64,000 nt of DNA from assembly GCF_034344865.1 (NCBI RefSeq), contig NZ_CP133774.1:7206763-7270762 (forward strand). Reading direction: 5' to 3'. The notes under the pieces were generated by a model, which searched no databases, was not told the DNA's origin, and was given only the letters and a program-made list of their open reading frames with translations. This DNA is from Pseudomonas sp. 10S4 (GTDB lineage Bacteria; Pseudomonadota; Gammaproteobacteria; Pseudomonadales; Pseudomonadaceae). The first letter of the stretch is position 1, and every line of letters begins with the position of its first letter. Of this stretch, positions 1 to 64,000 are shown piece by piece. Made by a program: the position numbers and the translations under genes.

Positions 1-519
1 GAACCGGTTGTCGAAACGATCACCGAGACCGTGACCGAAGCTGTCCGCGAAGTTCGTGAAGAGCAAACCGCGTTCAACTGGGTTGCAGAGCCAGTCGTTG
101 AAGCGCCAGCGCCAGTCGCTGAAGCTCCGGTAGCTAAAGCGATGGTCTCCGAGCCAGTGGTTGTGGCTGCCGAGCCTGCTCCAGTGGTTGAAGCCCCGGT
201 TGTAGCCGAAGTGGTTGCACCGGTGGTCGAAGCCGCCCCAGCCAGTGCCCTGACCGAAAATGGCCGTGCGCCGAACGACCCGCGTGAAGTGCGTCGCCGC
301 AAGCGTGAAGCCGAGCGTCTGCAGAAGGAAGCCGAACTGGCTGCCACAGCTGCACCGGTTGCTGCTGAAGTTGTCGAGGCAGCCCCTGCCCCGACTGCCG
401 ACGTTGCTGCCGAGCCGGTTGAGTCTGTGATCGACGAAGCACCACGCTCCGTTCAGGATGCGGTACAGCAACACGAACAAGCCCTGGAAAAAGAGCACGA
501 GCCTAAACCTCTCGTCTGA
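1..519 (+). CDS. rne: Ribonuclease E, C-terminal tail (partial)
   Basis: The open frame enters from the left edge and stops at 517-519. It encodes a low-complexity Ala/Pro/Val/Glu-rich stretch with a basic, Arg/Lys-rich helix in the middle (around residues 95-115). This matches the unstructured scaffold half of Pseudomonas RNase E, which carries RNA-binding and degradosome-binding segments; the catalytic S1/DNase-like half lies outside the window. A strong hairpin with a T-run follows within 20 bases, so this is the end of the transcript. The identity rests on the acidic/basic tail plus the murB-lpxK-comEC neighbourhood known beside rne in Pseudomonas. Other repetitive Ala-Pro-rich proteins cannot be excluded from this fragment alone. 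Confidence 0.85.
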   Translation, partial: EPVVETITETVTEAVREVREEQTAFNWVAEPVVEAPAPVAEAPVAKAMVSEPVVVAAEPAPVVEAPVVAEVVAPVVEAAPASALTENGRAPNDPREVRRRKREAERLQKEAELAATAAPVAAEVVEAAPAPTADVAAEPVESVIDEAPRSVQDAVQQHEQALEKEHEPKPLV

Positions 520-533
520 TTCCATCGGCCACT

Positions 534-571
534 AAAAAGCCCCGCTTGGTGATCCAGGCGGGGCTTTTTTT
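534..571 (+). terminator. Rho-independent terminator of rne
   Basis: AGCCCCGC (538-545) pairs with GCGGGGCT (558-565). It is flanked by an A-run on the left and a T-run on the right, so it could work in both directions. Confidence 0.9.
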
Positions 572-701
572 GCCGGTCCATAAATAGGCAGGCGAGTATT
601 ACGAAAGCGTCGCCCAACAGGCAGAATAGAGCGCTTGCAGGGCCCAAAGCACGCCCTGTCACGGCCCGAAAGTCTTCGGCCGGTTATGGAGCAAAGAGTG
701 C

Positions 702-1613
702 ATGACGATGGAAATTGCTGAACTGGACGCCTTCAAGGCGATTGTCGACTATGGCAGTGTCACGCAAGCCGCGATCAGGTTGAACCGCGCTCAATCCAGT
801 ATTTCCTTTCGGATCAAGACCCTCGAATCACGGCTCGACGCCAAGTTGTTCGAGCGCTCCGGCCGCGGCATAACGATGACGGCTCAAGGCAAGGAGCTCT
901 ATACCTACGCCTCACAAATCCTCGAACTGGTCGCTCGCGCCCAAGCCAGCCTGAGCCAGGCCAAAACCGAAACGCGGGTTCGTCTGGGGGTTATCGAGAA
1001 CCTCTCCATCACTCGCCAGAACCTGCTGCAAGGCATTGTCGCCAATACCGACGGCCTAGCGGTGGATATCAGCATTGGTAACACCCAGTCACTGCTCAAT
1101 GATCTTGAGGCTGACAAACTCGATGCGGTGATTGTCGGCGCCGGCTTCGCACCTGCGCATTATCGCCGGGTGACGTTGTTCAATGACCCACTGGCCCTGA
1201 TCTACAGCGCGACACAGCCCGCCATCCAGGATCTGAAAGCCTTTAGCGGCCAGGTATTCCTGGTCAACAGCCGGCGCAGCGCTTCGCAACGCAACCTCGA
1301 CGAGCTGTTTCTGACGGGAAGCATCACCCCGAAAAAGATCATCGAGTGCGGCTCTTATCCTCTGTTGTTTTCAAACGTGATCAACGGCATGGGCGTCGCT
1401 CTGGTGCCCTTGTCACTGATCGATTCGTGCTGCGACAACGAACAGGTGCAGACCTACCGCCTGAACGATTCGTATGGCTCACTGACCACTGAATTCGTAT
1501 TTTTCGATCATCCCGGCAAGCCTGCACCCAAGGCCTTGGCACAATGGGTGCTGGACTTCGAAAACCCGGATCGCTCACAAACATCAGGCGATCCTGGCGA
1601 GCAGTTCAGTTGA
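702..1613 (+). CDS. LysR-family transcriptional regulator
   Basis: 303-residue protein of standard LysR length. Residues 8-65 form the winged HTH (the stretch LNRAQSSISFRIKTLE is the recognition helix region), followed by the periplasmic-binding-like effector domain. ATG at 702 is preceded by GGAG ten bases upstream; an in-frame ATG at 708 is an alternative. The gene converges on a DMT-family exporter and their 3' ends overlap by 30 bases. LysR regulators often control a neighbouring exporter, but here the exporter is convergent rather than divergent, so a regulatory link is only inferred. Ligand unknown. Confidence 0.9.
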   Translation: MTMEIAELDAFKAIVDYGSVTQAAIRLNRAQSSISFRIKTLESRLDAKLFERSGRGITMTAQGKELYTYASQILELVARAQASLSQAKTETRVRLGVIENLSITRQNLLQGIVANTDGLAVDISIGNTQSLLNDLEADKLDAVIVGAGFAPAHYRRVTLFNDPLALIYSATQPAIQDLKAFSGQVFLVNSRRSASQRNLDELFLTGSITPKKIIECGSYPLLFSNVINGMGVALVPLSLIDSCCDNEQVQTYRLNDSYGSLTTEFVFFDHPGKPAPKALAQWVLDFENPDRSQTSGDPGEQFS

Positions 1614-2501
1614 TGCGCGCCGCTTGATCGAACAGAGGATGACCCCGAAAACGATCAGCACCAGGCTGACCAGGTGATAGGCGTGTAATTGAACGTCGAG
1701 AAACACAATGCTGAACAAGCCACCTGACAATGGGACCAAGTGAGTGAAGATCTCGCCGCGTGTAGCCCCGATTTCACCGATGCCTTTGCTCCAGAACAGG
1801 TATGAAAGCCAGGACGGGAACACCACCAGATAGGCCAGACCGAGCCAGGGTGCAGCGCCCTCCCCCAAATTGAACGTCAGATCCGGGTGCAAAATCAAAA
1901 CCCCGACGCTGAATGGAATCAGGCACAACGCCCCCACCACGGCGCAATAAGTCACGAACGCATTGCCGGCGATGGTTTTGGGCTTTGTCCGCAGAAAAGA
2001 ACAATAGAAAGCCCAACTGACGGCCGAGGCCATTGTCCAGAAATCCCCTTTGTTAAAGCCTTCCAGAAAGCTCAGATCGGAAAGATGTCCCATGGTCACC
2101 AGCCAGAACACGCCGACCGTACTGATGAGGACGCCGAACATGTTCGACCTGGAGATGAAATCACCAAAAACGAAACGATTGAGGGCCAAGACCAGGCAAG
2201 GCGTGGCCGACAGATAGATCGCGGCATTCAAAGAACTGGTGTACTGCAATCCGATGTACAAGGTCAGCGGGAATACAACTTGCCCGCACACCGCCAACAT
2301 CACCAGGGTCAACCATGACTGGCGCGCCGCCGGCAAACTGGCGATCACCGCTTTATAGTTGATCAACACCAGCAACCCACTGGTTATGAGCCATCGAAGT
2401 TGTGACAGCAGCACCGGGTCGACGTCCACCACCATCAACTTGCCGACAACATAGTTACCGCCCCAGAACACGGCGGCGAGTGAAAGTAATAAGTACGGCA
2501 T
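1584..2501 (-). CDS. EamA/DMT-family transporter
   Basis: About 305 residues with ten hydrophobic segments, the usual 10-TM duplicated EamA topology of the drug/metabolite transporter superfamily; the opening PYLLLSLAAVFWGGNYVVGK is typical of EamA repeat 1. The start is placed at ATG 2501 because ACGGAGA lies about six bases upstream; the frame stays open to 2570, but that extension is not hydrophobic and lacks a Shine-Dalgarno sequence. Predicted inner-membrane exporter of small metabolites such as amino acids; substrate unknown. It overlaps the convergent LysR gene by 30 bases. Confidence 0.88.
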   Translation of the reverse strand: MPYLLLSLAAVFWGGNYVVGKLMVVDVDPVLLSQLRWLITSGLLVLINYKAVIASLPAARQSWLTLVMLAVCGQVVFPLTLYIGLQYTSSLNAAIYLSATPCLVLALNRFVFGDFISRSNMFGVLISTVGVFWLVTMGHLSDLSFLEGFNKGDFWTMASAVSWAFYCSFLRTKPKTIAGNAFVTYCAVVGALCLIPFSVGVLILHPDLTFNLGEGAAPWLGLAYLVVFPSWLSYLFWSKGIGEIGATRGEIFTHLVPLSGGLFSIVFLDVQLHAYHLVSLVLIVFGVILCSIKRRASTELLARIA

Positions 2502-2543
2502 TGACGTCTCCGTTAGGTCTTCCTCAGCAACAGGAAGGGAGGC

Positions 2544-2561
2544 GGTGTCGGACTCGACACC
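2544..2561. promoter_or_regulatory. Inverted repeat upstream of DMT gene
   Basis: GGTGTCG (2544-2550) and CGACACC (2555-2561) form a perfect 7-bp inverted repeat around GACT, 43-60 bases upstream of the DMT exporter start. Position and symmetry fit an operator. The binding protein is unknown. Confidence 0.35.
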
Positions 2562-2651
2562 ACACGTCAAATGATCGTAAGTGGGATAAAACCCGTTGAA
2601 TAACGAGTTCTATAGCTGGCACCCATCGATAAATACGAATGGGCTAAGTGT

Positions 2652-3242
2652 TTACCCAAACACCAGTTTCTCAGGCACATCCACATCCCATAACACGCCA
2701 GGATCGTCCAGCGTCACCTCGACCACCCTCGCCTGCGCGAACAACGGCTTGGCCCCACGATCACCCGACAACCCCATCAACCCCGGACCAAAACTGCGCC
2801 CGAACCCGACGGGGTGCCCGAACTCGCCCTCGTGTACCGGCACACTGATGCAATCGTCCGCAATGCCTGCCAGCACCCGTTCGATACTCGATGGCAGGAT
2901 GAACGGCATATCCCCCAGCGCAATCAGCCAGCCACCGAGCTGCGAACAGGCGGCAACACTCGCAGCAATGCTGTCGCCCATGCCGGTGGATTCGATCAAT
3001 ACGATCTCGTAACCGTAAGCCTGAGCCATGCGAATCACCTGCGGGCGATCCTCGGTGGTCACCAGCACACGTTTCTCAATCGACGCTGGCAGATTCACCA
3101 GCACCTGCTCAATCACCGAGCGCACCGCGCCGTCGCGTCCGACACAGTCGGCCAGCAGCTTGTCCTTGTCAGCACCCGCGACTTGCCGAAACCGACTGCC
3201 CTGCCCCGCCGCCAGCACGATGACGCCGATGGATTCACTCAT
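2652..3242 (-). CDS. MobA/MocA-like molybdopterin nucleotidyltransferase
   Basis: 196 residues. The N-terminal LAAGQGSRF is the nucleotide-binding signature of MobA-like NTP transferases; LGDMPF supplies the metal-binding Asp and GHPVGF plus GDRGAKPLF follow in the order seen in MocA-type enzymes. The family attaches CMP (or GMP) to molybdopterin; MocA-type enzymes make the cytosine dinucleotide form used by xanthine-dehydrogenase-family hydroxylases. It overlaps the upstream xdhC-like gene by four bases (ATGA) and is last in the hydroxylase operon, which supports a role in maturing that enzyme. CTP versus GTP preference is inferred from context. Confidence 0.85.
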   Translation of the reverse strand: MSESIGVIVLAAGQGSRFRQVAGADKDKLLADCVGRDGAVRSVIEQVLVNLPASIEKRVLVTTEDRPQVIRMAQAYGYEIVLIESTGMGDSIAASVAACSQLGGWLIALGDMPFILPSSIERVLAGIADDCISVPVHEGEFGHPVGFGRSFGPGLMGLSGDRGAKPLFAQARVVEVTLDDPGVLWDVDVPEKLVFG

Positions 3243-4222
3243 ACGTCCTCCCGCAACGGCTTCTTCTGCTTCAGCTCGACGCCATTCTTGATCGCCACAA
3301 TCTCGGCCAGCAGCGACAAGGCGATTTCCGCCGGAGAGTGGCTGCCGATGTGCAGACCAATCGGGCCGTGCAGCCGATTGATGGCCTGTTCAGACAAGCC
3401 TAGCTGAGCCAGGTTGTCTCGGCGCTTCAGGCTGTTGACCCGCGAACCCAGGGCACCGACGTAAAACGCCTTGGAATCGAGGGCGGTGAGCAGCGCCATG
3501 TCATCCAGCCGTGGGTCGTGGGTCAGGGCGACGATGGCCGTGCGTTCGTCGGTCTGGATGTTCAGCACGGCCTCGTCGGGCATGCCCGGCACGAAGCGAC
3601 CGTGTTGCTCTTCCCAGCCGTAGACGAACTCGGTGCGTGGATCGCAGATCAGCACTTCGAAATCCAGCAGTCGAGCCATTTCCGCGACGTATCGCGACAG
3701 TTGCCCGGCACCGATCAGCAACAATCGCCAGCGCGGACCGTAAATGGCGCGCAAGGTGTTGCCGTCAAAACTTAGCACGTCGGTTTTGCTGGCCGAATGC
3801 AAAAGCACTTCGCCGGTCGTGAGATCCAGCGAGCGCGAGACGATTTCATGCGCCTCGCAACGGGCCAGCAACTCGGCAACCCATGCCGGATCACCGACGC
3901 GTTCCTCGGTCAGGCGCAACGTGCCGCCACAGGGCAAACCGAAACGCGCCGCCTCCTCACGGGTAACGCCGTAGGTGATCAACTGTACCGGCGGTCCGTC
4001 GGCTGGAATGCGGCCATCGTGCAGCCGCGCGATCAGATCGTCCTCGACACAACCGCCCGACACCGAGCCAATTACCACGCCGTCTTCACGCAAGGCCAGC
4101 ATGGCGCCCGGCGCCCTAGGCGCCGTGCCCCAGGTCTGGACCACGCTGTACAACACCACTCGCTGGCCGGCGCGGCGCCATTCGAGCACGCTGCGCAGAA
4201 CGTTCAGATCGACGCTGTCCAT
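3239..4222 (-). CDS. XdhC-family molybdenum hydroxylase maturation factor
   Basis: 327 residues. The N-terminal XdhC domain carries GSVSGGCVE (around residue 51), the conserved motif thought to bind or sulfurate Moco. A C-terminal Rossmann half (LLIGAGQLSRYVAEMARLL) ends with the family's GALGSR and HSPAEIA motifs. XdhC proteins sulfurate Moco and hand it to xanthine-dehydrogenase-type enzymes. Its end overlaps the MobA-like gene by four bases and its start touches the stop of the large hydroxylase subunit, indicating one transcript and translational coupling. Confidence 0.9.
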   Translation of the reverse strand: MDSVDLNVLRSVLEWRRAGQRVVLYSVVQTWGTAPRAPGAMLALREDGVVIGSVSGGCVEDDLIARLHDGRIPADGPPVQLITYGVTREEAARFGLPCGGTLRLTEERVGDPAWVAELLARCEAHEIVSRSLDLTTGEVLLHSASKTDVLSFDGNTLRAIYGPRWRLLLIGAGQLSRYVAEMARLLDFEVLICDPRTEFVYGWEEQHGRFVPGMPDEAVLNIQTDERTAIVALTHDPRLDDMALLTALDSKAFYVGALGSRVNSLKRRDNLAQLGLSEQAINRLHGPIGLHIGSHSPAEIALSLLAEIVAIKNGVELKQKKPLREDV

Positions 4223-6542
4223 CAGGCGTCAGCCTTCTGCCAGCCTTGCAATTGATAGCGAACCGGCAGGCTGCGGACGCGTTTGCCGGTGGCGGCAAAG
4301 ATCGCGTTGCACAGTGCCGGCGCAATCGGCGGCACGCCCGGTTCACCGACCCCGCCCAACGGCACCTCACCCGGCGGCGTGACCAAATGCACCGCGACTT
4401 CTTTCGGCGCCAGGGACATGCGCGCCACTTCGTACATGTGGAAGTTGTCCTGCTGAACCTTGCCGTCCTTGAAGCTGATTTCGCCCAGTACCGCGTTGCC
4501 CAGGCCCATGACGCAGGCGCCTTCGAACTGTGAGCGAATCCGCTCCGGGTTGATCTGCGGGCCGCAATCGACGGCGATGTCAGCCTTGTGCACGATCAAA
4601 GTGCCGTCATCTTTGACTTCCACTTCGATCACCGCCGCCACATAGGTGACGAAGCTGTAATGCACCGCCAGTCCCAAGCCTCGGCCCTTGGGCAACTTGC
4701 GGCCCCAACCGGCAGCCTTGGCGGCGGTTTCCAGTACCGTGCGCATCCGCGCGGTGTCGATCGGATAACGCTCGGGGGATTCGCCGTAGTTCCACTCTTC
4801 ACTCAAGGTGCGCGGATCGATCTGACGGTCCGGGCCGAGCAACTTGATCTGGTACTTGAGCGGATCTTGCCCAGCCTTGTGGGCCAATTCATCAACGAAG
4901 GTCTGAATCGCGAAGCCGTGGGGAATGTTCGACACCGAGCGATACCAGCCGACCCGGGTGTGAACCGTCGCTTCCGGGTTTTCCAGACGCACGTTGGGGA
5001 TCGCGTAAGCCATGTTGGTAAAACCCATGCCCAACTCGAACGCCGCCTCGTGGTTCATACCGGGGGCGAACAGCGCGGTGATGCTCGGCGCGACGGTCCG
5101 GTGCAACCAGCCGGACGGCATGCCGTCCTTGTCGAGGCTGGCCTTCAGGTATTCGGCGGACACGGTGTGGAAATACGAACAATGGATGTCGTCTTCCCGA
5201 GTCCACTGCACGCGCACTGCCTTGCCGGGGAATTCCTTGGCGAGGATCGCCGCTTCGACAACGAAATCCGGCTTGGATTTACGCCCGAAACCACCGCCCA
5301 GCAAGGTGACGTTAAACGTGACGTTATCGAAGGGCAGGCCGAGGCGTTCGCCAATCCGCTCGCGGGTGACTTGCGGCGCCTGGCTTGGTGCCCAGGCTTC
5401 GCACACGCCATCCTTGTAGCGGGCGATGGCGACCATTGGCTCCATCGGCGATTGCGCGAGATGCGGTAAGTAGTAGGACGCTTCCAACGTGCTGTTGGCA
5501 TTACCCAAGGCTTTGTCGATGTCGCCAGTATTGCGCACCACTTTGCCGGGTTTGAGGGACGCGGCTTCCAGCTCTTTGCGATAGGCAATCGAGTCGTAAC
5601 TGGCGTTCGGGCCGTCGTCCCACTCGATTTTCAGCGCTTCGCGGCCCTTGATTGCGGCCCAGGTGTTGCTGCCACCACCGCCACGCCACCCAGTGGCTGG
5701 AACTCGGACGGCAGCGGACGGCTTTCGATCTGCAAGACCTTGATCACACCCGGGACTTTCATCGCGTCACTGGCATCGAAGGATTTGACCTTGCCGCCAT
5801 ACACCGCAGGCCGGGCGATGGTCGCGTAGAGCATGCCGTCGAAATGCACATCGGCACCGTAGACCGCCCGACCGTTGACGATGTCAGCACCGTCGATGGC
5901 GCGCACGCCTTCCTTGCCGATGTAGCGAAACTCCGACGGTTGCTTAAGCCGCAGGCTGTCGCGGGCCGGTACCGCCAGCGCACCGGCAGCGGCGGCCAAC
6001 GCGCCATAACCCAGTTCGCGACCGGTCGGCTGGTGAATGACCTTGTGCAGGTTTGCGTGGCATTCGCCGACCGGGACTTTCCACTGCTCGGCGGCGGCCT
6101 GCTCCAGCATGGTCCGCGCGGCGGCACCGCAACGGCGCATCGGTTCGTACCAATGGCGCATGCTGCGCGAGCCGTCGGTGTCCTGGTTGCCGAAGCGCAC
6201 TTCATCGCCCGGCGCCTGTTGCACCTTGACCAGCGCCCAGTCGGCGTCCAGTTCATCGGCCACCACCATGCTCAGGCTGGTGCGCACGCCCTGGCCCATT
6301 TCCGAACGGTTACAGACCACGGTCACCGTGCCGTCGGCGGCAATGCTGACGTAGACCTTCGGATCGTCGATCCAGCCGTTGGGCATCCCATCAGCACCGA
6401 ATTTCTTCGGTTTGTCTTCGGCGAAAGCGTCCTGCCAGCCCCAACTTGCGGCGAGCACCAGCGCACTGGTGGCGCCCACACCTTTGAGAAAACCGCGACG
6501 GCTGAGGTTGCTCAGCGCGAAATCATTCGGGAGCTGGCTCAT
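4222..6542 (-). CDS. Tat-exported molybdenum hydroxylase large subunit (frameshifted)
   Basis: Two adjoining frames together encode one protein of about 773 residues, the size of isoquinoline-1-oxidoreductase-type (IorB) large subunits. The first frame opens with a twin-arginine signal (SRRGFLKG at residues 14-21) and hydrophobic stretch, then NRSEMGQGVR typical of these enzymes. It terminates early at 5631. The second frame resumes the same homology (NTWAAIKGRE..., then GGGFGRKS, and GVGEPGV with the family's active-site Glu near the end). Restoring one base near 5668-5673, where GGCAGC replaces an expected GGCCAGC, joins them exactly. Predicted periplasmic Moco enzyme oxidising an aldehyde or N-heterocycle. 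The break is probably a sequencing error; true pseudogenisation is the alternative. Confidence 0.8.
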
Positions 6543-7009
6543 GCCTTGGCCTCCTTCAGGTGAGCGGAGGCCTGGCGGATGGCGGTCTTGATGCGGTTAT
6601 AGGTGCCGCAACGGCAAATGTTGCCGACCATGGCTTCTTCGATCTGCTCGTCGCTGGGATTGGAATTGGTCTTGAGCAGCGCGGTGGCGGACATGATCTG
6701 CCCGCCCTGGCAGAAACCGCACTGGGCCACGGCGGTGTCGAGCCAGGCTTGCTGGACGATCTGGCCGACGGGGTCAGCGTGCAGGTTGTCGATGGTGCTG
6801 ACGTTTTGGCCAACCACCGAACCGATTGGCGTGATGCAACTGCGAGCCGGCAAACCGTCGATATGGATGGTGCAGGCGCCGCACAGGCCCATGCCACAGC
6901 CGAACTTGGTGCCGTTGTAACCGGCTACATCGCGGATTGCCCAGAGCAGCGGCATATCCTCGGTGACATCGAGTTGATGATCTTGACCATTGAGTTTCAG
7001 GGTAATCAT
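6539..7009 (-). CDS. [2Fe-2S] subunit of molybdenum hydroxylase
   Basis: 156 residues with both iron-sulfur domains of the xanthine-dehydrogenase family small subunit. The plant-ferredoxin-type cluster ligands are C38, C43, C46 and C58, and the helical-domain cluster ligands are C97, C100, C132 and C134 (CGFCQGG and CRCGTY). It passes electrons from the Moco subunit. ATG 7009 is chosen over an in-frame GTG at 7015. It has no signal of its own, so it would reach the periplasm by riding with the Tat-tagged large subunit. No FAD subunit is encoded nearby, consistent with the two-subunit IorAB type that hands electrons to a cytochrome. First gene of the four-gene operon. Confidence 0.93.
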   Translation of the reverse strand: MITLKLNGQDHQLDVTEDMPLLWAIRDVAGYNGTKFGCGMGLCGACTIHIDGLPARSCITPIGSVVGQNVSTIDNLHADPVGQIVQQAWLDTAVAQCGFCQGGQIMSATALLKTNSNPSDEQIEEAMVGNICRCGTYNRIKTAIRQASAHLKEAKA

Positions 7010-7190
7010 GGGCACGCCCGCATAGTATTTCGGTTATGGGGTCGAGCAATCTGCCGCCAGGGGTTAGCGGTGGGTTCATGCAGATCGGCTCAGGCTAAAT
7101 GGGCTCTCTTACGCGGACGGCAACGTCTGCATCGGGCTTTGGATGGAGCAAAAGATTGCATCGTTAGGGTGCTAAGTTAACCCAGCATTA

Positions 7191-7227
7191 ACAAAAAAGC
7201 CCTGCACATTTGAAGTGTGCAGGGCTT
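7191..7227 (-). terminator. Terminator at end of the murB operon
   Basis: GCCCTGCACA (7199-7208) pairs with TGTGCAGGGC (7216-7225). Read on the minus strand the hairpin is followed by a run of T. It lies 26 bases past the murB stop and ends the exbB-to-murB transcript. Confidence 0.9.
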
Positions 7228-7252
7228 CGAAATTCGCCTTGAAAGCGTAGCT

Positions 7253-8272
7253 TCAATAGCGATTGGGCTCCATTTCCAGCTCGACGCTGAATCGTTGCCA
7301 AATATCTTTCTGGATCCGTTGCGCCAGTCCCAGCAGTTGCAAACCGGTCGCGCCGCCGTAATTGACCAGCACCAGCGCCTGCAATTTATGCACGCCGGCA
7401 TCAGCCTCACGGAAACCTTTCCAGCCAGCCTTCTCGATCAACCAGCCAGCCGCCAGTTTCATTTGCCCATCGGGTTGCGCATAGGCGACCAGATCAGGGT
7501 ATTCACCCTTGAGCCGGGCCACCAGCGCCGCCGGCACCAAAGGGTTTTTGAAGAAACTGCCGGCATTGCCAAGCACCAGCGGGTCCGGGAGTTTTTCGCT
7601 GCGGATGCTGCAAATTGCCTGGCTGACATCGGTCGGCGTCGGCTGATCGATGCCTTGCTCGGTCAGGCGCTGACGCACCGGGCCGTATTCCAGATGCAAA
7701 TGTGCGGTGCGGTTCAGGGTGAACCGAACCCGCAAGATCAACCATCGGCCCGGCTGCTGTTTGAACAGGCTGTCGCGGTAGGCGAAATTGCATCCTGCCA
7801 GCGTGAAGTCACGCAACTCGCCGGTCTGGCGATCCAGCGCGGTGAGGCCGGCGAACACGTCTTTGATCTCGACGCCGTAAGCGCCGATGTTCTGCATCGG
7901 CGCCGCGCCGACAGTGCCGGGGATCAGGCTGAGGTTTTCCAGGCCCGACAAACCCTGCGCCAAAGTGTGTTGCACGAACGGATGCCAAGGCTCGCCGGCC
8001 TCGGCTTCGATCACCACCTGACTGCCGTCATCACTTAATACACGAATCCCGCGTGTCGCCATGCGCAGCACCAGTGCCTGGATATCAGCGGTCAGCAACA
8101 AGTTGCTACCGCCGCCAATCACCAACAGTGGCACAGCGTTCGTCGCTGCATAGGCCAGGGCTTCGCGCACGTCGGCATCGCTGTGGGCTTCGGCGAACAG
8201 TTGCGCCTGGACGTCTACGCCAAAACTGTTGAACGGCTTGAGGGAAACGCCGGGGTGTACCTGCAAACTCAT
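7253..8272 (-). CDS. murB: UDP-N-acetylenolpyruvoylglucosamine reductase
   Basis: 339 residues, the usual type I MurB length. FAD-binding motifs are visible: VIGGGSNLL and IPGTVGAAPMQNIGAYG, with the Tyr-containing YRDSLFK further on. GSFFKNP carries the catalytic Ser, and a conserved Glu lies in the C-terminal region. It reduces the enolpyruvyl intermediate to UDP-MurNAc with NADPH in the cytoplasm, for peptidoglycan. It overlaps the phosphatase gene by four bases and is the last gene of the envelope operon, followed by a strong terminator. Confidence 0.97.
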   Translation of the reverse strand: MSLQVHPGVSLKPFNSFGVDVQAQLFAEAHSDADVREALAYAATNAVPLLVIGGGSNLLLTADIQALVLRMATRGIRVLSDDGSQVVIEAEAGEPWHPFVQHTLAQGLSGLENLSLIPGTVGAAPMQNIGAYGVEIKDVFAGLTALDRQTGELRDFTLAGCNFAYRDSLFKQQPGRWLILRVRFTLNRTAHLHLEYGPVRQRLTEQGIDQPTPTDVSQAICSIRSEKLPDPLVLGNAGSFFKNPLVPAALVARLKGEYPDLVAYAQPDGQMKLAAGWLIEKAGWKGFREADAGVHKLQALVLVNYGGATGLQLLGLAQRIQKDIWQRFSVELEMEPNRY

Positions 8273-8733
8273 AACCGTCCCTTTAACTCGATCACCAGCA
8301 GATCACTGGCGCGCTCGATCAAATCCAGTACTTGCTCGAAGCCTTGGTCACCGTCGTAATACGGGTCCGGCACTTCGTCGACTTCTGAAGCGTAGCGGCG
8401 CAGGAACAAGTCCAGCTCAGCCTTGCTCTTGGCCGGTTGCAGGACCTTGAGATTGCGCAGGTTGCTGTTGTCCATCGCCAGGATCAGGTCGTAGGTGGCG
8501 AAATCGGCACGGCTGACTTGCTGGGCACGTTGGGCTGACAAGTCATAACCGCGCAACTTGGCCGCAGCCTGGCTGCGCTTGTCCGGGGCCTTGCCGACGT
8601 GCCAGTCACCTGTACCGGCGGAGGCCACTTCGATTTGATCGGCCAGCCCAGCCTCGCGCAATTTGTGCCGCAGCACACCTTCAGCCGTAGGCGAACGGCA
8701 GATGTTGCCCAGGCAGACGAACAGAACCCGCAT
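8269..8733 (-). CDS. Low-molecular-weight protein tyrosine phosphatase
   Basis: 154 residues. The P-loop CLGNICRSP starts at residue 7 (nucleophile C7, Arg R13) and the acid Asp sits in the DPYYDG stretch near residue 120, as in the LMW-PTP family. In bacteria these enzymes act on tyrosine kinases of polysaccharide synthesis or stress proteins; no kinase partner is present in this window. It abuts kdsB (shared base at 8733) and overlaps murB by four bases. Confidence 0.93.
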   Translation of the reverse strand: MRVLFVCLGNICRSPTAEGVLRHKLREAGLADQIEVASAGTGDWHVGKAPDKRSQAAAKLRGYDLSAQRAQQVSRADFATYDLILAMDNSNLRNLKVLQPAKSKAELDLFLRRYASEVDEVPDPYYDGDQGFEQVLDLIERASDLLVIELKGRL

Positions 8734-9497
8734 CAGGCCTCCAGCAGGCGACGAACGCGCTCAAGGTCTTCGACGGTATCAACGCCGGTCGGCGGTGCCA
8801 TCAGCGCATCGGCAACGTGAATCCGCACGCCGTGCCACAGGGCTCGCAGTTGCTCCAGGGATTCGGTGTTTTCCAGCCAGCACGGGCCCCAACTGACGAA
8901 GTCATGCAGGAAACCGGCGCGGTAGGCATAAATGCCAATGTGGCGGCGATACGGCACGCCTTCCGGTAACTGGTCGCGGCTCTTGGCGAACGCGTCACGG
9001 GCCCACGGCAAGGTGGCGCGGCTGAAGGTCAGCGCCAGGCCATTGAGGTCGCTGACGACCTTGACCACGTTGGGATTGAACAGGGTTTCCACGTCTTCGA
9101 TCGGCTCAGCCAACGTGGCCATGCTTGCTTCAGTGTGGGCAGCCAGGTTGGCAGCAACCTGATCGATCACACTCGGCGGGATCAACGGCTCGTCGCCCTG
9201 GACGTTGACCACAATGGCGTCAGGCGCCAGACCGAGTTTCGCGGCGACTTCAGCCAGGCGATCGGTGCCGGAATTGTGGTCTTCACGGGTCAGTACCACT
9301 TCAGCGCCAAAGCCTTTGCAGGCCTCGACGATGCGGCTGTCATCCGTGGCGACTACCACGCGCTGGGCGCTGCTTTTGCTCGCCTGTTCCCAGACGTGCT
9401 GGATCATCGGCTTACCGGCGATCAACAGCAGTGGTTTGCCCGGCAAGCGGGTGGAGGCGTAACGCGAAGGAATGACAACGGTAAAGGCTGTGGTCAT
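8733..9497 (-). CDS. kdsB: CMP-KDO synthetase
   Basis: 254 residues. 3-deoxy-manno-octulosonate cytidylyltransferase activates KDO with CTP for lipopolysaccharide inner core synthesis. Motifs: [15 protein letters not shown] at the N terminus (CTP-binding loop), the family stretch EDHNSGTDR, and [10 protein letters not shown] with the metal-binding Asp. It overlaps the Trm112-like gene upstream by four bases and is in the same operon as lpxK, another LPS gene. Confidence 0.97.
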
Positions 9498-9679
9498 TTA
9501 TCCAGACGCTCGTCGGTGGTCAGGGTGCGGGCTTCGGTTTCGAGCATCACCGGGATGCCGTCGCGAATCGGGTACGCCAGGCCTGCGCCTTTGCTGATCA
9601 GCTCGGTCTTGTCGGCGCTGAGCTTGAGCGGGCCTTTGCAGACCGGGCAAGCGAGGATATCGAGCAATTTGGTGTCCAT
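9494..9679 (-). CDS. Trm112/YcaR-family small protein
   Basis: 61 residues. CPVCKG at the N terminus and the C-terminal [12 protein letters not shown] are the hallmarks of the Trm112/UPF0434 family, often found between lpxK and kdsB. Eukaryotic Trm112 activates methyltransferases; the bacterial role is not settled. Start at ATG 9679 because AGGGAA lies just upstream; an ATG six bases earlier would leave no room for the Shine-Dalgarno sequence. Only two Cys are present, so a full zinc site within one chain is unlikely. Confidence 0.92.
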
Positions 9680-9704
9680 GAGCATTCCCTGGATAAAAAC
9701 GGAT

Positions 9705-10715
9705 TTAAGGCAAAAGACGAGCCGGCAACAGGCGTATCAGCTGCGTATCGAACCAAGCCACGAAGGCCGGCGACGGCACAGCATCAACCGCCAGGTACCA
9801 CCAATCGGCGGCGGCAAAGGCACGGCACTTCACCGCATCCTTTTCAGTCATCACCAACGGCAATGACGGTGTGAAATTCAAGGCCTGCACGCTGTATTCG
9901 GCGTGGTCGGCAAATGCGTGGGGTACTGGCTGCCAGTGTAGCGTTTCGAGGGTTTTGAAGAAACGCTGCGGATTGCCGATCCCGGCGACCGCGTGCAGGG
10001 TCTGGCCTGCCGGGAAATGGTCGAATGGTCGACGTTCGCCCGTTTTCAGATTGATCAGCGCAGTGGGTTGCAGTTGAAAGGCAAAACCGTCGTCGCGATC
10101 ATTGGCGGCGCCGTTGTAGAGCACGGCGTCGACGCTTTGCAGACGCTCGATCGGTTCGCGCAATGGCCCGGCGGGCAGGCAACGTTTATTGCCCAGGCCA
10201 CGGACGGCATCGATCAGCACCAGTTCCAGATCCCGGGCCAATCGATAATGCTGCATGCCGTCGTCGGACAGGATCAGGTCCAGCGGTTCATTGGCCAACA
10301 AGGCTTTGACGGCGCTGCTGCGGTCCGGGTCGATCATCACCGGCACGCCGGTGCGCTGGACGATCAACAGCGGCTCGTCGCCCGCGATGTCGGCGCTTTG
10401 ATCGGCCTCGACCCTCCACGGCAATTGCGGCGGCTTGGCGCCGTAGCCACGGCTGACCACGCCAACCCGCAATCCGCTTCTCTGACAATGCTCGATCATC
10501 CACAGAATCATCGGCGTCTTGCCGGTGCCTCCGACGGTGATATTACCGACGACAATCAGCGGCACCGGAGGTTGATAAATTTCGCCCTCACCCGCCAGAA
10601 AACGTTCGCGCTTGGCGTTAACCACCCGCCGATACAGCCATTCCAGTGGCTGCAACAACTTCAGGGCCGGATGACCTTGGTACCACGCGGCGAGCAAACG
10701 ATCAGACATGGCCAT
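9705..10715 (-). CDS. lpxK: Tetraacyldisaccharide 4'-kinase
   Basis: 336 residues. LpxK phosphorylates the lipid A disaccharide at the 4' position, at the inner face of the inner membrane. The Walker A motif is [13 protein letters not shown] (around residue 56), followed by SRGYG and the family motif DDGMQHYRL. The start overlaps the exbD stop (TGATG), a classical coupling arrangement; a second ATG lies two codons later. Confidence 0.96.
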
Positions 10716-11143
10716 CAGTGCGCCGGCGCTGCCTCTACGGTGGTCATGCGCAGATGGCTGAAACCGAGCTTGCCGGCGGCGTCCATGGCGGTGATGACAG
10801 ACTGATGTTGAGTCTTGCCATCGGCGCTGATGGACAGCGGCATGTTGGTGTCGCCGTTTGATTCTTTCTGCATTGCGTCCATCAGGCTGGCCAGGTCGTT
10901 CTTGGGCAACAACTGGTTGTTCACCGAGAACACGCCTTCGGCACTGATGGCGATGTCCAGCTGCTTGAGCTGCTGGTCTTCGGCCGGCGAGCCGCTGACG
11001 GCTTCCGGCAATTCGACGCGCAACTGGGTTTCACGGGTAAAGGTGGTGGTCACAACGAAAAACAGCAGCAGGACAAATACCACGTCGATCAGCGACACGA
11101 GATTGATGTCCACATTCTCCCGTTGCTTGCGGCGGAATTTCAC
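10715..11143 (-). CDS. exbD: ExbD/TolR-family biopolymer transport protein
   Basis: 142 residues: a short basic cytoplasmic N terminus, one transmembrane helix (about 15-37) preceded by [17 protein letters not shown], whose Asp is the conserved protonatable residue, then a periplasmic domain. With the ExbB-like protein encoded just upstream it forms a proton-motive-force-driven motor that energises an outer-membrane process. No tonB or tolA is adjacent; because it lies with lpxK and comEC the actual client is uncertain. Overlaps exbB by four bases. Confidence 0.92.
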
Positions 11144-11775
11144 GCTTTGCCCTCAGCCAGATCCACGTCACGGTCGCCCTGCACCACTTCGACCAGCTTG
11201 ATGGCTTCCTGCTCCATCCCCACCACCAGCTCATCGATGCGCCGTTGCAGGAACCGGTGGAAGAATACCGACGGGATACCGACGATCAGGCCCGAAGCCG
11301 TGGTGATCAAGGCTTTGGAAATACCGCCGGCCAGCACCGCGGCGTTGGTGGTCATGCCCGTGCCCATGAACGAACTGAAGATATCGATCATGCCCAGCAC
11401 CGTCCCCAGCAACCCGAGCAACGGGGCCATGGCGGCGATGGTGCCCAGGGCGTTGATGTAACGCTCCAGTTCGTGGATGACCCGGGCGGCGGCCTCCTCA
11501 ATGCACTCTTTCATGATCTCGCGACCATGCCTGGAGTTGGCCAGGCCCGCGGCCAGGATCTCGCCCAGCGGCGAGTTGGCGCGCAGTTCCTTGAGTTTCT
11601 CTTTATTGAGTTGCTTGTCTTTGATCCAGACCCAGACCTGCCCGAGCAAATGCTCCGGGGTCACACGGCTGGCACGCAGGGTCCACAGACGTTCGGCAAC
11701 GATCGCCATGGCCGCGATGGAACTCAGAATGATCGGCAGCATCATCCAGCCGCCGGATTTGACCAATTCCCACAC
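11140..11775 (-). CDS. exbB: ExbB/TolQ-family proton channel
   Basis: About 211 residues with three hydrophobic segments and the MotA/TolQ/ExbB domain in the C-terminal half (LGTIAAMAPLLGLLGTVLGM and a third helix in the GISKALITTASGLIVGIPS region). GTG at 11775 is chosen as start because GAGGGG lies about eight bases upstream and the protein then begins WELVKSGGWMMLP, as in related proteins; the frame is open 32 codons further but without membrane character. Partner of the overlapping exbD gene. Confidence 0.92.
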   Translation of the reverse strand: MWELVKSGGWMMLPIILSSIAAMAIVAERLWTLRASRVTPEHLLGQVWVWIKDKQLNKEKLKELRANSPLGEILAAGLANSRHGREIMKECIEEAAARVIHELERYINALGTIAAMAPLLGLLGTVLGMIDIFSSFMGTGMTTNAAVLAGGISKALITTASGLIVGIPSVFFHRFLQRRIDELVVGMEQEAIKLVEVVQGDRDVDLAEGKA

Positions 11776-11873
11776 AGTGACAGTCCCCTCGAAAAAGTGC
11801 GCCACTCTAACATAGGGGGTCGGCGCACCGAAGACCGTGATGTCGCATCCCGTCCGGCTGTAATAACTCATGG

Positions 11874-14108
11874 TTATTTGTTCAACCCGGGCGCATCACG
11901 CCAGAAGCGTCGTTGCTGACGCAGGGTCCGGGGTGGCTTGAAGCTGCCCAGTTGCAGACGGACGGCACCATCCTCGGCGCTGTCATAGATGTGCAGACCA
12001 CGCTTGCGATAGCGCGCCATCACCGTGGGATGGGGATGCCCGAAAGAATTGCCGTGGCCGCGGGAGATCAGCACGGCTTTGGGTTGCAGGGTTGTGAGCA
12101 GTGCCATGGATGAAGAACTGCGACTGCCGTGGTGTGGCGATTGCAACCAATCGGTGGGCACCGCCAGTGGACTGTCCAGTAATGCGCGCTCGGCATGGGT
12201 ATCGATGTCGCCGGTCAGCAGCAGTCGCTCGCCGTTGGCTTCGATCTGCAGGACGCAGGATTTCTGATTGCTTTCACTGGCTGATGACCATTGCCAGAGC
12301 CGGAACGTCACGCCATCCCAGGTCCATTGCTCGCCACTTTCGCAGCCTTCAGCTTGCAGCTCGACGGGCAGCGCCAACGGATCGCCACTGAGTACCCGCG
12401 CAACGGGCAGTCCGCTGGCGATTGCTCGCGCACCACCGGCATGGTCGGCGTCAGCATGGCTTAGCAGCATCAGGTCGAGCCCGTTCACCCCCAGTTTGCG
12501 CAATGACGGCAGCACCACTCGCTCACCGAGGTCGAAATCACCGAAACGCGGGCCGGCGTCATACAGCAGTGTGTGATGGCGAGTGCGCACCAAAATCGCC
12601 AAACCCTGGCCAACGTCCAACTGCCAGATATCAGCCAGTCCTTCGGGAACGTCCTCGCGCGGTGAAAAAACCAACAGCAACAACATCGGCCATCCCAGCG
12701 GACGTAAGGGCACGCCTCGCGGCATTAAAAGAAGAAAGGCGCCTAATGCGCCGATGGCCCCGATCCATATCGGCACGGCCACTGGCTCCCACGCCGGTAA
12801 TTGATTCGCCATCAATGCCAGCGCCTTGAACAGCAGGTCGATCAGACCACCAGCCAACCACAGCAACCCTTCTCCCACGTAGGGGACCGGCAGCAACAAG
12901 GTTCCCAGCAAGGCGGGTGGCAATACCACCAGACTGATCCACGGCACCGCCAGCAGATTGACCAGCGGCCCGCTGACACTGATGGGTAATCCCAGCACCA
13001 GCAACAACGGCCCCAGACCAATCGCGATCAGCCACTGGGCGCGGGTCCAGGTTTGCCACCAACGCCATGGGCCGAGACGGCCACCGAAGGTGAAAATCAA
13101 CACTGCCACCGCTGCAAAGGACAACCAGAAACCCGGTTGCAGACTCGCCAGCGGATCGAGCAGCAAAACGCCATTAAGCGCCAGCAACAATGGCCACCAA
13201 GCGCCGAGATGACGAAAGCGCAGCCGCCACAACAGCACCAGACCGATCATCACGCACGCCCGCCGCACCGGCACCTCGAATCCGGCCAGCAGCCCGTAAC
13301 CGAGAGCGGCGGCAAACGCCAGGCCGCAAGCCCACGGCAACCAGGGCCAGCGAGCCGGCCACACGCCATAACGGGCCAGCCCGGCGATCAGCAAATAGAC
13401 CAACCCCGCCAACAAACCGATGTGCTGACCGGAAATCACCAGCAAATGCACGGTGCCGGTGTCCTGCAATACTTGCCAGTCCTCGCGGCTCAACCCGCCA
13501 CCATCCCCCAGCACCAGCGCCGTCAGTGCTCCCGCTCGACCTTGGGCATCGACACTGAGCAAACGCTGGCGGATGCCGTCGCGCCAGGCCCAGCGGGCAG
13601 GCGACAGGCGCTGGCCATCCTTGACCGTGCCAGTGGCGCCGATGCCTTGGGCCAGCAGCCAGGCGTCGTAATCAAAGGCATGGGGATTGAGCAGCCCGGT
13701 TGGACGCTTCAACTTCACCGCCAGACGCCAGCGCTCGCCGCTGTTGACCGGCGGCCCGCCGTACCAGGCCAGGCGCATCAGCGACGGAAGCGTCCCGTGG
13801 CGCGAGCGCGCGTCCGCCAGTTCGAATCGCACCACCGCTTCATTGTTCTGCGGCAACCCCGTGACCCGGCCTTCAACCCAGCGGGTTTCGCCGTCCAGGC
13901 TCGCCCGTAGCCGATCATCCAGCGCCGACTGCGCCTGCCCGCAGGCCCAACTGAAGCCGAAGAGGAAAAACGCCAGCGGATATGTGCGAAACGGCAGCAG
14001 CATCAAACCCGCGACCGGCAACAACAGCCATAACCAGACCGGCGGTAAAACCGGTAAAAAACGCAACGCCAATAACCCAAGGGCCAGCGCCACCATCCCT
14101 GTGCGCAT
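11874..14108 (-). CDS. comEC: ComEC/Rec2-family DNA internalization protein
   Basis: About 744 residues in three parts: an N-terminal domain with soluble OB-like segment, a central polytopic Competence domain (ISGQHIGLLAGLVY and many helices), and a C-terminal metallo-beta-lactamase-like domain with LLSHADADHAGG. ComEC forms the inner-membrane channel that takes up single-stranded DNA in transformable bacteria. ATG 14108 is chosen over 14141 because AAGGACG sits six bases upstream. It ends shortly before the exbB leader. The gene looks intact, although natural transformation is not common in fluorescent pseudomonads. Confidence 0.93.
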   Translation of the reverse strand: MRTGMVALALGLLALRFLPVLPPVWLWLLLPVAGLMLLPFRTYPLAFFLFGFSWACGQAQSALDDRLRASLDGETRWVEGRVTGLPQNNEAVVRFELADARSRHGTLPSLMRLAWYGGPPVNSGERWRLAVKLKRPTGLLNPHAFDYDAWLLAQGIGATGTVKDGQRLSPARWAWRDGIRQRLLSVDAQGRAGALTALVLGDGGGLSREDWQVLQDTGTVHLLVISGQHIGLLAGLVYLLIAGLARYGVWPARWPWLPWACGLAFAAALGYGLLAGFEVPVRRACVMIGLVLLWRLRFRHLGAWWPLLLALNGVLLLDPLASLQPGFWLSFAAVAVLIFTFGGRLGPWRWWQTWTRAQWLIAIGLGPLLLVLGLPISVSGPLVNLLAVPWISLVVLPPALLGTLLLPVPYVGEGLLWLAGGLIDLLFKALALMANQLPAWEPVAVPIWIGAIGALGAFLLLMPRGVPLRPLGWPMLLLLVFSPREDVPEGLADIWQLDVGQGLAILVRTRHHTLLYDAGPRFGDFDLGERVVLPSLRKLGVNGLDLMLLSHADADHAGGARAIASGLPVARVLSGDPLALPVELQAEGCESGEQWTWDGVTFRLWQWSSASESNQKSCVLQIEANGERLLLTGDIDTHAERALLDSPLAVPTDWLQSPHHGSRSSSSMALLTTLQPKAVLISRGHGNSFGHPHPTVMARYRKRGLHIYDSAEDGAVRLQLGSFKPPRTLRQQRRFWRDAPGLNK

Positions 14109-14244
14109 AAGCCCGTCCTTGAGAGTCCCCCTCCTAGGCATAGCCGGCTAGTTGCACGGGCGTCGTTATTAATTGTCACAAAGTCTGAATGGGCGGCTAA
14201 TAGAATCCAGACATACTTGCCGCCTGAACCGACCGAGAAGCCTT

Positions 14245-14760
14245 ATGCCCCGGCGCTTATTCAAACGTTACATGCCAGACCCGACCAGCATCAGGGAACA
14301 CAAATCCTTACGCTTTCTCGGCACGTTGCTGCATGACCCGAACCTTTGGCACCTCAACCGCCATTCGGTGGCCCGGGCGATGGCTGTCGGTCTGTTCGCC
14401 GCATTCCTGCCGATTCCGCTGCAAATGCTCCTCGCCGCCTTCCTTGCGATCATGGTGCGCGGCAACATGCCGATTGCGGTGAGCCTGGTCTGGCTGACCA
14501 ACCCGATCACCATGCCGGCGGTGTTCTTCTGCACGTACCAGACCGGCGCCTGGCTGATGGACGTGCCGGCCCGTTCACTCCCGGACGAGCTGACCTGGGA
14601 GTGGATCAGCGGCGAACTCTCGACGTTGTGGCAACCGTCTCTGCTTGGCTCAGTGGTGACCGGGCTAGTGCTGGGCGCCCTCGCCTATTGCCTGACGATG
14701 ATGTATTGGCGTTGGTGGGTCGGACGACAATGGAAGCGGCGCAAGCAACGCCGGATGTAA
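14245..14760 (+). CDS. DUF2062 membrane protein
   Basis: 171 residues with two strong hydrophobic regions (about 45-75 and 85-105) and a third near the C terminus, ending in a very basic tail. The stretch HSVARAMAVGLFAAFLPIP followed by WLTNPITM is diagnostic of DUF2062. Function unknown; members sit beside LPS or lipoprotein-sorting genes in Pseudomonas. Start at ATG 14245 with GAGAAG upstream. Divergent from comEC and followed by a clear terminator, so a single-gene transcript. Confidence 0.88.
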   Translation: MPRRLFKRYMPDPTSIREHKSLRFLGTLLHDPNLWHLNRHSVARAMAVGLFAAFLPIPLQMLLAAFLAIMVRGNMPIAVSLVWLTNPITMPAVFFCTYQTGAWLMDVPARSLPDELTWEWISGELSTLWQPSLLGSVVTGLVLGALAYCLTMMYWRWWVGRQWKRRKQRRM

Positions 14761-14766
14761 GAATGC

Positions 14767-14796
14767 AAAACGGCCTCCGCTTGGGAGGCCGTTTTT
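14767..14796 (+). terminator. Terminator after DUF2062 gene
   Basis: AAAACGGCCTCC pairs with GGAGGCCGTTTTT around a five-base loop. It is symmetrical enough to serve the convergent ABC transporter operon too. Confidence 0.9.
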
Positions 14797-14841
14797 ATGC
14801 GGTGTCTGAGCTGGCGCCTTCGCGGGCAACTCGGTCCCGAA

Positions 14842-15621
14842 TCAGGTACGCATCCCACGCCCACTCACCAGCAACCGCGCACAACCGACGTACAACACCA
14901 CGGTCGCGACCAGCATGAAGGTGATCGCCACGCTGATCTTGATGTCCGAAACGCCGAGGATGCCGTAACGGAACGCGTTGACCATGTGCAGCACCGGGTT
15001 GGCCAGGGACACGGTCTGCCAGAACGGCGGCAGCAAAGTGATCGAATAGAACACGCCGCCCAGGTACGTCAGCGGTGTCAGCACGAAGGTCGGGATGATC
15101 GAGATGTCATCGAAGTTGCGTGCAAACACCGCGTTGATGAAGCCCAGCAGCGAGAAGATCGTTGCCGTCAGCACCACCACCAGAATGGTCACGCCCAGGT
15201 GATGAACCTGCAAATCGGTGAAGAACAGCGACAGCAGGGTCACGATGACCCCGACCATCAACCCGCGCAGCACGCCGCCCAGGGTGTAGCCGATCAAAAT
15301 CGTATGCGGTGATACCGGCGAGACCATCAATTCTTCGATGGAGCGCTGGAACTTGCTGCCGAAGAAGCTCGACACCACGTTGCCGTAGGAGTTAGTGATC
15401 ACCGACATCATGATCAGCCCCGGCACGATGTACTCCATGTAGGTGAAACCACCCATGCCACCAATCTGCTTGCCGATCAGGTTGCCGAAGATCACGAAGT
15501 ACAAAACCATGGTGATGGCCGGCGGCAGCAAGGTCTGCGGCCAGATCCGGGTAAAGCGCCGGACCTCACGGTAAACGATGGTATTGAGGGCAACGAGGTT
15601 GGGTTGCAGCTCGGAACTCAT
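14842..15621 (-). CDS. ABC-2 type transporter permease (YadH-like)
   Basis: 259 residues with six predicted helices and the ABC-2 membrane signature; length and motifs (YMEYIVPGLIMMSVITNSYG, SIEELMVSPVSPHTILIGY) resemble E. coli YadH. It would pair with the ATPase encoded upstream (overlap of four bases, ATGA) to form an exporter of unknown substrate. Gene order ABC-2 permease, ATPase, GST, transglutaminase-like, fadE matches a conserved Pseudomonas block. Confidence 0.9.
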   Translation of the reverse strand: MSSELQPNLVALNTIVYREVRRFTRIWPQTLLPPAITMVLYFVIFGNLIGKQIGGMGGFTYMEYIVPGLIMMSVITNSYGNVVSSFFGSKFQRSIEELMVSPVSPHTILIGYTLGGVLRGLMVGVIVTLLSLFFTDLQVHHLGVTILVVVLTATIFSLLGFINAVFARNFDDISIIPTFVLTPLTYLGGVFYSITLLPPFWQTVSLANPVLHMVNAFRYGILGVSDIKISVAITFMLVATVVLYVGCARLLVSGRGMRT

Positions 15622-16549
15622 ACCGCCACCTTCGACAGATTTTTCTCCACCAGGGACACGAACAACTCCTCGAGGCGATTGGTTTTGTTACGCAGGCTCA
15701 GCACTTCGATGTTCTGCTGCGCCAATTGAGTGAACAACGCGGTGATGCCCATGGCCTTGTCCACCTGGACTTCCAGGGTGTGAGCATCGAGCAGTTTGGT
15801 CGGGTAACCGAGCAACTGTGGGACCACGGCCAGTGTGTTCTTGGTGTCGAGCAGGAAGGTTTCCACATGCAGTTGGCTGAGCAACTGCTTCATGCTGGTG
15901 TTTTCGACAATGGTGCCGTGGTCGATGATGCCGATGTTGCGGCACAACTGCTCAGCCTCTTCCAGATAGTGCGTGGTGAGGATGATGGTGATGCCTTTCT
16001 GGTTCAGCTCGGTGAGGAAGGCCCACATCGAACGACGCAGTTCAATGTCCACCCCCGCCGTCGGTTCGTCGAGGATCAGCAGGCGCGGTTCGTGAACCAA
16101 GGCGCGGGCGATCATCAGTCGACGCTTCATGCCGCCGGACAGCGAACGCGACGGCACATCGCGTTTGTCCCACAGGCCCAGTTGCGTCAGGTATTGCTCG
16201 GCGCGTTCCTTGGCGATTTTCGGCGGGATGCCGTAGTAACCGGCCTGGGTCACGACGATGTCGAAGGTCTTTTCGAACTGGTTGAAGTTGAATTCCTGAG
16301 GCACCACGCCGATGGAGCGCTTGAGCTGCGCAGGATTCTTGTCCAGGTCGTGACCGAAGATATTCACCGTGCCGCTGGTCTTGTTCACCAGGGTCGAAAG
16401 GATGCCGATGGTCGTGGATTTGCCGGCGCCGTTAGGGCCGAGCAAGGCAAAAAGTCACCTTCGGCGACATCCAGATCGATACCACTCAAGGCCTGGAAAC
16501 CGTTGCCGTAGGTTTTGGTTAGCTGCCGGATGGACAGAGCGGAACTCAT
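15618..16549 (-). CDS. ABC transporter ATPase (YadG-like, frameshifted)
   Basis: One 310-residue ATPase, the size of E. coli YadG, is split by a one-base loss. ATG 16549 opens with SSALSIRQLTKTYGNGFQAL in one frame. The frame then shifts inside a T-run (A-run 16449-16453 on the plus strand, five bases where six would give DFFALLGPNG). The rest reads GPNGAGKSTT (Walker A), LSGGMKRRLM (signature) and LLILDEPTAGVD (Walker B), with a C-terminal extension of about 80 residues. A homopolymer sequencing error is the likeliest cause. Partner of the overlapping permease gene. Confidence 0.88.
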
Positions 16550-16681
16550 ATCGGGATACGCACCAAGAAGGGAAGAAAGGAATAAATAAGGGCGGGCGGC
16601 GACTTATACAACCACGGCGCACGAACGCAATGGTGCTTGTCGCCGCCACACAAGTACAGTCAAGTGTGTCGATAGTGAGTA

Positions 16682-17305
16682 TTAAGTCAACGCGGTCATG
16701 ACGGCTTTCTGATACGCCGGGCGCTGTTTCAGTCGCGCATACCAGGCCTCTAGATGGGGCTGCGGCGCGCGCTCGATCGGCATCTCGAACCAGGCATAAA
16801 TGAAACTGCCCAAGGGAATGTCGCCCATACCGACCTCATCGCCGGACAGGTACGGTTTGTCTGACAACGCCTGATCGGCCATCGACAGCAAGCCTTCGCA
16901 TTCCTTGATCGCCGCGTTGATGGCCGACCAGTCCTGCTGATCTTTCGGGGTGCGCAACACGCCCCAGAACACAGTACGGAACGGGCCGGCAAAGCTTGAA
17001 GTGGTCCAGTCCATCCATTTGTCGGCGGTGGCGCGGGCCTGCAGATTTTCCGGATACCAAGCGGTGTTACCAGCATGACGAGCCAGCAGATAACGCACGA
17101 TGGCGTTGGATTCCCACAGTACGAAACCGTCGTCCTGGATCACCGGCACGCGGCCATTGGGATTCATCGCGCGGTACTCAGGCGTATCCACCACACCGAA
17201 AGCGCCGCCGGCATCGATGGCTTCATAAGCCAGGCCCAGTTCCTCGGCGGCCCATAGCGGCTTTCTGACATTCGACGAATTTTTCCGACCCCAGATCTTC
17301 AGCAT
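16682..17305 (-). CDS. Glutathione S-transferase family protein
   Basis: 207 residues with the N-terminal thioredoxin-like GST fold: KIWGRKNSSNVRK at the glutathione-contact region (Ser rather than Tyr or Cys as the likely catalytic residue), the cis-Pro loop NPNGRVPVIQDDG and WESNAIVRYL, then an all-helical C-terminal half. Cytoplasmic; substrate unknown. It is downstream of the ABC transporter's start and separately transcribed on the same strand. No motif allows assignment to a named class with confidence. Confidence 0.88.
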   Translation of the reverse strand: MLKIWGRKNSSNVRKPLWAAEELGLAYEAIDAGGAFGVVDTPEYRAMNPNGRVPVIQDDGFVLWESNAIVRYLLARHAGNTAWYPENLQARATADKWMDWTTSSFAGPFRTVFWGVLRTPKDQQDWSAINAAIKECEGLLSMADQALSDKPYLSGDEVGMGDIPLGSFIYAWFEMPIERAPQPHLEAWYARLKQRPAYQKAVMTALT

Positions 17306-17348
17306 GACCGCCTCTTTATGGATGAATGCGCAGGCAGCATACGCCGGA

Positions 17349-18008
17349 TCAGGCGCGACTCAAATCGCTCTGCATATCGCCCAACAGCGATGGCAGTTGC
17401 TCGCCGAACAGGTGCGGATAGCTCTTTTGCAAATGCTCGAAAAAGAACGCTTCGGGCACGTCGGAGAACTGGCCATGGTCCACCACGTACTCCATCAGCT
17501 TCGCGCCATCGCGGTTGAACGGATGGAAAACGCTGTCGTTGATCCCGTCAAATTCCAGCGGCGCGACATTGAACACTTCGCACAAGCCTTGATTGAACGC
17601 GGGCGTGGCTTTGACCCAGCGCTCGTTCAAGTACAGCTCGGTGTAGCCGTGCATGGCGAACACATCGCTCTCGAGCAGTTCGAGCAGGCGCGGGGTCGAC
17701 AGGTGATTACGCACGTCCGCCAGACCGATCCTTGCCGGGATGCCGCAATGCCGGGCGCACCCGGCCAGCAGCGTAGCCTTGGGCACGCAATAACTTTCGC
17801 CCGTCGCCAACGCATAACTGCCGCGCAAGGTGTCTGGGTCGCGGCTGAAGGTGTAGGGGTTGTAGCGCACCGCCTCGCGCACGACGTAATACAGATTGAT
17901 CGCTTGCTCGCGAGGATCACGACTGACGCCGCGATGTTTTTCCGCGAACTCCACCACCGAAGGATGGTCACTATCGATGAAGCGGCCGGGACTCAGGTAC
18001 TCGTGCAT
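17349..18008 (-). CDS. Transglutaminase-like domain protein
   Basis: 219 residues. A papain-like transglutaminase core is visible: GESYCVPKATLLAGCARHCGIPAR carries the Cys, HGYTELYLNERWVKATP the His, and the Asp/Asn is likely in the LEFDG region. Such bacterial proteins may be cysteine proteases or amidases rather than cross-linkers. ATG 18008 is preceded by AGGAGAT eight bases upstream; the frame is open 55 codons further without a ribosome binding site. No signal peptide, so probably cytoplasmic. Divergent from fadE. Confidence 0.85.
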   Translation of the reverse strand: MHEYLSPGRFIDSDHPSVVEFAEKHRGVSRDPREQAINLYYVVREAVRYNPYTFSRDPDTLRGSYALATGESYCVPKATLLAGCARHCGIPARIGLADVRNHLSTPRLLELLESDVFAMHGYTELYLNERWVKATPAFNQGLCEVFNVAPLEFDGINDSVFHPFNRDGAKLMEYVVDHGQFSDVPEAFFFEHLQKSYPHLFGEQLPSLLGDMQSDLSRA

Positions 18009-18256
18009 GAGGATGATCTCCTGGGGGAATCTCGAGTCTATCGACACCTTCAGCACAGAGATAACGACGATTCGGCCAAACATGGGCGCTTTGCCGCTTG
18101 CTCCACGAACGATTTCCCACGCCTGTTGCCCACAGGTCTTACAAAACCCATCTAAGGTTTCCCACGATTTCAATCACCTTGCTCTGACCACCTGTTTTGC
18201 GGATGCCGTCTAAGCTCTGAAGGTTGGTTTTGCCTTGGCTTCACGGAGGATTAAAT

Positions 18257-20707
18257 ATGCTGTTGTTGTGGATACTGGTTCTGATCGTCGGAATTGCCTA
18301 TTTGGCCCACCGCCGCATCGCCCCGTTACCTGCTTTGGGTATCGTGGCTGTCTATGTGGTGGCGATGGGTGCCTTCAGCCACCACGCACCAGGCTGGCTG
18401 CTGCTGATTCTCTGGGTGTTGATCGCGGCGGTCGCGGCGCCACTGTTGCTACCTGACCTACGCCGCAAATTCTTCAGCGCGCCGCTGTTCAGCTGGTTCC
18501 AGAAAACCCTGCCGCCGATGTCGCAAACCGAACGCGATGCGATCGATGCCGGCACGGTCTGGTGGGACGGCGAACTGTTCAGCGGCCGTCCTGACTGGAA
18601 CAAGCTGCTGTCCTATCCAAAAGCGCAACTGAGCGAAGAGGAACAGGCCTTCATCGACGGCCCGACCGAAGAACTCTGCGCAATGGTCACCGACTGGCAG
18701 ATTGGCCAGCACATGGACCTGCCAGCCGAAGCCTGGACCCACATCAAGGAACACGGCTTCTTCGCGCTGATCATCCCCAAGGAATTCGGTGGCAAAGGCT
18801 TCTCCGCCTACGCCCACTCCCAGGTGGCGATGAAACTCGCGACCCGCAGCGGCGACCTCGCGTCCACTGTGATGGTCCCCAACTCCCTTGGCCCGGCCGA
18901 ACTGTTGCTGCATTACGGCACCGACGAACAACGCAACCATTACCTGCCACGGTTGGCCCGCGGCGATGACATTCCGTGCTTCGCCTTGACCGGGCCTCTA
19001 GCCGGTTCCGATGCTGGCGCGATGCCCGACACCGGGGTGATCTGCAAGGGCGAATGGGAAGGCCAGGAAACCCTTGGCCTGCGCCTGAACTGGGAAAAGC
19101 GTTACATCACGCTGGGCCCGGTGGCCACCCTGCTCGGCCTGGCCTTCAAGGCCTACGACCCGGATCATTTACTGGGCGAGAAAGAAGATTTGGGCATCAG
19201 CCTTGCGCTGATCCCGACCGACACCGCCGGGGTTGAAATCGGTCGCCGTCACCTGCCGCTCGGCGCCGCGTTCATGAACGGCCCGAACTCTGGCAAGGAC
19301 GTGTTCATTCCACTGGACTTCCTCATTGGCGGCCAGGAAATGCTCGGCAAAGGCTGGATGATGCTGATGAACTGCCTGTCGGTGGGGCGTTCGATTTCCC
19401 TGCCGGCGGTCGGTACTGGCGCGGCGAAGTTCACCAGTCTGGTCACCGGCCAGTACGCTCAGGTCCGCGAGCAGTTCAACGTACCGCTGTCGGCGTTCGA
19501 AGGGATTCAGGAAGCCATGGCCCGCATCGGCGGCAACGCCTGGATGATGGACGCCGCCCGGATGCTGACCGCGAATGCAGTGGATCTTGGCGAAAAACCG
19601 TCGGTACTGTCGGCGATTCTCAAGTACCACCTGACCGAACGCGGCCGCGAGTGCATCAGCCACGCCATGGATGTGCATGGCGGCAAGGCGATCATCATGG
19701 GGCCGAACAACTATCTGGGCCGCAGCTGGAATGGCGCGCCAATCTTCATCACCGTGGAAGGCGCGAACATTCTCTCGCGCAACCTGATGATCTTCGGCCA
19801 GGGCGCGATTCGCTGCCATCCGTTTGTACTCAAGGAAATGGCGCTGGCCGGTCGTGAAGACAAGGACCAGGCACTCACCGAGTTCGATGGCCTGCTGCTC
19901 AAGCACATCGGTTTCGCGGTGAGTAACGCCGCCAGCACACTAGTGCTGAACCTTGGTTTTGGTCACTTCGAACATTCACCGGGTAACACACTCAGCCAGG
20001 GTTACTTCCGCGCGCTGAACCGTCAGGCTGCCGCGTTCGCCATGCTCGCCGACCTCAGCATGATGCTGCTGGGCGGTGAATTGAAACGTCGCGAACGCCT
20101 ATCGGCCCGTTTGGGGGATGTGCTCAGCAACATGTACCTGGCCTCGGCCGCGCTCAAGCGTTATCACGACCTCGATTCGCCGGAGCACATGGCACCGTTG
20201 TTTAACTGGGCGATGGAAGAAAGCCTCGGGCAGTCGGAACGGGCATTGGATGAACTGCTGACTAACTTCCCGAATAAGGTGCTGGGTTGCCTGCTACGGG
20301 TGATCGTGTTCCCGTTCGGTCGTCGTCACAAAGGCCCGTCGGACAAACTCGGCGCCGAAGTGGCTGCAGTGATTGGTCGGGCCAAGGGCGATCCGACCCT
20401 CGAAGAATTGCTCGGCGGTTGCTACCGTCCGCAATCGGCCGAGGATGCCGTTGGTGCTCTGCAACACGCCTGCAACCTGCTGAATGCAGCGCAACCGTTG
20501 CAGAAAAAGCTGCATGTGGCGCTAAAAAGTGGCCAAGTCAAACCGGCGGCCGGGGAGCACGCCATCGATGCCGCGCTGGAAGCCGGGGTGTTGCAGCCGG
20601 GTGAAGCGCAGACCCTGCGTGACGCCGAAGTGGCGCGGCGCAAGGTGATCGACGTCGATGATTTCGACAAAGAGGAGTTGGCGCTGGCCGAAGGAAAGGT
20701 CCGCTGA
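18257..20707 (+). CDS. fadE: Acyl-CoA dehydrogenase, FadE type
   Basis: 816 residues, matching E. coli FadE (about 814) rather than the 380-residue soluble enzymes. Two N-terminal transmembrane helices (about 1-20 and 32-62) anchor it, followed by the FAD-dependent dehydrogenase fold: FALTGPLAGSDAGAM near the FAD/substrate site, VEGANILSRNLM with the region of the catalytic Glu, and a long C-terminal extension (DUF1974-like). It catalyses the first oxidation of beta-oxidation on long or medium acyl-CoAs. Start at ATG 18257 after GGAGG. A terminator follows 20 bases after the stop. Confidence 0.93.
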   Translation: MLLLWILVLIVGIAYLAHRRIAPLPALGIVAVYVVAMGAFSHHAPGWLLLILWVLIAAVAAPLLLPDLRRKFFSAPLFSWFQKTLPPMSQTERDAIDAGTVWWDGELFSGRPDWNKLLSYPKAQLSEEEQAFIDGPTEELCAMVTDWQIGQHMDLPAEAWTHIKEHGFFALIIPKEFGGKGFSAYAHSQVAMKLATRSGDLASTVMVPNSLGPAELLLHYGTDEQRNHYLPRLARGDDIPCFALTGPLAGSDAGAMPDTGVICKGEWEGQETLGLRLNWEKRYITLGPVATLLGLAFKAYDPDHLLGEKEDLGISLALIPTDTAGVEIGRRHLPLGAAFMNGPNSGKDVFIPLDFLIGGQEMLGKGWMMLMNCLSVGRSISLPAVGTGAAKFTSLVTGQYAQVREQFNVPLSAFEGIQEAMARIGGNAWMMDAARMLTANAVDLGEKPSVLSAILKYHLTERGRECISHAMDVHGGKAIIMGPNNYLGRSWNGAPIFITVEGANILSRNLMIFGQGAIRCHPFVLKEMALAGREDKDQALTEFDGLLLKHIGFAVSNAASTLVLNLGFGHFEHSPGNTLSQGYFRALNRQAAAFAMLADLSMMLLGGELKRRERLSARLGDVLSNMYLASAALKRYHDLDSPEHMAPLFNWAMEESLGQSERALDELLTNFPNKVLGCLLRVIVFPFGRRHKGPSDKLGAEVAAVIGRAKGDPTLEELLGGCYRPQSAEDAVGALQHACNLLNAAQPLQKKLHVALKSGQVKPAAGEHAIDAALEAGVLQPGEAQTLRDAEVARRKVIDVDDFDKEELALAEGKVR
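20496..20497 (+). other. fadE C-terminal extension marker
   Basis: Point marker only: around here the protein leaves the catalytic fold and enters the Ala/Gly-rich C-terminal extension (HVALKSGQVKPAAGEHAID) that separates FadE from short acyl-CoA dehydrogenases. Low annotation weight. Confidence 0.3.
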
Positions 20708-20723
20708 TCCAGCCATCGATGTA

Positions 20724-20763
20724 AAAATGGGCGCAGGAGCTTTATACTCCTGCGCCCGTTTTG
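20724..20763 (+). terminator. Terminator after fadE
   Basis: GGGCGCAGGAG (20729-20739) pairs with CTCCTGCGCCC (20747-20757), preceded by an A-run and followed by a short GTTTTG. It leaves only 25 bases before the next start, so some read-through into the 135-residue gene is possible. Confidence 0.75.
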
Positions 20764-20781
20764 CTCTTGAGGACTTATCTC

Positions 20782-21189
20782 GTGTCCAATGTCGTTGCCG
20801 ACCATCTCGTCTTGCTTGACCACTTGCGCAGCATCCTGGTCGCCGTAGGTGAGGCCGAACAGGTTCCCGAAGAAAGCCATGCCTTGTTCCTGGAGCGCTT
20901 CGACGAATTGCGTGCGTTGCTGCCGGTCGATCCGATCGAAAGCCAATACCTGGGCCAGGACATCCTGTGCCAGGTGATCACCCGCTACCCGCAAATCGCT
21001 CATCTGGTGCCGCGCGACCTGCTGTGGTACTTCGCTGGTGACTGCCTGCATTACATGCCCGATGATGAAATCGACTTGTATCAGGCGCTGGAAGAGCGTC
21101 GTTTCGAAGCCGAACAGAACGATGAACCGTTCGACTGGAACCAGGAAAAACAACTGCTGGCGATGTCGAACCAGGACAGCAAGCACTGA
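20782..21189 (+). CDS. Conserved hypothetical protein downstream of fadE
   Basis: About 135 residues starting at GTG 20782 (GAGGAC eight to twelve bases upstream). Acidic, helical, cytoplasmic; contains DIESQYLGQD-like and LVPRDLLWYFAGDCLHYMPD segments, no recognised catalytic motif, no signal or membrane segment. It follows fadE in the same direction, as in the conserved Pseudomonas fadE neighbourhood, and ends in its own terminator. I do not recognise a family function. The high Asp/Glu content and PDDEIDLYQALEER end suggest a protein-protein role, which is only a guess. Confidence 0.8.
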   Translation: MSNVVADHLVLLDHLRSILVAVGEAEQVPEESHALFLERFDELRALLPVDPIESQYLGQDILCQVITRYPQIAHLVPRDLLWYFAGDCLHYMPDDEIDLYQALEERRFEAEQNDEPFDWNQEKQLLAMSNQDSKH

Positions 21190-21206
21190 TCCCGGATCAG
21201 TAATAC

Positions 21207-21243
21207 AAAAGGCCCGCATGGTTGAACATGCGGGCTTTTTTTG
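21207..21243 (+). terminator. Terminator
   Basis: AAAAGGCCCGCATG pairs with CATGCGGGCTTTT around GTTGAA and runs into eight T. Ends the fadE downstream gene. Confidence 0.92.
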
Positions 21244-21250
21244 TGTTTTG

Positions 21251-21325
21251 AAGATCACAAGATCGCAGCCTTCGGCAGCTCCTTGCGCCTGTGGGCGCTG
21301 CCGAAGGCTGCGATCTTTTGATCTT
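21251..21325. repeat. Intergenic palindromic repeat (GATCGCAGCCTTCGGCAGC type)
   Basis: Left arm AAGATCACAAGATCGCAGCC... and right arm ...GGCTGCGATCTTTTGATCTT form a large imperfect hairpin. A half copy of the same arm recurs near 38915-38946 and a degenerate one near 28302. Dispersed Pseudomonas intergenic repeat, distinct from the TGTGGGAGCG REP family. Confidence 0.75.
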
Positions 21326-21329
21326 GACT

Positions 21330-22328
21330 TCAGAGCAACCCATCACGCTCGGGTAACTCATACTCCGCCGCCACCTTACCCAACGCACCGGGCTTACCCG
21401 GCTTACTCAATGTTGGCTCCTTCTCCAGGCACTCCACCAGATAATCGATAAACACCCGAAGCTTGGGCGGCAGATAGCGGGTCGGTGAGTGCAACAACCA
21501 GGCACCGCCATGGTAGGAGGCCAGAAAGGTCCAGTCCGGCAGCACTTGCACAATCAACCCCTGCTCCAACGCATAACGGGCGGTGAAGTACGGAAGGCTG
21601 CCAATGCCGATGTGCTGCAACACCGCGCCCAAACGCACGCCAGTGTGATTGGCGGCGTATCGCCCGCGCACACCGACGGTCACGGCTTTAGTGCCTTTCT
21701 TGAATTTCCAGCGCGCATCGCTCGGGGTTTCGCCCAGGTAGATGCAGCTGTGATTGAGCAAGTCGTGGGGATGCATCGGCGTGCCGTGCTCGGCCAGGTA
21801 CTGCGGCGTCGCACAGAGCAAGTGGTCAATGGTCAGCAACTGCCGCCCTACCAGTCCTGCGGGCGGCCGATCAGTAATACGGATCGCCAGATCGACATGG
21901 TCATCGATCAAGTCCACCTGCCGGTCTTCGAGCAACAACTCCACATCCACTTTGGGATATCGGCGCAGAAATTCCGGCATATGCGGGTGAATCACAAATC
22001 GCCCCACTGCTTTGGGCACGCTGACCCGCACCAGGCCTTCAGCCTCATGGGTGAACTGGCCGCTGATTTCCATCACTGACTTGGCTGCGCTGACCATCTC
22101 CTGGCAACGCTTGAACACCTCTTCGCCACCGTCGCTCAGCCGCAGCTTGCGTGTGGTGCGCTGCAGCAACCGGGTGGCCAGGGCTTTTTCCAGACGCGAA
22201 ATACTGCGACTGACTGCCGAAGGTGACGAGCCCAACTGACGTGCCGCTTCGGAGAAGCTGCCGGTTTCGACAACCTTGACGAAAATCGCCATTTCACCCA
22301 ACAGCGGTAGCGGTAGATTTATGCTCAC
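21330..22328 (-). CDS. LysR-family regulator divergent from AlaX operon
   Basis: 332 residues: HTH at about 10-68 (FVKVVETGSFSEAARQLGSSPSAVSRSISRLEKAL), effector domain to about 305, and a short extra C-terminal tail. The gene is divergent from the AlaX-like / oxygenase / LysE operon with 90 bases between start codons, the usual layout of a LysR regulator and its target. LSNTGS-like HTH with QRTTRKLRLSDGGE places it in the CrgA/DhcR-like branch (inference). It ends just before a palindromic repeat. Confidence 0.92.
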   Translation of the reverse strand: MSINLPLPLLGEMAIFVKVVETGSFSEAARQLGSSPSAVSRSISRLEKALATRLLQRTTRKLRLSDGGEEVFKRCQEMVSAAKSVMEISGQFTHEAEGLVRVSVPKAVGRFVIHPHMPEFLRRYPKVDVELLLEDRQVDLIDDHVDLAIRITDRPPAGLVGRQLLTIDHLLCATPQYLAEHGTPMHPHDLLNHSCIYLGETPSDARWKFKKGTKAVTVGVRGRYAANHTGVRLGAVLQHIGIGSLPYFTARYALEQGLIVQVLPDWTFLASYHGGAWLLHSPTRYLPPKLRVFIDYLVECLEKEPTLSKPGKPGALGKVAAEYELPERDGLL

Positions 22329-22358
22329 AGCGCAACAGTCCTTTGATGTTTGAACGGA

Positions 22359-22387
22359 TTATCACGCAATTCCACGCTTCATATAAT
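22359..22387 (+). promoter_or_regulatory. Predicted sigma-70 promoter of AlaX-oxygenase-LysE operon
   Basis: TTATCA (22359-22364), 17-bp spacer, then a perfect TATAAT (22382-22387). Transcription would start near 22394, 25 bases before the AlaX-like start. The weak -35 next to a divergent LysR gene is what an activator-dependent promoter looks like. Confidence 0.55.
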
Positions 22388-22418
22388 AAAAATAGAAACT
22401 TTAATAAGGGCATGGAAT

Positions 22419-23045
22419 ATGACGCTTCGCCTCTTTTTCCATAGTGATGACCTCAAAGCTAATGTGGAAGTCCTGGATTGCACGCCCCACGAGAATGAAT
22501 TCGCGGTCGTTTTGCGCGCCACACTGTTTCACCCCCAGGGCGGTGGACAGCCCTTTGATACCGGCTGGATTGGTGAAAGCCAGGTGCTACGGGTGGTCCA
22601 GGATCCGGACCGGATCATCCATTACGTCGACCACCCGGTAAAACTCGGCATGACTCAGATACGGGTCGACGAGCAACGCCGCCAATTCAATACCCGCATG
22701 CATTCGGCCGGCCACCTGATTGGCCACTTCGTTCAGGCGCTGGGCTGGATGCCGACCAAGGCGCATCACTGGCCCAACGAAGGCCGTGTGCAGTTCAAAC
22801 CGGCAGACTCGGCACAAGAGGTTGATGCGCAGATCGTTCAGAGCGGCATCGAACAGTGGATCGCCCATGACCTGCCACGCCTGACTTCACTGCGCGAAGG
22901 CGCCCGGGAAATCGGTTTCGGTGAACTTCCGGCCTACGGCTGTGGCGGCACCCATGTACGTAGCCTGAAGGATTTGGGCACAGTCTCGATCGACTCCCTT
23001 TCTCAGAAAAAGGGCACGTTGTCCGTCCACTACCACGTGGATTGA
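22419..23045 (+). CDS. AlaX-type alanyl-tRNA editing protein
   Basis: 208 residues, a free-standing homologue of the AlaRS editing domain. Zinc ligands are H95 and H99 (HSAGH) and C175 plus H179 (CGGTH); the family motif HPQGGGQPFDTG spans 38-49. AlaX proteins hydrolyse misacylated tRNA(Ala), mainly Ser- or Gly-tRNA(Ala). ATG 22419 is chosen because the homology begins there; the frame is open 23 codons upstream. It is first in an operon with an Fe(II)/2-oxoglutarate oxygenase and a LysE exporter, which suggests it protects translation from an unusual amino acid made or handled by the operon. Confidence 0.9.
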   Translation: MTLRLFFHSDDLKANVEVLDCTPHENEFAVVLRATLFHPQGGGQPFDTGWIGESQVLRVVQDPDRIIHYVDHPVKLGMTQIRVDEQRRQFNTRMHSAGHLIGHFVQALGWMPTKAHHWPNEGRVQFKPADSAQEVDAQIVQSGIEQWIAHDLPRLTSLREGAREIGFGELPAYGCGGTHVRSLKDLGTVSIDSLSQKKGTLSVHYHVD

Positions 23046-23136
23046 GCATTTTGGCGATGTCGACACCGTCATCGCCTGACGCGGGGGCGCCTGCATTCGC
23101 GGGCTCCGTTGACTACTCGATAGATGGACCTAAACC

Positions 23137-23907
23137 ATGATGCTTGACGTCGAGCGTCTCGATGAGACGTGCATAAAAAAACTGGCCAATGAAGAAGTCC
23201 TCGCCATCCGCGTCAAAGGCTTTTTGCCTCAGCCGCTGGCGGTGCAGATTGGCGACAAGATTCTTGCACCGGGCTTTGAAGGCTATATCAATGCGCCGAG
23301 CATCGGTCGCATCGGCATGGCGTTTTACGAAGCGGAAAACCAGCCACTGCTGATCGAAGACTATTTCGAGCGCGCCACCAGCAACATCGAGGAACTGCGC
23401 AACCGATGCGCGCCCTACTCGTCCCCGGTCGACACCCTGCGTTGCATGCTTGATGAGTCCTGGCCAGCAGGCGCGCACCTGGAGAACCTCTACGGTCGCA
23501 AAATGTATGTCGGGCTGTCCCGAGTGGTGAAGCCCGGGGTGTGCTTTCTCGCCCATCACGACATTTTCGCCAAGGACGCCCCGGACAGTTTCCAGGCCAA
23601 AAGCCTGGAGGCGCAATTTGCCTGCAACGTGTACCTGAACATGCCCACCGAGGGCGGCGCGTTGCAGATGTGGGACCACGACATTACCCCCGACCAGTTC
23701 GACGAAATGCGTGGCGACAGTTACGGCATCGAGCCGACCCTGCTTGGACCTCCAACCCTGGAGATTCGCCCCGACCCGGGCGATTTCATCATGTTCAATT
23801 CGCGCTGCATGCACTCGGTGACCCCGGGTGTGGCAGACCCGCGATTGAGCCTTTCGTTCTTTGTCGGCTACCGCGGCAATGCTTCACCCCTTACCTTTTG
23901 GAGTTGA
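23137..23907 (+). CDS. Fe(II)/2-oxoglutarate-dependent oxygenase, probable amino-acid hydroxylase
   Basis: 256 residues. A jelly-roll 2OG-oxygenase pattern is visible: iron ligands H140-x-D142 (in LAHHDIFAKD), distal H226 (MHSVTP) and the 2OG-binding R236 ten residues later (PRLSLSFF). NVYLNMPTEGGALQMWDHD and PGDFIMFNSRCMHSV are typical of the fold. The Asp is present, so it should hydroxylate rather than halogenate, although the size and motifs recall the BesD-like free-amino-acid radical halogenase/hydroxylase group (inference, not searched). Start could be either of two consecutive ATGs. It lies between an AlaX-like gene and a LysE exporter one base downstream, pointing to a free amino acid substrate. 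Confidence 0.8.
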   Translation: MMLDVERLDETCIKKLANEEVLAIRVKGFLPQPLAVQIGDKILAPGFEGYINAPSIGRIGMAFYEAENQPLLIEDYFERATSNIEELRNRCAPYSSPVDTLRCMLDESWPAGAHLENLYGRKMYVGLSRVVKPGVCFLAHHDIFAKDAPDSFQAKSLEAQFACNVYLNMPTEGGALQMWDHDITPDQFDEMRGDSYGIEPTLLGPPTLEIRPDPGDFIMFNSRCMHSVTPGVADPRLSLSFFVGYRGNASPLTFWS

Positions 23908-23908
23908 G

Positions 23909-24547
23909 ATGCTTTCGAATTACCTGGGCGAGTTTCTGGCGCTGGCGACCATCCACTTCCTGGCCGTGGTCGCACCCGGACCGGACTTCGCCGTGACCAT
24001 TCGCCAGAGCGTGCGCTTTGGTCGACTGGTGGGTATCTGCACCGCACTGGGCATCGGTGCGGGGATTTCCGTGCATGTGCTTTACACCCTGCTGGGCGTT
24101 GGCGCGCTGATGCACACCACGCCCTGGTTGCTGACAGTGGCCAAGGTCGTGGGCGGCGCCTACATTCTGTATCTCGGCGTCAGTCTGTTGCGCAGCAAAC
24201 CGAAAACCGCGCTGGAAGGTGACAAGGCGGCAGACGAACCAGTGGTCGAGCAAACACTGTTGAAGGCATTCACCACCGGCTTCCTGACCAACGCGACCAA
24301 CCCGAAAGCCACGCTGTTTTTCCTGGCGATCTTCACCACCATCATCAGCGCCACGACGCCGCTAAAGATCCAGGCTTTGTATGGCCTTTGGATGTGCTTC
24401 GTGAACGCATTGTGGTTTGTGATCGTTGCGCTGTTCTTTTCCAGCGCTCGAGTGCGACTGCTGTTTATGCGCATGGGGCATTGGTTCGAACGCACCATGG
24501 GAGTGATTCTGATCCTGTTCGCCGGGCGCCTGATTTTATCGATGTAA
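23909..24547 (+). CDS. LysE/RhtB-family amino acid exporter
   Basis: 212 residues with six predicted helices. VVAPGPDFAVTIRQSVRFGR near residue 20 and GFLTNATNPKATLFFLAIF near 130 are the LysE/RhtB signatures. Inner-membrane efflux of amino acids driven by the proton gradient. ATG 23909 comes one base after the oxygenase stop, with GGAG eight bases upstream, so the two are translationally coupled. In this setting it probably exports the oxygenase product. A terminator follows. Confidence 0.92.
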   Translation: MLSNYLGEFLALATIHFLAVVAPGPDFAVTIRQSVRFGRLVGICTALGIGAGISVHVLYTLLGVGALMHTTPWLLTVAKVVGGAYILYLGVSLLRSKPKTALEGDKAADEPVVEQTLLKAFTTGFLTNATNPKATLFFLAIFTTIISATTPLKIQALYGLWMCFVNALWFVIVALFFSSARVRLLFMRMGHWFERTMGVILILFAGRLILSM

Positions 24548-24561
24548 ACCTCGCGCTCATG

Positions 24562-24597
24562 CAAAAGGCCCGCTCAGTCTGACTGGCGGGCCTTTTT
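24562..24597 (+). terminator. Terminator of AlaX-oxygenase-LysE operon
   Basis: AAAAGGCCCGC pairs with GCGGGCCTTTTT around a 12-base loop, 15 bases after the lysE-like stop. Confidence 0.88.
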
Positions 24598-24745
24598 CGT
24601 TTGTGCGTCGCTTTTGCGTTTCTGTGCGACAGATCCCACTTCGAGGGCTCCCCTATCGCTCCCTCATGGTGTTAGTTTAAAAAATGTTTCTGACCTATCG
24701 ATCAGACATTTCTCACAAACCGCCTGCAAAGGAATGCCCCCAGCA

Positions 24746-26485
24746 ATGGATTTTTCTCTCAAACAACTGGCCGCAACTACATTGATGCTGGCCAGCCTTT
24801 CGTCGTTTACCACACTTGCGCACGCCAGCATCACCCCGCAACAGAGCGCGACCATTCTCAAGACTTTCAGTGACGCCTCGGTGACAGACTTCAGGCAGTT
24901 CCTGGGAAGCCTGGCCAAGAGCGATCTTGCCAAAACCGACGACCTCGGCCCGGCAATCAGTGCTTTCCTCGACAACAAGACACTTTCCCCAGATCAGCAG
25001 AACGAGATATATCGCCTGCTTGGCCTCTATGCACGAGTGAAGTATGGCGCCGCTGCCACCGAGACTCTGCGCGAACTGGTGGAAATCCCGACCTTCCAAG
25101 TGGAAGGTGTTGCCCAGCATGACAACCCGCAATTCATCAAGATCGCCGACAAGATCAAGGGCCTTGCCCAGGCCTTCAACCTGAACTTTCGCAACATCGA
25201 CAACCGTGTCTATGAAATCTCCCTGGAAGGCAGTGGCGATGAAGTCGTGGGCATTCACGCGCATGCCGATGTGGTGCCCGTGACGCCGGAGAACTGGGTC
25301 CTGAAAGATGGCACCAAACTCGATCCATTCAAGATCACCCTGATCGGCGACCGCATGTACGGCCGGGGCACCGAGGATGACAAGAACGGCATCGTCGTAG
25401 CGCTCTACGCCATGAAGATCATCAAGGAAGAGAAGCTGCCACTGGCGAGGAATTTCAAGCTGCTGGTCGACACCACCGAGGAAACCACCGGCGACGCCAT
25501 CCCCTATTACTTCGAACACAACCCGATACCCAACTACAACCTGGCGCTGGATGGCGGCTATCCGGTAGTGATTGCCGAGAAAGGCTACGGCACCGTCATG
25601 GCGAGCTTTGCCAAGCGCAAGGCAGAGGGCAAAGGCGCCGAAATCATCTCGATGACGGGCGGCCTGGCCACTAACCAGATTCCGTCGGCTTCGGTCGCCA
25701 CCCTGGTGACTGACAAACCCGCCGAATTGGCTGCCAGCCTGCAGACGGCCGGGACTGACTATGCCAAGCGCAATGGCGGCAACTTCGAAGTGAGCGCCAA
25801 GGTCGACGGCAAGGACGTCAAACTGACGGTCACCGGCGTCTCCGCCCACTCCTCCGAGCCCGAATCAGGCGTCAACCCGGTAGCCAGGATGCTGGACTTC
25901 ATCAACAGCCTCGACGGCAAGGTTGCGCTCAAGCACAACCACATCACTGACGCCGCCCGTTACGCCGCCGATAACTGGGGCCTGGACTATCTGGGTGGCA
26001 AATTGGGCGTTGGTTTTTCCGATGCCTTCATGGGGCCGCTGACCACGTCCCTGACCTATGTCGGGATGGATAAGAAAGCCTTCAAGCTCGCGGTCAATCT
26101 GCGCGTGCCGAAGGGCGAGTCCCCGGAAGCGCTCAAGACGAAAATTGCTGAAAAGATTGGCGCCTGGAGCAAGAAGTCCCACGTTGCAGCAACCTTCAAC
26201 TACTCGATCGCTGAGCCTATGTACCGCAACCCTGAGGGCGAATGGGTCAAAGCCCTGCTGGCCGTGTCCACTGAAAACCTCGGCATGGAACACAAGTTTG
26301 GCAGCTCCGCTGGCGCCACTTCGGTCCATGAGCTGCCCAATGGCGTGCAGTTCGGCCTGGCCCGGCCAGAGGTCAAGTACACCGGGCACACTGACAACGA
26401 GTTCAAGACTGTCGACCAGTTCCTGCTGGACCTGCAGATCGTGACCGAGATGATGGGGCGTATCGGGCAGTTGCCGAAGCTCTGA
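24746..26485 (+). CDS. Secreted M20-family dipeptidase
   Basis: About 579 residues. Sec signal peptide at 1-24 (basic start, LAATTLMLASLSSFTTLAHA, then Ser). The M20 metallopeptidase core follows: GIHAHADVVP (zinc His and Asp), GRGTEDDKNGIV (bridging Asp), TEETTGD (general base Glu and zinc Glu), ALDGGYPV and the last zinc His in YTGHTDNEF. Dimerisation domain in the middle. Predicted periplasmic or exported PepV-like dipeptidase. Start at ATG 24746 (AAGGA 11 bases upstream); ATG 24734 is possible but touches the Shine-Dalgarno sequence. Confidence 0.9.
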   Translation: MDFSLKQLAATTLMLASLSSFTTLAHASITPQQSATILKTFSDASVTDFRQFLGSLAKSDLAKTDDLGPAISAFLDNKTLSPDQQNEIYRLLGLYARVKYGAAATETLRELVEIPTFQVEGVAQHDNPQFIKIADKIKGLAQAFNLNFRNIDNRVYEISLEGSGDEVVGIHAHADVVPVTPENWVLKDGTKLDPFKITLIGDRMYGRGTEDDKNGIVVALYAMKIIKEEKLPLARNFKLLVDTTEETTGDAIPYYFEHNPIPNYNLALDGGYPVVIAEKGYGTVMASFAKRKAEGKGAEIISMTGGLATNQIPSASVATLVTDKPAELAASLQTAGTDYAKRNGGNFEVSAKVDGKDVKLTVTGVSAHSSEPESGVNPVARMLDFINSLDGKVALKHNHITDAARYAADNWGLDYLGGKLGVGFSDAFMGPLTTSLTYVGMDKKAFKLAVNLRVPKGESPEALKTKIAEKIGAWSKKSHVAATFNYSIAEPMYRNPEGEWVKALLAVSTENLGMEHKFGSSAGATSVHELPNGVQFGLARPEVKYTGHTDNEFKTVDQFLLDLQIVTEMMGRIGQLPKL

Positions 26486-26495
26486 TTCGCTAGTC

Positions 26496-26518
26496 GGGCC
26501 CGCTCTATTGGCGGGCCC
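26496..26518 (+). terminator. Possible hairpin after M20 peptidase
   Basis: GGGCCCGC pairs with GCGGGCCC around a short loop, 10 bases after the stop. There is no T-run, so termination would be weak or Rho-assisted. Confidence 0.5.
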
Positions 26519-26528
26519 TACGCAAAAA

Positions 26529-26617
26529 TGTGGGAGCGAGCCTGCTCGCGATTGCGGTGTATCAGTCGAAAAGTGCGCCAACTGACAGACCGTAATCGCG
26601 AGCAGGCTCACTCCCAC
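26529..26617. repeat. REP doublet (REPIN)
   Basis: Two inverted REP units with ends TGTGGGAGCGAGC and GCTCACTCCCACA around a ~40-base variable centre. One of seven such elements in the window. Confidence 0.9.
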
Positions 26618-26633
26618 AAAAAAATGCGCAAAC

Positions 26634-26666
26634 AAAAACGCCGCTCATCACTGAGCGGCGTTTTTG
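26634..26666 (-). terminator. Terminator of tRNA operon
   Basis: AAAAACGCCGCTCA pairs with TGAGCGGCGTTTTT around TCAC. On the minus strand it lies directly downstream of the last tRNA-Gly. Confidence 0.92.
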
Positions 26667-26673
26667 TTAAATA

Positions 26674-26749
<76 letters not shown>

Positions 26750-26752
26750 AAA

Positions 26753-26828
26753 TGGCGTCCCCTAGGGGACTCGAACCCCTGTTACCGCCGTGAAAGGGCG
26801 GTGTCCTAGGCCACTAGACGAAGGGGAC
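26753..26828 (-). tRNA. tRNA-Glu (TTC), distal copy
   Basis: 76 nt with encoded CCA. The minus strand starts GTCCCCTTCGTCTAGTGG; anticodon TTC in CTTTCAC; T-loop GTTCGAGTC. Three bases separate it from the tRNA-Gly that follows. Confidence 0.97.
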
Positions 26829-26933
26829 ACGCTAACTGAAACACATGGTGTGTATTCCAGTGCCCAAATCCGTATCCGAAGATATCGGTTCTGGTTTCAC
26901 TCAGCTTTGCCCGAAAGCAACGCTGTTTAAAAT

Positions 26934-27009
<76 letters not shown>

Positions 27010-27012
27010 ATA

Positions 27013-27088
27013 TGGCGTCCCCTAGGGGACTCGAACCCCTGTTACCGCCGTGAAAGGGCGGTGTCCTAGGCCACTAGACGAAGGGGAC
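27013..27088 (-). tRNA. tRNA-Glu (TTC), proximal copy
   Basis: Same 76-nt sequence as the 26753 copy. First gene of the transcript, 63 bases downstream of a near-consensus promoter. Confidence 0.97.
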
Positions 27089-27150
27089 ACACGTACAACA
27101 TTCACTACCTACCGCGTTTCGCTGTGTGCTTTACGCTGTAAGTGGCGCGC

Positions 27151-27179
27151 ATTCTATGGATGGATTGAGGGGTCGTCAA
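27151..27179 (-). promoter_or_regulatory. Sigma-70 promoter of the tRNA-Glu/Gly operon
   Basis: On the minus strand TTGACG (27179-27174), 17-bp spacer, TAGAAT (27156-27151), followed by a GC-only stretch GCGCGCC before the expected start site. A strong core promoter with a GC-rich discriminator is the hallmark of stringently controlled stable-RNA genes. Confidence 0.8.
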
Positions 27180-27469
27180 CCCCCTGATATAAATTTATTT
27201 AAATCAATGACTTCGCCCCGCTTTGGGAGGCGAATCCGGGTTTTCCGTCGTCCGGCGTTTGACGCCTATATTCTGGCACCCGCCAAGGCGCTATAGTCCA
27301 CCCACGCAACAAATGATGGCAATGTGCACCTCGCGCGCTATTACTTATATAAGCAGCCTTGCGGCCGATATAAGTAGAGTCGTGGCCGATTCAACTCGTC
27401 GAGCGGCCCTATGCGCCCCCATGCCAAGCCACTACACTCGCACGCGAACCCTATAAAGAGGTCTTACCG
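27180..27469. other. Intergenic, no gene supported
   Basis: Together with the tRNA promoter region (27089-27179) this is about 380 bases without a gene. The part near 27180-27220 is AT-rich, as expected upstream of a strong stable-RNA promoter (UP-element-like). TATAAG-containing repeats near 27340-27380 (ATATAAGCAGCC and ATATAAGTAG) may belong to the promoter of the downstream gene. An open frame at 27223-27456 has no ribosome binding site and no recognisable content. Confidence 0.6.
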
Positions 27470-28239
27470 GTGACACCACTCATGATCACCCTGCTAGTCA
27501 TAGCCGGGATCGCACTATTGATCGCCATTGGCTACATGAACCATGTGGTGGAAAACAATAAGCTGGAAAAGGCCCGTACCAAGGTTGAACTCAACGACCG
27601 TTTGCGTCGCTGTGGCGAAATCACCGAGACCTTCCCCGGTCAGTTGATGACACCAGCGCTCAAGCTGCTGCTGACCCGTCTGGAGCTGAACGTCTGCCAG
27701 CGCCTGCTGAACCTTGAGAAAACCAGTGCATCGGTCAAGGCACGAATCGCCGAGCTGAACACCCTGGTTGCCCAAGGCGAATCGATCCCGGTGAACAACC
27801 CCCGGCACCGATCCAGACCGAGGCCAAGGCCAAGGACGTGCGCTTCCTGCTCGAAGCCTTGCATGGCCAGATCACCCGCGCTGCTCAGGACGGCTTCTTG
27901 CCGACCAATGAAGCCAAGCGCTGGATCCGCGAAGTGCGCCACATCCTGGTGCTGCTGCACATCGAGTTCTTCAACAACCTCGGCCAACACTCCCTGCAAC
28001 AGAACCAGCCTGGCCAGGCTCGCCTGGCGTTCGAACGCGGCGTGCAATACCTGCGCAAGCAACAAGAACCGCAGATATACGCCGAACAACTCGAATACCT
28101 GGAAAAACTCCTGGCTCGCGCCAACGCCCAAGTCATGGACAAAACTGCCCCGGCAGAAGGCGAGGTCAACCAATTGACCGAAGGCCTCAAAGACGTCGAG
28201 GCCGATGCCGACTGGAAGAAGAAAGTGATTTACGACTGA
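27470..28239 (+). CDS. Membrane-anchored conserved hypothetical (frameshifted)
   Basis: One protein of about 256 residues: an N-terminal transmembrane helix (residues 6-23), then a long charged helical domain with coiled-coil character. Start GTG 27470 with AAAGAGGT upstream; an ATG four codons later is the alternative. The frame breaks in a C-run at 27799-27803: five C are present, six would give the continuous NNPPAPIQTEAKAKDVRFLLEALHG reading in which both halves join. Probable sequencing error. I do not recognise a function; the architecture (single helix plus cytosolic coiled domain) suggests a scaffold or envelope factor. A terminator follows. Confidence 0.8.
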
Positions 28240-28245
28240 TTGGAA

Positions 28246-28278
28246 GAAAAAAGAGCCACCGAGAGGTGGCTTTTTTTG
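28246..28278 (+). terminator. Terminator
   Basis: AAAAAAGAGCCACC pairs with GGTGGCTTTTTTT around GAGA. Confidence 0.93.
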
Positions 28279-28953
28279 CCTTGGATTTGATGGGGGAAGA
28301 TCAAAGGATTGCAGCCTTCAGCGCCCACAGAAACCATTGCACTAACAATAGATTGATAGGCCTTCAGTGCGCCTTCGCGAGCAAGCTCAACTCCTACAAT
28401 GGGGGTGAGTACATCCGAGGGAGATTGGTCGGCTGTCAGGCCGCCTTCGCAGGCAAGCCAGCTCCCACAATTGGACCGAGTGCATCCGAAAGATATGGGT
28501 CGGCTGTCAGGCAGCCTTCGCGGACAAGCCTCGCTCCTACAAAAGCAGAATCAAAAGCAGAGCGGCGTACACCCACCCGCTCCTCACCACTCATTAGGCC
28601 GAGCGTTAGCTCGCCTGCTCTTGATCTTGCTCTACCCGCCCCTTCGGGAGGCTGAGTGGAGGTGTTCATCTGGGGGGTGGGCGCGTAGCGCCGTTCGACG
28701 AAGTCGAACACATCGAGAGGAGGTCGAAGCGAAGCCGACCGTAGGCAATGCCCCCAGATGAATACCGAAACGAAGGCACGCCGAGCCTAAGCGAGGGGCC
28801 GGACGCCGGGGCGAGACCTTTTGGTTACTTTTGGGGCGTTTGCCAAAAGTGACCCGCTGTAAGAGCGGAACCATAAGAAGCCGTTACCGCAACAAAGGAT
28901 ATGTACTCAACCAACAAGAACCTGGTCGGCCCTAAGGCCGCCAAGTCAACGCG
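28279..28953. repeat. Repeat-rich intergenic region, no gene supported
   Basis: About 675 bases without a convincing gene. 28302-28330 holds a degenerate GATTGCAGCCTTC half-repeat. 28370-28545 holds three direct, decayed REP-like units, each reading GCCTTCGC followed by a few bases, CAAGC and then CTCCTACA or CTCCCACA. Units two and three are preceded by a shared CATCCGA...GGTCGGCTGTCAGG block. 28640-28900 is a composite block (GTTCGACGAAGTCGAAC palindrome, TTTTGGTTACTTTTGGGGCG, CCAAAAGTGACCCGC) of a type I associate with dispersed intergenic sequence in fluorescent pseudomonads. Open frames across it are by-products of the repeats. Confidence 0.65.
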
Positions 28954-30922
28954 TCAAAGTCGAAAATGCCCGACCATCCCCTTAAGCTCAACCCCCAACT
29001 GCGCCAACTCAATACTGGACGCCGCATTCCCCCGCATCGCCAACGAAGACTGATCCGCACTCGCACGAATACTCGTCACACTGCGATTAATCTCCTCAGC
29101 CACCGAACTCTGCTCCTCGGCCGCCGCCGCAATCTGCTGGTTCATCTGCTGAATCAACGACACCGCCGCCGCAATACTCCCCAACGCACTCTCAGTCTGC
29201 AGCGCATCACTGACCGCCAACTTAACCAACTCACCACTGTTCTGAATCTGCCGTACCGACGACTGCGCCGCCGAACGCAAGGCACTCACCAACCGCTCGA
29301 TCTCCTCAGTCGATTGCTGAGTACGCTTGGCCAGCGCCCGTACTTCGTCGGCCACCACCGCAAAGCCCCTGCCCTGCTCACCCGCCCGGGCTGCCTCGAT
29401 GGCCGCGTTGAGGGCCAACAGGTTGGTCTGCTCGGCCACGCTTTTGATCACGCTGAGCACCGTGCCGATGTTCTGGATCTCCGCACTCAGGCTCTCGATA
29501 CTGGAACTGGCCGAAGTCGCCGAATCCGCCAGTTGCTCGATCCGCGCCATGCTCTGGCGTACGACCTGCTGACCACTCTCGACCTTGTCGTCCGCGGTCT
29601 GCGCCGCCGTCGGCGGCTTCCTCCGCGTTACGGGCGACGTCATGCACCGTGGCGGTCATCTGATTCATTGCCGTGGCGACTTGCTCGGTTTCTTCTTTCT
29701 GGCTGCTGACTTCCAGGTTGGTCTGCTCGGTCACCGCTGACAGCGATTGCGCGGAACTGGCCAACTGTTCGATGCCGGCCTGCAAACCACTGACGATACT
29801 GCTCAGGCCTGCGCCCATCTGTTGCATGGCCTGCATCAACTGACCGATTTCGTCGCGGCGGGTTACTTCAACCGTCGCACTCAAATCACCCGAGGCAATC
29901 TGCTGAGCGACACGAATCACACTGCGCAGCGGCGCCACAATCAACCGGGTAATCACCCACGCCGCGATCAGCCCGACCAGCAGCGCCAGCGCCGAGGAGC
30001 CAATGATCAACAACGAGTTCTTTTTCAGCTCGGCCTGCATCGCCCCGTCTTCAGCCACGTAGGCCTGATCCACCCGCTCCACCACTTGAGCGGCGCGCTG
30101 GTGCAGTTGCTCATAGACGGTTTTTTCCTGGGCCAGGAGGCCGGTGTACTCGGTGAGTTTGTCACTGAAACTGGCGATATGACCGGTCACTTCATTGAGG
30201 ACAGTCTGGTAACCCTCGTCCTTGACCGTGGTTTTCAGCTGCTCGGCCTGAGCCAGTGCCTGGTCGGCCTGCTCGATCTTGCCCTTGCCGGCGCTGTCGT
30301 CGTCACCCTTGCGGCTCTGGTCGAGGCGCACACGGGCCTCATTCATGGCCTGCAACATCAACCGTGACACTTGGCTGACCTGATTGGCCTGCTCAATGAA
30401 CTGCGAACCATCCTTGCCCTCGGACTCCTTCAAGGCATAGGCGCCATCGTCTGCGAGGCCGGCCTGCAATACATCGAGGTTATTGGCCACGCTGGACACC
30501 GACCAACTGGCCATTTCCAGGGCCAGGTCCTTGGCCTGGGTCAATGAGACAAATTCGTCGAAGGCCTTGCGATAGGCACCAAGCGACTGCTCGACATCGT
30601 TCATGACCGGCACGTTGAGCGCCGACTGCGCCTTCAACTGAGTCGCCAGGGCAATCAGCGCATCAACCCCCTGATGCAGCGCATCGGCGGTTTTCGGGTT
30701 GCCGTGCAAGGCGTACTCCTGCTCTAGCAAACGCACCTTGAGCAAGCCGCTGTTAAGCGATGACATCTGCTTGAGCCCGTCGAAACGCTGACTGATGGTT
30801 CGCAGGGACCATACGCCAATGGCTGCCACCAAGGCTGTCAACAACAGCACCAGGACAAACCCGACACCCAGTTTTTTTGCCATACCGAGGTTGGCAAAAC
30901 GTCCTTGCACGGCCGAAATCAT
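28954..30922 (-). CDS. Methyl-accepting chemotaxis protein (frameshifted)
   Basis: One receptor of about 655 residues. ATG 30922, TM1 at about 18-38, a purely helical periplasmic domain of about 260 residues, TM2 at about 303-323, HAMP, then the cytoplasmic signalling hairpin with the highly conserved tip ([37 protein letters not shown]). The sensor domain length matches helical bimodular (HBM) receptors such as McpS, which bind TCA-cycle acids; that is inference from size. The frame breaks near 29605-29608: reading GACGGCGGCGCAG as GACGCGGCGCAG (one base less) restores [13 protein letters not shown]. This is the only apparent insertion among the breaks in this window. Confidence 0.88.
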
Positions 30923-31030
30923 TGCTCGTAGTCCCCTGCCAAAGTCTGTAGATGGAGATTCGCAACGGGCCTGTGTCAACACAAGTCTCTGGCGTCGGAA
31001 TAATGGCAAAAAGCTACGCCTACGTCGTTT

Positions 31031-32434
31031 TCAGAACGTTTTAGGTCGATCCACAGCGGTGGCCTGAAAAAACCGCCGGGCACGCGGATCGCAGGCACTG
31101 GCGACATTGATCCGTTGCCAGTCATTGGCTTCACCGGTCGGGCTGAATGCCGTAGGAGAAGACAGCAGCACACCGAAACGCCGCGCCTGCACGCGCAGCT
31201 GAGCGTAGTCGGACATCGGCGGTCGCGCCCAGATGAACAAGCCTCCGGCAGGCTTGCCGAAGACTTCCCACTCGGCATCTTCGAGCAACTGCAACGCCGC
31301 AACCCGGTCCATGCTCAGACGCTGACGCAGGCGTTGTACCAATTTGCGATAGGCACCTGAGGCCAACAACCCGGCCAGCACCGACTCGCAAAACCGCGAG
31401 CCGCCCATGCTGCTGATCATCTTGACCTCGGCCAGCCGTGAAATGAGCCCGGCACCCGCCACCACAAACCCCACCCGCAATGAGCTGCTGAGGGTCTTGG
31501 AAAAGCTGCCGACGTAGATCACCCGGGCGTCGTCATCCAGCGCGGCGAGGCGTGTGCCCGGACCATGGTGCAAATCCGCATAGACATCATCTTCGATCAC
31601 CAGCACGCCATGGGTTTTGCACAGTTGCAGAACCCGCTGCGCCACTGCCGGCGTCACGCAACTGCCGGTGGGGTTGTGGTGGTAGCTATTGATGAACAAG
31701 GCTCGAGGATTGTGTTTGATCAACAACCGCTCGAGCGCTTGCGTGTCGGGCCCACGCGGCGTGCGGGGCACCTCGAGCATGCTGACCCCGTGCAGCCGGA
31801 GCAAATCGAACAGATGAGAAAAACCGGGGTTTTCCACCACCACGCAGTCCCCCGGCCTGAGCAAGGTCCGCACAATCAGGTCGAGCCCTTGGCTGGCGCC
31901 GACCGTGGTCAGGACACAACTGTCGTCCACCTCGATATTGAGCGGCTTCAAGCGCTTGAGGATCTGCTGACGCAGCGCAAGCAAGCCCAGTGGCGTGCTG
32001 TAGTTGAACAGACCGGCCATGTCGGTACGGGCCACCTGACGGATCGCGTAACTGAGGTCGTCGGTTTCGCGCCAGCTTTCGGGCAGCCCGCCACACCCCA
32101 GCATCAGCTCACCCGACAGACTGTTGCTGAAATCCGTTTGCATCGCCTCCGCGCCTTCGAACCTGGGAAGATCCCACGCATCCGGCACCACCGGTGCTGA
32201 TGCGGCGACAAAGAACCCCGAACCATGACGCGAGGCCAGGACCCCTTGGGCGACGAGGCGCTCACAGGCTTCAACGACACTGGATTGACTGAGCAAATTG
32301 ATCCGCGCGATGTGTCGCACAGAAGGCAAGCGAGTCGCGGGCGGCACTTCGCTTTGACGGATCCAGCCCGCGAGTCCGTCGACGATTTGCTGTACGACGG
32401 GCACCATTGCCTGTCGATCAATTCTCAATTCCAT
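31031..32434 (-). CDS. MocR-type regulator (GntR HTH fused to aminotransferase fold)
   Basis: 467 residues. GntR winged HTH at about 10-75 (RLPSVRHIARINLLSQSSVVEACERLVAQGVLASRHGSGFFV), then a complete fold-type I aminotransferase domain. The PLP lysine lies in SFSKTLSSSLRVGF, with NPGFSHLFDLL and SYHHNPTG in the expected order. MocR proteins sense PLP or an amino acid through this domain and regulate an adjacent gene. ATG 32434 chosen; TTG or ATG two codons upstream is less likely. The nearest neighbours are the chemoreceptor and an SDR on the same strand; its target is not obvious. Confidence 0.92.
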   Translation of the reverse strand: MELRIDRQAMVPVVQQIVDGLAGWIRQSEVPPATRLPSVRHIARINLLSQSSVVEACERLVAQGVLASRHGSGFFVAASAPVVPDAWDLPRFEGAEAMQTDFSNSLSGELMLGCGGLPESWRETDDLSYAIRQVARTDMAGLFNYSTPLGLLALRQQILKRLKPLNIEVDDSCVLTTVGASQGLDLIVRTLLRPGDCVVVENPGFSHLFDLLRLHGVSMLEVPRTPRGPDTQALERLLIKHNPRALFINSYHHNPTGSCVTPAVAQRVLQLCKTHGVLVIEDDVYADLHHGPGTRLAALDDDARVIYVGSFSKTLSSSLRVGFVVAGAGLISRLAEVKMISSMGGSRFCESVLAGLLASGAYRKLVQRLRQRLSMDRVAALQLLEDAEWEVFGKPAGGLFIWARPPMSDYAQLRVQARRFGVLLSSPTAFSPTGEANDWQRINVASACDPRARRFFQATAVDRPKTF

Positions 32435-32566
32435 GAGCAAGCCAACTCCTGTCCATTTTGCTGACAGCAGTTAATCACAGGAACACTCGTTCGGCTGTGC
32501 GACAACACCGCCAAAACCGCCGGTTCTAACCATTTGAAACACATTGTCCGGGGTCTTCACGGAACC

Positions 32567-32656
32567 TGTGGGAGCGGGCTTGCTCGCGAAGGCGGTATAA
32601 CAGTCAACAGAAGTGTTGAATGCCAAGCCGCCTTCGCGAGCAAGCCCGCTCCCACA
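32567..32656. repeat. REP doublet (REPIN)
   Basis: TGTGGGAGCGGGCTTGCTCG ... CGAGCAAGCCCGCTCCCACA; lies between the SDR stop and the MocR start region. Confidence 0.92.
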
Positions 32657-32675
32657 CGGTTCGCGTTAGCAACAT

Positions 32676-33437
32676 TCAGAATGCAGTGACGCCACCATCC
32701 ACGGCCAGCGAATGCCCGGTAGTGAAGGCCGCGCCGTCACTGCACAGATACAGCACCGCGCTGGCGATTTCCTCGACCTTGCCGATGCGACCTACCGGGT
32801 GCATGGCATTGGCGAACTCACCCTTCTTCGGGTCAGCCTCATAGGCGCGACGGAACATGTCGGTGTCGATCACCGCCGGGCACACTGCGTTTACGCGGAT
32901 CTTTTTCTTTGCATATTCAATGGCGGCCGATTTGGTCAGGCCGATCACCGCGTGCTTGGAGGCGGCGTAAATGCTCATCTTCGGCGCAGCACCCAGGCCG
33001 GCTACCGACGCAGTGTTGACGATCGCCCCGCCGCCCTGGGCCAGCAGCAACGGCAACTGATACTTCATGCACAACCAGACGCCTTTGACGTTGACGCCCA
33101 TGATCGCGTCGAACTCATCGATCGTGCCGTCGGCCAGCTTGCCTTTTTCGATCTCGATACCGGCGTTGTTGAAGGCATAGTCGAGACGGCCGTAGGTATT
33201 CACCACTTCGTCCATCAGATGTTTTACCTCGCTTTCCACGGTGACGTTGCAGCGCACGAAGGTCGCTTCGCCGCCCGCCGTGCGAATCAGCGCTACCGTG
33301 CCTTCGCCGCCCGCCGTGTCCAGATCGGCAACCACGACCTTCAACCCTTCAGCCGCAAAGGCCTGGGCGGTGGCGCGGCCAATACCGTTGGCGGCACCGG
33401 TCACAACGGCTACCTGGCCGGAAAACGTCATGCTCAT
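32676..33437 (-). CDS. Short-chain dehydrogenase/reductase
   Basis: 253 residues of the classical SDR type. Cofactor motif TGAANGIGRA (residues 12-21), an acidic residue at the end of beta-2 (VVADLDT, favouring NAD over NADP), NNAGIE, catalytic Ser in NTASVAG, and YAASK with the catalytic Tyr/Lys. Ends in a C-terminal helix typical of FabG-like dehydrogenases. Substrate cannot be told. ATG 33437 follows GAGGA by seven bases. Divergent from the CurA-like reductase; the shared upstream region contains a perfect inverted repeat. Confidence 0.92.
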   Translation of the reverse strand: MSMTFSGQVAVVTGAANGIGRATAQAFAAEGLKVVVADLDTAGGEGTVALIRTAGGEATFVRCNVTVESEVKHLMDEVVNTYGRLDYAFNNAGIEIEKGKLADGTIDEFDAIMGVNVKGVWLCMKYQLPLLLAQGGGAIVNTASVAGLGAAPKMSIYAASKHAVIGLTKSAAIEYAKKKIRVNAVCPAVIDTDMFRRAYEADPKKGEFANAMHPVGRIGKVEEIASAVLYLCSDGAAFTTGHSLAVDGGVTAF

Positions 33438-33547
33438 TGTTATGTCCTCGAAGAGAAGAATGCGGCGCGATTGCGTGCTTGCAGTCTAGCCACAGGGGCC
33501 TGCCGCGCGGCAGCACTATCAGAAGGCCGGTTGAGCGCCCATGAATC

Positions 33548-33581
33548 GCAGTGATAGAAGCGACCGCCCGACTATCACTGC
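33548..33581. promoter_or_regulatory. Perfect inverted repeat in SDR/CurA divergent region
   Basis: GCAGTGATAG (33548-33557) and CTATCACTGC (33572-33581) are perfect inverted copies separated by 14 bases, and a further half site GCACTATC lies at about 33513. It lies between two divergent oxidoreductase genes, so it may be an operator for both. The regulator is not identified. Confidence 0.5.
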
Positions 33582-33674
33582 ACTGGATCGACCTGCATTC
33601 GCCGCATCAGCCAACCTTGCGGCATCAGCCATGAAGGTCTATCAACAAAGCTTCATTCATCTTGAGTGCCTGTC

Positions 33675-34679
33675 ATGACTACCCAGACCAATCGCCAGTT
33701 CCTGCTCGCCAAACGCCCGGTAGGCCCGGCGACCCGCGAAACCTTCACCTATCAAGAAGTACCGGTCGGCGAACCGGCCACGGGTCAGATCCTGGTCAAG
33801 AACGAATACCTGTCCCTGGACCCGGCCATGCGTGGCTGGATGAACGAGGGCAAGTCCTACATCCCGCCGGTCGGCCTGGGTGAAGTAATGCGCGCATTGG
33901 GTGTAGGCAAAGTGATTGCGTCGAACAGCCCGGGCTTTGCGGTGGGCGACTACGTTAACGGCGCCCTGGGCGTTCAGGATTACTTCCTCGGCGAGCCGCG
34001 AGGCTTCTACAAGGTTGATCCGAAACTGGCGCCACTGCCGCGCTACCTGTCGGCGTTGGGCATGACCGGCATGACCGCCTACTTCGCTCTGCTCAACGTC
34101 GGCGTACCGAAGGCCGGCGACACCGTAGTGCTGTCGGGCGCGGCAGGCGCGGTGGGGAGCATTGCCGGGCAGATCGCCAAGATCAAGGGCTGCCGCGTCA
34201 TCGGCATTGCGGGCGGCGCCGACAAGTGCAAGTTCCTGATTGATGAACTGGGTTTTGACGGGGTCATCGACTACAAGAACGAAGACGTGGTCGCCGGGCT
34301 CAAGCGCGAATGTCCGAAGGGCGTGGATGTGTATTTCGATAACGTCGGCGGCGATATTCTCGATGCTGTACTGAGTCGCCTGGCAATGAAAGCGCGAGTG
34401 GTGATTTGCGGCGCCATCAGCCAATACAACAACAAGGAAGCGGTCAAGGGCCCGGCCAACTACCTGTCGCTGCTGGTCAATCGCGCACGGATGGAAGGTT
34501 TTGTAGTGATGGACTACGCCGCGCAATTCACCGCCGCCGGACACGAAATGGCCGGCTGGATGGCCAAGGGGCAGTTGCAGAGCCGGGAAGACATTGTGGA
34601 AGGACTGGAGACGTTCCCCGAGACGCTGATGAAGTTGTTCAGCGGGGAGAATTTCGGGAAGTTGGTTCTGAAGGTTTAA
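33675..34679 (+). CDS. NADP-dependent MDR oxidoreductase (CurA-like)
   Basis: 334 residues of the medium-chain reductase superfamily without the zinc ligands of alcohol dehydrogenases. LKNEYLSLDPAMRGWM in the N-terminal part and the AAGAVGSIAGQIAK nucleotide-binding loop, followed by CRVIGIAGG, match leukotriene B4 dehydrogenase / CurA / YncB-type enone reductases that reduce alpha,beta-unsaturated ketones with NADPH. ATG 33675 is chosen; a GTG three codons upstream is open. Cytoplasmic. Divergent from the SDR gene. Confidence 0.9.
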   Translation: MTTQTNRQFLLAKRPVGPATRETFTYQEVPVGEPATGQILVKNEYLSLDPAMRGWMNEGKSYIPPVGLGEVMRALGVGKVIASNSPGFAVGDYVNGALGVQDYFLGEPRGFYKVDPKLAPLPRYLSALGMTGMTAYFALLNVGVPKAGDTVVLSGAAGAVGSIAGQIAKIKGCRVIGIAGGADKCKFLIDELGFDGVIDYKNEDVVAGLKRECPKGVDVYFDNVGGDILDAVLSRLAMKARVVICGAISQYNNKEAVKGPANYLSLLVNRARMEGFVVMDYAAQFTAAGHEMAGWMAKGQLQSREDIVEGLETFPETLMKLFSGENFGKLVLKV

Positions 34680-34708
34680 CCCGATATTTCAAAGCACCAC
34701 AAAACCAA

Positions 34709-34798
34709 TGTGGGAGCGAGCTTGCTCGCGATAGCGGTGTGTCAGACAACATTGATGTCGACTGACATGCCCTCATCGCGAGCAAGCTCGCTCCCACA
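34709..34798. repeat. REP doublet (REPIN)
   Basis: TGTGGGAGCGAGCTTGCTCG ... CGAGCAAGCTCGCTCCCACA, between the convergent CurA-like gene and pyrF. Confidence 0.93.
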
Positions 34799-34818
34799 TT
34801 TTGATCTTCAGCGTTTGG

Positions 34819-35517
34819 TCAGGCGATTTCGGCTACAACCGCCGCCAACGCCTTCGCCGGATCCGCCGCCTGGCTGATCGGACGGCCGATCACCAGATAG
34901 TCGGAACCAGCATCCAGCGCCTGACGTGGGGTCAGGATGCGGCGTTGATCGTCCTGGGCGCTGCCCGCCGGACGAATCCCCGGGGTGACCAGTTGCAGCG
35001 ACGGGTGGGCCGCCTTCAGGGCCTGGGCCTCCAGGGCCGAGCACACCAGACCGTCCATCCCGGCTTTTTCCGCCAACGCGGCCAGACGCAGCACCTGCTC
35101 CTGCGGCTCGATATCCAGGCCAATAGCCGCCAGATCCTCACGTTCCATGCTGGTCAGCACGGTCACGCCGATCAACAACGGCTTGGGGCCGGTACGCTGG
35201 TCGAGCACTTCACGGCAGGCTGCCATCATGCGCAAGCCGCCGGAGCAGTGCACGTTGACCATCCACACGCCCATTTCCGCCGCAGCCTTGACCGCCATCG
35301 CGGTGGTGTTCGGAATGTCGTGGAACTTGAGGTCAAGGAACACTTCGAAACCCTTGTCGCGCAAGGTGCCGACGATTTCCGAGGCGCAGCTGGTGAACAA
35401 CTCTTTACCGACTTTGACCCGGCACAATTTAGGGTCCAACTGGTCGGCCAGCTTCAGTGCGGCGTCACGGGTGGGGAAATCCAGGGCGACGATGATAGGA
35501 GTCTGGCAGACGGACAT
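34819..35517 (-). CDS. pyrF: Orotidine 5'-phosphate decarboxylase
   Basis: 232 residues. [20 protein letters not shown] opens the TIM barrel; [11 protein letters not shown] is the catalytic Asp/Lys/Asp-Ile-Pro motif; TPGIRP and GRPISQA form the phosphate-binding end. Last step of UMP synthesis. ATG 35517 is chosen (GAGAG nine bases upstream); the frame is open 32 codons further but without homology. Confidence 0.97.
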
Positions 35518-35800
35518 GTGCGGGCTCTCAGGCAGGACGAAATCGGCGCGCATTGTAGCGGAACCAGCGCCGCTGCGGGACCCGATGATCGGTAATTCGT
35601 CGTCGCAGCTCAAGCAAGACTAGCCCTTTGGCCAATTGCTGTCTCAGCCGGATACACTCACGACACGCCCACAACATCCTTCATCGCTACCCTCGGGAGC
35701 CGCAACACGCCCTTACAGCACTTCCCGCCTTCGGGCAGGACGCCTATGCTGAAGCCACAACCTCGCAGCCCATCTTTGTGGTTGGCAGCCTACCTGGCAG

Positions 35801-36571
35801 ATGAACGCACGCATGCAAAACACCCCTGCACCTGTGAACGACGATCAAAAAGCGCCCGGCGACGACAAACGCTGGAGCATTCGCGCCCTGATCGTCGACG
35901 ATGACGTCCCGATCCGCGAATTGATGATCGACTATCTGGCCCGGTTCAATATCCACGCCAGCGGCGTCACCGATGGCGCAGCCATGCGTCTGGCGCTGCA
36001 AGCGGAACATTTTGACGTGGTGGTGCTCGACCTGATGCTTCCCGGCGAGGACGGCTTGTCTCTGTGCCGTTGGCTGCGTGCCGAATCGGACATCCCGATC
36101 CTGATGCTCACCGCGCGCTGCGAACCCACCGACCGGATCATCGGCCTGGAACTGGGCGCCAACGACTACATGGCCAAGCCGTTCGAGCCACGGGAACTGG
36201 TGGCGCGGATTCAGACCATTCTGCGTCGGGTGCGCGACGATCGTACCGAACAGCGTGCGAATATTCGATTCGACAACTGGCGCCTGAACAGCGTTTTGCG
36301 CCAGTTGATCGCCGCCGATGGCCTGGTGGTGCCACTGTCCAACGCCGAATTCCGCCTGCTCTGGGTGTTCATCGAACGTCCGCGCCGGGTGCTCAGTCGC
36401 GAACAATTGCTGGATGCTGCTCGTGGTCGTTCGATCGAAGCCTTTGATCGCAGCATCGACCTGCTGGTGTCGCGCCTGCGCCAGAAACTCGGGGATGACC
36501 CCAAGGCACCGCAGTTGATCAAGACCGTTCGCGGTGAGGGTTACCTGTTCGACGCGAGGGACATCGGCTGA
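35801..36571 (+). CDS. OmpR-family response regulator
   Basis: 256 residues. Receiver domain from about 27 to 145 with the acidic pocket DDD (33-35), phospho-acceptor D77 and Lys in MAKPFE. The C-terminal winged-helix domain (about 155-250) ends with TVRGEGYLF, the OmpR/PhoB signature. ATG 35801 or 35813 may be the start; neither has a strong Shine-Dalgarno sequence. An about 20-residue polar extension precedes the receiver. Stop and start of the kinase gene overlap (TGATG), so they form a two-component pair. Confidence 0.93.
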   Translation: MNARMQNTPAPVNDDQKAPGDDKRWSIRALIVDDDVPIRELMIDYLARFNIHASGVTDGAAMRLALQAEHFDVVVLDLMLPGEDGLSLCRWLRAESDIPILMLTARCEPTDRIIGLELGANDYMAKPFEPRELVARIQTILRRVRDDRTEQRANIRFDNWRLNSVLRQLIAADGLVVPLSNAEFRLLWVFIERPRRVLSREQLLDAARGRSIEAFDRSIDLLVSRLRQKLGDDPKAPQLIKTVRGEGYLFDARDIG

Positions 36572-37619
36572 TGCGTGCGCGCTTCGATACGCTGTTCGGC
36601 CGCCTGTTTGGTGTGTTGCTGATCGCGATCATCCTGGCGCACCTGTTGGCATTTTTCTGGTTTCACCATTACGGCCCGCCTCCCCTCCGCCGCCACCTGG
36701 GTTCTCCGAGAACTTCGACGGGCAACAGCCGCCGATGGACCCGCGCTTCCAGAAACGGCCACCACGGCCCTGGTTCGGCGGCCCGTTGGTGCCGCTGACC
36801 TTTCAGCTGATCTCACTGGTCATCGCGGCCTGGTACGGCGCCAAACTGCTGAGCCGGCCGATTCAACGCCTGAGCGATGCGGCCGAACGCTTGAGCGAGA
36901 ACCTCGATAGCCCGCCACTGGACGAGTCCGGCCCCCGGGAAGCACGGCAAGCAGCCCACACCTTCAACAAGATGCAGCGACGCATCATCGAGCAAGTGCA
37001 GCAGCGCTCTCGGATGCTCGGTGCGGTGTCCCACGACCTGCGCACCCCGCTGTCGCGACTCAAGCTGCGACTGGAACAAATCGAAGACGACAAGCTACAA
37101 GGCCAGATGCGTCAGGATCTGGACGACATGATCGGCATGCTTGACGCCACCCTCACCTACCTCCACGAACAGCGCACCAGCGAGGCCCGCCAGTGGATGG
37201 ACGTGCAGGCACTGGTGGAATCCCTGAGCGAAAACGCCCAGGACCAGGGCGCCGATGTTCAGGCCAGTGGTCATTGCGCACCGCTGCAAGTCCAGCCCAT
37301 GGCCCTGCGTTCGTGCATAAACAACCTGATGGACAACGCCCTGCGTTATGCCGGGCAAGCACTGATCACCCTCGAAGACAGCCGTGGGCAACTGGTGATC
37401 CGGGTAATCGACCACGGGCCAGGGATTGCAGAAGACAAACGCGAAGCGGTGTTCGAGCCATTCTTTCGGCTGGAGGGTTCACGTAACCGCAACTCCGGTG
37501 GCGTCGGCCTGGGCATGACCATCGCCCGGGAGGCGGCGGAACGCCTGGGCGGGCAACTGAGCCTGGAAGAAACCCCCGGCGGCGGCCTCACTGCGGTCAT
37601 TCGCCTGCCCCGCACCTAA
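36571..37619 (+). CDS. Sensor histidine kinase (frameshifted)
   Basis: One kinase of about 349 residues. ATG 36571 begins with a transmembrane helix (LFGVLLIAIILAHLLAFFWF), a short periplasmic proline-rich loop, TM2 (LTFQLISLVIAAWYGAKLL), HAMP, HisKA with VSHDLRTPLSRLK, and HATPase with NNLMDNALRYA, DHGPGIAED and GGVGLGMTIA. The break lies in a C-run (36682-36685): four C are present, five would join GPPP to PPPPGFSENFDGQ. Probable sequencing error. The very short periplasmic loop suggests membrane or intramembrane sensing (EnvZ-like arrangement); signal unknown. Coupled to the response regulator gene. Confidence 0.88.
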
Positions 37620-37636
37620 GCCCAACACCTATCCAA

Positions 37637-37726
37637 TGTGGGAGCGGGCTTGCTCGCGAAAGCGGTGTATCAGTCAACATGGATATCGACTGACACACCC
37701 TCTTCGCGAGCAAGCCCGCCCCCACA
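37637..37726. repeat. REP doublet (REPIN)
   Basis: TGTGGGAGCGGGCTTGCTCG ... CGAGCAAGCCCGCCCCCACA, just after the kinase stop. Confidence 0.92.
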
Positions 37727-37851
37727 GGGTTTGCTTCAGCCTGACGACTGTGTACCAACCGGTACAAACGCCACATACCCACGACAACTTGCCCCTTGAG
37801 GCTGCATAAGCCGGTGCACTCACCGGTTTTCCATCCCAAGGAGTGAGCCCA

Positions 37852-38727
37852 ATGATCGGTAGCGTTAGCAGCAGCAACACGAGCTATACCAGCACGAGCA
37901 CCAGCAGCACGTCGGCCAACGCCGCGCGCCGTGCACAGTTCCAGAAAGAGCTGTTCACCAAGCTCGACACTAATGGCGACGGTAAGGTCAGTCAGGACGA
38001 GCTGAAGACCGCCCAGGCAGAGAAACCCAACAGTCGCCTGTTGGCCGACCTGAGCAAGAATTTCACCAGCCTGGACAGCGACAGCAGCGGCAGCCTGAGC
38101 AGTGAAGAAATGGCCGCAATGGCGCCGCCGGCACCGCCCGCGCAGGATCAAGCGCCTAACACTGATCTGGCTGACGCGATCCTCGGCGCTCTGGATGCCA
38201 ACGGCGACGGCAACCTCAGCAGTGCGGAACTTAGTAACGGCCTGACCAATGCCGGCAGCAGCGCCGACAGCAGCGCAATTTTCTCGGCCCTGGACAAAAA
38301 CCAGGACGGCACCGTCAGCAAGGACGAACTCGCCGCCGCCCTCAGCCCTCCGCCACCGCCACCGCCGCAGCAGGCATCCAGCGATCAGTTGTTCAGCCAG
38401 CTCGACACCAACAACGATGGAAGTATCAGCGCCACCGAACTGAGCAGCGCGTTGCAGGCCAGCACCAGCAGCTCATCGACCGCTACGTCGAACGCCACCG
38501 ACACAAGCGCCGCATTAATGAAGATTCTTGACCGCGACAACAGCGGTGGCGTCAGCAACTATGAACTCAAAGCCGCCATGCAAGCTGGCCGCGAGAAAAA
38601 CAGCGACAGCTCCACCGCTCAGTCGAACGTCAGTGCAGCCCTGGACAAAATGATCGCCAGCCTGAGCCAGCAGTATTCGCTCGACAACGTAGCGAGCGCG
38701 GGCAAGAACCTGAGCGTCGCGACCTAA
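37852..38727 (+). CDS. Protein with six EF-hand calcium-binding loops
   Basis: About 291 residues. Six 12-residue EF-hand loops are visible at about 39-50, 75-86, 115-126, 148-159, 185-196 and 227-238, each with D-x-[DN]-x-[DS]-G spacing and a terminal Glu. Loops 1, 3, 4 and 5 look canonical (for example DTNGDGKVSQDE). Loops are linked by Pro-rich and Ser/Thr-rich stretches. No Sec signal or membrane segment; the N terminus is a Ser/Thr-rich, uncharged stretch of 25 residues. Start ATG 37852 with AAGGAG nine bases upstream. Likely a calcium-responsive cytoplasmic or exported protein; function not known. Confidence 0.9.
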   Translation: MIGSVSSSNTSYTSTSTSSTSANAARRAQFQKELFTKLDTNGDGKVSQDELKTAQAEKPNSRLLADLSKNFTSLDSDSSGSLSSEEMAAMAPPAPPAQDQAPNTDLADAILGALDANGDGNLSSAELSNGLTNAGSSADSSAIFSALDKNQDGTVSKDELAAALSPPPPPPPQQASSDQLFSQLDTNNDGSISATELSSALQASTSSSSTATSNATDTSAALMKILDRDNSGGVSNYELKAAMQAGREKNSDSSTAQSNVSAALDKMIASLSQQYSLDNVASAGKNLSVAT

Positions 38728-38735
38728 GCCAAAAG

Positions 38736-38857
38736 CTTCGCGGGCAAGTCGGATCGCCGCACCGCTCGCTCCTACAGGTTTTTGTTGTATCGCGATGAGG
38801 CGAACAACGCATGACCTGAAGGAGCGAGCGGTGCGGCGATCCGACTTGCCCGCGAAG
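38736..38857. repeat. Large inverted repeat (CTTCGCGGGCAAGTCGGATC type)
   Basis: A 38-base arm (38736-38773) and its perfect reverse complement (38820-38857) surround a 46-base centre. This is another REP family: arms end in CGCTCGCTCCT rather than CTCCCACA. Confidence 0.88.
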
Positions 38858-38875
38858 AGGCCATCACAGACACAG

Positions 38876-38912
38876 AAAAGCCCACTGACCTTCACAGGTT
38901 CAGTGGGCTTTT
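38876..38912 (+). terminator. Bidirectional terminator
   Basis: AAAAGCCCACTGA pairs with TCAGTGGGCTTTT around an 11-base loop. It serves the EF-hand gene and probably the convergent AI-2E gene. Confidence 0.88.
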
Positions 38913-38957
38913 CAAGATCAAAAGATCGCAGCCTTCGGCAGCTCCTGCATAAGTAAA

Positions 38958-40010
38958 TCAGCGGCGATCTTCGACCCGCGCCTGGCTTTTGCTCCAATCG
39001 GTCAACAGGCTGTAAGCCACCGCCAACAACGTCGGGCCGATGAACAAACCGATAAACCCGAACGCGATCAACCCGCCAAACACACCCAACAGCACAATCA
39101 CCAACGGCAAATTTCCGCCGCGACTGATCAGGTATGGCTTCAGCACGTTGTCCACGCCACTGATGATGAACGTCCCCCAAATCCCGAGGAACACCGCCAG
39201 CCCGTACTCGCCCTTCCACGCCAACCAAGCCGTGGCCGGGATCCAGATCAGTGGCGGCCCCATCGGAATCAGGCTCAACAGGAACGTCACGATCCCCAGC
39301 ACCAACGCACCAGGAACCCCGGCGATCAAGAAGCCGATCAATGCCAGAATCGCCTGGGCCGCCGCGGTGCCGATCACACCGTTGACCACCCGTTGCACCG
39401 TCCCGGCGACCAGTTCGATGTAGTACCCGGCGCGGTCACCGATCAACCGCTCCAGCAACCCATGGACAAACGCCGCCAATCGCGGCCCGTCACGGTAGAA
39501 AAAGAACACGAAGACAATGCTCAACGTCAGTTCGAGAATCCCGCCGCCGATCTGCGCACTGCGCGCCAGCAACCAGTTGCCGACCTGCCCCAGATAAGGT
39601 TTGACCGCCAGCATCATCGCCGCACCTTGCTCATCAATGCTGTTCCAGACACCCACCAGGCGTTCACCGACCAAGGGAAGTGTACCCAGCCAGGCCGGCG
39701 CTTCCGGCAGGCCGTCGACCTGCACATCCTTGATAAACACCGTGGCATCGCGCACGTGATCCGCCAGGTTGAACCCCAGCCACACCAACGGCACCGCCAC
39801 CAGCAACATCCAGCACAGGGTCAGCAACGCCGCCGCCAGGGATTCACGGCCATGGAGCCAACGGGTCAGTAAACGCATCAGCGGCCAACTGGCGAACGCC
39901 AATACCGCGCCCCAGAACAATGCCGACCAGAACGGCGCCATCACCCAGAAGCTCGCGCCAAACAGCACCAGGAGCAGAATCTGCACCAACAGCCGATCGT
40001 TATTGAGCAT
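38958..40010 (-). CDS. AI-2E family transporter (PerM-like)
   Basis: About 350 residues with eight or so transmembrane helices in the AI-2E/PerM pattern: paired helices at the N terminus, a central soluble region (residues 75-140), then GALVLGIVTFLLSLIPMGPPLIWIP and FIISGVDNVLKPYLI, FGGLIAFGFIGLFIGPTLLAV. The family contains exporters such as TqsA and sodium/proton antiporters; the substrate here is unknown. ATG 40010 begins MLNNDRLLVQ; the open extension upstream to 40175 is unlike a membrane protein and is rejected. Confidence 0.9.
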   Translation of the reverse strand: MLNNDRLLVQILLLVLFGASFWVMAPFWSALFWGAVLAFASWPLMRLLTRWLHGRESLAAALLTLCWMLLVAVPLVWLGFNLADHVRDATVFIKDVQVDGLPEAPAWLGTLPLVGERLVGVWNSIDEQGAAMMLAVKPYLGQVGNWLLARSAQIGGGILELTLSIVFVFFFYRDGPRLAAFVHGLLERLIGDRAGYYIELVAGTVQRVVNGVIGTAAAQAILALIGFLIAGVPGALVLGIVTFLLSLIPMGPPLIWIPATAWLAWKGEYGLAVFLGIWGTFIISGVDNVLKPYLISRGGNLPLVIVLLGVFGGLIAFGFIGLFIGPTLLAVAYSLLTDWSKSQARVEDRR

Positions 40011-40078
40011 GTAAGGTCTCGAAAAAGTCAGTTCGCAAAGAGTAGGCGAACGCGCGGGACGCGTTCGCCTGATGCAGC

Positions 40079-40897
40079 TTATCGCAACAATTCGATGTGC
40101 AGCCCAGCACCTTCGACGTTGCCGGCTTCCATCCGCGCCGCACGCACGCCCTGGGCGATCAGCGATTGGCGCCAAGCCTCGGCTTTAGGCCCGGAAACAC
40201 TGACTCGCAGCGTAGTGTCCAGGTTCAAACCGCGAGAAATCAAACGCAGCCAGGTGTCGTCGGGATCGGCACTCAGTTTCGGGAAATCGAGCTCACCGGT
40301 GCTTTTGAGCTGGCGAAGCAAGGTCGCGGACGTTGGCAACAAATCCCCCAGCGGCGCGGCGGCTTCAAATTGCTCGACGTGCAGGTAGGCTTTGCGATTG
40401 CCGCGAGTGATGCTGTAGAGCGCCACCAGCGAATTGTCCTTGGGTGCCGCCAGCCGCAGCAACAAGTAAGACTGTTGATCGTCGGCGCCAAACAGCTTGG
40501 CGTTGCCGAAGACTTCATTGGCCCACAGGCTGCTTTCGCCGCAATCGCGGGCCTGGCACCAGAACAGCAGTTCGGCGCCCTGCTTTTGCAAGGCTTCGCG
40601 CGCAACGGTAAACGCTTCGGTGGCGGAATGTTCCGGCGGTAGCTCGTAGGTCACCGAGGTGGTTTGCCCGCGGGCGCTGACCTGGCCGTCGAAACGCAAC
40701 TGGCCGCTGATCTTGCGGATCGAGCCCAGCGGATAAATCCGCTCAAGATCCACCGGTGGGCGAAAGTCGACGATCTGCGCATCGGCCAGACGCGGCACAA
40801 TGGGCAAGTCCTGACTGCCCGGCACATCGGCGGCAAACAATAAAGGGCTGAAACAACACAACGCCAGCAGACTGAGTGATCGCATGGGCAGGCTCAT
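40079..40897 (-). CDS. DUF4892 periplasmic protein
   Basis: 272 residues. Signal peptide within 1-22 ([18 protein letters not shown] then ADVPGSQ), so exported to the periplasm. The mature part has the DUF4892 pattern ([19 protein letters not shown] and [19 protein letters not shown] with a Cys pair), and a C-terminal domain with an OmpA-like flavour ([18 protein letters not shown]). Function unknown. The ATG overlaps the stop of the GST gene (ATGA), giving coupled translation of an otherwise unrelated pair. Confidence 0.88.
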
Positions 40898-41552
40898 CGG
40901 ATCAGCATGGCCTGGGCACCCTTGACGATACTGGCGTCATCGACGTACTCCGGCACCAACAAACCACGCTGTACCGCCGGGCGTGCTTCCATGGCTGCCA
41001 GCCAACGCTGCAAGGCCGGCAAGCCTTCGACTTCGACCCCGGACCAGTCGTGACTACGCACCCACGGGAAGGTCGCGATGTCGGCAATGCTGTACTCGCC
41101 GGCCAGAAATTCCACAGTTTGCAAACGCGTGTCGATCACTTCGTACAGGCGCCGGGTTTCATGCTGGTAGCGGTCGATGGCGCCCTGAAGTTTTTCCGGA
41201 AAATAACGGAAGAACACGTTGGCCTGGCCCTGCATCGGGCCGATGCCACCCATCTGGAACATCAGCCACTGCAACACCACCGAGCGCCCCTTGGGGTCCT
41301 TGGGCATGAGCTGGCCGCTCAGTTCAGCGAGGTAAATCAGGATAGCGCCGGATTCGAACACGGCGAAATCGCCGTTGGCGCGGTCGACAATCGCCGGAAT
41401 CCGGCCATTGGGATTGATCTTGAGGAAGTCCGCGGACTTCTGTTCCTTTTGTCGAAACTCAAGGCGTGCACCGTATAGGGCAGGCCGAGTTCCTCGAGCA
41501 CGATAGAGACCTTGTGGCCATTCGGGGTCGCAGCGGTGTAGAGATCTATCAT
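40894..41552 (-). CDS. Glutathione S-transferase, YfcG-like (frameshifted)
   Basis: One protein of about 219 residues. It begins at ATG 41552 ([20 protein letters not shown], the YfcG/Nu-class opening with TPNGHK), and breaks at the T-run 41447-41450 on the plus strand. Restoring a fifth A on the coding strand gives [25 protein letters not shown], joining the second frame with the cis-Pro motif and the helical domain. Nu-class GSTs act as glutathione-dependent disulfide reductases. Probable sequencing error. It is coupled to the DUF4892 gene and lies 50 bases after the two hydrolase genes. Confidence 0.85.
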
Positions 41553-41602
41553 GGTTGTCTCCCATTTCAACCCGCCCAGCCTCGACAGTTGCCCGGCGCA
41601 AG

Positions 41603-42457
41603 TCAAGGAACGGCGAAGAACCGATTGAAACAGTCTGCGACAAGGTCGGCGCCGGGTTCGTCATTCAGGTGCAAATGATGGCCGCCGGGCAGCTGTTCAC
41701 GGCTAAAGGGTAGACGCTCCAGCAACTCGGGATGTTTGGCGAGCATGCCGTCAGCCGCGACCACCAGTTTCGCAGGACAACTGATGCGCTGGACGAAGGC
41801 CATCGCTTGTTCTTGTGTCAGACGCAGCGGCGATGGCAGCGTCAGGCGGTTGTCGGTGCGCCAGGTGTAACCACCCGGCACCGGCATCAGGCCCCGTTGC
41901 GCCAACAGTTCGGCGGCTTCGCGACTGACCGCCACCAGGCCTTTCATGCGCGCTTCGATGGCGCGGTCGAGGGTGCTGTAGACCGGTTTGCGTTTCTCCC
42001 GCAGATCCAGTTGCGCTTGTAGGGCCATGCCCATGCGTTCGGCGGCGTTTTCACCTTTATCTGTCGGAGGAATCACGCCATCGATCAAGGCCAGATGCGT
42101 GACACGCTCAGGCATCGACCCGGCAATAATCAATGAAGCAATCGCGCCCATGGAGTGCCCCATCAGCGCAAACCGCTTCAAACCCAGCTGTTCTGCGACT
42201 TGTAACACGTCGTGGGCGTAGTCCCACATCGCGTAGCCGGCGCCAATCGGACGATGCCCGGAATGACCGTGACCGGCCATGTCCAGCGCAATGATGCGCA
42301 AGCCTTTGAGCTTGGGCGCCAGCCGGGCAAAGCTGTTGGCGTTGTCGAGCCAGCCGTGCAAGGCAATCACCGGCAGACCGTCCTCGGGGCCGAACAGGTG
42401 CGCCGCCAGCTCGATGTGCGGCAGGCTCAGGCGGACTTCTTCGACAACGTGGCTCAT
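41603..42457 (-). CDS. Alpha/beta hydrolase
   Basis: About 284 residues. [13 protein letters not shown] forms the oxyanion hole, [11 protein letters not shown] follows, nucleophile Ser in GHSMGA (about residue 107), and the catalytic His in [11 protein letters not shown] near the end; acid Asp in the VVAADG region. Cytoplasmic esterase or haloperoxidase-like hydrolase; substrate unknown. Its ATG 42457 overlaps the stop of the upstream hydrolase (ATGA). Confidence 0.9.
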
Positions 42458-43260
42458 GCGCAATCCTGTTGGTGGCGACCGTCCCAGCGACTGAACAGAT
42501 CCTTCAGCAGCGTGGCGGTGTCCTGCGGACGTTCGAGGGGAAACATGTGGCCGCCGGGCATGGTCAGCGACTCGCCCAACGGCATGCGCCCGACAGAGCT
42601 GACGTGGTGACGCATGACCACACGGCTGTTACGTCCGCGCACCACCGCCAGTGGCACTTTCAACTGTCGTGCACGGCCGGGGCTGGTGTGGGGCACGCCA
42701 CGGTAGATGCTGATTTCCGTGGCCGGATCGAAGCGCAGGCGCAGCTTGTCGCCGACCTTGTGCAAGCCGTGCTGCAAGTAGGCGTCGAAGCATTCCGGGT
42801 CAAAACCGCGAAACAGGGTTTTGCCGGCAAAATAACTGCGTGCGCTGTCCAGATCGGCAAACTCTTCGCGCCGGCCCAAGGTGCGACCGGCCGGGGTCAG
42901 GCGATCAATGAAACCAAAGCGCTTGGCGGCGAGGATCACCCATTGATCGGCACGGGTCAGTACCGGCGAATCGAGCATCACCACACCGCGATACAGCTCG
43001 GGGCAACGCAGGGCCGCGTGCAAGTGCAGCACGCCGCCAAAGGAGTGGCCGACGCCCCAGACTGGTTCTGGTTGCTGCTTGAGGTGATGGATCAGTTCGT
43101 CCACCAGGTTGTACCAGTTGTCATCCGCCGGGAAGCGCGGATCATGGGCGTGCTGCTCCAGATGCGTCACCTGATACTCAGGTGCCAACGCCGCGAACAA
43201 CTTGCCGTAGGTCCCCGAAGGAAAACCATTGGCGTGGGCGAAAAAGATCTGCTGCGACAT
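42454..43260 (-). CDS. Alpha/beta hydrolase, upstream paralogue
   Basis: About 268 residues from ATG 43260. FFAHANGFPSGTYG around the oxyanion region, nucleophile Ser in GHSFGG (about residue 81), His in MPGGHMFPLERP. A second hydrolase of a different subfamily, encoded immediately before its neighbour with a four-base overlap. The ribosome binding site upstream of 43260 is weak, and two alternative starts (43287, 43305) are open. Substrate unknown. Confidence 0.87.
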   Translation of the reverse strand: MSQQIFFAHANGFPSGTYGKLFAALAPEYQVTHLEQHAHDPRFPADDNWYNLVDELIHHLKQQPEPVWGVGHSFGGVLHLHAALRCPELYRGVVMLDSPVLTRADQWVILAAKRFGFIDRLTPAGRTLGRREEFADLDSARSYFAGKTLFRGFDPECFDAYLQHGLHKVGDKLRLRFDPATEISIYRGVPHTSPGRARQLKVPLAVVRGRNSRVVMRHHVSSVGRMPLGESLTMPGGHMFPLERPQDTATLLKDLFSRWDGRHQQDCA

Positions 43261-43393
43261 ACCGGTCAATCCATGGGCGAGAAACATGGGGTTGATTGTC
43301 CGCAAGACGCCGTCCTACAGCAATGACCGTAACTGACAGGAATGATGACAGTCCGGCCAGAGCTATAACCCATTAAGCATTCACGCATAACCC

Positions 43394-43525
43394 TGTGGCG
43401 AGCGAGCTTGCTCGCGCTCGGTTGCGTAGCAGCCGCAATACCGGCGAACGCGGAACATCTGGGGAGCGATGGTGCCGGGGTTGGCGCCGCTTCGCGACCC
43501 AGCGGGAGCAAGCTCCCTCGCCACA
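43394..43525. repeat. Degenerate REP doublet
   Basis: TGTGGCGAGCGAGCTTGCTC at 43394 and GAGCAAGCTCCCTCGCCACA ending at 43525 form an inverted pair around a ~90-base centre. It is a variant subfamily (TGTGGCGAG instead of TGTGGGAGC). Confidence 0.8.
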
Positions 43526-43552
43526 GAACTCCGTCTGCAGATAAAACGTCGT

Positions 43553-43996
43553 TTAACGCGTCGGAGGATTCTCACCCAACGGCACCACAGCCATGGTCAA
43601 CCGCGAAACACAACTGGCCTTGCCTTCATCACTGCTCAACCGAATATCCCAAACATGCGTGGTGCGCCCAATGTGAATCGCCTTGGCCACCGCCGTCACC
43701 CGCCCGCTGCGCAAGCCGCGCAAATGGTTGGCGTTGATTTCCAGGCCCACGCAGTAAAACTTGCTGGCATCGATGCACAGGTAGCTGGCCATCGAGCCGA
43801 CGGTTTCGGCCAGCACCACCGAGGCGCCGCCGTGCAGCAAACCGTAAGGCTGGTGCGTGCGATGGTCGATGACCATGCTCGCGGTCAGGGACTCGTCGTC
43901 GAAGGCTTCGAAGCGGATATCCAGCACTTCGCCGATGGTGTTTTTCTGGATCGCGTTCAACTGTTCGATGTTGGGAGCGGTACGCCAAAGACTCAT
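43553..43996 (-). CDS. Hotdog-fold thioesterase (PaaI/YdiI-like)
   Basis: 147 residues, hotdog fold. YGLLHGGASVVLAETVGSMA is the PaaI/YdiI active-site helix region, followed by VGLEINANHLRGLRSG. The enzyme probably hydrolyses acyl-CoA thioesters. ATG 43996 begins MSLWRTAPN with GGAAAAACGGCG upstream. It lies 33 bases downstream of an acyl-CoA synthetase gene on the same strand, so the two may work on the same acyl-CoA pool. Confidence 0.92.
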   Translation of the reverse strand: MSLWRTAPNIEQLNAIQKNTIGEVLDIRFEAFDDESLTASMVIDHRTHQPYGLLHGGASVVLAETVGSMASYLCIDASKFYCVGLEINANHLRGLRSGRVTAVAKAIHIGRTTHVWDIRLSSDEGKASCVSRLTMAVVPLGENPPTR

Positions 43997-44029
43997 CGCC
44001 GTTTTTCCTTTGTTGGTTTTGTTCGTCAC

Positions 44030-45697
44030 TCAATCCTGCCACAGCACCGCTTCGTTGCGCTCGCTCCATTCTTCGAAACGGGCGCCATACGCGGCTTCGA
44101 TGACGTTGCGCTTGATCTTCAGGGTCGGGGTCAGAAAACCGTTTTCCACCGCCCAACTGTCCTTGACCACCACTAACCGGCGCAAGCGCTCATGCTTGTC
44201 GAGGACGGCGTTGACCTCTTCCAGGAGTTTTTCCAGGCTGGAATGCAAACCCGCGCGCGCCGTGCCAATGGCATCCTGCTGCCCGACTGCCGAGAGCACG
44301 CACAACCCTAGCGGCGCACTCAGGCCATCGCCGACCACGCATACCTGCTCGATCCGCGAATGCACCGCCAGGCGATTCTCGATGGGTGCCGGAGCCACGT
44401 ATTTTCCTTTGCTGGTTTTGAAGATTTCCTTCAGGCGCCCGGTCAAGCGCAGGTTGCCTTCGGCATCTTGTTCGCCCTTATCGCCGGTACGCAAAAAGCC
44501 GTCCTCGGTGATGGTTTCGGCGGTTTTTTCCGGTTCCTTGAAGTACCCGAGCATGGTCGCGCCGCTGCGCACCATGACCTCACCGGACTCGGCAATCCGC
44601 ACCTCGACCTCGGGGCAGGGCTTACCGATCCAGCCGGGTTTGTTCTCACCCGATCGGCCGATGTGCGAGTAACCACAGCTTTCGGTCATGCCATACACCT
44701 CCAGCACATCCAGCCCCAGTTTGCGGTACCACAATAACAAGGTCTGCGGCACAGGAGCCGCACCGGACAGCGCGATGCGCAACGCATCCAGCCCCAACCC
44801 GGCGAGGACTTTGTGCCCTACCCGCTTGCCGATAATCGGCAGGCCAAGCAGGAAATCGAGGCGCTTTGCCGGAATCTTGCTGTACACGCCCATCTGGAAT
44901 TTGGTCCAGATGCGCGGCACGCCAAATAGCGCTGTCGGCCGGGCGCGCTGCAAGTCGGTGAGGAAAGTGTCGAGGCTCTCGGCAAAGAACACGGTTTGCC
45001 CGGTATAGATCGACGCGAGCTCAACGAACATCCGCTCGGCAACGTGGCACAGCGGCAAGTAGGACAACAACCGATCCGACTCATTGAGGCCAAACAACTG
45101 CGTACCACGGGTGGTGGCGAACCCCAGATTGCCGAAGCTGTGCATCACGCCTTTGGGCAGGCCAGTGGTGCCGGAGGTGTAAATGATGGTCGCCAGCTGA
45201 TCGGCGGCGGGTTTCGGGTCGTCCTGGATCGGCGAGCTTTTTTGCAGGTCGTCCCAACTGAAATCAAAGGTGCCGGGCGGATGCAATGGCAGGCTGATGG
45301 TCGGCAGGTCGGGGCTGACGCCACGGGACATGCCGGGCCAGTCATCGAGTTTGCCGATGAACGCCAGCGCGGCTTCGGAGTGAGTCAATACTTGAGCCAC
45401 GGACTCGGCAGTGAGGTTGGGGTACAACGGCACCGACACATGCCCGGCCATCCAGATCGCCAGGTCAGCGATGATCCAATGGGCGCAGTTTTTCGAGATC
45501 AGGGCGATGTGACTGCCTTGCGGCAATTCCCGGGCGCGCAGCCAGTGAGCGGCGCAGCGAGCCTGATGGCCGACGTCGGCCCAGGTCAGCGTCTCGACCT
45601 GGCCACCGCCCACCGGCTGCACCAAAAAGCGCTGGCGGGGATGACGGGCTTCACGCTCGTAGAACACGTCCAGCGGCAAACGAAAGGCAGCAGACAT
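44030..45697 (-). CDS. AMP-dependent long-chain acyl-CoA synthetase
   Basis: 555 residues. ATP/AMP-binding motif IIYTSGTTGLPKGVMHSF, YGMTESCGYSH (A5), then GFLRTGDKGEQDAEGNLRLTGR and KTSKGKYVAPAPIE with the C-terminal hinge, as in the LCFA-CoA ligase (FAA1-like) group. It activates fatty acids to acyl-CoA. Start ATG 45697 with AGGAGC nine bases upstream. A 30-bp perfect palindrome lies 37-66 bases upstream of the start, so expression is probably repressed by a TetR-type regulator encoded elsewhere. Confidence 0.9.
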   Translation of the reverse strand: MSAAFRLPLDVFYEREARHPRQRFLVQPVGGGQVETLTWADVGHQARCAAHWLRARELPQGSHIALISKNCAHWIIADLAIWMAGHVSVPLYPNLTAESVAQVLTHSEAALAFIGKLDDWPGMSRGVSPDLPTISLPLHPPGTFDFSWDDLQKSSPIQDDPKPAADQLATIIYTSGTTGLPKGVMHSFGNLGFATTRGTQLFGLNESDRLLSYLPLCHVAERMFVELASIYTGQTVFFAESLDTFLTDLQRARPTALFGVPRIWTKFQMGVYSKIPAKRLDFLLGLPIIGKRVGHKVLAGLGLDALRIALSGAAPVPQTLLLWYRKLGLDVLEVYGMTESCGYSHIGRSGENKPGWIGKPCPEVEVRIAESGEVMVRSGATMLGYFKEPEKTAETITEDGFLRTGDKGEQDAEGNLRLTGRLKEIFKTSKGKYVAPAPIENRLAVHSRIEQVCVVGDGLSAPLGLCVLSAVGQQDAIGTARAGLHSSLEKLLEEVNAVLDKHERLRRLVVVKDSWAVENGFLTPTLKIKRNVIEAAYGARFEEWSERNEAVLWQD

Positions 45698-45733
45698 AAG
45701 GCTTGCTCCTGATTTTTTGGTCTGGAGCAAGCG

Positions 45734-45763
45734 TAGTCAACCAAGCAAGTGCTTGGTTGACTA
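45734..45763. promoter_or_regulatory. Perfect 30-bp palindromic operator upstream of acyl-CoA synthetase
   Basis: TAGTCAACCAAGCA (45734-45747) and TGCTTGGTTGACTA (45750-45763) are exact reverse complements separated by two bases (AG). Length, spacing and the AAGCAAGTGCTTG core are typical of TetR-family operators in lipid metabolism. It lies 37 bases upstream of the start codon of the acyl-CoA synthetase gene. There is no T-run on the gene side, which argues against a terminator. Confidence 0.8.
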
Positions 45764-45797
45764 TTTCACACAAAAAATCAGGTACACCGCAAAACAA

Positions 45798-45887
45798 TGT
45801 GGGAGCGGGCTTGCTCGCGAATGCGGAGGATCAGTCGACATAAATGTTGCCTGACACACCGTATTCGCGAGCAAGCCCGCTCCCACA
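45798..45887. repeat. REP doublet (REPIN)
   Basis: TGTGGGAGCGGGCTTGCTCG ... CGAGCAAGCCCGCTCCCACA, between acyl-CoA synthetase operator and sixA. Confidence 0.93.
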
Positions 45888-45907
45888 TTAGTCCTGCGCT
45901 CACCGAG

Positions 45908-46360
45908 CTATGGGTGTTTGATACCGTTGAGCTTCATCGCCCCGGCCAGCGGCAAGTCGCCTTCCAGCTCGGCCAAGCCAGCGGTTTTTACCGCTTCCGG
46001 CTGCTGCACATGACCGTGCTGCAAGTAGCCCAACAAGTTGCCCACCAACGGGTTATGGCTGACCAGCAACGCGTAATCCACCGACACCAACTGCTCCGCC
46101 ACCGCTTGCGGGCGGTTGTCGGGGGTCAGCCACTCGACGGTACGAATCTCCGGTTCAAAGCCCAAGGCCTCACGCACCAACTGCGCAGTCTGCTGTGCTC
46201 GCAGGTAAGGGCTGGCGTAGATCGCGCTGATCGGCTGACCGATCAACTCGGCAGCGCTGCGCAGCGCCTCTTCACGACCGTGGGCGGTCAGTGCCCGTTC
46301 GGAATCGGGACGCGAGCCATAAGGCTCGGCTTCACCGTGACGCAATACCCAGAGTTTCAT
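45908..46360 (-). CDS. sixA: Phosphohistidine phosphatase SixA
   Basis: 150 residues, the SixA size. RHGEA (R7, H8, G9) supplies the phospho-accepting His, and SHNPLVG the second His (H102). Dephosphorylates phosphohistidine (for example HPt or NPr domains). Its ATG overlaps the DUF4389 stop by four bases. Confidence 0.92.
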   Translation of the reverse strand: MKLWVLRHGEAEPYGSRPDSERALTAHGREEALRSAAELIGQPISAIYASPYLRAQQTAQLVREALGFEPEIRTVEWLTPDNRPQAVAEQLVSVDYALLVSHNPLVGNLLGYLQHGHVQQPEAVKTAGLAELEGDLPLAGAMKLNGIKHP

Positions 46361-46704
46361 AGCTTGGGTTCCTCATCTCGAACCGGATGCGGAGCAGGCG
46401 CCACCACATGCGGCGCTTCACCTTCCGGTGTACGCGGCGCCGGCCAGTCGGCGAACGGCCAAGGTTTCTGGTCGCTGTGAAAGCTGCCGAAACGACCGAT
46501 CTGCGCCAGGAACTGGCTCAGGCTGTCGCCGAAGTTCATCAGGCTGGCGCTCGGGGCGCCATAGATCAAACGATAGATCAACTGCACCAGCACTACCGCG
46601 CCGAGGATGAATTGCGCCACTTGCCAGACCAGCAAGAAGACGATCATCCACAACACCCGCAGCAGGATGGATTCGTACTTGGCTTCTACTTTCGGATCGT
46701 TCAT
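46357..46704 (-). CDS. DUF4389 membrane protein
   Basis: 115 residues with two helices (about 15-32 and 38-55), ending in a Pro-rich cytoplasmic tail. The pattern LRVLWMIVFLLVWQVAQFIL, then LIYRLIYGAPSASL, matches DUF4389. Function unknown. ATG 46704 preceded by AGGGAGAACGAGAC. Conserved between gpsA and sixA in pseudomonads. Confidence 0.88.
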   Translation of the reverse strand: MNDPKVEAKYESILLRVLWMIVFLLVWQVAQFILGAVVLVQLIYRLIYGAPSASLMNFGDSLSQFLAQIGRFGSFHSDQKPWPFADWPAPRTPEGEAPHVVAPAPHPVRDEEPKL

Positions 46705-46735
46705 GTCTCGTTCTCCCTGCCCGTAGATTAAGGAT

Positions 46736-47761
46736 TCAGTTGAAACCGCTGGTGGAGATAAAGTCGACGTCGGTTTTCGGCTCGGCACGCATTAGCAGCC
46801 CGATCACCTGCTCAAGCGTGCGCCCTTCGAACAAAATCGCGTGCAGGCCGGCGACCAGTGGCATGTACACGCCCACTTCCTGAGCCTTGGCCTTGAGCAC
46901 TTTCAAGGTGTTCACACCTTCGGCGACTTCGCCCAGGCGCGTCACCGCGTCTTCCAGGCTCAAGCCCTGGCCGAGGGCGAACCCGACCTGGTAGTTACGG
47001 CTTTTCGGCGACGAACAGGTGACGATCAAGTCGCCCACGCCCGCCAGTCCGAGGAAGGTCATCGGGTTGGCACCCTGATTCACCGCAAAACGGGTCATTT
47101 CCGCCAGCGCCCGAGTGATCAGCATGCTCTTGGTGTTTTCGCCCATGCCCAGCGCCACCGCCATGCCGGCAATGATCGCGTAGACGTTTTTCAACGCGCC
47201 GCCCAGCTCTACGCCGAAGCGATCGGCACTGGCGTACACGCGAAAGGTGCGACCGTGCAGCGCTTCCTGCACCCGCACGCACAGCTCTTCGTCTTCACTG
47301 GCGACGACAGTGGCGGTCAGCGCATGTTCGGCGATTTCACGGGCCAGGTTCGGCCCGGACAACACGCCAATACGCGCTTGCGGAGCGATCTCTTCGAGGA
47401 TCTCGCTCATCAGTTTGAACGTGTGGGCTTCGATGCCCTTGGTCAGGCTGACCAGCAGCTTGCCGCTCAAACGATTGGCAAAAGGGACCAATACCGAGCG
47501 TAGCGCGCTGGATGGCAGTGCGACGAAGCACAGGTCGCAGGCTTCCAGAGTGGCTTGCAGGTCAGTGACTGCCGTAACACCCGGCAGAATCTTGATGCCT
47601 TTAAGGTAACGCGGGTTCTCGCGATTGACCCGAATGGCCTCGGCCTGCTCGGGGTCACGCATCCACTGCAAGACCTGATGTCCGTTCTCGGCCAGAAGAT
47701 TAGCCACGGCGGTACCAAAACTTCCGCCTCCCAGGACCGCAATTGGGCGCTGTTCAGTCAT
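46736..47761 (-). CDS. gpsA: Glycerol-3-phosphate dehydrogenase [NAD(P)+]
   Basis: 341 residues. [21 protein letters not shown] is the NAD(P) loop; [10 protein letters not shown] and [20 protein letters not shown] are family blocks; [15 protein letters not shown] holds the catalytic Lys; [20 protein letters not shown] follows. It makes sn-glycerol-3-phosphate from dihydroxyacetone phosphate for phospholipids. ATG 47761 is used; the upstream open frame to 47839 has no homology. Confidence 0.97.
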
Positions 47762-47957
47762 ATGCAATCCGTTAATCCATACCAGTGGCGATGCCAGCAT
47801 TATACGGAGCGGCCCAGTGGCGGCCAGCCCCTGCGTCAATTACCGGCACTTGTAGGAAGAAGACCAATAAAACCGAGGAAAATGCCCCTAACGTGACTGG
47901 AAAAGTCACTGAGCTCGGTTAACATGCGCGCCAATTAATCGCTATCAAGGCTGTGTT

Positions 47958-50081
47958 GTGTCTTTTGGCCCGCCCTCACCTCGCTCGCCGCTGCTTCTGG
48001 CGCTGGTCTTCAGCCCGGCATTGCTGGCCGACGATCTGTTCCTGGACAGTGAAACGTTGCCGCAAGTGCTGACAGCCACGCGATTGAAGCAGTCGCCAGC
48101 GGCGGTGCCAGGCAGCATGACGGTGATCGACAGCGAACTGATCAACGCCAGCGGCGCCCGGGACATCAGCGAATTGCTGCGACTGGTGCCGGGCATGATG
48201 GTCGGCAACATTACCGGCAATCAGCCAGCGGTGAATTACCACGGCACCAACGCCAGCGAAGCCCGGCGTATGCAGGTGTTGATCGATGGCCGTTCGGTGT
48301 ACCGGGCCGGCCTGGCCACAGTGGACTGGAGCGATATTCCGGTGGCCATGGAAGACATCGAACGTATCGAAGTCTTTCGCGGCCCGAACACCGTCAGCTA
48401 TGGTGCCAACGCGCTGATGGCGGTGGTCAACATCATCACTCGCAACCCCGCCGACAGCCATGGCACGCGGCTGAAAGTCACCCAGGGCCAGCGCGGCATC
48501 AATGACTTTTACGCCAGCCAGGGCACCGGTTGGGACGGTGGCGATTTGCGCCTGTCACTTTCCGGCCAGCAAGACGATGGCTTCGACTCGGACCGCACCG
48601 GCGCCGATTACCGCGACAGCCGACGCTTGAACCGCTTCAATCTCGCGGTCAGCCAGACGCTCAACGACAGTCAAAGCATCGACTGGCAATTGAACGCCAA
48701 GGACGGGACCAACCAGCGCCCCTACACCTACCGCCCGGTGTTTTCGGGGATTACCGCTGCCGGGAACAATTCCGACGTGATCGCCAAGGATTACGCCGGC
48801 TCGCTGCGCTGGAATCTGGACATCAATCCCGAGCACAGCCTCTATATCCAGGGCTCGGCGCAACACTGGGATCGCCAGCAGACCTGGCGCGCCTGCGACG
48901 CCGAAGTGTCGTTCAGCCCACAACTGACTGATCTGTGGCAACTCAGCCCGAACTATGCCGAACGCCTGGCGCGCAACATGGAGCGCTACACCGGCCCCGG
49001 CGCACCGGCCGGCAGCCCGGCTGAACGCGCATTGGGCAATCAGGTGCTGGACCAATGGAGAAACGGCGCCCGGCAAACCCTGTGCGGCGACATTGACCAA
49101 AGCGCCCGGGAGTCGCGCTATGACCTCGAACTGCAAGACACCCTGAGCCTGTCCGATAGTCTGCGACTGGTCAGCGGCATGAACTATCGTTACGACCGGG
49201 CAGACTCCGAGACCTACTTCAATGGCACGCTCGACGACACCACCTGGCGTACGTTCGGTCAACTCGAGTGGCGCGCCAGCGAACACTGGCTGCTGCAGGG
49301 CGGTGCCATGTTCGAAGACTCGAAGCTGACCGGCAACTCGCTGACGCCACGGGTAGCGGTCAATTATTTGATCAACCCGCGCCATGGCCTGCGCGCGGTG
49401 TATTCCGAAGCGATCCGCTCCCCGGACATGTTCGAGAACAATGTGAACTGGAGTTATCAGGTGACCAACCTGCGGCCCAGCGCCTATGGCCAGACCAGCG
49501 CCCGCTACTTTGTGAAGACCCGCGGCCCCGGCGACCTCGACAAGGAGCGCATGCGTTCACGGGAACTGGGCTACAACGGCTACTTCGCCGAACTGGGCCT
49601 GGCGGTGGATGTGAAGCTGTTCTACGACGAAATCACCGGCATGATCAGCGAGCCGTTGCGCAACAATCAGTACATTGCCAGCAACGCCAACAACTCGCGG
49701 TTCAGCGGGACTGAAACCCAGCTCGACTGGCGCCTCAGCAACGCCGATCGCCTGCGCCTGACGTATGCCTACGTCGATGCCAAGGCCAGCAACCCGCTGG
49801 ACCAATTGCAGACGGCGCGTAACAGTGGTTCCGCCGGTTGGCTGCGCAATTGGGGCCGGGGCTGGAACAGCGCGCTGTTCTATTATGGTGACGACGCCCT
49901 CAACGGCTACCGCTTCGAACGGCTCGACACACGCATCGCCAAACGCATCGGCCTGGGCAAGGCCAACCTGGAACTGGCAGGCGTGTTGCAGCAACGCCTC
50001 GACAATCAACCCACCACCTTCGTCGACAATAATTACGACGAACGCCGAGTGCTCTACTTCAGCGCGGAGCTGGCGTTTTAG
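47958..50081 (+). CDS. TonB-dependent outer-membrane receptor
   Basis: 707 residues. A short signal (LLLALVFSPALLA) then a plug domain (about 30-150; GSMTVIDSELINASGARDIS, RVQVLIDGRSV-like RRMQVLIDGRSVYRAG, IERIEVFRGPNTVSYGANALMAVVNIIT), and a 22-strand barrel ending in the C-terminal Phe (YFSAELAF). No N-terminal signalling extension. GTG start 47958. The plug motifs resemble colicin I/vitamin-type receptors; ligand unknown. Its stop is directly followed by the ATG of a periplasmic-binding-like protein, and that overlaps a hybrid kinase, so the receptor may feed the sensor. Confidence 0.92.
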   Translation: MSFGPPSPRSPLLLALVFSPALLADDLFLDSETLPQVLTATRLKQSPAAVPGSMTVIDSELINASGARDISELLRLVPGMMVGNITGNQPAVNYHGTNASEARRMQVLIDGRSVYRAGLATVDWSDIPVAMEDIERIEVFRGPNTVSYGANALMAVVNIITRNPADSHGTRLKVTQGQRGINDFYASQGTGWDGGDLRLSLSGQQDDGFDSDRTGADYRDSRRLNRFNLAVSQTLNDSQSIDWQLNAKDGTNQRPYTYRPVFSGITAAGNNSDVIAKDYAGSLRWNLDINPEHSLYIQGSAQHWDRQQTWRACDAEVSFSPQLTDLWQLSPNYAERLARNMERYTGPGAPAGSPAERALGNQVLDQWRNGARQTLCGDIDQSARESRYDLELQDTLSLSDSLRLVSGMNYRYDRADSETYFNGTLDDTTWRTFGQLEWRASEHWLLQGGAMFEDSKLTGNSLTPRVAVNYLINPRHGLRAVYSEAIRSPDMFENNVNWSYQVTNLRPSAYGQTSARYFVKTRGPGDLDKERMRSRELGYNGYFAELGLAVDVKLFYDEITGMISEPLRNNQYIASNANNSRFSGTETQLDWRLSNADRLRLTYAYVDAKASNPLDQLQTARNSGSAGWLRNWGRGWNSALFYYGDDALNGYRFERLDTRIAKRIGLGKANLELAGVLQQRLDNQPTTFVDNNYDERRVLYFSAELAF

Positions 50082-51011
50082 ATGCAGCCTTCGTCACGGA
50101 AGACGCCAACCCTTGGCCGCCTGCTGGCCGGGTTGTGCCTGGCCGTCAGCGGCCTGCTGTGCAGTCTGCCGGTCAGTGCCGCGGACATTCTGTTGACCGG
50201 CGCCGAAGACAGCCCCGGCGTGCAATCCTTCACCCAGGCCCTGAGCGAGTTACGCCCCTCCGACAGCGTGCGCTTCAAGCTGCTGGCCAGCCTGCCGGCG
50301 CCGGGCAAACTGCCCAGCGACACGCGCTTGATCCTGCTCGATTTGCCGAGCCTCGACTGGCGCCTGCAAGACAGCCAGGGCCCGGCGACACTGGTGCTGC
50401 GCATCAGCCGCCTGCAAGCGCGGCAACGGCTGAACAATCTGCTGCCATCCCATTTGAGCCTGCTGTGGAGCGATCCGCCGATTGAGCGGCAATTGCGCCT
50501 GACCCGGCTGATCCTGCCCCAAGTCCGTCGGGTCGGCGTGCTGTATGACCGGCACAGCGAATTCCTTTTGAAAGAACTGCGCCTGGCCGCCCTGCCCCTG
50601 GGCCTTGAGATCGTCACGCAACGTTGGGAAAACACCAGCGACAGCCGTCCATTGCAGGCGTTGCTGAAAAACAGTGACGTGCTGCTGGGGCTCGACGACC
50701 CCGACCTGTACAACCCCAAAACCGCGAAAAATCTGTTGCTCAGCAGCTACGCGCGGCAGATGGCGCTGATCGGCCCCAATGCCGGTTTCGTCAAGGCCGG
50801 CAGCCTGGCCAGCACTTACAGCGACCAGAGCGACTGGCTGGCGATTCTCGACGACTTGCTCGACCAGTCACCGGCCAGTTGGCCACGCACGCTCTACCCC
50901 AAACACTTCAAAGTCTTAAGCAACCCGCAAGTGGCTCGTTCATTAGGTATTGAACAGATGGATGAAGCATCGGTCGCAAGCCAGTTGGCCGAAGGAGAAC
51001 GCCGCCCATGA
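50082..51011 (+). CDS. ABC-type substrate-binding-like protein (PF04392 type)
   Basis: 309 residues with signal peptide (about 1-34, LLAGLCLAVSGLLCSLPVSAA). Type I periplasmic binding fold: two alpha/beta lobes, with LTRLILPQVRRVGVLYDRHSEF and SDVLLGLDDPDLYNPKTAKNLL. No ABC permease or ATPase is nearby. It lies immediately after the TonB receptor (no gap) and overlaps the hybrid kinase start by four bases. That suggests it reports ligand state to the kinase rather than driving transport (inference). Confidence 0.87.
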   Translation: MQPSSRKTPTLGRLLAGLCLAVSGLLCSLPVSAADILLTGAEDSPGVQSFTQALSELRPSDSVRFKLLASLPAPGKLPSDTRLILLDLPSLDWRLQDSQGPATLVLRISRLQARQRLNNLLPSHLSLLWSDPPIERQLRLTRLILPQVRRVGVLYDRHSEFLLKELRLAALPLGLEIVTQRWENTSDSRPLQALLKNSDVLLGLDDPDLYNPKTAKNLLLSSYARQMALIGPNAGFVKAGSLASTYSDQSDWLAILDDLLDQSPASWPRTLYPKHFKVLSNPQVARSLGIEQMDEASVASQLAEGERRP

Positions 51012-52909
51012 CCTTCCGCCGTTGGGACATCAACACCCGGACCCAGATCATCAGCCTCGGCCCTGCCCTGCTGTTGACCTTGCTGCTGATCAGTTTCTTC
51101 ACGTTCGTACGGATCCAGGACCTGCGCCAGGAGCTCAACCACACCGGTCAACTGATCGCCAACCAACTGGCACCGGCCACCGAGTACGGCGTGATCTCCG
51201 GCAACAACGATGTGCTGGAAAGCCTGCTCAAGGCCACGCTTGCGACGCCCAACGTGCGTTTTCTGGAAGTCCAGGACAGCGCCAACCGCATTCTGGTGTA
51301 CGTCGAGCAACCGTCGGAGTCGCACACCCGTTCGCAGCAAGTCGAAGTGTTCCAGGCGCCGGTGCGGTTGCAACGCATCGCGCTGAACAATGACTTCTTC
51401 CAGAACACCCGCACCTCGGTCAGTGCGCCGAGCGAGGACTACCTGGGGCGAGTGATCGTCGGCCTGTCCAACGACGCCTTCAGCCAGCGCCAGCAAGAAA
51501 TCCTGTTCAAGGCCGGGATCCTCGCGCTGTTCGCCCTTCTGTTTACTTTCCTGCTGGCCCGGCGCCTGGCGGGCAGCCTGTCGCAGCCGATCCGCGACAT
51601 CGGCAACGCGGTCAAGGCGATCCAGAAAGGCGACTACACCACGCCCCTGCCGATCGTCGATGACACCGAGCTGGGCGCCTTGTCGCAACACATCAACAAC
51701 CTCGCCGAGGGGCTCGAACAGGCCAGCCGCGAACAGCATCAAGCGATGGCGCAGCTGATCCAGACCCGCGAAGAAGCGGAAAAGGCCAACAACGCCAAAT
51801 CCGACTTCCTGGCGATGATGAGCCACGAACTGCGTACGCCGATGAATGGCGTGCTGGGCATGCTGCAACTGTTGGAAACTACTGACATGACCGAGGAGCA
51901 GGTCGAATACGCGGCGCTGGCCTCGGAGTCCACCGAACACTTGCTCAAGGTCATCAACGACATTCTCGACTTCTCGCGCATCGAACGTGCAGAGCTGGAA
52001 CTTGAGCATATTCCGTTCAACCTCGCGGACCTGATCGGCAGTTGCGCCCAGTCTTTCCTGCACAGTGCCGCGCAACGCAAACTCGACCTTGAGCTATTGA
52101 TCCCTGAAGACATGCGCGCCTTGCAGGTTCAGGGCGACCCGACGCGGATCCGGCAGATTCTGGTGAACCTGATCGGCAACGCATTGAAATTCACCGAACA
52201 GGGTCGCGTAACCATCGAGCCGCAGTGGCAATCGCTGGATCACGATCTGTTGTGGTTTACCTGCACCGTGCGTGACAGCGGCATTGGCATTTCGGCCGAA
52301 AGCCTGGAATTAATGTTCAACGCGTTCCAGCAGGCCGACAGTTCCATTTCAAGACGTTACGGCGGCACCGGGCTCGGTTTGCCAATTGCCCGCACCCTGG
52401 CCGAGCGCATGGGTGGCACATTGCGGGCCCAGAGCGAAGAAGGTCGCGGTTCGGTGTTCACCCTGGAAATCCCCCTCGCCCTTTATAAACAGGCGCTGCC
52501 GGAACTGGCGCCGCCGCGGGTACCGACAGGCAATGGCAATGGCGAAGGACGCAATGTGCTGCTGGTGGAGGACAACCCGGTCAACCAGACTGTTATTGAG
52601 GCCATGTTGCGCAGCTTGGGCTTTACTGTGAGTGTCGCCACCGATGGCGCGCAGGCGGTACGCAGTGCCGAGAGTCTGATTTTCGAGGCCATTTTGATGG
52701 ACTGCCGATTGCCGATCATCGACGGCTATGAAGCCACCCGACAGATCCGCCAACTGCCCGGCGGCCTGGACGTGCCGATCATCGCCCTGACGGCCAATGC
52801 CTTGCAGGGTGACCGCGAAGCGTGCCTGTCGGCGGGCATGAACGATTACCTGGCCAAGCCCTTCAAACGGACTGATCTGCAGCAAATTCTGCAACGATGG
52901 GTGCAGTAG
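51008..52909 (+). CDS. Hybrid sensor histidine kinase (PA1611-like)
   Basis: 633 residues. TM1 (about 14-35), periplasmic segment of 120 residues, TM2 (about 166-186), HAMP, HisKA with phospho-accepting H273 (SHELRTPMNG), HATPase (NLIGNALKFTE, DSGIGIS, YGGTGLGLPI), linker, receiver with D565 (ILMDCRLPIID) and K617. No Hpt domain, so it needs a separate phosphotransfer partner. Position next to fabA is that of P. aeruginosa PA1611, a hybrid kinase known to interact with RetS and affect the Gac/Rsm switch; orthology inferred from context and architecture. Overlaps the binding-protein gene by four bases. Confidence 0.92.
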   Translation: MTFRRWDINTRTQIISLGPALLLTLLLISFFTFVRIQDLRQELNHTGQLIANQLAPATEYGVISGNNDVLESLLKATLATPNVRFLEVQDSANRILVYVEQPSESHTRSQQVEVFQAPVRLQRIALNNDFFQNTRTSVSAPSEDYLGRVIVGLSNDAFSQRQQEILFKAGILALFALLFTFLLARRLAGSLSQPIRDIGNAVKAIQKGDYTTPLPIVDDTELGALSQHINNLAEGLEQASREQHQAMAQLIQTREEAEKANNAKSDFLAMMSHELRTPMNGVLGMLQLLETTDMTEEQVEYAALASESTEHLLKVINDILDFSRIERAELELEHIPFNLADLIGSCAQSFLHSAAQRKLDLELLIPEDMRALQVQGDPTRIRQILVNLIGNALKFTEQGRVTIEPQWQSLDHDLLWFTCTVRDSGIGISAESLELMFNAFQQADSSISRRYGGTGLGLPIARTLAERMGGTLRAQSEEGRGSVFTLEIPLALYKQALPELAPPRVPTGNGNGEGRNVLLVEDNPVNQTVIEAMLRSLGFTVSVATDGAQAVRSAESLIFEAILMDCRLPIIDGYEATRQIRQLPGGLDVPIIALTANALQGDREACLSAGMNDYLAKPFKRTDLQQILQRWVQ

Positions 52910-53007
52910 AACTGTCCTTTCGGCTATCTGCGACTGGCGTGAAAGGCGAAAGTGCGGCAGTCTTAGGCACCCGAACAGGCCCGAAAAGGGGCTTGAATAA
53001 TAATTTC

Positions 53008-53025
53008 AGTGCACAAGTGTACATT
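53008..53025. promoter_or_regulatory. DesT-like operator upstream of fabA
   Basis: AGTGCACAAGTGTACATT resembles the DesT/FabR type palindrome known upstream of Pseudomonas fabAB (AGTGAAC-n3-TGTTnACT). It lies 132-149 bases upstream of the fabA start. The match is imperfect, and no TetR gene is in the window. Confidence 0.45.
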
Positions 53026-53156
53026 CATGTCCTTGGTGCTGTGACTTTCACCACAACGCAATAGTCTATGAGTAGGCTGTCGACTCGAGGCATGAATGCT
53101 TCGATCGGCCGGGAAGATTCGCCCCACCTGCCGCACGGGACTATTGAGGAGCTCGC

Positions 53157-53672
53157 ATGACCAAACAAAACGCCTTTACTCGGGAAGACCTGCTGCGCTG
53201 CAGTCGCGGTGAGCTGTTCGGCCCAGGTAACGCGCAACTGCCCGCGCCTAACATGCTGATGGTGGATCGCATCACCCATATCAGCGAAGAGGGTGGCAAG
53301 TACGGCAAAGGTGAATTGGTCGCCGAGCTGGATATCACTCCGGACCTGTGGTTCTTCGCCTGTCACTTCGAAGGTGATCCGGTGATGCCGGGCTGCCTGG
53401 GCCTCGATGCCATGTGGCAACTGGTCGGTTTCTTCCTCGGCTGGCAGGGTCTGCCGGGCCGTGGTCGTGCGCTGGGTTCGGGCGAAGTGAAGTTCTTTGG
53501 TCAGGTCCTGCCGACCGCCAAAAAAGTTACGTATAACATTCAGATCAAGCGTGTCCTCAAAGGCAAGCTGAACCTCGCTATCGCCGATGGTTCGGTCAGT
53601 GTCGACGGCCGCGAAATCTACACCGCCGAAGGCCTCCGGGTCGGCGTGTTCACCTCCACTGAAAACTTCTAA
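53157..53672 (+). CDS. fabA: 3-hydroxydecanoyl-ACP dehydratase/isomerase
   Basis: 171 residues, standard FabA length. Catalytic H70 lies in [12 protein letters not shown] and D84 in [18 protein letters not shown] near the start is a family block. It dehydrates 3-hydroxydecanoyl-ACP and isomerises to cis-3-decenoyl-ACP, starting unsaturated fatty acid synthesis. ATG 53157 follows GAGGAG. 11 bases separate it from fabB, so the two form an operon. Confidence 0.98.
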
Positions 53673-53683
53673 GGGTTATCCGC

Positions 53684-54904
53684 ATGCGCCGCGTCGTTAT
53701 CACTGGTCTGGGCATCGTTTCGTGCCTGGGCAATGACAAAGAGACCGTCTCCGCTAACCTGCGTGCAAGCCGCCCTGGCATCCGGTTTAACCCGGAATAT
53801 GCTGAAATGGGTCTGCGTAGCCAGGTTTCCGGCTCCATTGACCTTCCTCTCGAAGAGTTGATCGATCGCAAGATCTATCGCTTCGTTGGCCACGCAGCGG
53901 CTTACGCCTACCTGGCCATGAAAGACGCTATTGCTGACTCCGGCCTGACCGAAGAGCAAGTGTCCAACCCGCGTACCGGCCTGATCGCCGGTTCCGGTGG
54001 CGCCTCCACGCTGAACCAGATGGAAGCGCTGGACATCCTGCGCGAGAAAGGCGTGAAGCGCGTTGGCCCATACCGTGTAACGCGGACCATGAGCAGCACC
54101 GTTTCCGCTTGCCTGGCCACCCCGTTCAAGATCAAGGGCCTGAACTACTCCATCGCTTCTGCCTGCGCCACCAGTGCTCACTGCATCGGTACCGCCATGG
54201 AACAGATCCAGATGGGCAAGCAGGACATCGTGTTCGCCGGCGGCGGTGAAGAAGAACATTGGAGCCAGTCGTTCCTGTTCGACGCCATGGGCGCATTGTC
54301 CAGCAAGCGCAACGACACCCCTGAACAAGCCTCCCGTGCCTACGATGCCGACCGTGACGGTTTCGTCATCGCTGGCGGTGGCGGCATGGTCGTGGTTGAA
54401 GAGCTGGAACACGCTCTGGCTCGCGGCGCGAAGATCTACGCGGAAATCGTTGGCTACGGCGCGACGTCCGACGGCTACGACATGGTCGCTCCAAGCGGCG
54501 AAGGCGCCATCCGCTGCATGCAGATGGCCATGTCCACCGTTGACACCCCGATCGACTACCTGAACACCCACGGCACCTCGACTCCGGTCGGCGACGTCGC
54601 GGAAATGAAAGGTGTGCGTGAAGTGTTCGGCACCAACGCTCCGGCCATCAGCTCCACCAAGAGCCTGTCGGGTCACTCCCTGGGCGCCGCCGGCGTTCAC
54701 GAAGCGATCTACTGCATGCTAATGATGGAAGGCAACTTCATGGCGGGTTCCGCCAACATCGACGAACTGGACCCGGAAGTGGCGGACATGCCGATTCTGA
54801 CCAAGACTCGCGAAGATGCCACCATCAACACTGTGATGAGCAACAGCTTCGGTTTCGGTGGCACCAATGCCACGCTGGTACTGAAGCGCTGGGCCGGCAA
54901 GTAA
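53684..54904 (+). CDS. fabB: 3-oxoacyl-ACP synthase I (KAS I)
   Basis: 406 residues, KAS I. Catalytic C161 in [10 protein letters not shown]296 in [10 protein letters not shown] and H331 in SGHSLGAAG form the Cys-His-His triad. It elongates cis-3-decenoyl-ACP. Operon partner of fabA, followed by a strong terminator. Confidence 0.98.
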
Positions 54905-54927
54905 TACCCCGCCGCCTCGCTGCACAC

Positions 54928-54961
54928 AAAAACGCCCCGACTGGTTCGGGGCGTTTTTTTC
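54928..54961 (+). terminator. Terminator of fabAB
   Basis: AAAAACGCCCCGA pairs with TCGGGGCGTTTTTTT around CTGGT. Confidence 0.94.
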
Positions 54962-54998
54962 GTCTGGAAAAACTGGCTCGTCCTGCCAACACAAAACC

Positions 54999-55088
54999 TG
55001 TGGGAGCGAGCTTGCTCGCGATGGCGTCGGCATAGCTAAAATAAAGGTTGCCTGACACAACGCTATCGCGAGCAAGCTCGCTCCCACA
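54999..55088. repeat. REP doublet (REPIN)
   Basis: TGTGGGAGCGAGCTTGCTCG ... CGAGCAAGCTCGCTCCCACA, after the fabAB terminator. Confidence 0.93.
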
Positions 55089-55319
55089 GGGGATTAGCGC
55101 CTGGTTCAGGCAACGGTTTTGTTCAGTGCGAACATGAAACTTTTGTCATTTAACTCAGCAGCCTGCGACCGAATGTCGCGTGTTTAGCGGCCTGCGGGAC
55201 TTTTGCAGATTTCGCAATTATTCGTTACCGAACGAAAGCGTTTACTTAGGAAGCTAACAAAATATATAACAGAGGCCTGCACACGCCTTGGTGCAGGTAA
55301 CTGAGATTGGAGCTAGCAG
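55089..55319 (+). promoter_or_regulatory. Upstream region of the small 62-residue gene
   Basis: With the terminator and REP element this completes a 415-base gene-free stretch (54905-55319). TTTACT near 55240 and TATAAC near 55264, 18 bases apart, could be a promoter. A small hairpin GGCCTGCAC...GGTGCAGG lies in the leader just before the ribosome binding site. Confidence 0.35.
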
Positions 55320-55508
55320 ATGACTGTAAAAGTAACTGAACGCGACGATTCACATAAATCCCACGAAGGCATCGCCGCCGGTATCCGCATCTGGGATGTA
55401 CATCAACAAGACATGCTGGTGGGGATGTTCCATTCCGAGACTGACGCCCACAACTACAAGTCCGAACTGGAAACACTGGAGCAAAAACGCGAAGCGCGTT
55501 CCGCCTAG
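55320..55508 (+). CDS. Small conserved hypothetical protein (62 aa)
   Basis: 62 residues, start ATG 55320 with GGAG in the leader. Acidic and soluble, no Cys, no membrane segment: a beta-rich core (GIAAGIRIWDVHQQDMLVGMF) flanked by charged ends, the last 15 residues a probable helix (YKSELETLEQKREARS). Own promoter-like leader and terminator mean it is a real single-gene unit. I do not recognise a function; the size and setting suggest a regulatory or structural small protein. Confidence 0.75.
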   Translation: MTVKVTERDDSHKSHEGIAAGIRIWDVHQQDMLVGMFHSETDAHNYKSELETLEQKREARSA

Positions 55509-55537
55509 GCGCAAAGCATAAGCAATTACAGCATTGA

Positions 55538-55572
55538 AAACGACAAACCCCGCCATGAGCGGGGTTTGTCGT
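55538..55572 (+). terminator. Bidirectional terminator
   Basis: ACGACAAACCCCGC pairs with GCGGGGTTTGTCGT around CATGA. It separates the small gene from convergent DUF2058. Confidence 0.85.
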
Positions 55573-55591
55573 TGTTGCAGGCCTTAAAGGC

Positions 55592-56134
55592 TTACCACAT
55601 CAGATCATCAGGAATCTGATAGGCCGCGTACGGATCGTCCTCGGCAGCGACTTCTTCTGTCTTGACGTTCAGCTGCACGATCCGCTGTGGATCACGCTCC
55701 TGGATCTTCAGGGCCGCCTCACGCGGGATCACTTCGTAACCGCCAGCATGGTGCACGATCGCCAGGAAACCATTGCTGAGCTGGTTGCGCATCAGCGTGT
55801 TGACCGAGAGGCGCTTGACCTTCTTGTCGTCCACGAAGTTGTAGTAGTCCTCGGTGGTCAACTTCGGCAGGCGCGAGACTTCGATCAATTGCTTGACCTG
55901 GGCCGCACGAGCCTTCGCCTCAGCCTTTTCTTGCTGCTGACGGTTGAGCTCCTGGTCACGCTTGACCTTCTCGGCCAAGGCTTCCTGAGCCAGGCGCTGC
56001 TGGGTGTCATCCTGTTCGATCTGGCCTTTGTGAACCAGACGTTGCTGCTTCTGCTTGTCTTTGCCGACCTGTTTGGCCTGCTTTTGGTTGACCAGCCCTG
56101 CTTTGAGCAACTGGTCGCGAAGGGAAATGCTCAT
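55592..56134 (-). CDS. DUF2058 family protein (YaiL-like)
   Basis: 180 residues. LRDQLLKAGLVNQKQAKQV at the N terminus, then a very basic, Gln/Lys/Glu-rich coiled-coil middle, then a compact C-terminal domain (SRLPKLTTEDYYNFVDDKKVKRL). The family is described as nucleoprotein or polynucleotide-associated; the precise role is unknown. Cytoplasmic. Start ATG 56134. Confidence 0.9.
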   Translation of the reverse strand: MSISLRDQLLKAGLVNQKQAKQVGKDKQKQQRLVHKGQIEQDDTQQRLAQEALAEKVKRDQELNRQQQEKAEAKARAAQVKQLIEVSRLPKLTTEDYYNFVDDKKVKRLSVNTLMRNQLSNGFLAIVHHAGGYEVIPREAALKIQERDPQRIVQLNVKTEEVAAEDDPYAAYQIPDDLMW

Positions 56135-56162
56135 GGTGCTTATTTCTCACTTAGGCAACTGC

Positions 56163-56996
56163 TCAACCGCAGCTGGGCAAATTCTTTTCCTGACGTTTGG
56201 CTTCGCCCCACAAGGCGTCCAACTCTTCGAGGGTGCAATCTTCTATGGGACGGTGGGTGTCGCGCAATGCCTGTTCGATAAAACGGAAGCGTCTTTCGAA
56301 TTTGCTATTCGCGCCGCGCAAGGCGGTTTCCGGATCGACCTTGAGATGCCGCGCCAGATTGACCACGGAAAACAGCAGATCACCGACTTCGTCGGCAATC
56401 GCCGCCGAGTCATTGTCGGCCATGGCTTCGAGCACTTCATCGAGTTCTTCGCGGACCTTATCGAGCACCGGTAACGCATCGGGCCAGTCGAAACCGACCT
56501 GCCCTGCCCGCTTCTGCAACTTCGCCGAGCGGGACAGTGCTGGTAGCGCAGCAGGCACATCATCGAGCAAGGACAGTTGCTGCGGCGCGGCTGACTTCTC
56601 GGCCCGTTCTTCAGCCTTGATCTCTTCCCAGCGCTGCTTGACCTGTTCTTCATTCAGACGCGGGACGTCCAGCGGTGCGTACAGATCACCGGTAGGGAAT
56701 ACGTGAGGATGACGACGAATCAGTTTGCGGGTGATGCTGTCGATGACGCCGGCAAATTCGAAGCGCCCTTCTTCCCGGGCCAGTTGGCTGTAATAAACCA
56801 CCTGGAACAGCAAATCGCCTAACTCACCCTGCAAGTGATCGAAGTCACCACGCTCGATGGCGTCGGCGACTTCGTAAGCTTCTTCCAGGGTGTGCGGGAC
56901 GATGGTGGCGTAGGTTTGCTTGATGTCCCACGGGCAGCCGAACTGCGGGTCGCGCAGGCGGTTCATCAGGTGCAATAAATCTTCGAGTGAATACAT
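56163..56996 (-). CDS. mazG: Nucleoside triphosphate pyrophosphohydrolase MazG
   Basis: About 277 residues with two MazG repeats. The first carries CPWDIKQTYATIVPHTLEEAYEV and the EExxE/D metal motif, and GELGDLLFQVV; the second carries DWPDALPVLDKVREELDEVLEA and DEVGDLLFSVV. It hydrolyses NTPs, including aberrant ones, and can lower ppGpp. ATG 56996 is preferred to TTG 56999. Gene order mazG after relA on the same strand is the conserved stress-response context. Confidence 0.95.
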   Translation of the reverse strand: MYSLEDLLHLMNRLRDPQFGCPWDIKQTYATIVPHTLEEAYEVADAIERGDFDHLQGELGDLLFQVVYYSQLAREEGRFEFAGVIDSITRKLIRRHPHVFPTGDLYAPLDVPRLNEEQVKQRWEEIKAEERAEKSAAPQQLSLLDDVPAALPALSRSAKLQKRAGQVGFDWPDALPVLDKVREELDEVLEAMADNDSAAIADEVGDLLFSVVNLARHLKVDPETALRGANSKFERRFRFIEQALRDTHRPIEDCTLEELDALWGEAKRQEKNLPSCG

Positions 56997-57020
56997 CAAT
57001 CAATCTCTACACAAAACCAA

Positions 57021-57110
57021 TGTGGGAGCGAGCTTGCTCGCGATTGCGGTGTGTCAGGCAACGGTGATGTCGACTGACACGCCCTCATCGCGAGCAAGCT
57101 CGCTCCCACA
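57021..57110. repeat. REP doublet (REPIN)
   Basis: TGTGGGAGCGAGCTTGCTCG ... CGAGCAAGCTCGCTCCCACA, between relA stop and mazG start. Confidence 0.93.
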
Positions 57111-57120
57111 GGGATAATCA

Positions 57121-59364
57121 TCACGGCGTGCGGTTACGCCGGGTTTCGATGATGTTCGGCAATTGGGAAATTCGTCCCAGCAACCGGCCCAATGCATCCA
57201 GCCCTGGAATCTCGATGGTCAGGGACATCAACGCAGTGTTGTCCTCTTTGTTCGAGCGGGTGTTGACCGCCAGCACGTTGATCCGCTCGTTGAGCAGCAC
57301 CTGGGACACGTCACGCAGCAGACCGGAACGGTCGTAGGCGCGGATGATGATGTCCACCGGGTAGGTGAGCACCGGCACCGGGCCCCAACTGACCTGAATG
57401 ATCCGCTCCGGCTCGCGCCCGCCCAGTTGCAGCACCGAGGCGCAGTCCTGACGGTGAATGCTCACGCCGCGGCCCTGGGTGATGTAACCGACGATTGCAT
57501 CGCCCGGCAACGGCTGGCAGCAGCCGGCCATTTGGGTCATCAGGTTGCCGACGCCCTGGATCTGAATGTCGCCGCGCTTGCCAGGCTTGTAGCCGGTGGC
57601 TTTGCGTGGAATCAATTCCAGCTGTTCGTTGCCGCGTTCCGGCTCGACCAGTTGCTGCGCCAGATTGACCAGTTGCGCCAGACGCAAATCGCCGGCACCG
57701 AGGGCGGCGAACATGTCCTCGGCAGTCTTCATGTTGGCCTTTTCGGCCAACTTGTCGAAATCCACCGCTGGCAAACCCAGGCGCGTGAGTTCGCGCTCGA
57801 GCAAGGTCTTGCCGGCCGCGACGTTCTGATCGCGAGCCTGCAATTTGAACCAATGAACGATCTTCGCACGCGCCCGCGAGGTGGTGACGTAACCCAGGTT
57901 CGAGTTCAGCCAGTCACGGCTCGGGGTACCGTGTTTGCTGGTGATGATCTCGACCTGCTCACCGGTTTGCAGGCTGTAGTTGAGCGGTACGATGCGCCCG
58001 TTGATCTTCGCGCCACGGCAGTTGTGACCGATTTCGGTGTGTACGCGGTAAGCGAAGTCCAGCGGCGTCGAGCCTTTCGGCAAGTCGATAGCGTGACCGT
58101 CCGGGGTGAAGATGTAGACCCGGTCCGGCTCGATATCGACCCGCAGCTGTTCCGCCAGGCCACCAATGTCGCCGAGCTCTTCGTGCCACTCGAGGACCTG
58201 ACGCAGCCAGGAGATTTTCTCTTCGTACTGGTTGGAGCCGGCTTTGACGTCGGTGCCCTTGTAGCGCCAGTGCGCGCAAACCCCCAACTCGGCTTCTTCG
58301 TGCATGGCGTGCGTTCGGATCTGCACTTCCAGCACCTTGCCTTCCGGACCGATTACCGCGGTGTGCAGCGAGCGGTAGCCGTTCTCTTTCGGGTTGGCGA
58401 TGTAGTCGTCGAACTCTTTCGGGATGTGCCGCCACAAGGTGTGGACGATGCCGAGCGCGGTGTAGCAGTCGCGCATTTCCGGCACCAGCACGCGCACGGC
58501 GCGCACGTCGTAGATCTGGCTGAACTCCAGACCCTTGCGCTGCATTTTGCGCCAGATAGAATAGATGTGTTTGGCCCGGCCGCTGATGTCGGCATCGACG
58601 CCGGTGGCGGTCAGCTCATTCTTCAACTGACTCATCACGTCGGCGATGAAGCGCTCGCGATCCAGTCGCCGCTCATGCAGCAACTTGGCGATCTGCTTGT
58701 ACTGGTCAGGCTCAAGGTAACGGAAGGACAAGTCCTCCAGCTCCCACTTGATATGACCGATACCGAGGCGGTGGGCGAGCGGCGCGTAGATGTCGAAGAC
58801 TTCACGGGCGACGCGGTTGCGCTTTTCGTCGTCGGCGGTTTTCACCGCTCGGATCGCGCAGGTGCGTTCGGCCAGTTTGATCAGCGCGACGCGAACGTCG
58901 TCGACCATGGCCACGAGCATCTTGCGCAGGTTTTCCACCTGGCCCTGAGTGCCCAGCACCAAGGATTGACGGGGGCTCAGGCTCGCGCTGATCGCCGCCA
59001 TGCGCAACACGCCGTCGATGAGTTTGGTGACGACAGGGCCAAAGCGCTGGCTAACCGCCGGCAACTGGATCTGGCCTTCGCGCACGCCGCGATACAGGAT
59101 CGCGGCCACCAACGAATCCTGATCGAGCTTGAGGTCAGCGAGAATTTCGGCGATCTCAAGGCCCGTGCGAAAACTCGAGGTCCCTTCGGACCAGAGGTTT
59201 TTCGCCGCATTGGCTTGCTGTTCAGACGCACGAGCGAACTCGCACGCTTCTTTCAAGGCTTCGCGATCCAGTGCCTGATCGACAGTGACCGCGTGATCGA
59301 GCCAAGCCTCGAGATTGATACTGCCGTCGGTGTTGATCGGCTGGTGTGCTCTCACCTGTACCAT
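57121..59364 (-). CDS. relA: GTP pyrophosphokinase RelA
   Basis: 747 residues. A degenerate HD region (LVAAILYRGVREG replaces the HD and ED residues found in SpoT, so no hydrolase activity is expected). The synthetase domain follows, with GRAKHIYSIWRKM, YDVRAVRVLV and NPKENGYRSLHTAV. Then TGS (IFTPDGHAIDLPKGSTPLDFAY), helical, zinc-finger-like (CCQPLPGD) and ACT domains. It makes (p)ppGpp on ribosomes stalled with uncharged tRNA. Start ATG 59364. Confidence 0.97.
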   Translation of the reverse strand: MVQVRAHQPINTDGSINLEAWLDHAVTVDQALDREALKEACEFARASEQQANAAKNLWSEGTSSFRTGLEIAEILADLKLDQDSLVAAILYRGVREGQIQLPAVSQRFGPVVTKLIDGVLRMAAISASLSPRQSLVLGTQGQVENLRKMLVAMVDDVRVALIKLAERTCAIRAVKTADDEKRNRVAREVFDIYAPLAHRLGIGHIKWELEDLSFRYLEPDQYKQIAKLLHERRLDRERFIADVMSQLKNELTATGVDADISGRAKHIYSIWRKMQRKGLEFSQIYDVRAVRVLVPEMRDCYTALGIVHTLWRHIPKEFDDYIANPKENGYRSLHTAVIGPEGKVLEVQIRTHAMHEEAELGVCAHWRYKGTDVKAGSNQYEEKISWLRQVLEWHEELGDIGGLAEQLRVDIEPDRVYIFTPDGHAIDLPKGSTPLDFAYRVHTEIGHNCRGAKINGRIVPLNYSLQTGEQVEIITSKHGTPSRDWLNSNLGYVTTSRARAKIVHWFKLQARDQNVAAGKTLLERELTRLGLPAVDFDKLAEKANMKTAEDMFAALGAGDLRLAQLVNLAQQLVEPERGNEQLELIPRKATGYKPGKRGDIQIQGVGNLMTQMAGCCQPLPGDAIVGYITQGRGVSIHRQDCASVLQLGGREPERIIQVSWGPVPVLTYPVDIIIRAYDRSGLLRDVSQVLLNERINVLAVNTRSNKEDNTALMSLTIEIPGLDALGRLLGRISQLPNIIETRRNRTP

Positions 59365-59486
59365 CTTGCTTTACCTTCCCTACGACGCAGATTCAATGCG
59401 TCAAATCGCTGACCTTCATTGCCCGTGAGCCCGCGCCGGGCTGGAGCGCGGCTGCACAGGCGGCCAGTCGGACCAGACGAGCCATC

Positions 59487-60839
59487 CTAGCTCGCTTCAA
59501 ATAACGCCATGGCCTCGACATGTGCCGTTTGAGGAAACATATCGAGAATCCCGGCACGTTTTAACCGGTAGCCCTGCTTGATCAATTCGACCGTATCGCG
59601 CGCCAGAGTTGCAGGGTTGCACGACACATACACCAACCGTTCGGCGCCCAGGGACTTGAGCTTGCGCACCACCTCAAAAGCACCATCACGTGGTGGGTCC
59701 AAGAGTACCGCACAAAAGCCTTCGCGCGCCCATTCGGCATCAGTCAAAGGCTGGGATAAATCGGCCTGAAAAAACTTCGCGTTATGCAGATTGTTGCTAG
59801 CGGCGTTCGCGGCAGCGCGCTCGACCATCGCTTGCACACCTTCCACCGCCACCACTTCGCGAACGGTTTTGGCCAGCGGCAAGGCAAAATTGCCTAGACC
59901 ACAGAACAGATCGAGGACACGCTGATCCGCTTGCGGTTTGAGCCAGTCCAGCGCCTGGGCGACCATCGCTTCGTTGACCCCGGCGTTGACCTGGATGAAA
60001 TCCCCCGGCCGATACGCCAGGCTCAAGTCCCACTGTTCCAGGCGATAACCCAGCTGTTGAGTGACATCGACCGGTTGCGGCTCGCCATCGCCATGCAGCC
60101 ACAACTGGGCTTCATGGAACGCACAAAAATCCTTGAGGATCGTCATGTCGGCGTCGGACAACGGCGCCATGTGCCGCAGCAATACCGCCAACGACGAACC
60201 ACTGAACAATTCCACATGCCCCAGCGCCTGAGGTTTGCTCAAGCGGCGGAGCATCTCCGGCAAGCGGGTCATGATCGGTTGCAAGGGCTGTACCAGCACC
60301 GTGCATTCGGTGATCGCAACGATGTCCTGACTGCCCGCAGCGCGAAAACCGACTTCGAGTTTTTTCGCCTTCATGTCCCAGCGCACCGCCACACGGGCGC
60401 GACGCCGGTAACCGAATTCCGGACCGCTCAACGGCGCGGCCCACTCTTCGGGTTCGACCCCGGCCACCTTGGACAACTGCTCGGCGAGCATGCGCTGTTT
60501 CAGGGCGAGTTGTTCGTTGTGGGGCAAGTGCTGCACGCTGCAACCGCCACAGCGACCAGCGTGCGGGCACGGTGCCGGGCGACGCAGTTCGCTGGCCTGG
60601 AACACCCGTTCGGTGCGTGCCTCGACCACTTTACCGTGGGCACCCAAGACTCGCGCCTCGACTTCCTCACCGGCCAATGCGCCGATGACGAACCAGGTGC
60701 GACCTTCAAAAAACGCGATACCGCGACCGTCGTTAGCCAGGCGCTCGATGTTCAAGCGCTGCTTTTTGCCGGTCGGAATTTGCGGGGCCTTGCTGCCGCC
60801 CGTGGGCTGGAAGCGCAGGCCTCTCTCTTGCTTGGCCAT
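59487..60839 (-). CDS. rlmD: 23S rRNA (uracil-1939-C5)-methyltransferase
   Basis: 450 residues. N-terminal TRAM domain ([23 protein letters not shown]), the 4Fe-4S Cys set ([10 protein letters not shown]), SAM-binding [22 protein letters not shown] and the catalytic [10 protein letters not shown]. Methylates U1939 of 23S rRNA. Its start overlaps the cysM stop (TGATG). Confidence 0.96.
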
Positions 60840-61741
60840 CAGTTAGGCGCGTCGAAAATGCCGGTCGACAAGTAACGGTCGCCACGGTCGCAGATGATCG
60901 CGACGATCACCGCGTTTTCAACTTCCTGGGACAGACGCAGCATCGCTGCCACCGCACCGCCCGAGGACACACCACAAAAAATGCCTTCTTCGCGTGCCAG
61001 ACGACGGGTCACGTCTTCGGCTTCGCTTTGCGCCATGTCGACGATGCGGTCGACACGATCAGCTTGATAAATCTTCGGCAGGTATTCCTGCGGCCAGCGA
61101 CGGATGCCCGGAATCGCCGAGCCTTCCATCGGTTGCAGACCGACGATCTGCACGTTGTCGTTCTGCTCTTTCAAGTAGCGCGACACGCCCATGATGGTCC
61201 CGGTGGTGCCCATCGAACTGACGAAATGAGTGATGGTGCCCTCGGTCTGGCGCCAGATTTCCGGGCCGGTGGTGGTGTAGTGCGCCTCGGGATTATCCCC
61301 GTTGGCGAACTGGTCCAGCACCTTGCCACGGCCTTCGGCTTCCATTCGCTGAGCGAGGTCGCGAGCGCCTTCCATGCCTTCTTCCTGGGTGACCAGAATC
61401 AGCTCGGCGCCATAGGCGGTCATCGCAGCTTTGCGTTCGGCGCTGGAGTTGTCCGGCATGATCAGGATCATCTTGTAACCCTTGATCGCGGCGGCCATGG
61501 CCAGCGCAATCCCGGTGTTACCCGAGGTCGCTTCGATCAGCGTATCGCCGACGTGGATCTGCCCACGCAACTCGGCGCGAGTGATCATCGACAACGCCGG
61601 CCGGTCCTTGACCGAACCCGCCGGGTTATTCCCTTCGAGCTTGAGCAAAAGGGTGTTGCTGGTGGCGCCAGGCAGGCGCTGCAAACGAACCAGCGGAGTG
61701 TTGCCGACGCAATCGGCAATGGTTGGGTACTGCAAGGTCAT
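60839..61741 (-). CDS. cysM: Cysteine synthase B
   Basis: 300 residues. [12 protein letters not shown] carries the PLP Lys; [12 protein letters not shown] is the PLP phosphate and substrate loop; GTTGTIMG follows. It uses O-acetylserine (and thiosulfate, in the CysM class) to make cysteine. ATG 61741 ([18 protein letters not shown]) is chosen; the upstream extension to 61807 has no homology. In many pseudomonads gacS lies beyond the cysM start; here the sequence instead becomes AT-rich and unrelated. Confidence 0.95.
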
Positions 61742-62085
61742 GGCGTATTCGCAATCCAGACTGCGGGGGCGCCTATCATACCGGCAAACGTTGGCAGGCC
61801 ATATCACGCAAAGTGCGGTGCTTATGGCTTATGGGAATAAGCGCGGGGTTTGCAGCGAAAGAAATCCTACACAAATGGGTAATAGCTCCGTAGGAACAAG
61901 GATTGCCCACGATGATTCTGCAATACACAACGATGTTTCCGGACAATCGCCTAGGATATTTCCCGCAGGTTTTGGCGGCTTTCATGAACTAGTGAGTAAA
62001 AGATTTCATTGATAGTCTTTTGGTCGCATTCCGCGCTCCCTAGCGAAATGAAGCACATGCAAACATCCTGAAGGACTCTAAATCA
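61742..62085 (+). other. Intergenic region upstream of HlyD gene, no confident gene
   Basis: 344 bases. The first ~60 bases are the cysM leader. A 45-codon frame from an ATG near 61876 to a TGA at about 62012 (start GNSSVGTRIAHDDSAIH) lacks a Shine-Dalgarno sequence. The sequence CGCCTAGGATATTTCCCGC near 61950 resembles binding half-sites of LuxR/FixJ-type regulators, but this is weak. AAGGA lies 11 bases before the HlyD ATG. The GC content drops here. Confidence 0.4.
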
Positions 62086-63366
62086 ATGTCCGAAACCTTG
62101 ACTTTATTTCGCTCTGAAGTTGCTAACGCGAAGAACGAACAACACTTCGGTCGCGTGCTGATCCATCAACCCTGGGGATATGGTGTAGCCGCCATCTTGG
62201 CTAGTATGTTGATACTACTGTTGATGACCTATGCCTACTTCGGAACCTATACCCGTAAATCAACTGTTAATGGCTTGCTTATGCCAGAGCAGGGAATGTT
62301 GCGTTTAACGTCTGTGGGCACAGGATTACTAACAGAGGTTCTTGCTAAGGAGGGACAAGCCGTTGAGATCGGCCAAGCTTTATTCATAGTTTCTGGCGAA
62401 CGCTTCGGTACAACGGGCGGTGTACAAAATCTCATCTCAGAGCAACTTACTCAACGCATACAGATAACTGAGCGAAACCTCAACTTGGCGAACGAGCGTC
62501 GGAGAGGACAGCTACTCATGCTTGATGGTCGCCTCACTGCGATTACCGAAGAACTGAGTCAATTTCGAGAAGAAATACGACTGCTAAAACGGCGGGTAGC
62601 ACTGGCTGAAACACAACAGCAACGACAGCACGAACTGGCAGCAGTTGACTTCATTTCGGTTGCACAGCTTCAAAAAGGAGAAGGGGAATTTCTAGCGCTG
62701 CAGGGGCAACAGCAAAGTATTCAACGCGCTCGTGCGAGTCTCAATCGCGAACGCATGGAACTGGTGGCGCAAAGACAAGAGGTCGAATTGCGACATCGCG
62801 CTGAGACTGCAGAGATAGATAACAGTATTTCCCTGGTCAGGCAGGAGCAGGCGGAAAACGAAGTTCGCCGAAAACAGATAAGCGTGGCACCGTTTGCCGG
62901 TACCGTCACTGGTTTGAACGTGCAAAAAGGTCAACAAGTCGAGGCCGGCTCACTGCTGGCTAGCCTTATCCCTCAAGGAGAAAATCTTACTGCTCACTTA
63001 TATGTCGCTTCTCGTCAAGCGGGGTTTATAGAGAAAGGGCAGACCGTGTTAATCCGCTACGCCGCCTACCCTTATCAGAAATTCGGCATGGCCCGAGGAC
63101 GGATCTTAGAATTGACGAAGAGCCCCTACGCAGCTCAGGAGTTACCTACCCATATTGCAAGTGCTCTTTATAGCACCGCTCCGCCGTCTGAGCTTTTTTA
63201 TCGCGTAACCGTTGCACTCGATTCACAGAACATCGCCGTCTACGGTAATTCACACCCCCTGCAAGCAGGCATGCTATTGGAAGCCGATATTCTCCAGGAC
63301 GAACGTCGCCTTTATGAATGGGCTCTGGAACCGATTTACTCTCTCACAGGCAAACATCTCTATTAA
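62086..63366 (+). CDS. HlyD-family secretion adaptor (CvaA/RaxA-like)
   Basis: 426 residues. Cytoplasmic N terminus of 30 residues, one TM helix (about 32-52), the adaptor beta-barrel/lipoyl halves (GLLTEVLAKEGQAVEIGQALF and AGTVTGLNVQKGQQVEAGSLLASLIPQGE), a long coiled coil (about 120-270), and a C-terminal part (YRVTVALDSQ, GMLLEADILQDERRLYEWALEPIYSL) seen in bacteriocin-type adaptors. It would bridge an inner-membrane peptidase-ABC exporter to TolC. No ABC exporter is visible before the window ends. Codon use and base composition are AT-richer than the rest of the window, so acquisition is likely. Confidence 0.85.
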   Translation: MSETLTLFRSEVANAKNEQHFGRVLIHQPWGYGVAAILASMLILLLMTYAYFGTYTRKSTVNGLLMPEQGMLRLTSVGTGLLTEVLAKEGQAVEIGQALFIVSGERFGTTGGVQNLISEQLTQRIQITERNLNLANERRRGQLLMLDGRLTAITEELSQFREEIRLLKRRVALAETQQQRQHELAAVDFISVAQLQKGEGEFLALQGQQQSIQRARASLNRERMELVAQRQEVELRHRAETAEIDNSISLVRQEQAENEVRRKQISVAPFAGTVTGLNVQKGQQVEAGSLLASLIPQGENLTAHLYVASRQAGFIEKGQTVLIRYAAYPYQKFGMARGRILELTKSPYAAQELPTHIASALYSTAPPSELFYRVTVALDSQNIAVYGNSHPLQAGMLLEADILQDERRLYEWALEPIYSLTGKHLY

Positions 63367-63404
63367 ACAGCATTTAAACAGAAACAACAGGGAGCGGTAA
63401 ACAT

Positions 63405-63589
63405 ATGACAAAAAGGAGCAAGAAGTCCTAAAATCACTTCTCCAAGGACATACCAACAAACAAATCGCCATATTACTTGGAATAAGCAATTTCACAGTAC
63501 GCGATCACGTTTCTTCAATTCTACGTAAGAAAGGAGCCGGATCAAGGGCGGAGTTATTCGCAGCAGAAATAGGCCAAAGAAAGCCTTAA
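63405..63589 (+). CDS. Mini LuxR-type HTH protein (frameshifted)
   Basis: About 61 residues, almost nothing but a GerE/LuxR HTH: reading TKREQEVLKSLLQGHTNKQI then AILLGISNFTVRDHVSSILR and KKGAGSRAELFA. ATG 63405 has GGGAG upstream, but the frame shifts after four codons near 63415-63416 (AGGAG where AGGGAG would restore KREQEV). The body of the domain is open to TAA 63587. A probable homopolymer error. Stand-alone GerE proteins lack a receiver or sensor domain, so control would be by amount or by partner. Placed 38 bases after the HlyD stop. Confidence 0.7.
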
Positions 63590-63766
63590 CCCCTACATTT
63601 ATAGGATTAAAAAATCTCGCCAAGTGAATTACACTTCCAATCACACCCAAAACAATACAATCCGTTTTTATTGCCAATGATACAGCGCCCAGCAAATACC
63701 AATTATCGGCTACCACCTTGACAAGTAAAAGCGCAACCAATTCAACCCCATCCTTAAACCAAAGAT
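63492..63766 (-). CDS. Possible small membrane protein
   Basis: Open on the minus strand after a stop near 63767: a hydrophobic reading KDGVELVALLLVKVVADNWY, then LLGAVSLAIKTDCIVLGVIG and SVIHLARFFNPINVGVKAFF, with two or three helices and ending in a basic tail (about 90 residues). No ATG and no ribosome binding site are visible, and its last third overlaps the LuxR-type HTH gene on the other strand. It could be a real gene with a lost start (another base error), an immunity-type protein, or a chance frame in AT-rich DNA. Confidence 0.3.
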
Positions 63767-63788
63767 AAAAACAGAGGACTTAAGCCCA

Positions 63789-64000
63789 ATGGTCGACCAC
63801 AACCTTGGAGAATCGAGTGAAGGATGGAGCATAGTTGTATTGGTATTCGCTTTGTAGAAGGCACTGTATCGAACGCCCTAATCTCCGCCCTTCCAATAAC
63901 TCTTTATTTTATTTTCTTTTATTGGATATTCAGATTGTTACGCTTACGATGGGACCACCTAAAAGCTTATTCATTACTCTCCTTACTTCATATAATTCCC
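63789..64000 (+). CDS. Possible membrane protein, partial and frameshifted
   Basis: ATG 63789 with GAGGAC upstream opens MVDHNLGESSEGWSIVVLVF and stops at 63855. Restoring one base at about 63854 (TTGTAG to TTGGTAG) continues as ALVEGTVSNALISALPITLY, then FIFFYWIFRLLRLRWDHLKA, to the window edge: two membrane helices and a basic loop. Start, ribosome binding site and the seamless join support a real gene; the family is not recognised. Confidence 0.4.

Follow-up and report, generated by a model that had tools for sequence, protein, structure and literature searches.

A conserved AlaX, Fe(II)/2-oxoglutarate oxygenase and LysE cassette in Pseudomonas, possibly for making, tolerating and exporting a non-protein amino acid

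Why should a freestanding aminoacyl-tRNA editing protein be encoded beside an oxygenase and an amino-acid exporter? The question is raised by a locus in a 64,000-nucleotide stretch of the Pseudomonas sp. 10S4 genome (hereafter the window), one example of a small cassette that is conserved among soil Pseudomonas.

The locus and its three proteins

The features considered here, in window coordinates, are as follows.

21330-22328, minus strand: LysR-type regulator, GTG start, divergent from the trio (PF03466, 5.7e-38; PF00126, 2e-20)
22342-22365, no strand assigned: intergenic block TTTGATGTTTGAACGGATTATCAC, a candidate LysR operator overlapping the -35 element
22359-22387, plus strand: promoter, TTATCA (22359-22364), 17-base spacer, TATAAT (22382-22387)
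22419-23045, plus strand: AlaX-type freestanding aminoacyl-tRNA editing protein (AlaX-like, here AlaX), 208 aa from the ATG at 22419
23137-23907, plus strand: Fe(II)/2-oxoglutarate (2OG) oxygenase (OXY), 256 aa, modeled with a WelO5/SadA-like fold
23909-24547, plus strand: LysE/RhtB-type amino-acid exporter (LysE), 212 aa
24563-24597, plus strand: intrinsic terminator-like hairpin, GGCCCGC/GCGGGCC stem and T run
24746-26485, downstream of the trio: M20 dipeptidase

Re-derivation of the genes and alignment of the residues bore out the coordinates and oxygenase residue numbers of the first-pass annotation, along with the layout it described: a divergent LysR gene, a TATAAT promoter, three co-directional genes, a one-base gap and a terminator. 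The single base lies between the OXY stop and the LysE ATG, and 91 bases separate AlaX from OXY. Of 100 LysR-AlaX intergenic regions that were aligned, 95 have TATAAT, including regions from loci without OXY, and the best conserved of the long stretches in this alignment is the block at 22342-22365, for which we infer an operator role. The dipeptidase was considered as a fourth cassette gene and rejected, as it is a variable neighbor found in 31 of 80 trio loci (some of them ended by contig edges).

OXY matches PF13640 at 37.8 bits against a cut-off of 27, identifying it as an Fe(II)/2OG oxygenase. The iron triad (H140-x-D142 and H226) and the 2OG-binding R236, already picked out in the first-pass annotation, are invariant in all 81 aligned sequences, that is, the window's own and 80 of the 120 listed relatives (135 relatives were found). 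R192 and Y196 of OXY are invariant too. In Fe/2OG halogenases such as WelO5 and BesD/HalD, a small residue (Gly or Ala) replaces the triad Asp; because D142 is retained in 81/81 sequences, we rejected a halogenase assignment, and the sequence predicts that OXY is a hydroxylase. Among solved structures, WelO5, which halogenates an alkaloid, and 3w20, a dioxygenase of N-substituted amino acids that we take to be SadA, come nearest in fold, at 15-17% identity; OXY may differ from both in substrate, and it retains D142. Against the WelO5 family PF22814 the window's OXY scores 22.2 bits, short of the gathering score of 27; relatives on an Acinetobacter plasmid (38.8), in Embleya (40.9) and in genome G593 (37) score above it. 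HalD (7u6h) ranks 33rd in structure comparison with the OXY model (TM 0.45), and the BesD family is absent among the 50 structural matches listed. OXY reaches 19.8 bits with the HilA model (cut-off 500), and we found no characterized member of its WelO5/SadA-like clade.

The AlaX-like protein matches PF01411 and PF07973, both under the Pfam cut-off, and scores 67.6 bits with the NCBIfam AlaXM model (equivalog cut-off 300), which places it outside the curated AlaXM set; it matches the AlaX-M structure 2e1b with an E-value of 1.5e-12. Its zinc set had been read as complete, and alignment agrees: H95 and H99 (HxxxH) and C175 and H179 (CxxxH) do not vary across the 18 natural AlaX rows, and neither does the GGGQ loop (G41-Q44), which the AlaRS editing domain also has. 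LysE is a member of the LysE superfamily (PF01810, 121.3 bits against a cut-off of 25.6) and scores 150.9 bits with TIGR00949, the RhtB homoserine/threonine exporters, under the curated cut-off of 183.95.

We lean, slightly past an even chance, toward a reading in which OXY makes an oxidized non-protein amino acid, AlaX clears mischarged tRNA and LysE exports the product. OXY would convert a small amino acid or close derivative, AlaRS or a similar synthetase would charge the product onto tRNA in error, AlaX would hydrolyze the mischarged tRNA in trans, and LysE would pump the product out of the cell, with the divergent LysR perhaps governing the whole unit. We infer all of this chemistry, from what OXY acts on and what it makes to the toxicity of its product.

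Linkage in Pseudomonas, on plasmids and in distant genomes

Conservation of the trio across other genomes had been named beforehand as a test, and the trio is indeed widely conserved. Among 298 Pseudomonas genomes, AlaX and LysE adjoin OXY in all 63 that carry an OXY orthologue, and the order and orientation of LysR-AlaX-OXY-LysE are kept in 80 of 80 Pseudomonas loci examined, drawn from the 135 relatives; we therefore rejected a chance neighborhood. Of 13 genomes of the sister genus, 12 have OXY, each time within the same four genes in the same order and orientation. The trio order recurs in Acidihalobacter- and Xenorhabdus-like genomes, with order and orientation of all four genes at the Acidihalobacter-like locus as in Pseudomonas, in Photobacterium and on a 6362-base mobilizable Acinetobacter plasmid; genomes G560, G936 and G1197 are among those that have it. 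One intact Xenorhabdus-like locus (L158) has OXY-LysE with no adjoining AlaX, and the genome's sole AlaX match lies about 156 kb away. Class- and phylum-level searches added few orthologues: one in 369 beyond the window's own genome, and two in 398 beyond the genus. A phage origin was rejected, there being no hit in 50,697 phage records.

In G034, one of the 63 linked genomes, AlaX is split in two pieces. OXY relatives from Pectobacterium, Chromobacterium, Halomonas, Stenotrophomonas and others are known as proteins only.

On plasmids, AlaX lies less than 2 kb from the OXY match in 7 of 16 OXY-positive records, representing six distinct replicons from five strains. These include plasmids of Caballeronia, Undibacterium and Embleya (beta-proteobacteria and an actinomycete), whose OXY homologues are distant, at 27-36% identity. 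Nine plasmid records are shared by OXY and AlaX where 0.007 would be expected, an estimate that ignores relatedness and record size. There are 33 AlaX plasmid records, of which 30 are listed, and neighborhoods were read in 18. Beside the AlaX of S. cattleya (L219), a LysE frame (PF01810, 112 bits) lies about 1.6 kb distant, and no oxygenase frame was recognized nearby by eye.

Gain and loss of the oxygenase

OXY comes and goes while AlaX stays. Eleven of the 298 Pseudomonas genomes have AlaX and LysE without OXY, and 68 have AlaX with neither OXY nor a LysE orthologue (eight of these being weak matches, below 50% identity, or broken ones), whereas none of the 63 OXY-bearing genomes lacks AlaX; typing covered 142 of the 143 genomes counted as AlaX-positive. 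In G134, one of the 68, a diverged LysE adjoins AlaX. A flank-gene tree requires at least nine changes of OXY state, five of them forced by starred branches; its OXY-less loci were 20 picked from the 79 AlaX-positive, OXY-negative genomes, and 4 of 101 loci were left out as having LysR or PA2817 genes missing or partial. On the AlaX tree, whose rows were hand-chosen, the OXY label clusters no more than shuffled labels do. AlaX is under purifying selection in the absence of OXY (dN/dS of 0.07-0.19 in nine pairs of OXY-less loci).

Some of these loci retain marks of loss. The LysE terminator lies at most 132 bases behind AlaX in 5 of 14 AlaX-only loci; in the other nine we found no vestige of either OXY or LysE. 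We compared the stretch between AlaX and LysE, minus the 12 bases immediately preceding the LysE start codon, with the 3' end of OXY and with 300 shuffles, and found an OXY remnant that goes beyond the ribosome-binding site in L190 (0/300 shuffles as good) and L194 (6/300), but none supported in L187 (149/300) or L198 (58/300). A blastn search of OXY against the stretches downstream of AlaX listed no OXY match at an E-value of 0.01. In the nine traceless loci, and in L187 and L198, the change of OXY may have been a gain.

The overall pattern, with OXY variable and AlaX, sometimes with LysE, retained, resembles that of producers and immune non-producers, and strains or plasmids with AlaX (with or without LysE) and no OXY would be the latter. 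The loss patterns themselves cannot separate making from detoxifying.

AlaX is common without any oxygenase, and so is also valuable by itself. This would fit general translation quality control, in which AlaX would clear Ser- and Gly-tRNA(Ala) under stress (oxidative, for example) and OXY and LysE would trim the offending ordinary amino acid; AlaX does hydrolyze these two substrates, according to the available text of PMC11295145, and the AlaX-only genomes maintain the gene by purifying selection. We nonetheless consider this explanation improbable. The AlaRS of the host genome carries an intact editing domain, which leaves no gap for AlaX to fill, and we rejected the role of AlaX as a substitute for missing AlaRS editing. 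Quality control would also leave unexplained how tightly AlaX is coupled to a dedicated oxygenase across large distances and the presence of AlaX in the coronamic-acid and chlorinase operons described below.

Comparison with known systems and a proposed role

Deacylase-exporter pairs of this kind have a precedent in FthB/FthC of the 4-fluorothreonine producers, for which McMurry and Chang (2017) is reportedly the reference. There, a freestanding aminoacyl-tRNA deacylase and an exporter protect the producer from its toxic amino acid (PMC7408626, available text), much as we propose here. The pair differs from the cassette in that FthB is not an AlaX and a fluorinase pathway, rather than an Fe/2OG oxygenase, makes the product. 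FthB is ProXp-ST1-related according to the available text of PMC11295145, and the window's AlaX-like protein falls outside that family (ProXp-ST1-related, INS superfamily): domain and family searches listed no INS family for it, the match being to the AlaRS editing domain. The cassette resembles FthB/FthC-type self-protection in its gene linkage, with a predicted trans-acting deacylase and exporter encoded next to an oxidizing enzyme.

AlaX and an exporter recur beside other amino-acid-building Fe/2OG enzymes. One case is the coronamic-acid (cma) cluster, known from the Pseudomonas syringae group. On a P. tremae plasmid AlaX and LysE come after the coronamic-acid genes, and they form with the chlorinating enzyme, which is of Fe/2OG type, a single co-directional series like that of the cassette. 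The cma chlorinating enzyme, however, is carrier-bound, with adenylation, carrier and cyclase genes; the cma AlaX is 29% identical to that of the cassette, and its LysE barely aligns. A Salmonella plasmid operon encodes an adenylation domain, a carrier, a chlorinating enzyme, an AlaX-like protein, an EamA exporter and a thioesterase. The earlier make-and-protect idea gains support from the AlaX and exporter of the coronamic-acid cluster and from conservation of the trio, but its assumption of a free amino acid fares less well, the nearest folds of OXY acting on alkaloids or N-substituted amino acids. Those folds count against making, as do the OXY paralogues of about 35% identity without AlaX or LysE, the L158 locus, and the frequency of AlaX alone.

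If the cassette were instead a defense against an outside toxic amino acid of plant or microbial origin, OXY would detoxify it, AlaX would clear the tRNAs, LysE would expel the compound and LysR would sense it. The divergent LysR and carriage on mobile plasmids fit an inducible resistance trait, and the chromosomes, and the 15-kb Acinetobacter plasmid, that have AlaX-LysE without OXY would then confer partial resistance; Priestia likewise has the AlaX-LysE pair on its own. A detoxifier, however, should sometimes occur without AlaX, which is so in 0 of 63 Pseudomonas genomes and in the one Xenorhabdus-like copy, and in the coronamic-acid and chlorinase operons AlaX and an exporter are found with producers. 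We judge this explanation unlikely, though worth keeping in view.

The Hil/IDO operons (PMC3684760, available text) resemble the proposed cassette in having an Fe/2OG enzyme that hydroxylates a free amino acid to a proposed antimetabolite, in the LysR-type regulator of Hil operons and in the RhtA-family exporter of some Hil/IDO operons; they differ in their additional oxygenase and dehydrogenase and in the family of the oxygenase, and AlaX is not mentioned in that text. The same source discusses hydroxylated isoleucine as a possible signal precursor, which would fit the supply by OXY of a building block or signal rather than a toxin, with AlaX and LysE limiting misuse and leakage. A Pseudomonas OXY paralogue of about 35% identity, the sole one with scanned neighbors, adjoins a cyclodipeptide synthase, which would also fit; AlaX and LysE were not detected near such paralogues in the stretches fetched. 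This possibility seems to us very improbable, as neither the cassette nor the 6.4-kb plasmid shows a ligase, NRPS or synthase, and export is the product's sole visible fate.

The gvg cluster of P. fluorescens WH6 makes toxic 4-formylaminooxyvinylglycine and is served by LysE-family exporters (PMC6039020, available text). It is thus like the cassette in pairing such exporters with a toxic amino acid in Pseudomonas (its making being only proposed here), and unlike it in having a multi-enzyme pathway, with no AlaX mentioned in that text. The parts and the logic are already known from FthB/FthC, gvg and cma; for the AlaX-OXY-LysE combination, a full-text literature search, with subscription papers mostly outside it, returned no description.

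Returning to the make-tolerate-export reading, we would tentatively, at rather less than even chances, extend it to a one-enzyme antimetabolite system, a small-molecule counterpart of a toxin-immunity unit. OXY would make a translation poison from a common amino acid, AlaX would be the cognate tRNA-acting immunity and LysE would release the poison, with mobility on minimal plasmids and non-producers carrying orphan immunity. If the make-tolerate-export reading is right, plant-associated Pseudomonas would have a very small system that combines production of an antimetabolite aimed at translation with immunity to it, and OXY would be a target for substrate discovery in the WelO5/SadA-like clade. 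AlaX is usually taken for housekeeping proofreading; some of its genes would then mark unusual-amino-acid clusters and offer a cheap handle for genome mining.

The cassette and its control region

The cassette lies within the window at the end of the 7.27-Mb Pseudomonas chromosome (G000:C1:7206763-7270762), and comprises these features:

21330-22328, minus strand: LysR regulator gene, divergent from AlaX
22419-23045, plus strand: AlaX-type tRNA-editing protein (AlaX), 208 aa, ATG at 22419
23137-23907, plus strand: predicted Fe(II)/2OG oxygenase (OXY)
23909-24547, plus strand: LysE/RhtB-type exporter (LysE)
24563-24597: terminator-like hairpin downstream of LysE

One base separates OXY from LysE. 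The 90-base LysR-AlaX intergenic region contains the promoter TTATCA-17-TATAAT, whose TATAAT is present in 95 of 100 aligned intergenic regions; because this promoter falls within the longer TTG frame, the ATG fits as the AlaX start. The most strongly conserved long block of that alignment, 22342-22365, overlaps the -35 and is a candidate LysR operator.

Past the terminator is an M20-type dipeptidase (24746-26485), present in 31 of 80 Pseudomonas trio loci. Elsewhere on the chromosome (C1 near 1702451; L003 1069-1962), a 297-aa ThrRS-like protein carries TGS and anticodon-binding domains, matches tRNA_SAD weakly, and gave no catalytic domain match in the domain search.

Linkage and probable loss of OXY

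Among 298 Pseudomonas genomes, OXY has matches in 81 at E <= 1e-10 (63 being orthologues of 88-100% identity), AlaX in 143 at E <= 1e-8, and LysE in 81 at E <= 1e-85. A combined tally, taking in 142 of the 143 AlaX genomes, gave 63 genomes with all three adjacent (AlaX being split in two pieces in one, G034), 11 with AlaX-LysE and no OXY, 68 with AlaX and no LysE at E <= 1e-85 (8 of them weak or broken AlaX matches), and seven with LysE only. None of the 63 OXY-orthologue genomes lacked AlaX or LysE. Gene order and orientation, LysR included, were constant in all 80 loci inspected of 135 relatives found on genome contigs.

The sister genus has OXY in 12 of 13 genomes, with all four genes in 12 of 12 loci, and the Acidihalobacter-like G560 also has all four. 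In a Xenorhabdus-like genus, OXY matches occur in 9 of 30 genomes: an intact orthologue in three (two with the trio, and L158 with OXY-LysE and AlaX not adjacent), broken orthologues in three, and homologues of 29-30% identity in three others and in one broken-orthologue genome. The three broken copies (L159, L163, L164) all adjoin LysE, with a full-length AlaX match only in L163. At class and phylum level the cassette is rare and patchy: leaving aside the window's own genome, 369 genomes gave one OXY orthologue, and 398 genomes gave two beyond the genus.

A flank-gene tree of 97 loci (78 trio, four AlaX-LysE, 15 AlaX only) requires at least nine changes in OXY presence, five forced by starred branches, and several OXY-less loci are nested among trio loci (e.g. 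L189, L191, L187/L190). The LysE terminator lies at most 132 bases behind AlaX in five AlaX-only loci (L188, L191, L192, L193, L195); nine others bear no trace of a lost OXY or LysE. In AlaX-LysE loci the bases 5' of LysE resemble the OXY 3' end; once the ribosome-binding stretch is removed, this likeness beats shuffles in L190 and L194, and is no better than shuffles in L187 or L198. As the sister genus and the Acidihalobacter-like G560 also have the full set, the nested loci are best explained by repeated OXY loss; OXY gain is possible for the deeper AlaX-only loci. The OXY-less loci were drawn from AlaX-bearing genomes, so this tree alone cannot reveal the reverse loss, of AlaX with OXY kept; the one-sidedness is shown by the 298-genome tally. 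Where AlaX persists without OXY, its evolution is constrained: nine pairs give dN/dS of 0.07-0.19, and the zinc residues are intact in all eight rows from OXY-less loci.

Distant homologues and mobile forms

AlaX adjoins OXY homologues of 27-36% identity in Caballeronia, Undibacterium, Embleya and the genome G593. Sixteen plasmid records have an OXY match; AlaX is also among the matches listed in nine (against 0.007 expected under independence; 30 of 33 AlaX plasmid records were listed) and lies within 2 kb in seven. For the other nine of the 16, no AlaX lay within 2 kb among the matches listed, two of these being S. cattleya records with AlaX ~74 kb away. On an AlaX tree of 28 hand-chosen rows, the OXY label needs at least nine changes (six forced by starred branches), and its clustering does not exceed that of shuffled labels (9.5 changes on average): distinct AlaX lineages have gained or dropped the association with OXY.

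Neither AlaX nor LysE was detected in the stretches fetched around Pseudomonas OXY paralogues of ~35% identity. At L124 6350-13065 and similar Pseudomonas loci, such a paralogue forms an uncharacterised small cluster with an MFS transporter, a TonB-dependent receptor and, next to it, a cyclodipeptide synthase whose PF16715 score only just exceeds the cut-off.

Acinetobacter johnsonii has a 6362-base MOBP plasmid on which AlaX-OXY-LysE is accompanied by mobilisation genes and an IS-type integrase fragment. It is filed under both A. johnsonii FDAARGOS_1092 and Achromobacter xylosoxidans FDAARGOS_1091 (L117/L123; rotated, 0 mismatches), and we counted it once because these identical copies come from neighbouring sample numbers; sample carry-over is possible. 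Two replicons of Photobacterium sp. GJ3 each carry the trio, one of them with a broken frame. A 15-kb A. johnsonii plasmid (NZ_CP065663.1; L212 3420-5710) has LysR-AlaX-LysE with no oxygenase, and small Acinetobacter plasmids with a related LysE gave no AlaX or OXY match. Two plasmids filed as Pantoea eucrina and Acinetobacter venetianus (L216, L217) have a common gene order around AlaX, and one may be mislabelled. On a Cupriavidus oxalaticus plasmid (L215 6001-7168), AlaX is followed by a RidA-family gene.

Other chemistries and the probable role of the cassette

On Pseudomonas tremae plasmid NZ_CP066271.1 (L221 5926-7194), AlaX and LysE follow the hydrolase gene of the coronamic-acid cluster, downstream of cmaA, a chlorinating enzyme, CmaC and hydrolases. 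P. tremae has this AlaX whole; eight other P. syringae-group plasmid records have the match split in two, and in the one examined insertion sequences lie between AlaX and LysE. The excerpts available of two papers name cmaABCDET and cmaU for coronamic acid, AlaX not among them (PMC10354423; PMC7385143). Salmonella enterica IncI1 plasmid NZ_CP030220.1 (L218 3122-8201) has co-directional genes for an adenylation domain, a carrier and a chlorinating enzyme (446 bits; cut-off 226), together with an AlaX-like protein, an EamA exporter and a thioesterase. This operon has the look of a self-protected pathway to a chloro-amino acid, borne on a plasmid. In Embleya, an MFS gene comes after the distant OXY homologue and AlaX. 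Thus AlaX plus an exporter recurs with different Fe/2OG chemistries and three exporter families (LysE, EamA and MFS).

The first-pass annotation had left it between making and detoxifying an unusual amino acid. That the cassette detoxifies a compound from outside is a credible though unlikely account; general quality control seems improbable to us, and an OXY product serving as building block or signal very improbable. We lean towards production, with OXY making an unusual amino acid and AlaX and LysE protecting the producer. In the published portions available, the precedent is a deacylase and an exporter, FthB and FthC, that guard a producer (PMC7408626); loss of both LysE-family exporters, gvgJ and gvgK, is lethal in the 4-formylaminooxyvinylglycine producer P. 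fluorescens WH6 (PMC6039020); and operons of hydroxylase and exporter (IDO, Hil) are proposed to make antimetabolites (PMC3684760). The window's cassette unites the ideas from FthB/FthC, gvg and IDO/Hil in their smallest form: one oxygenase, one editor and one exporter.
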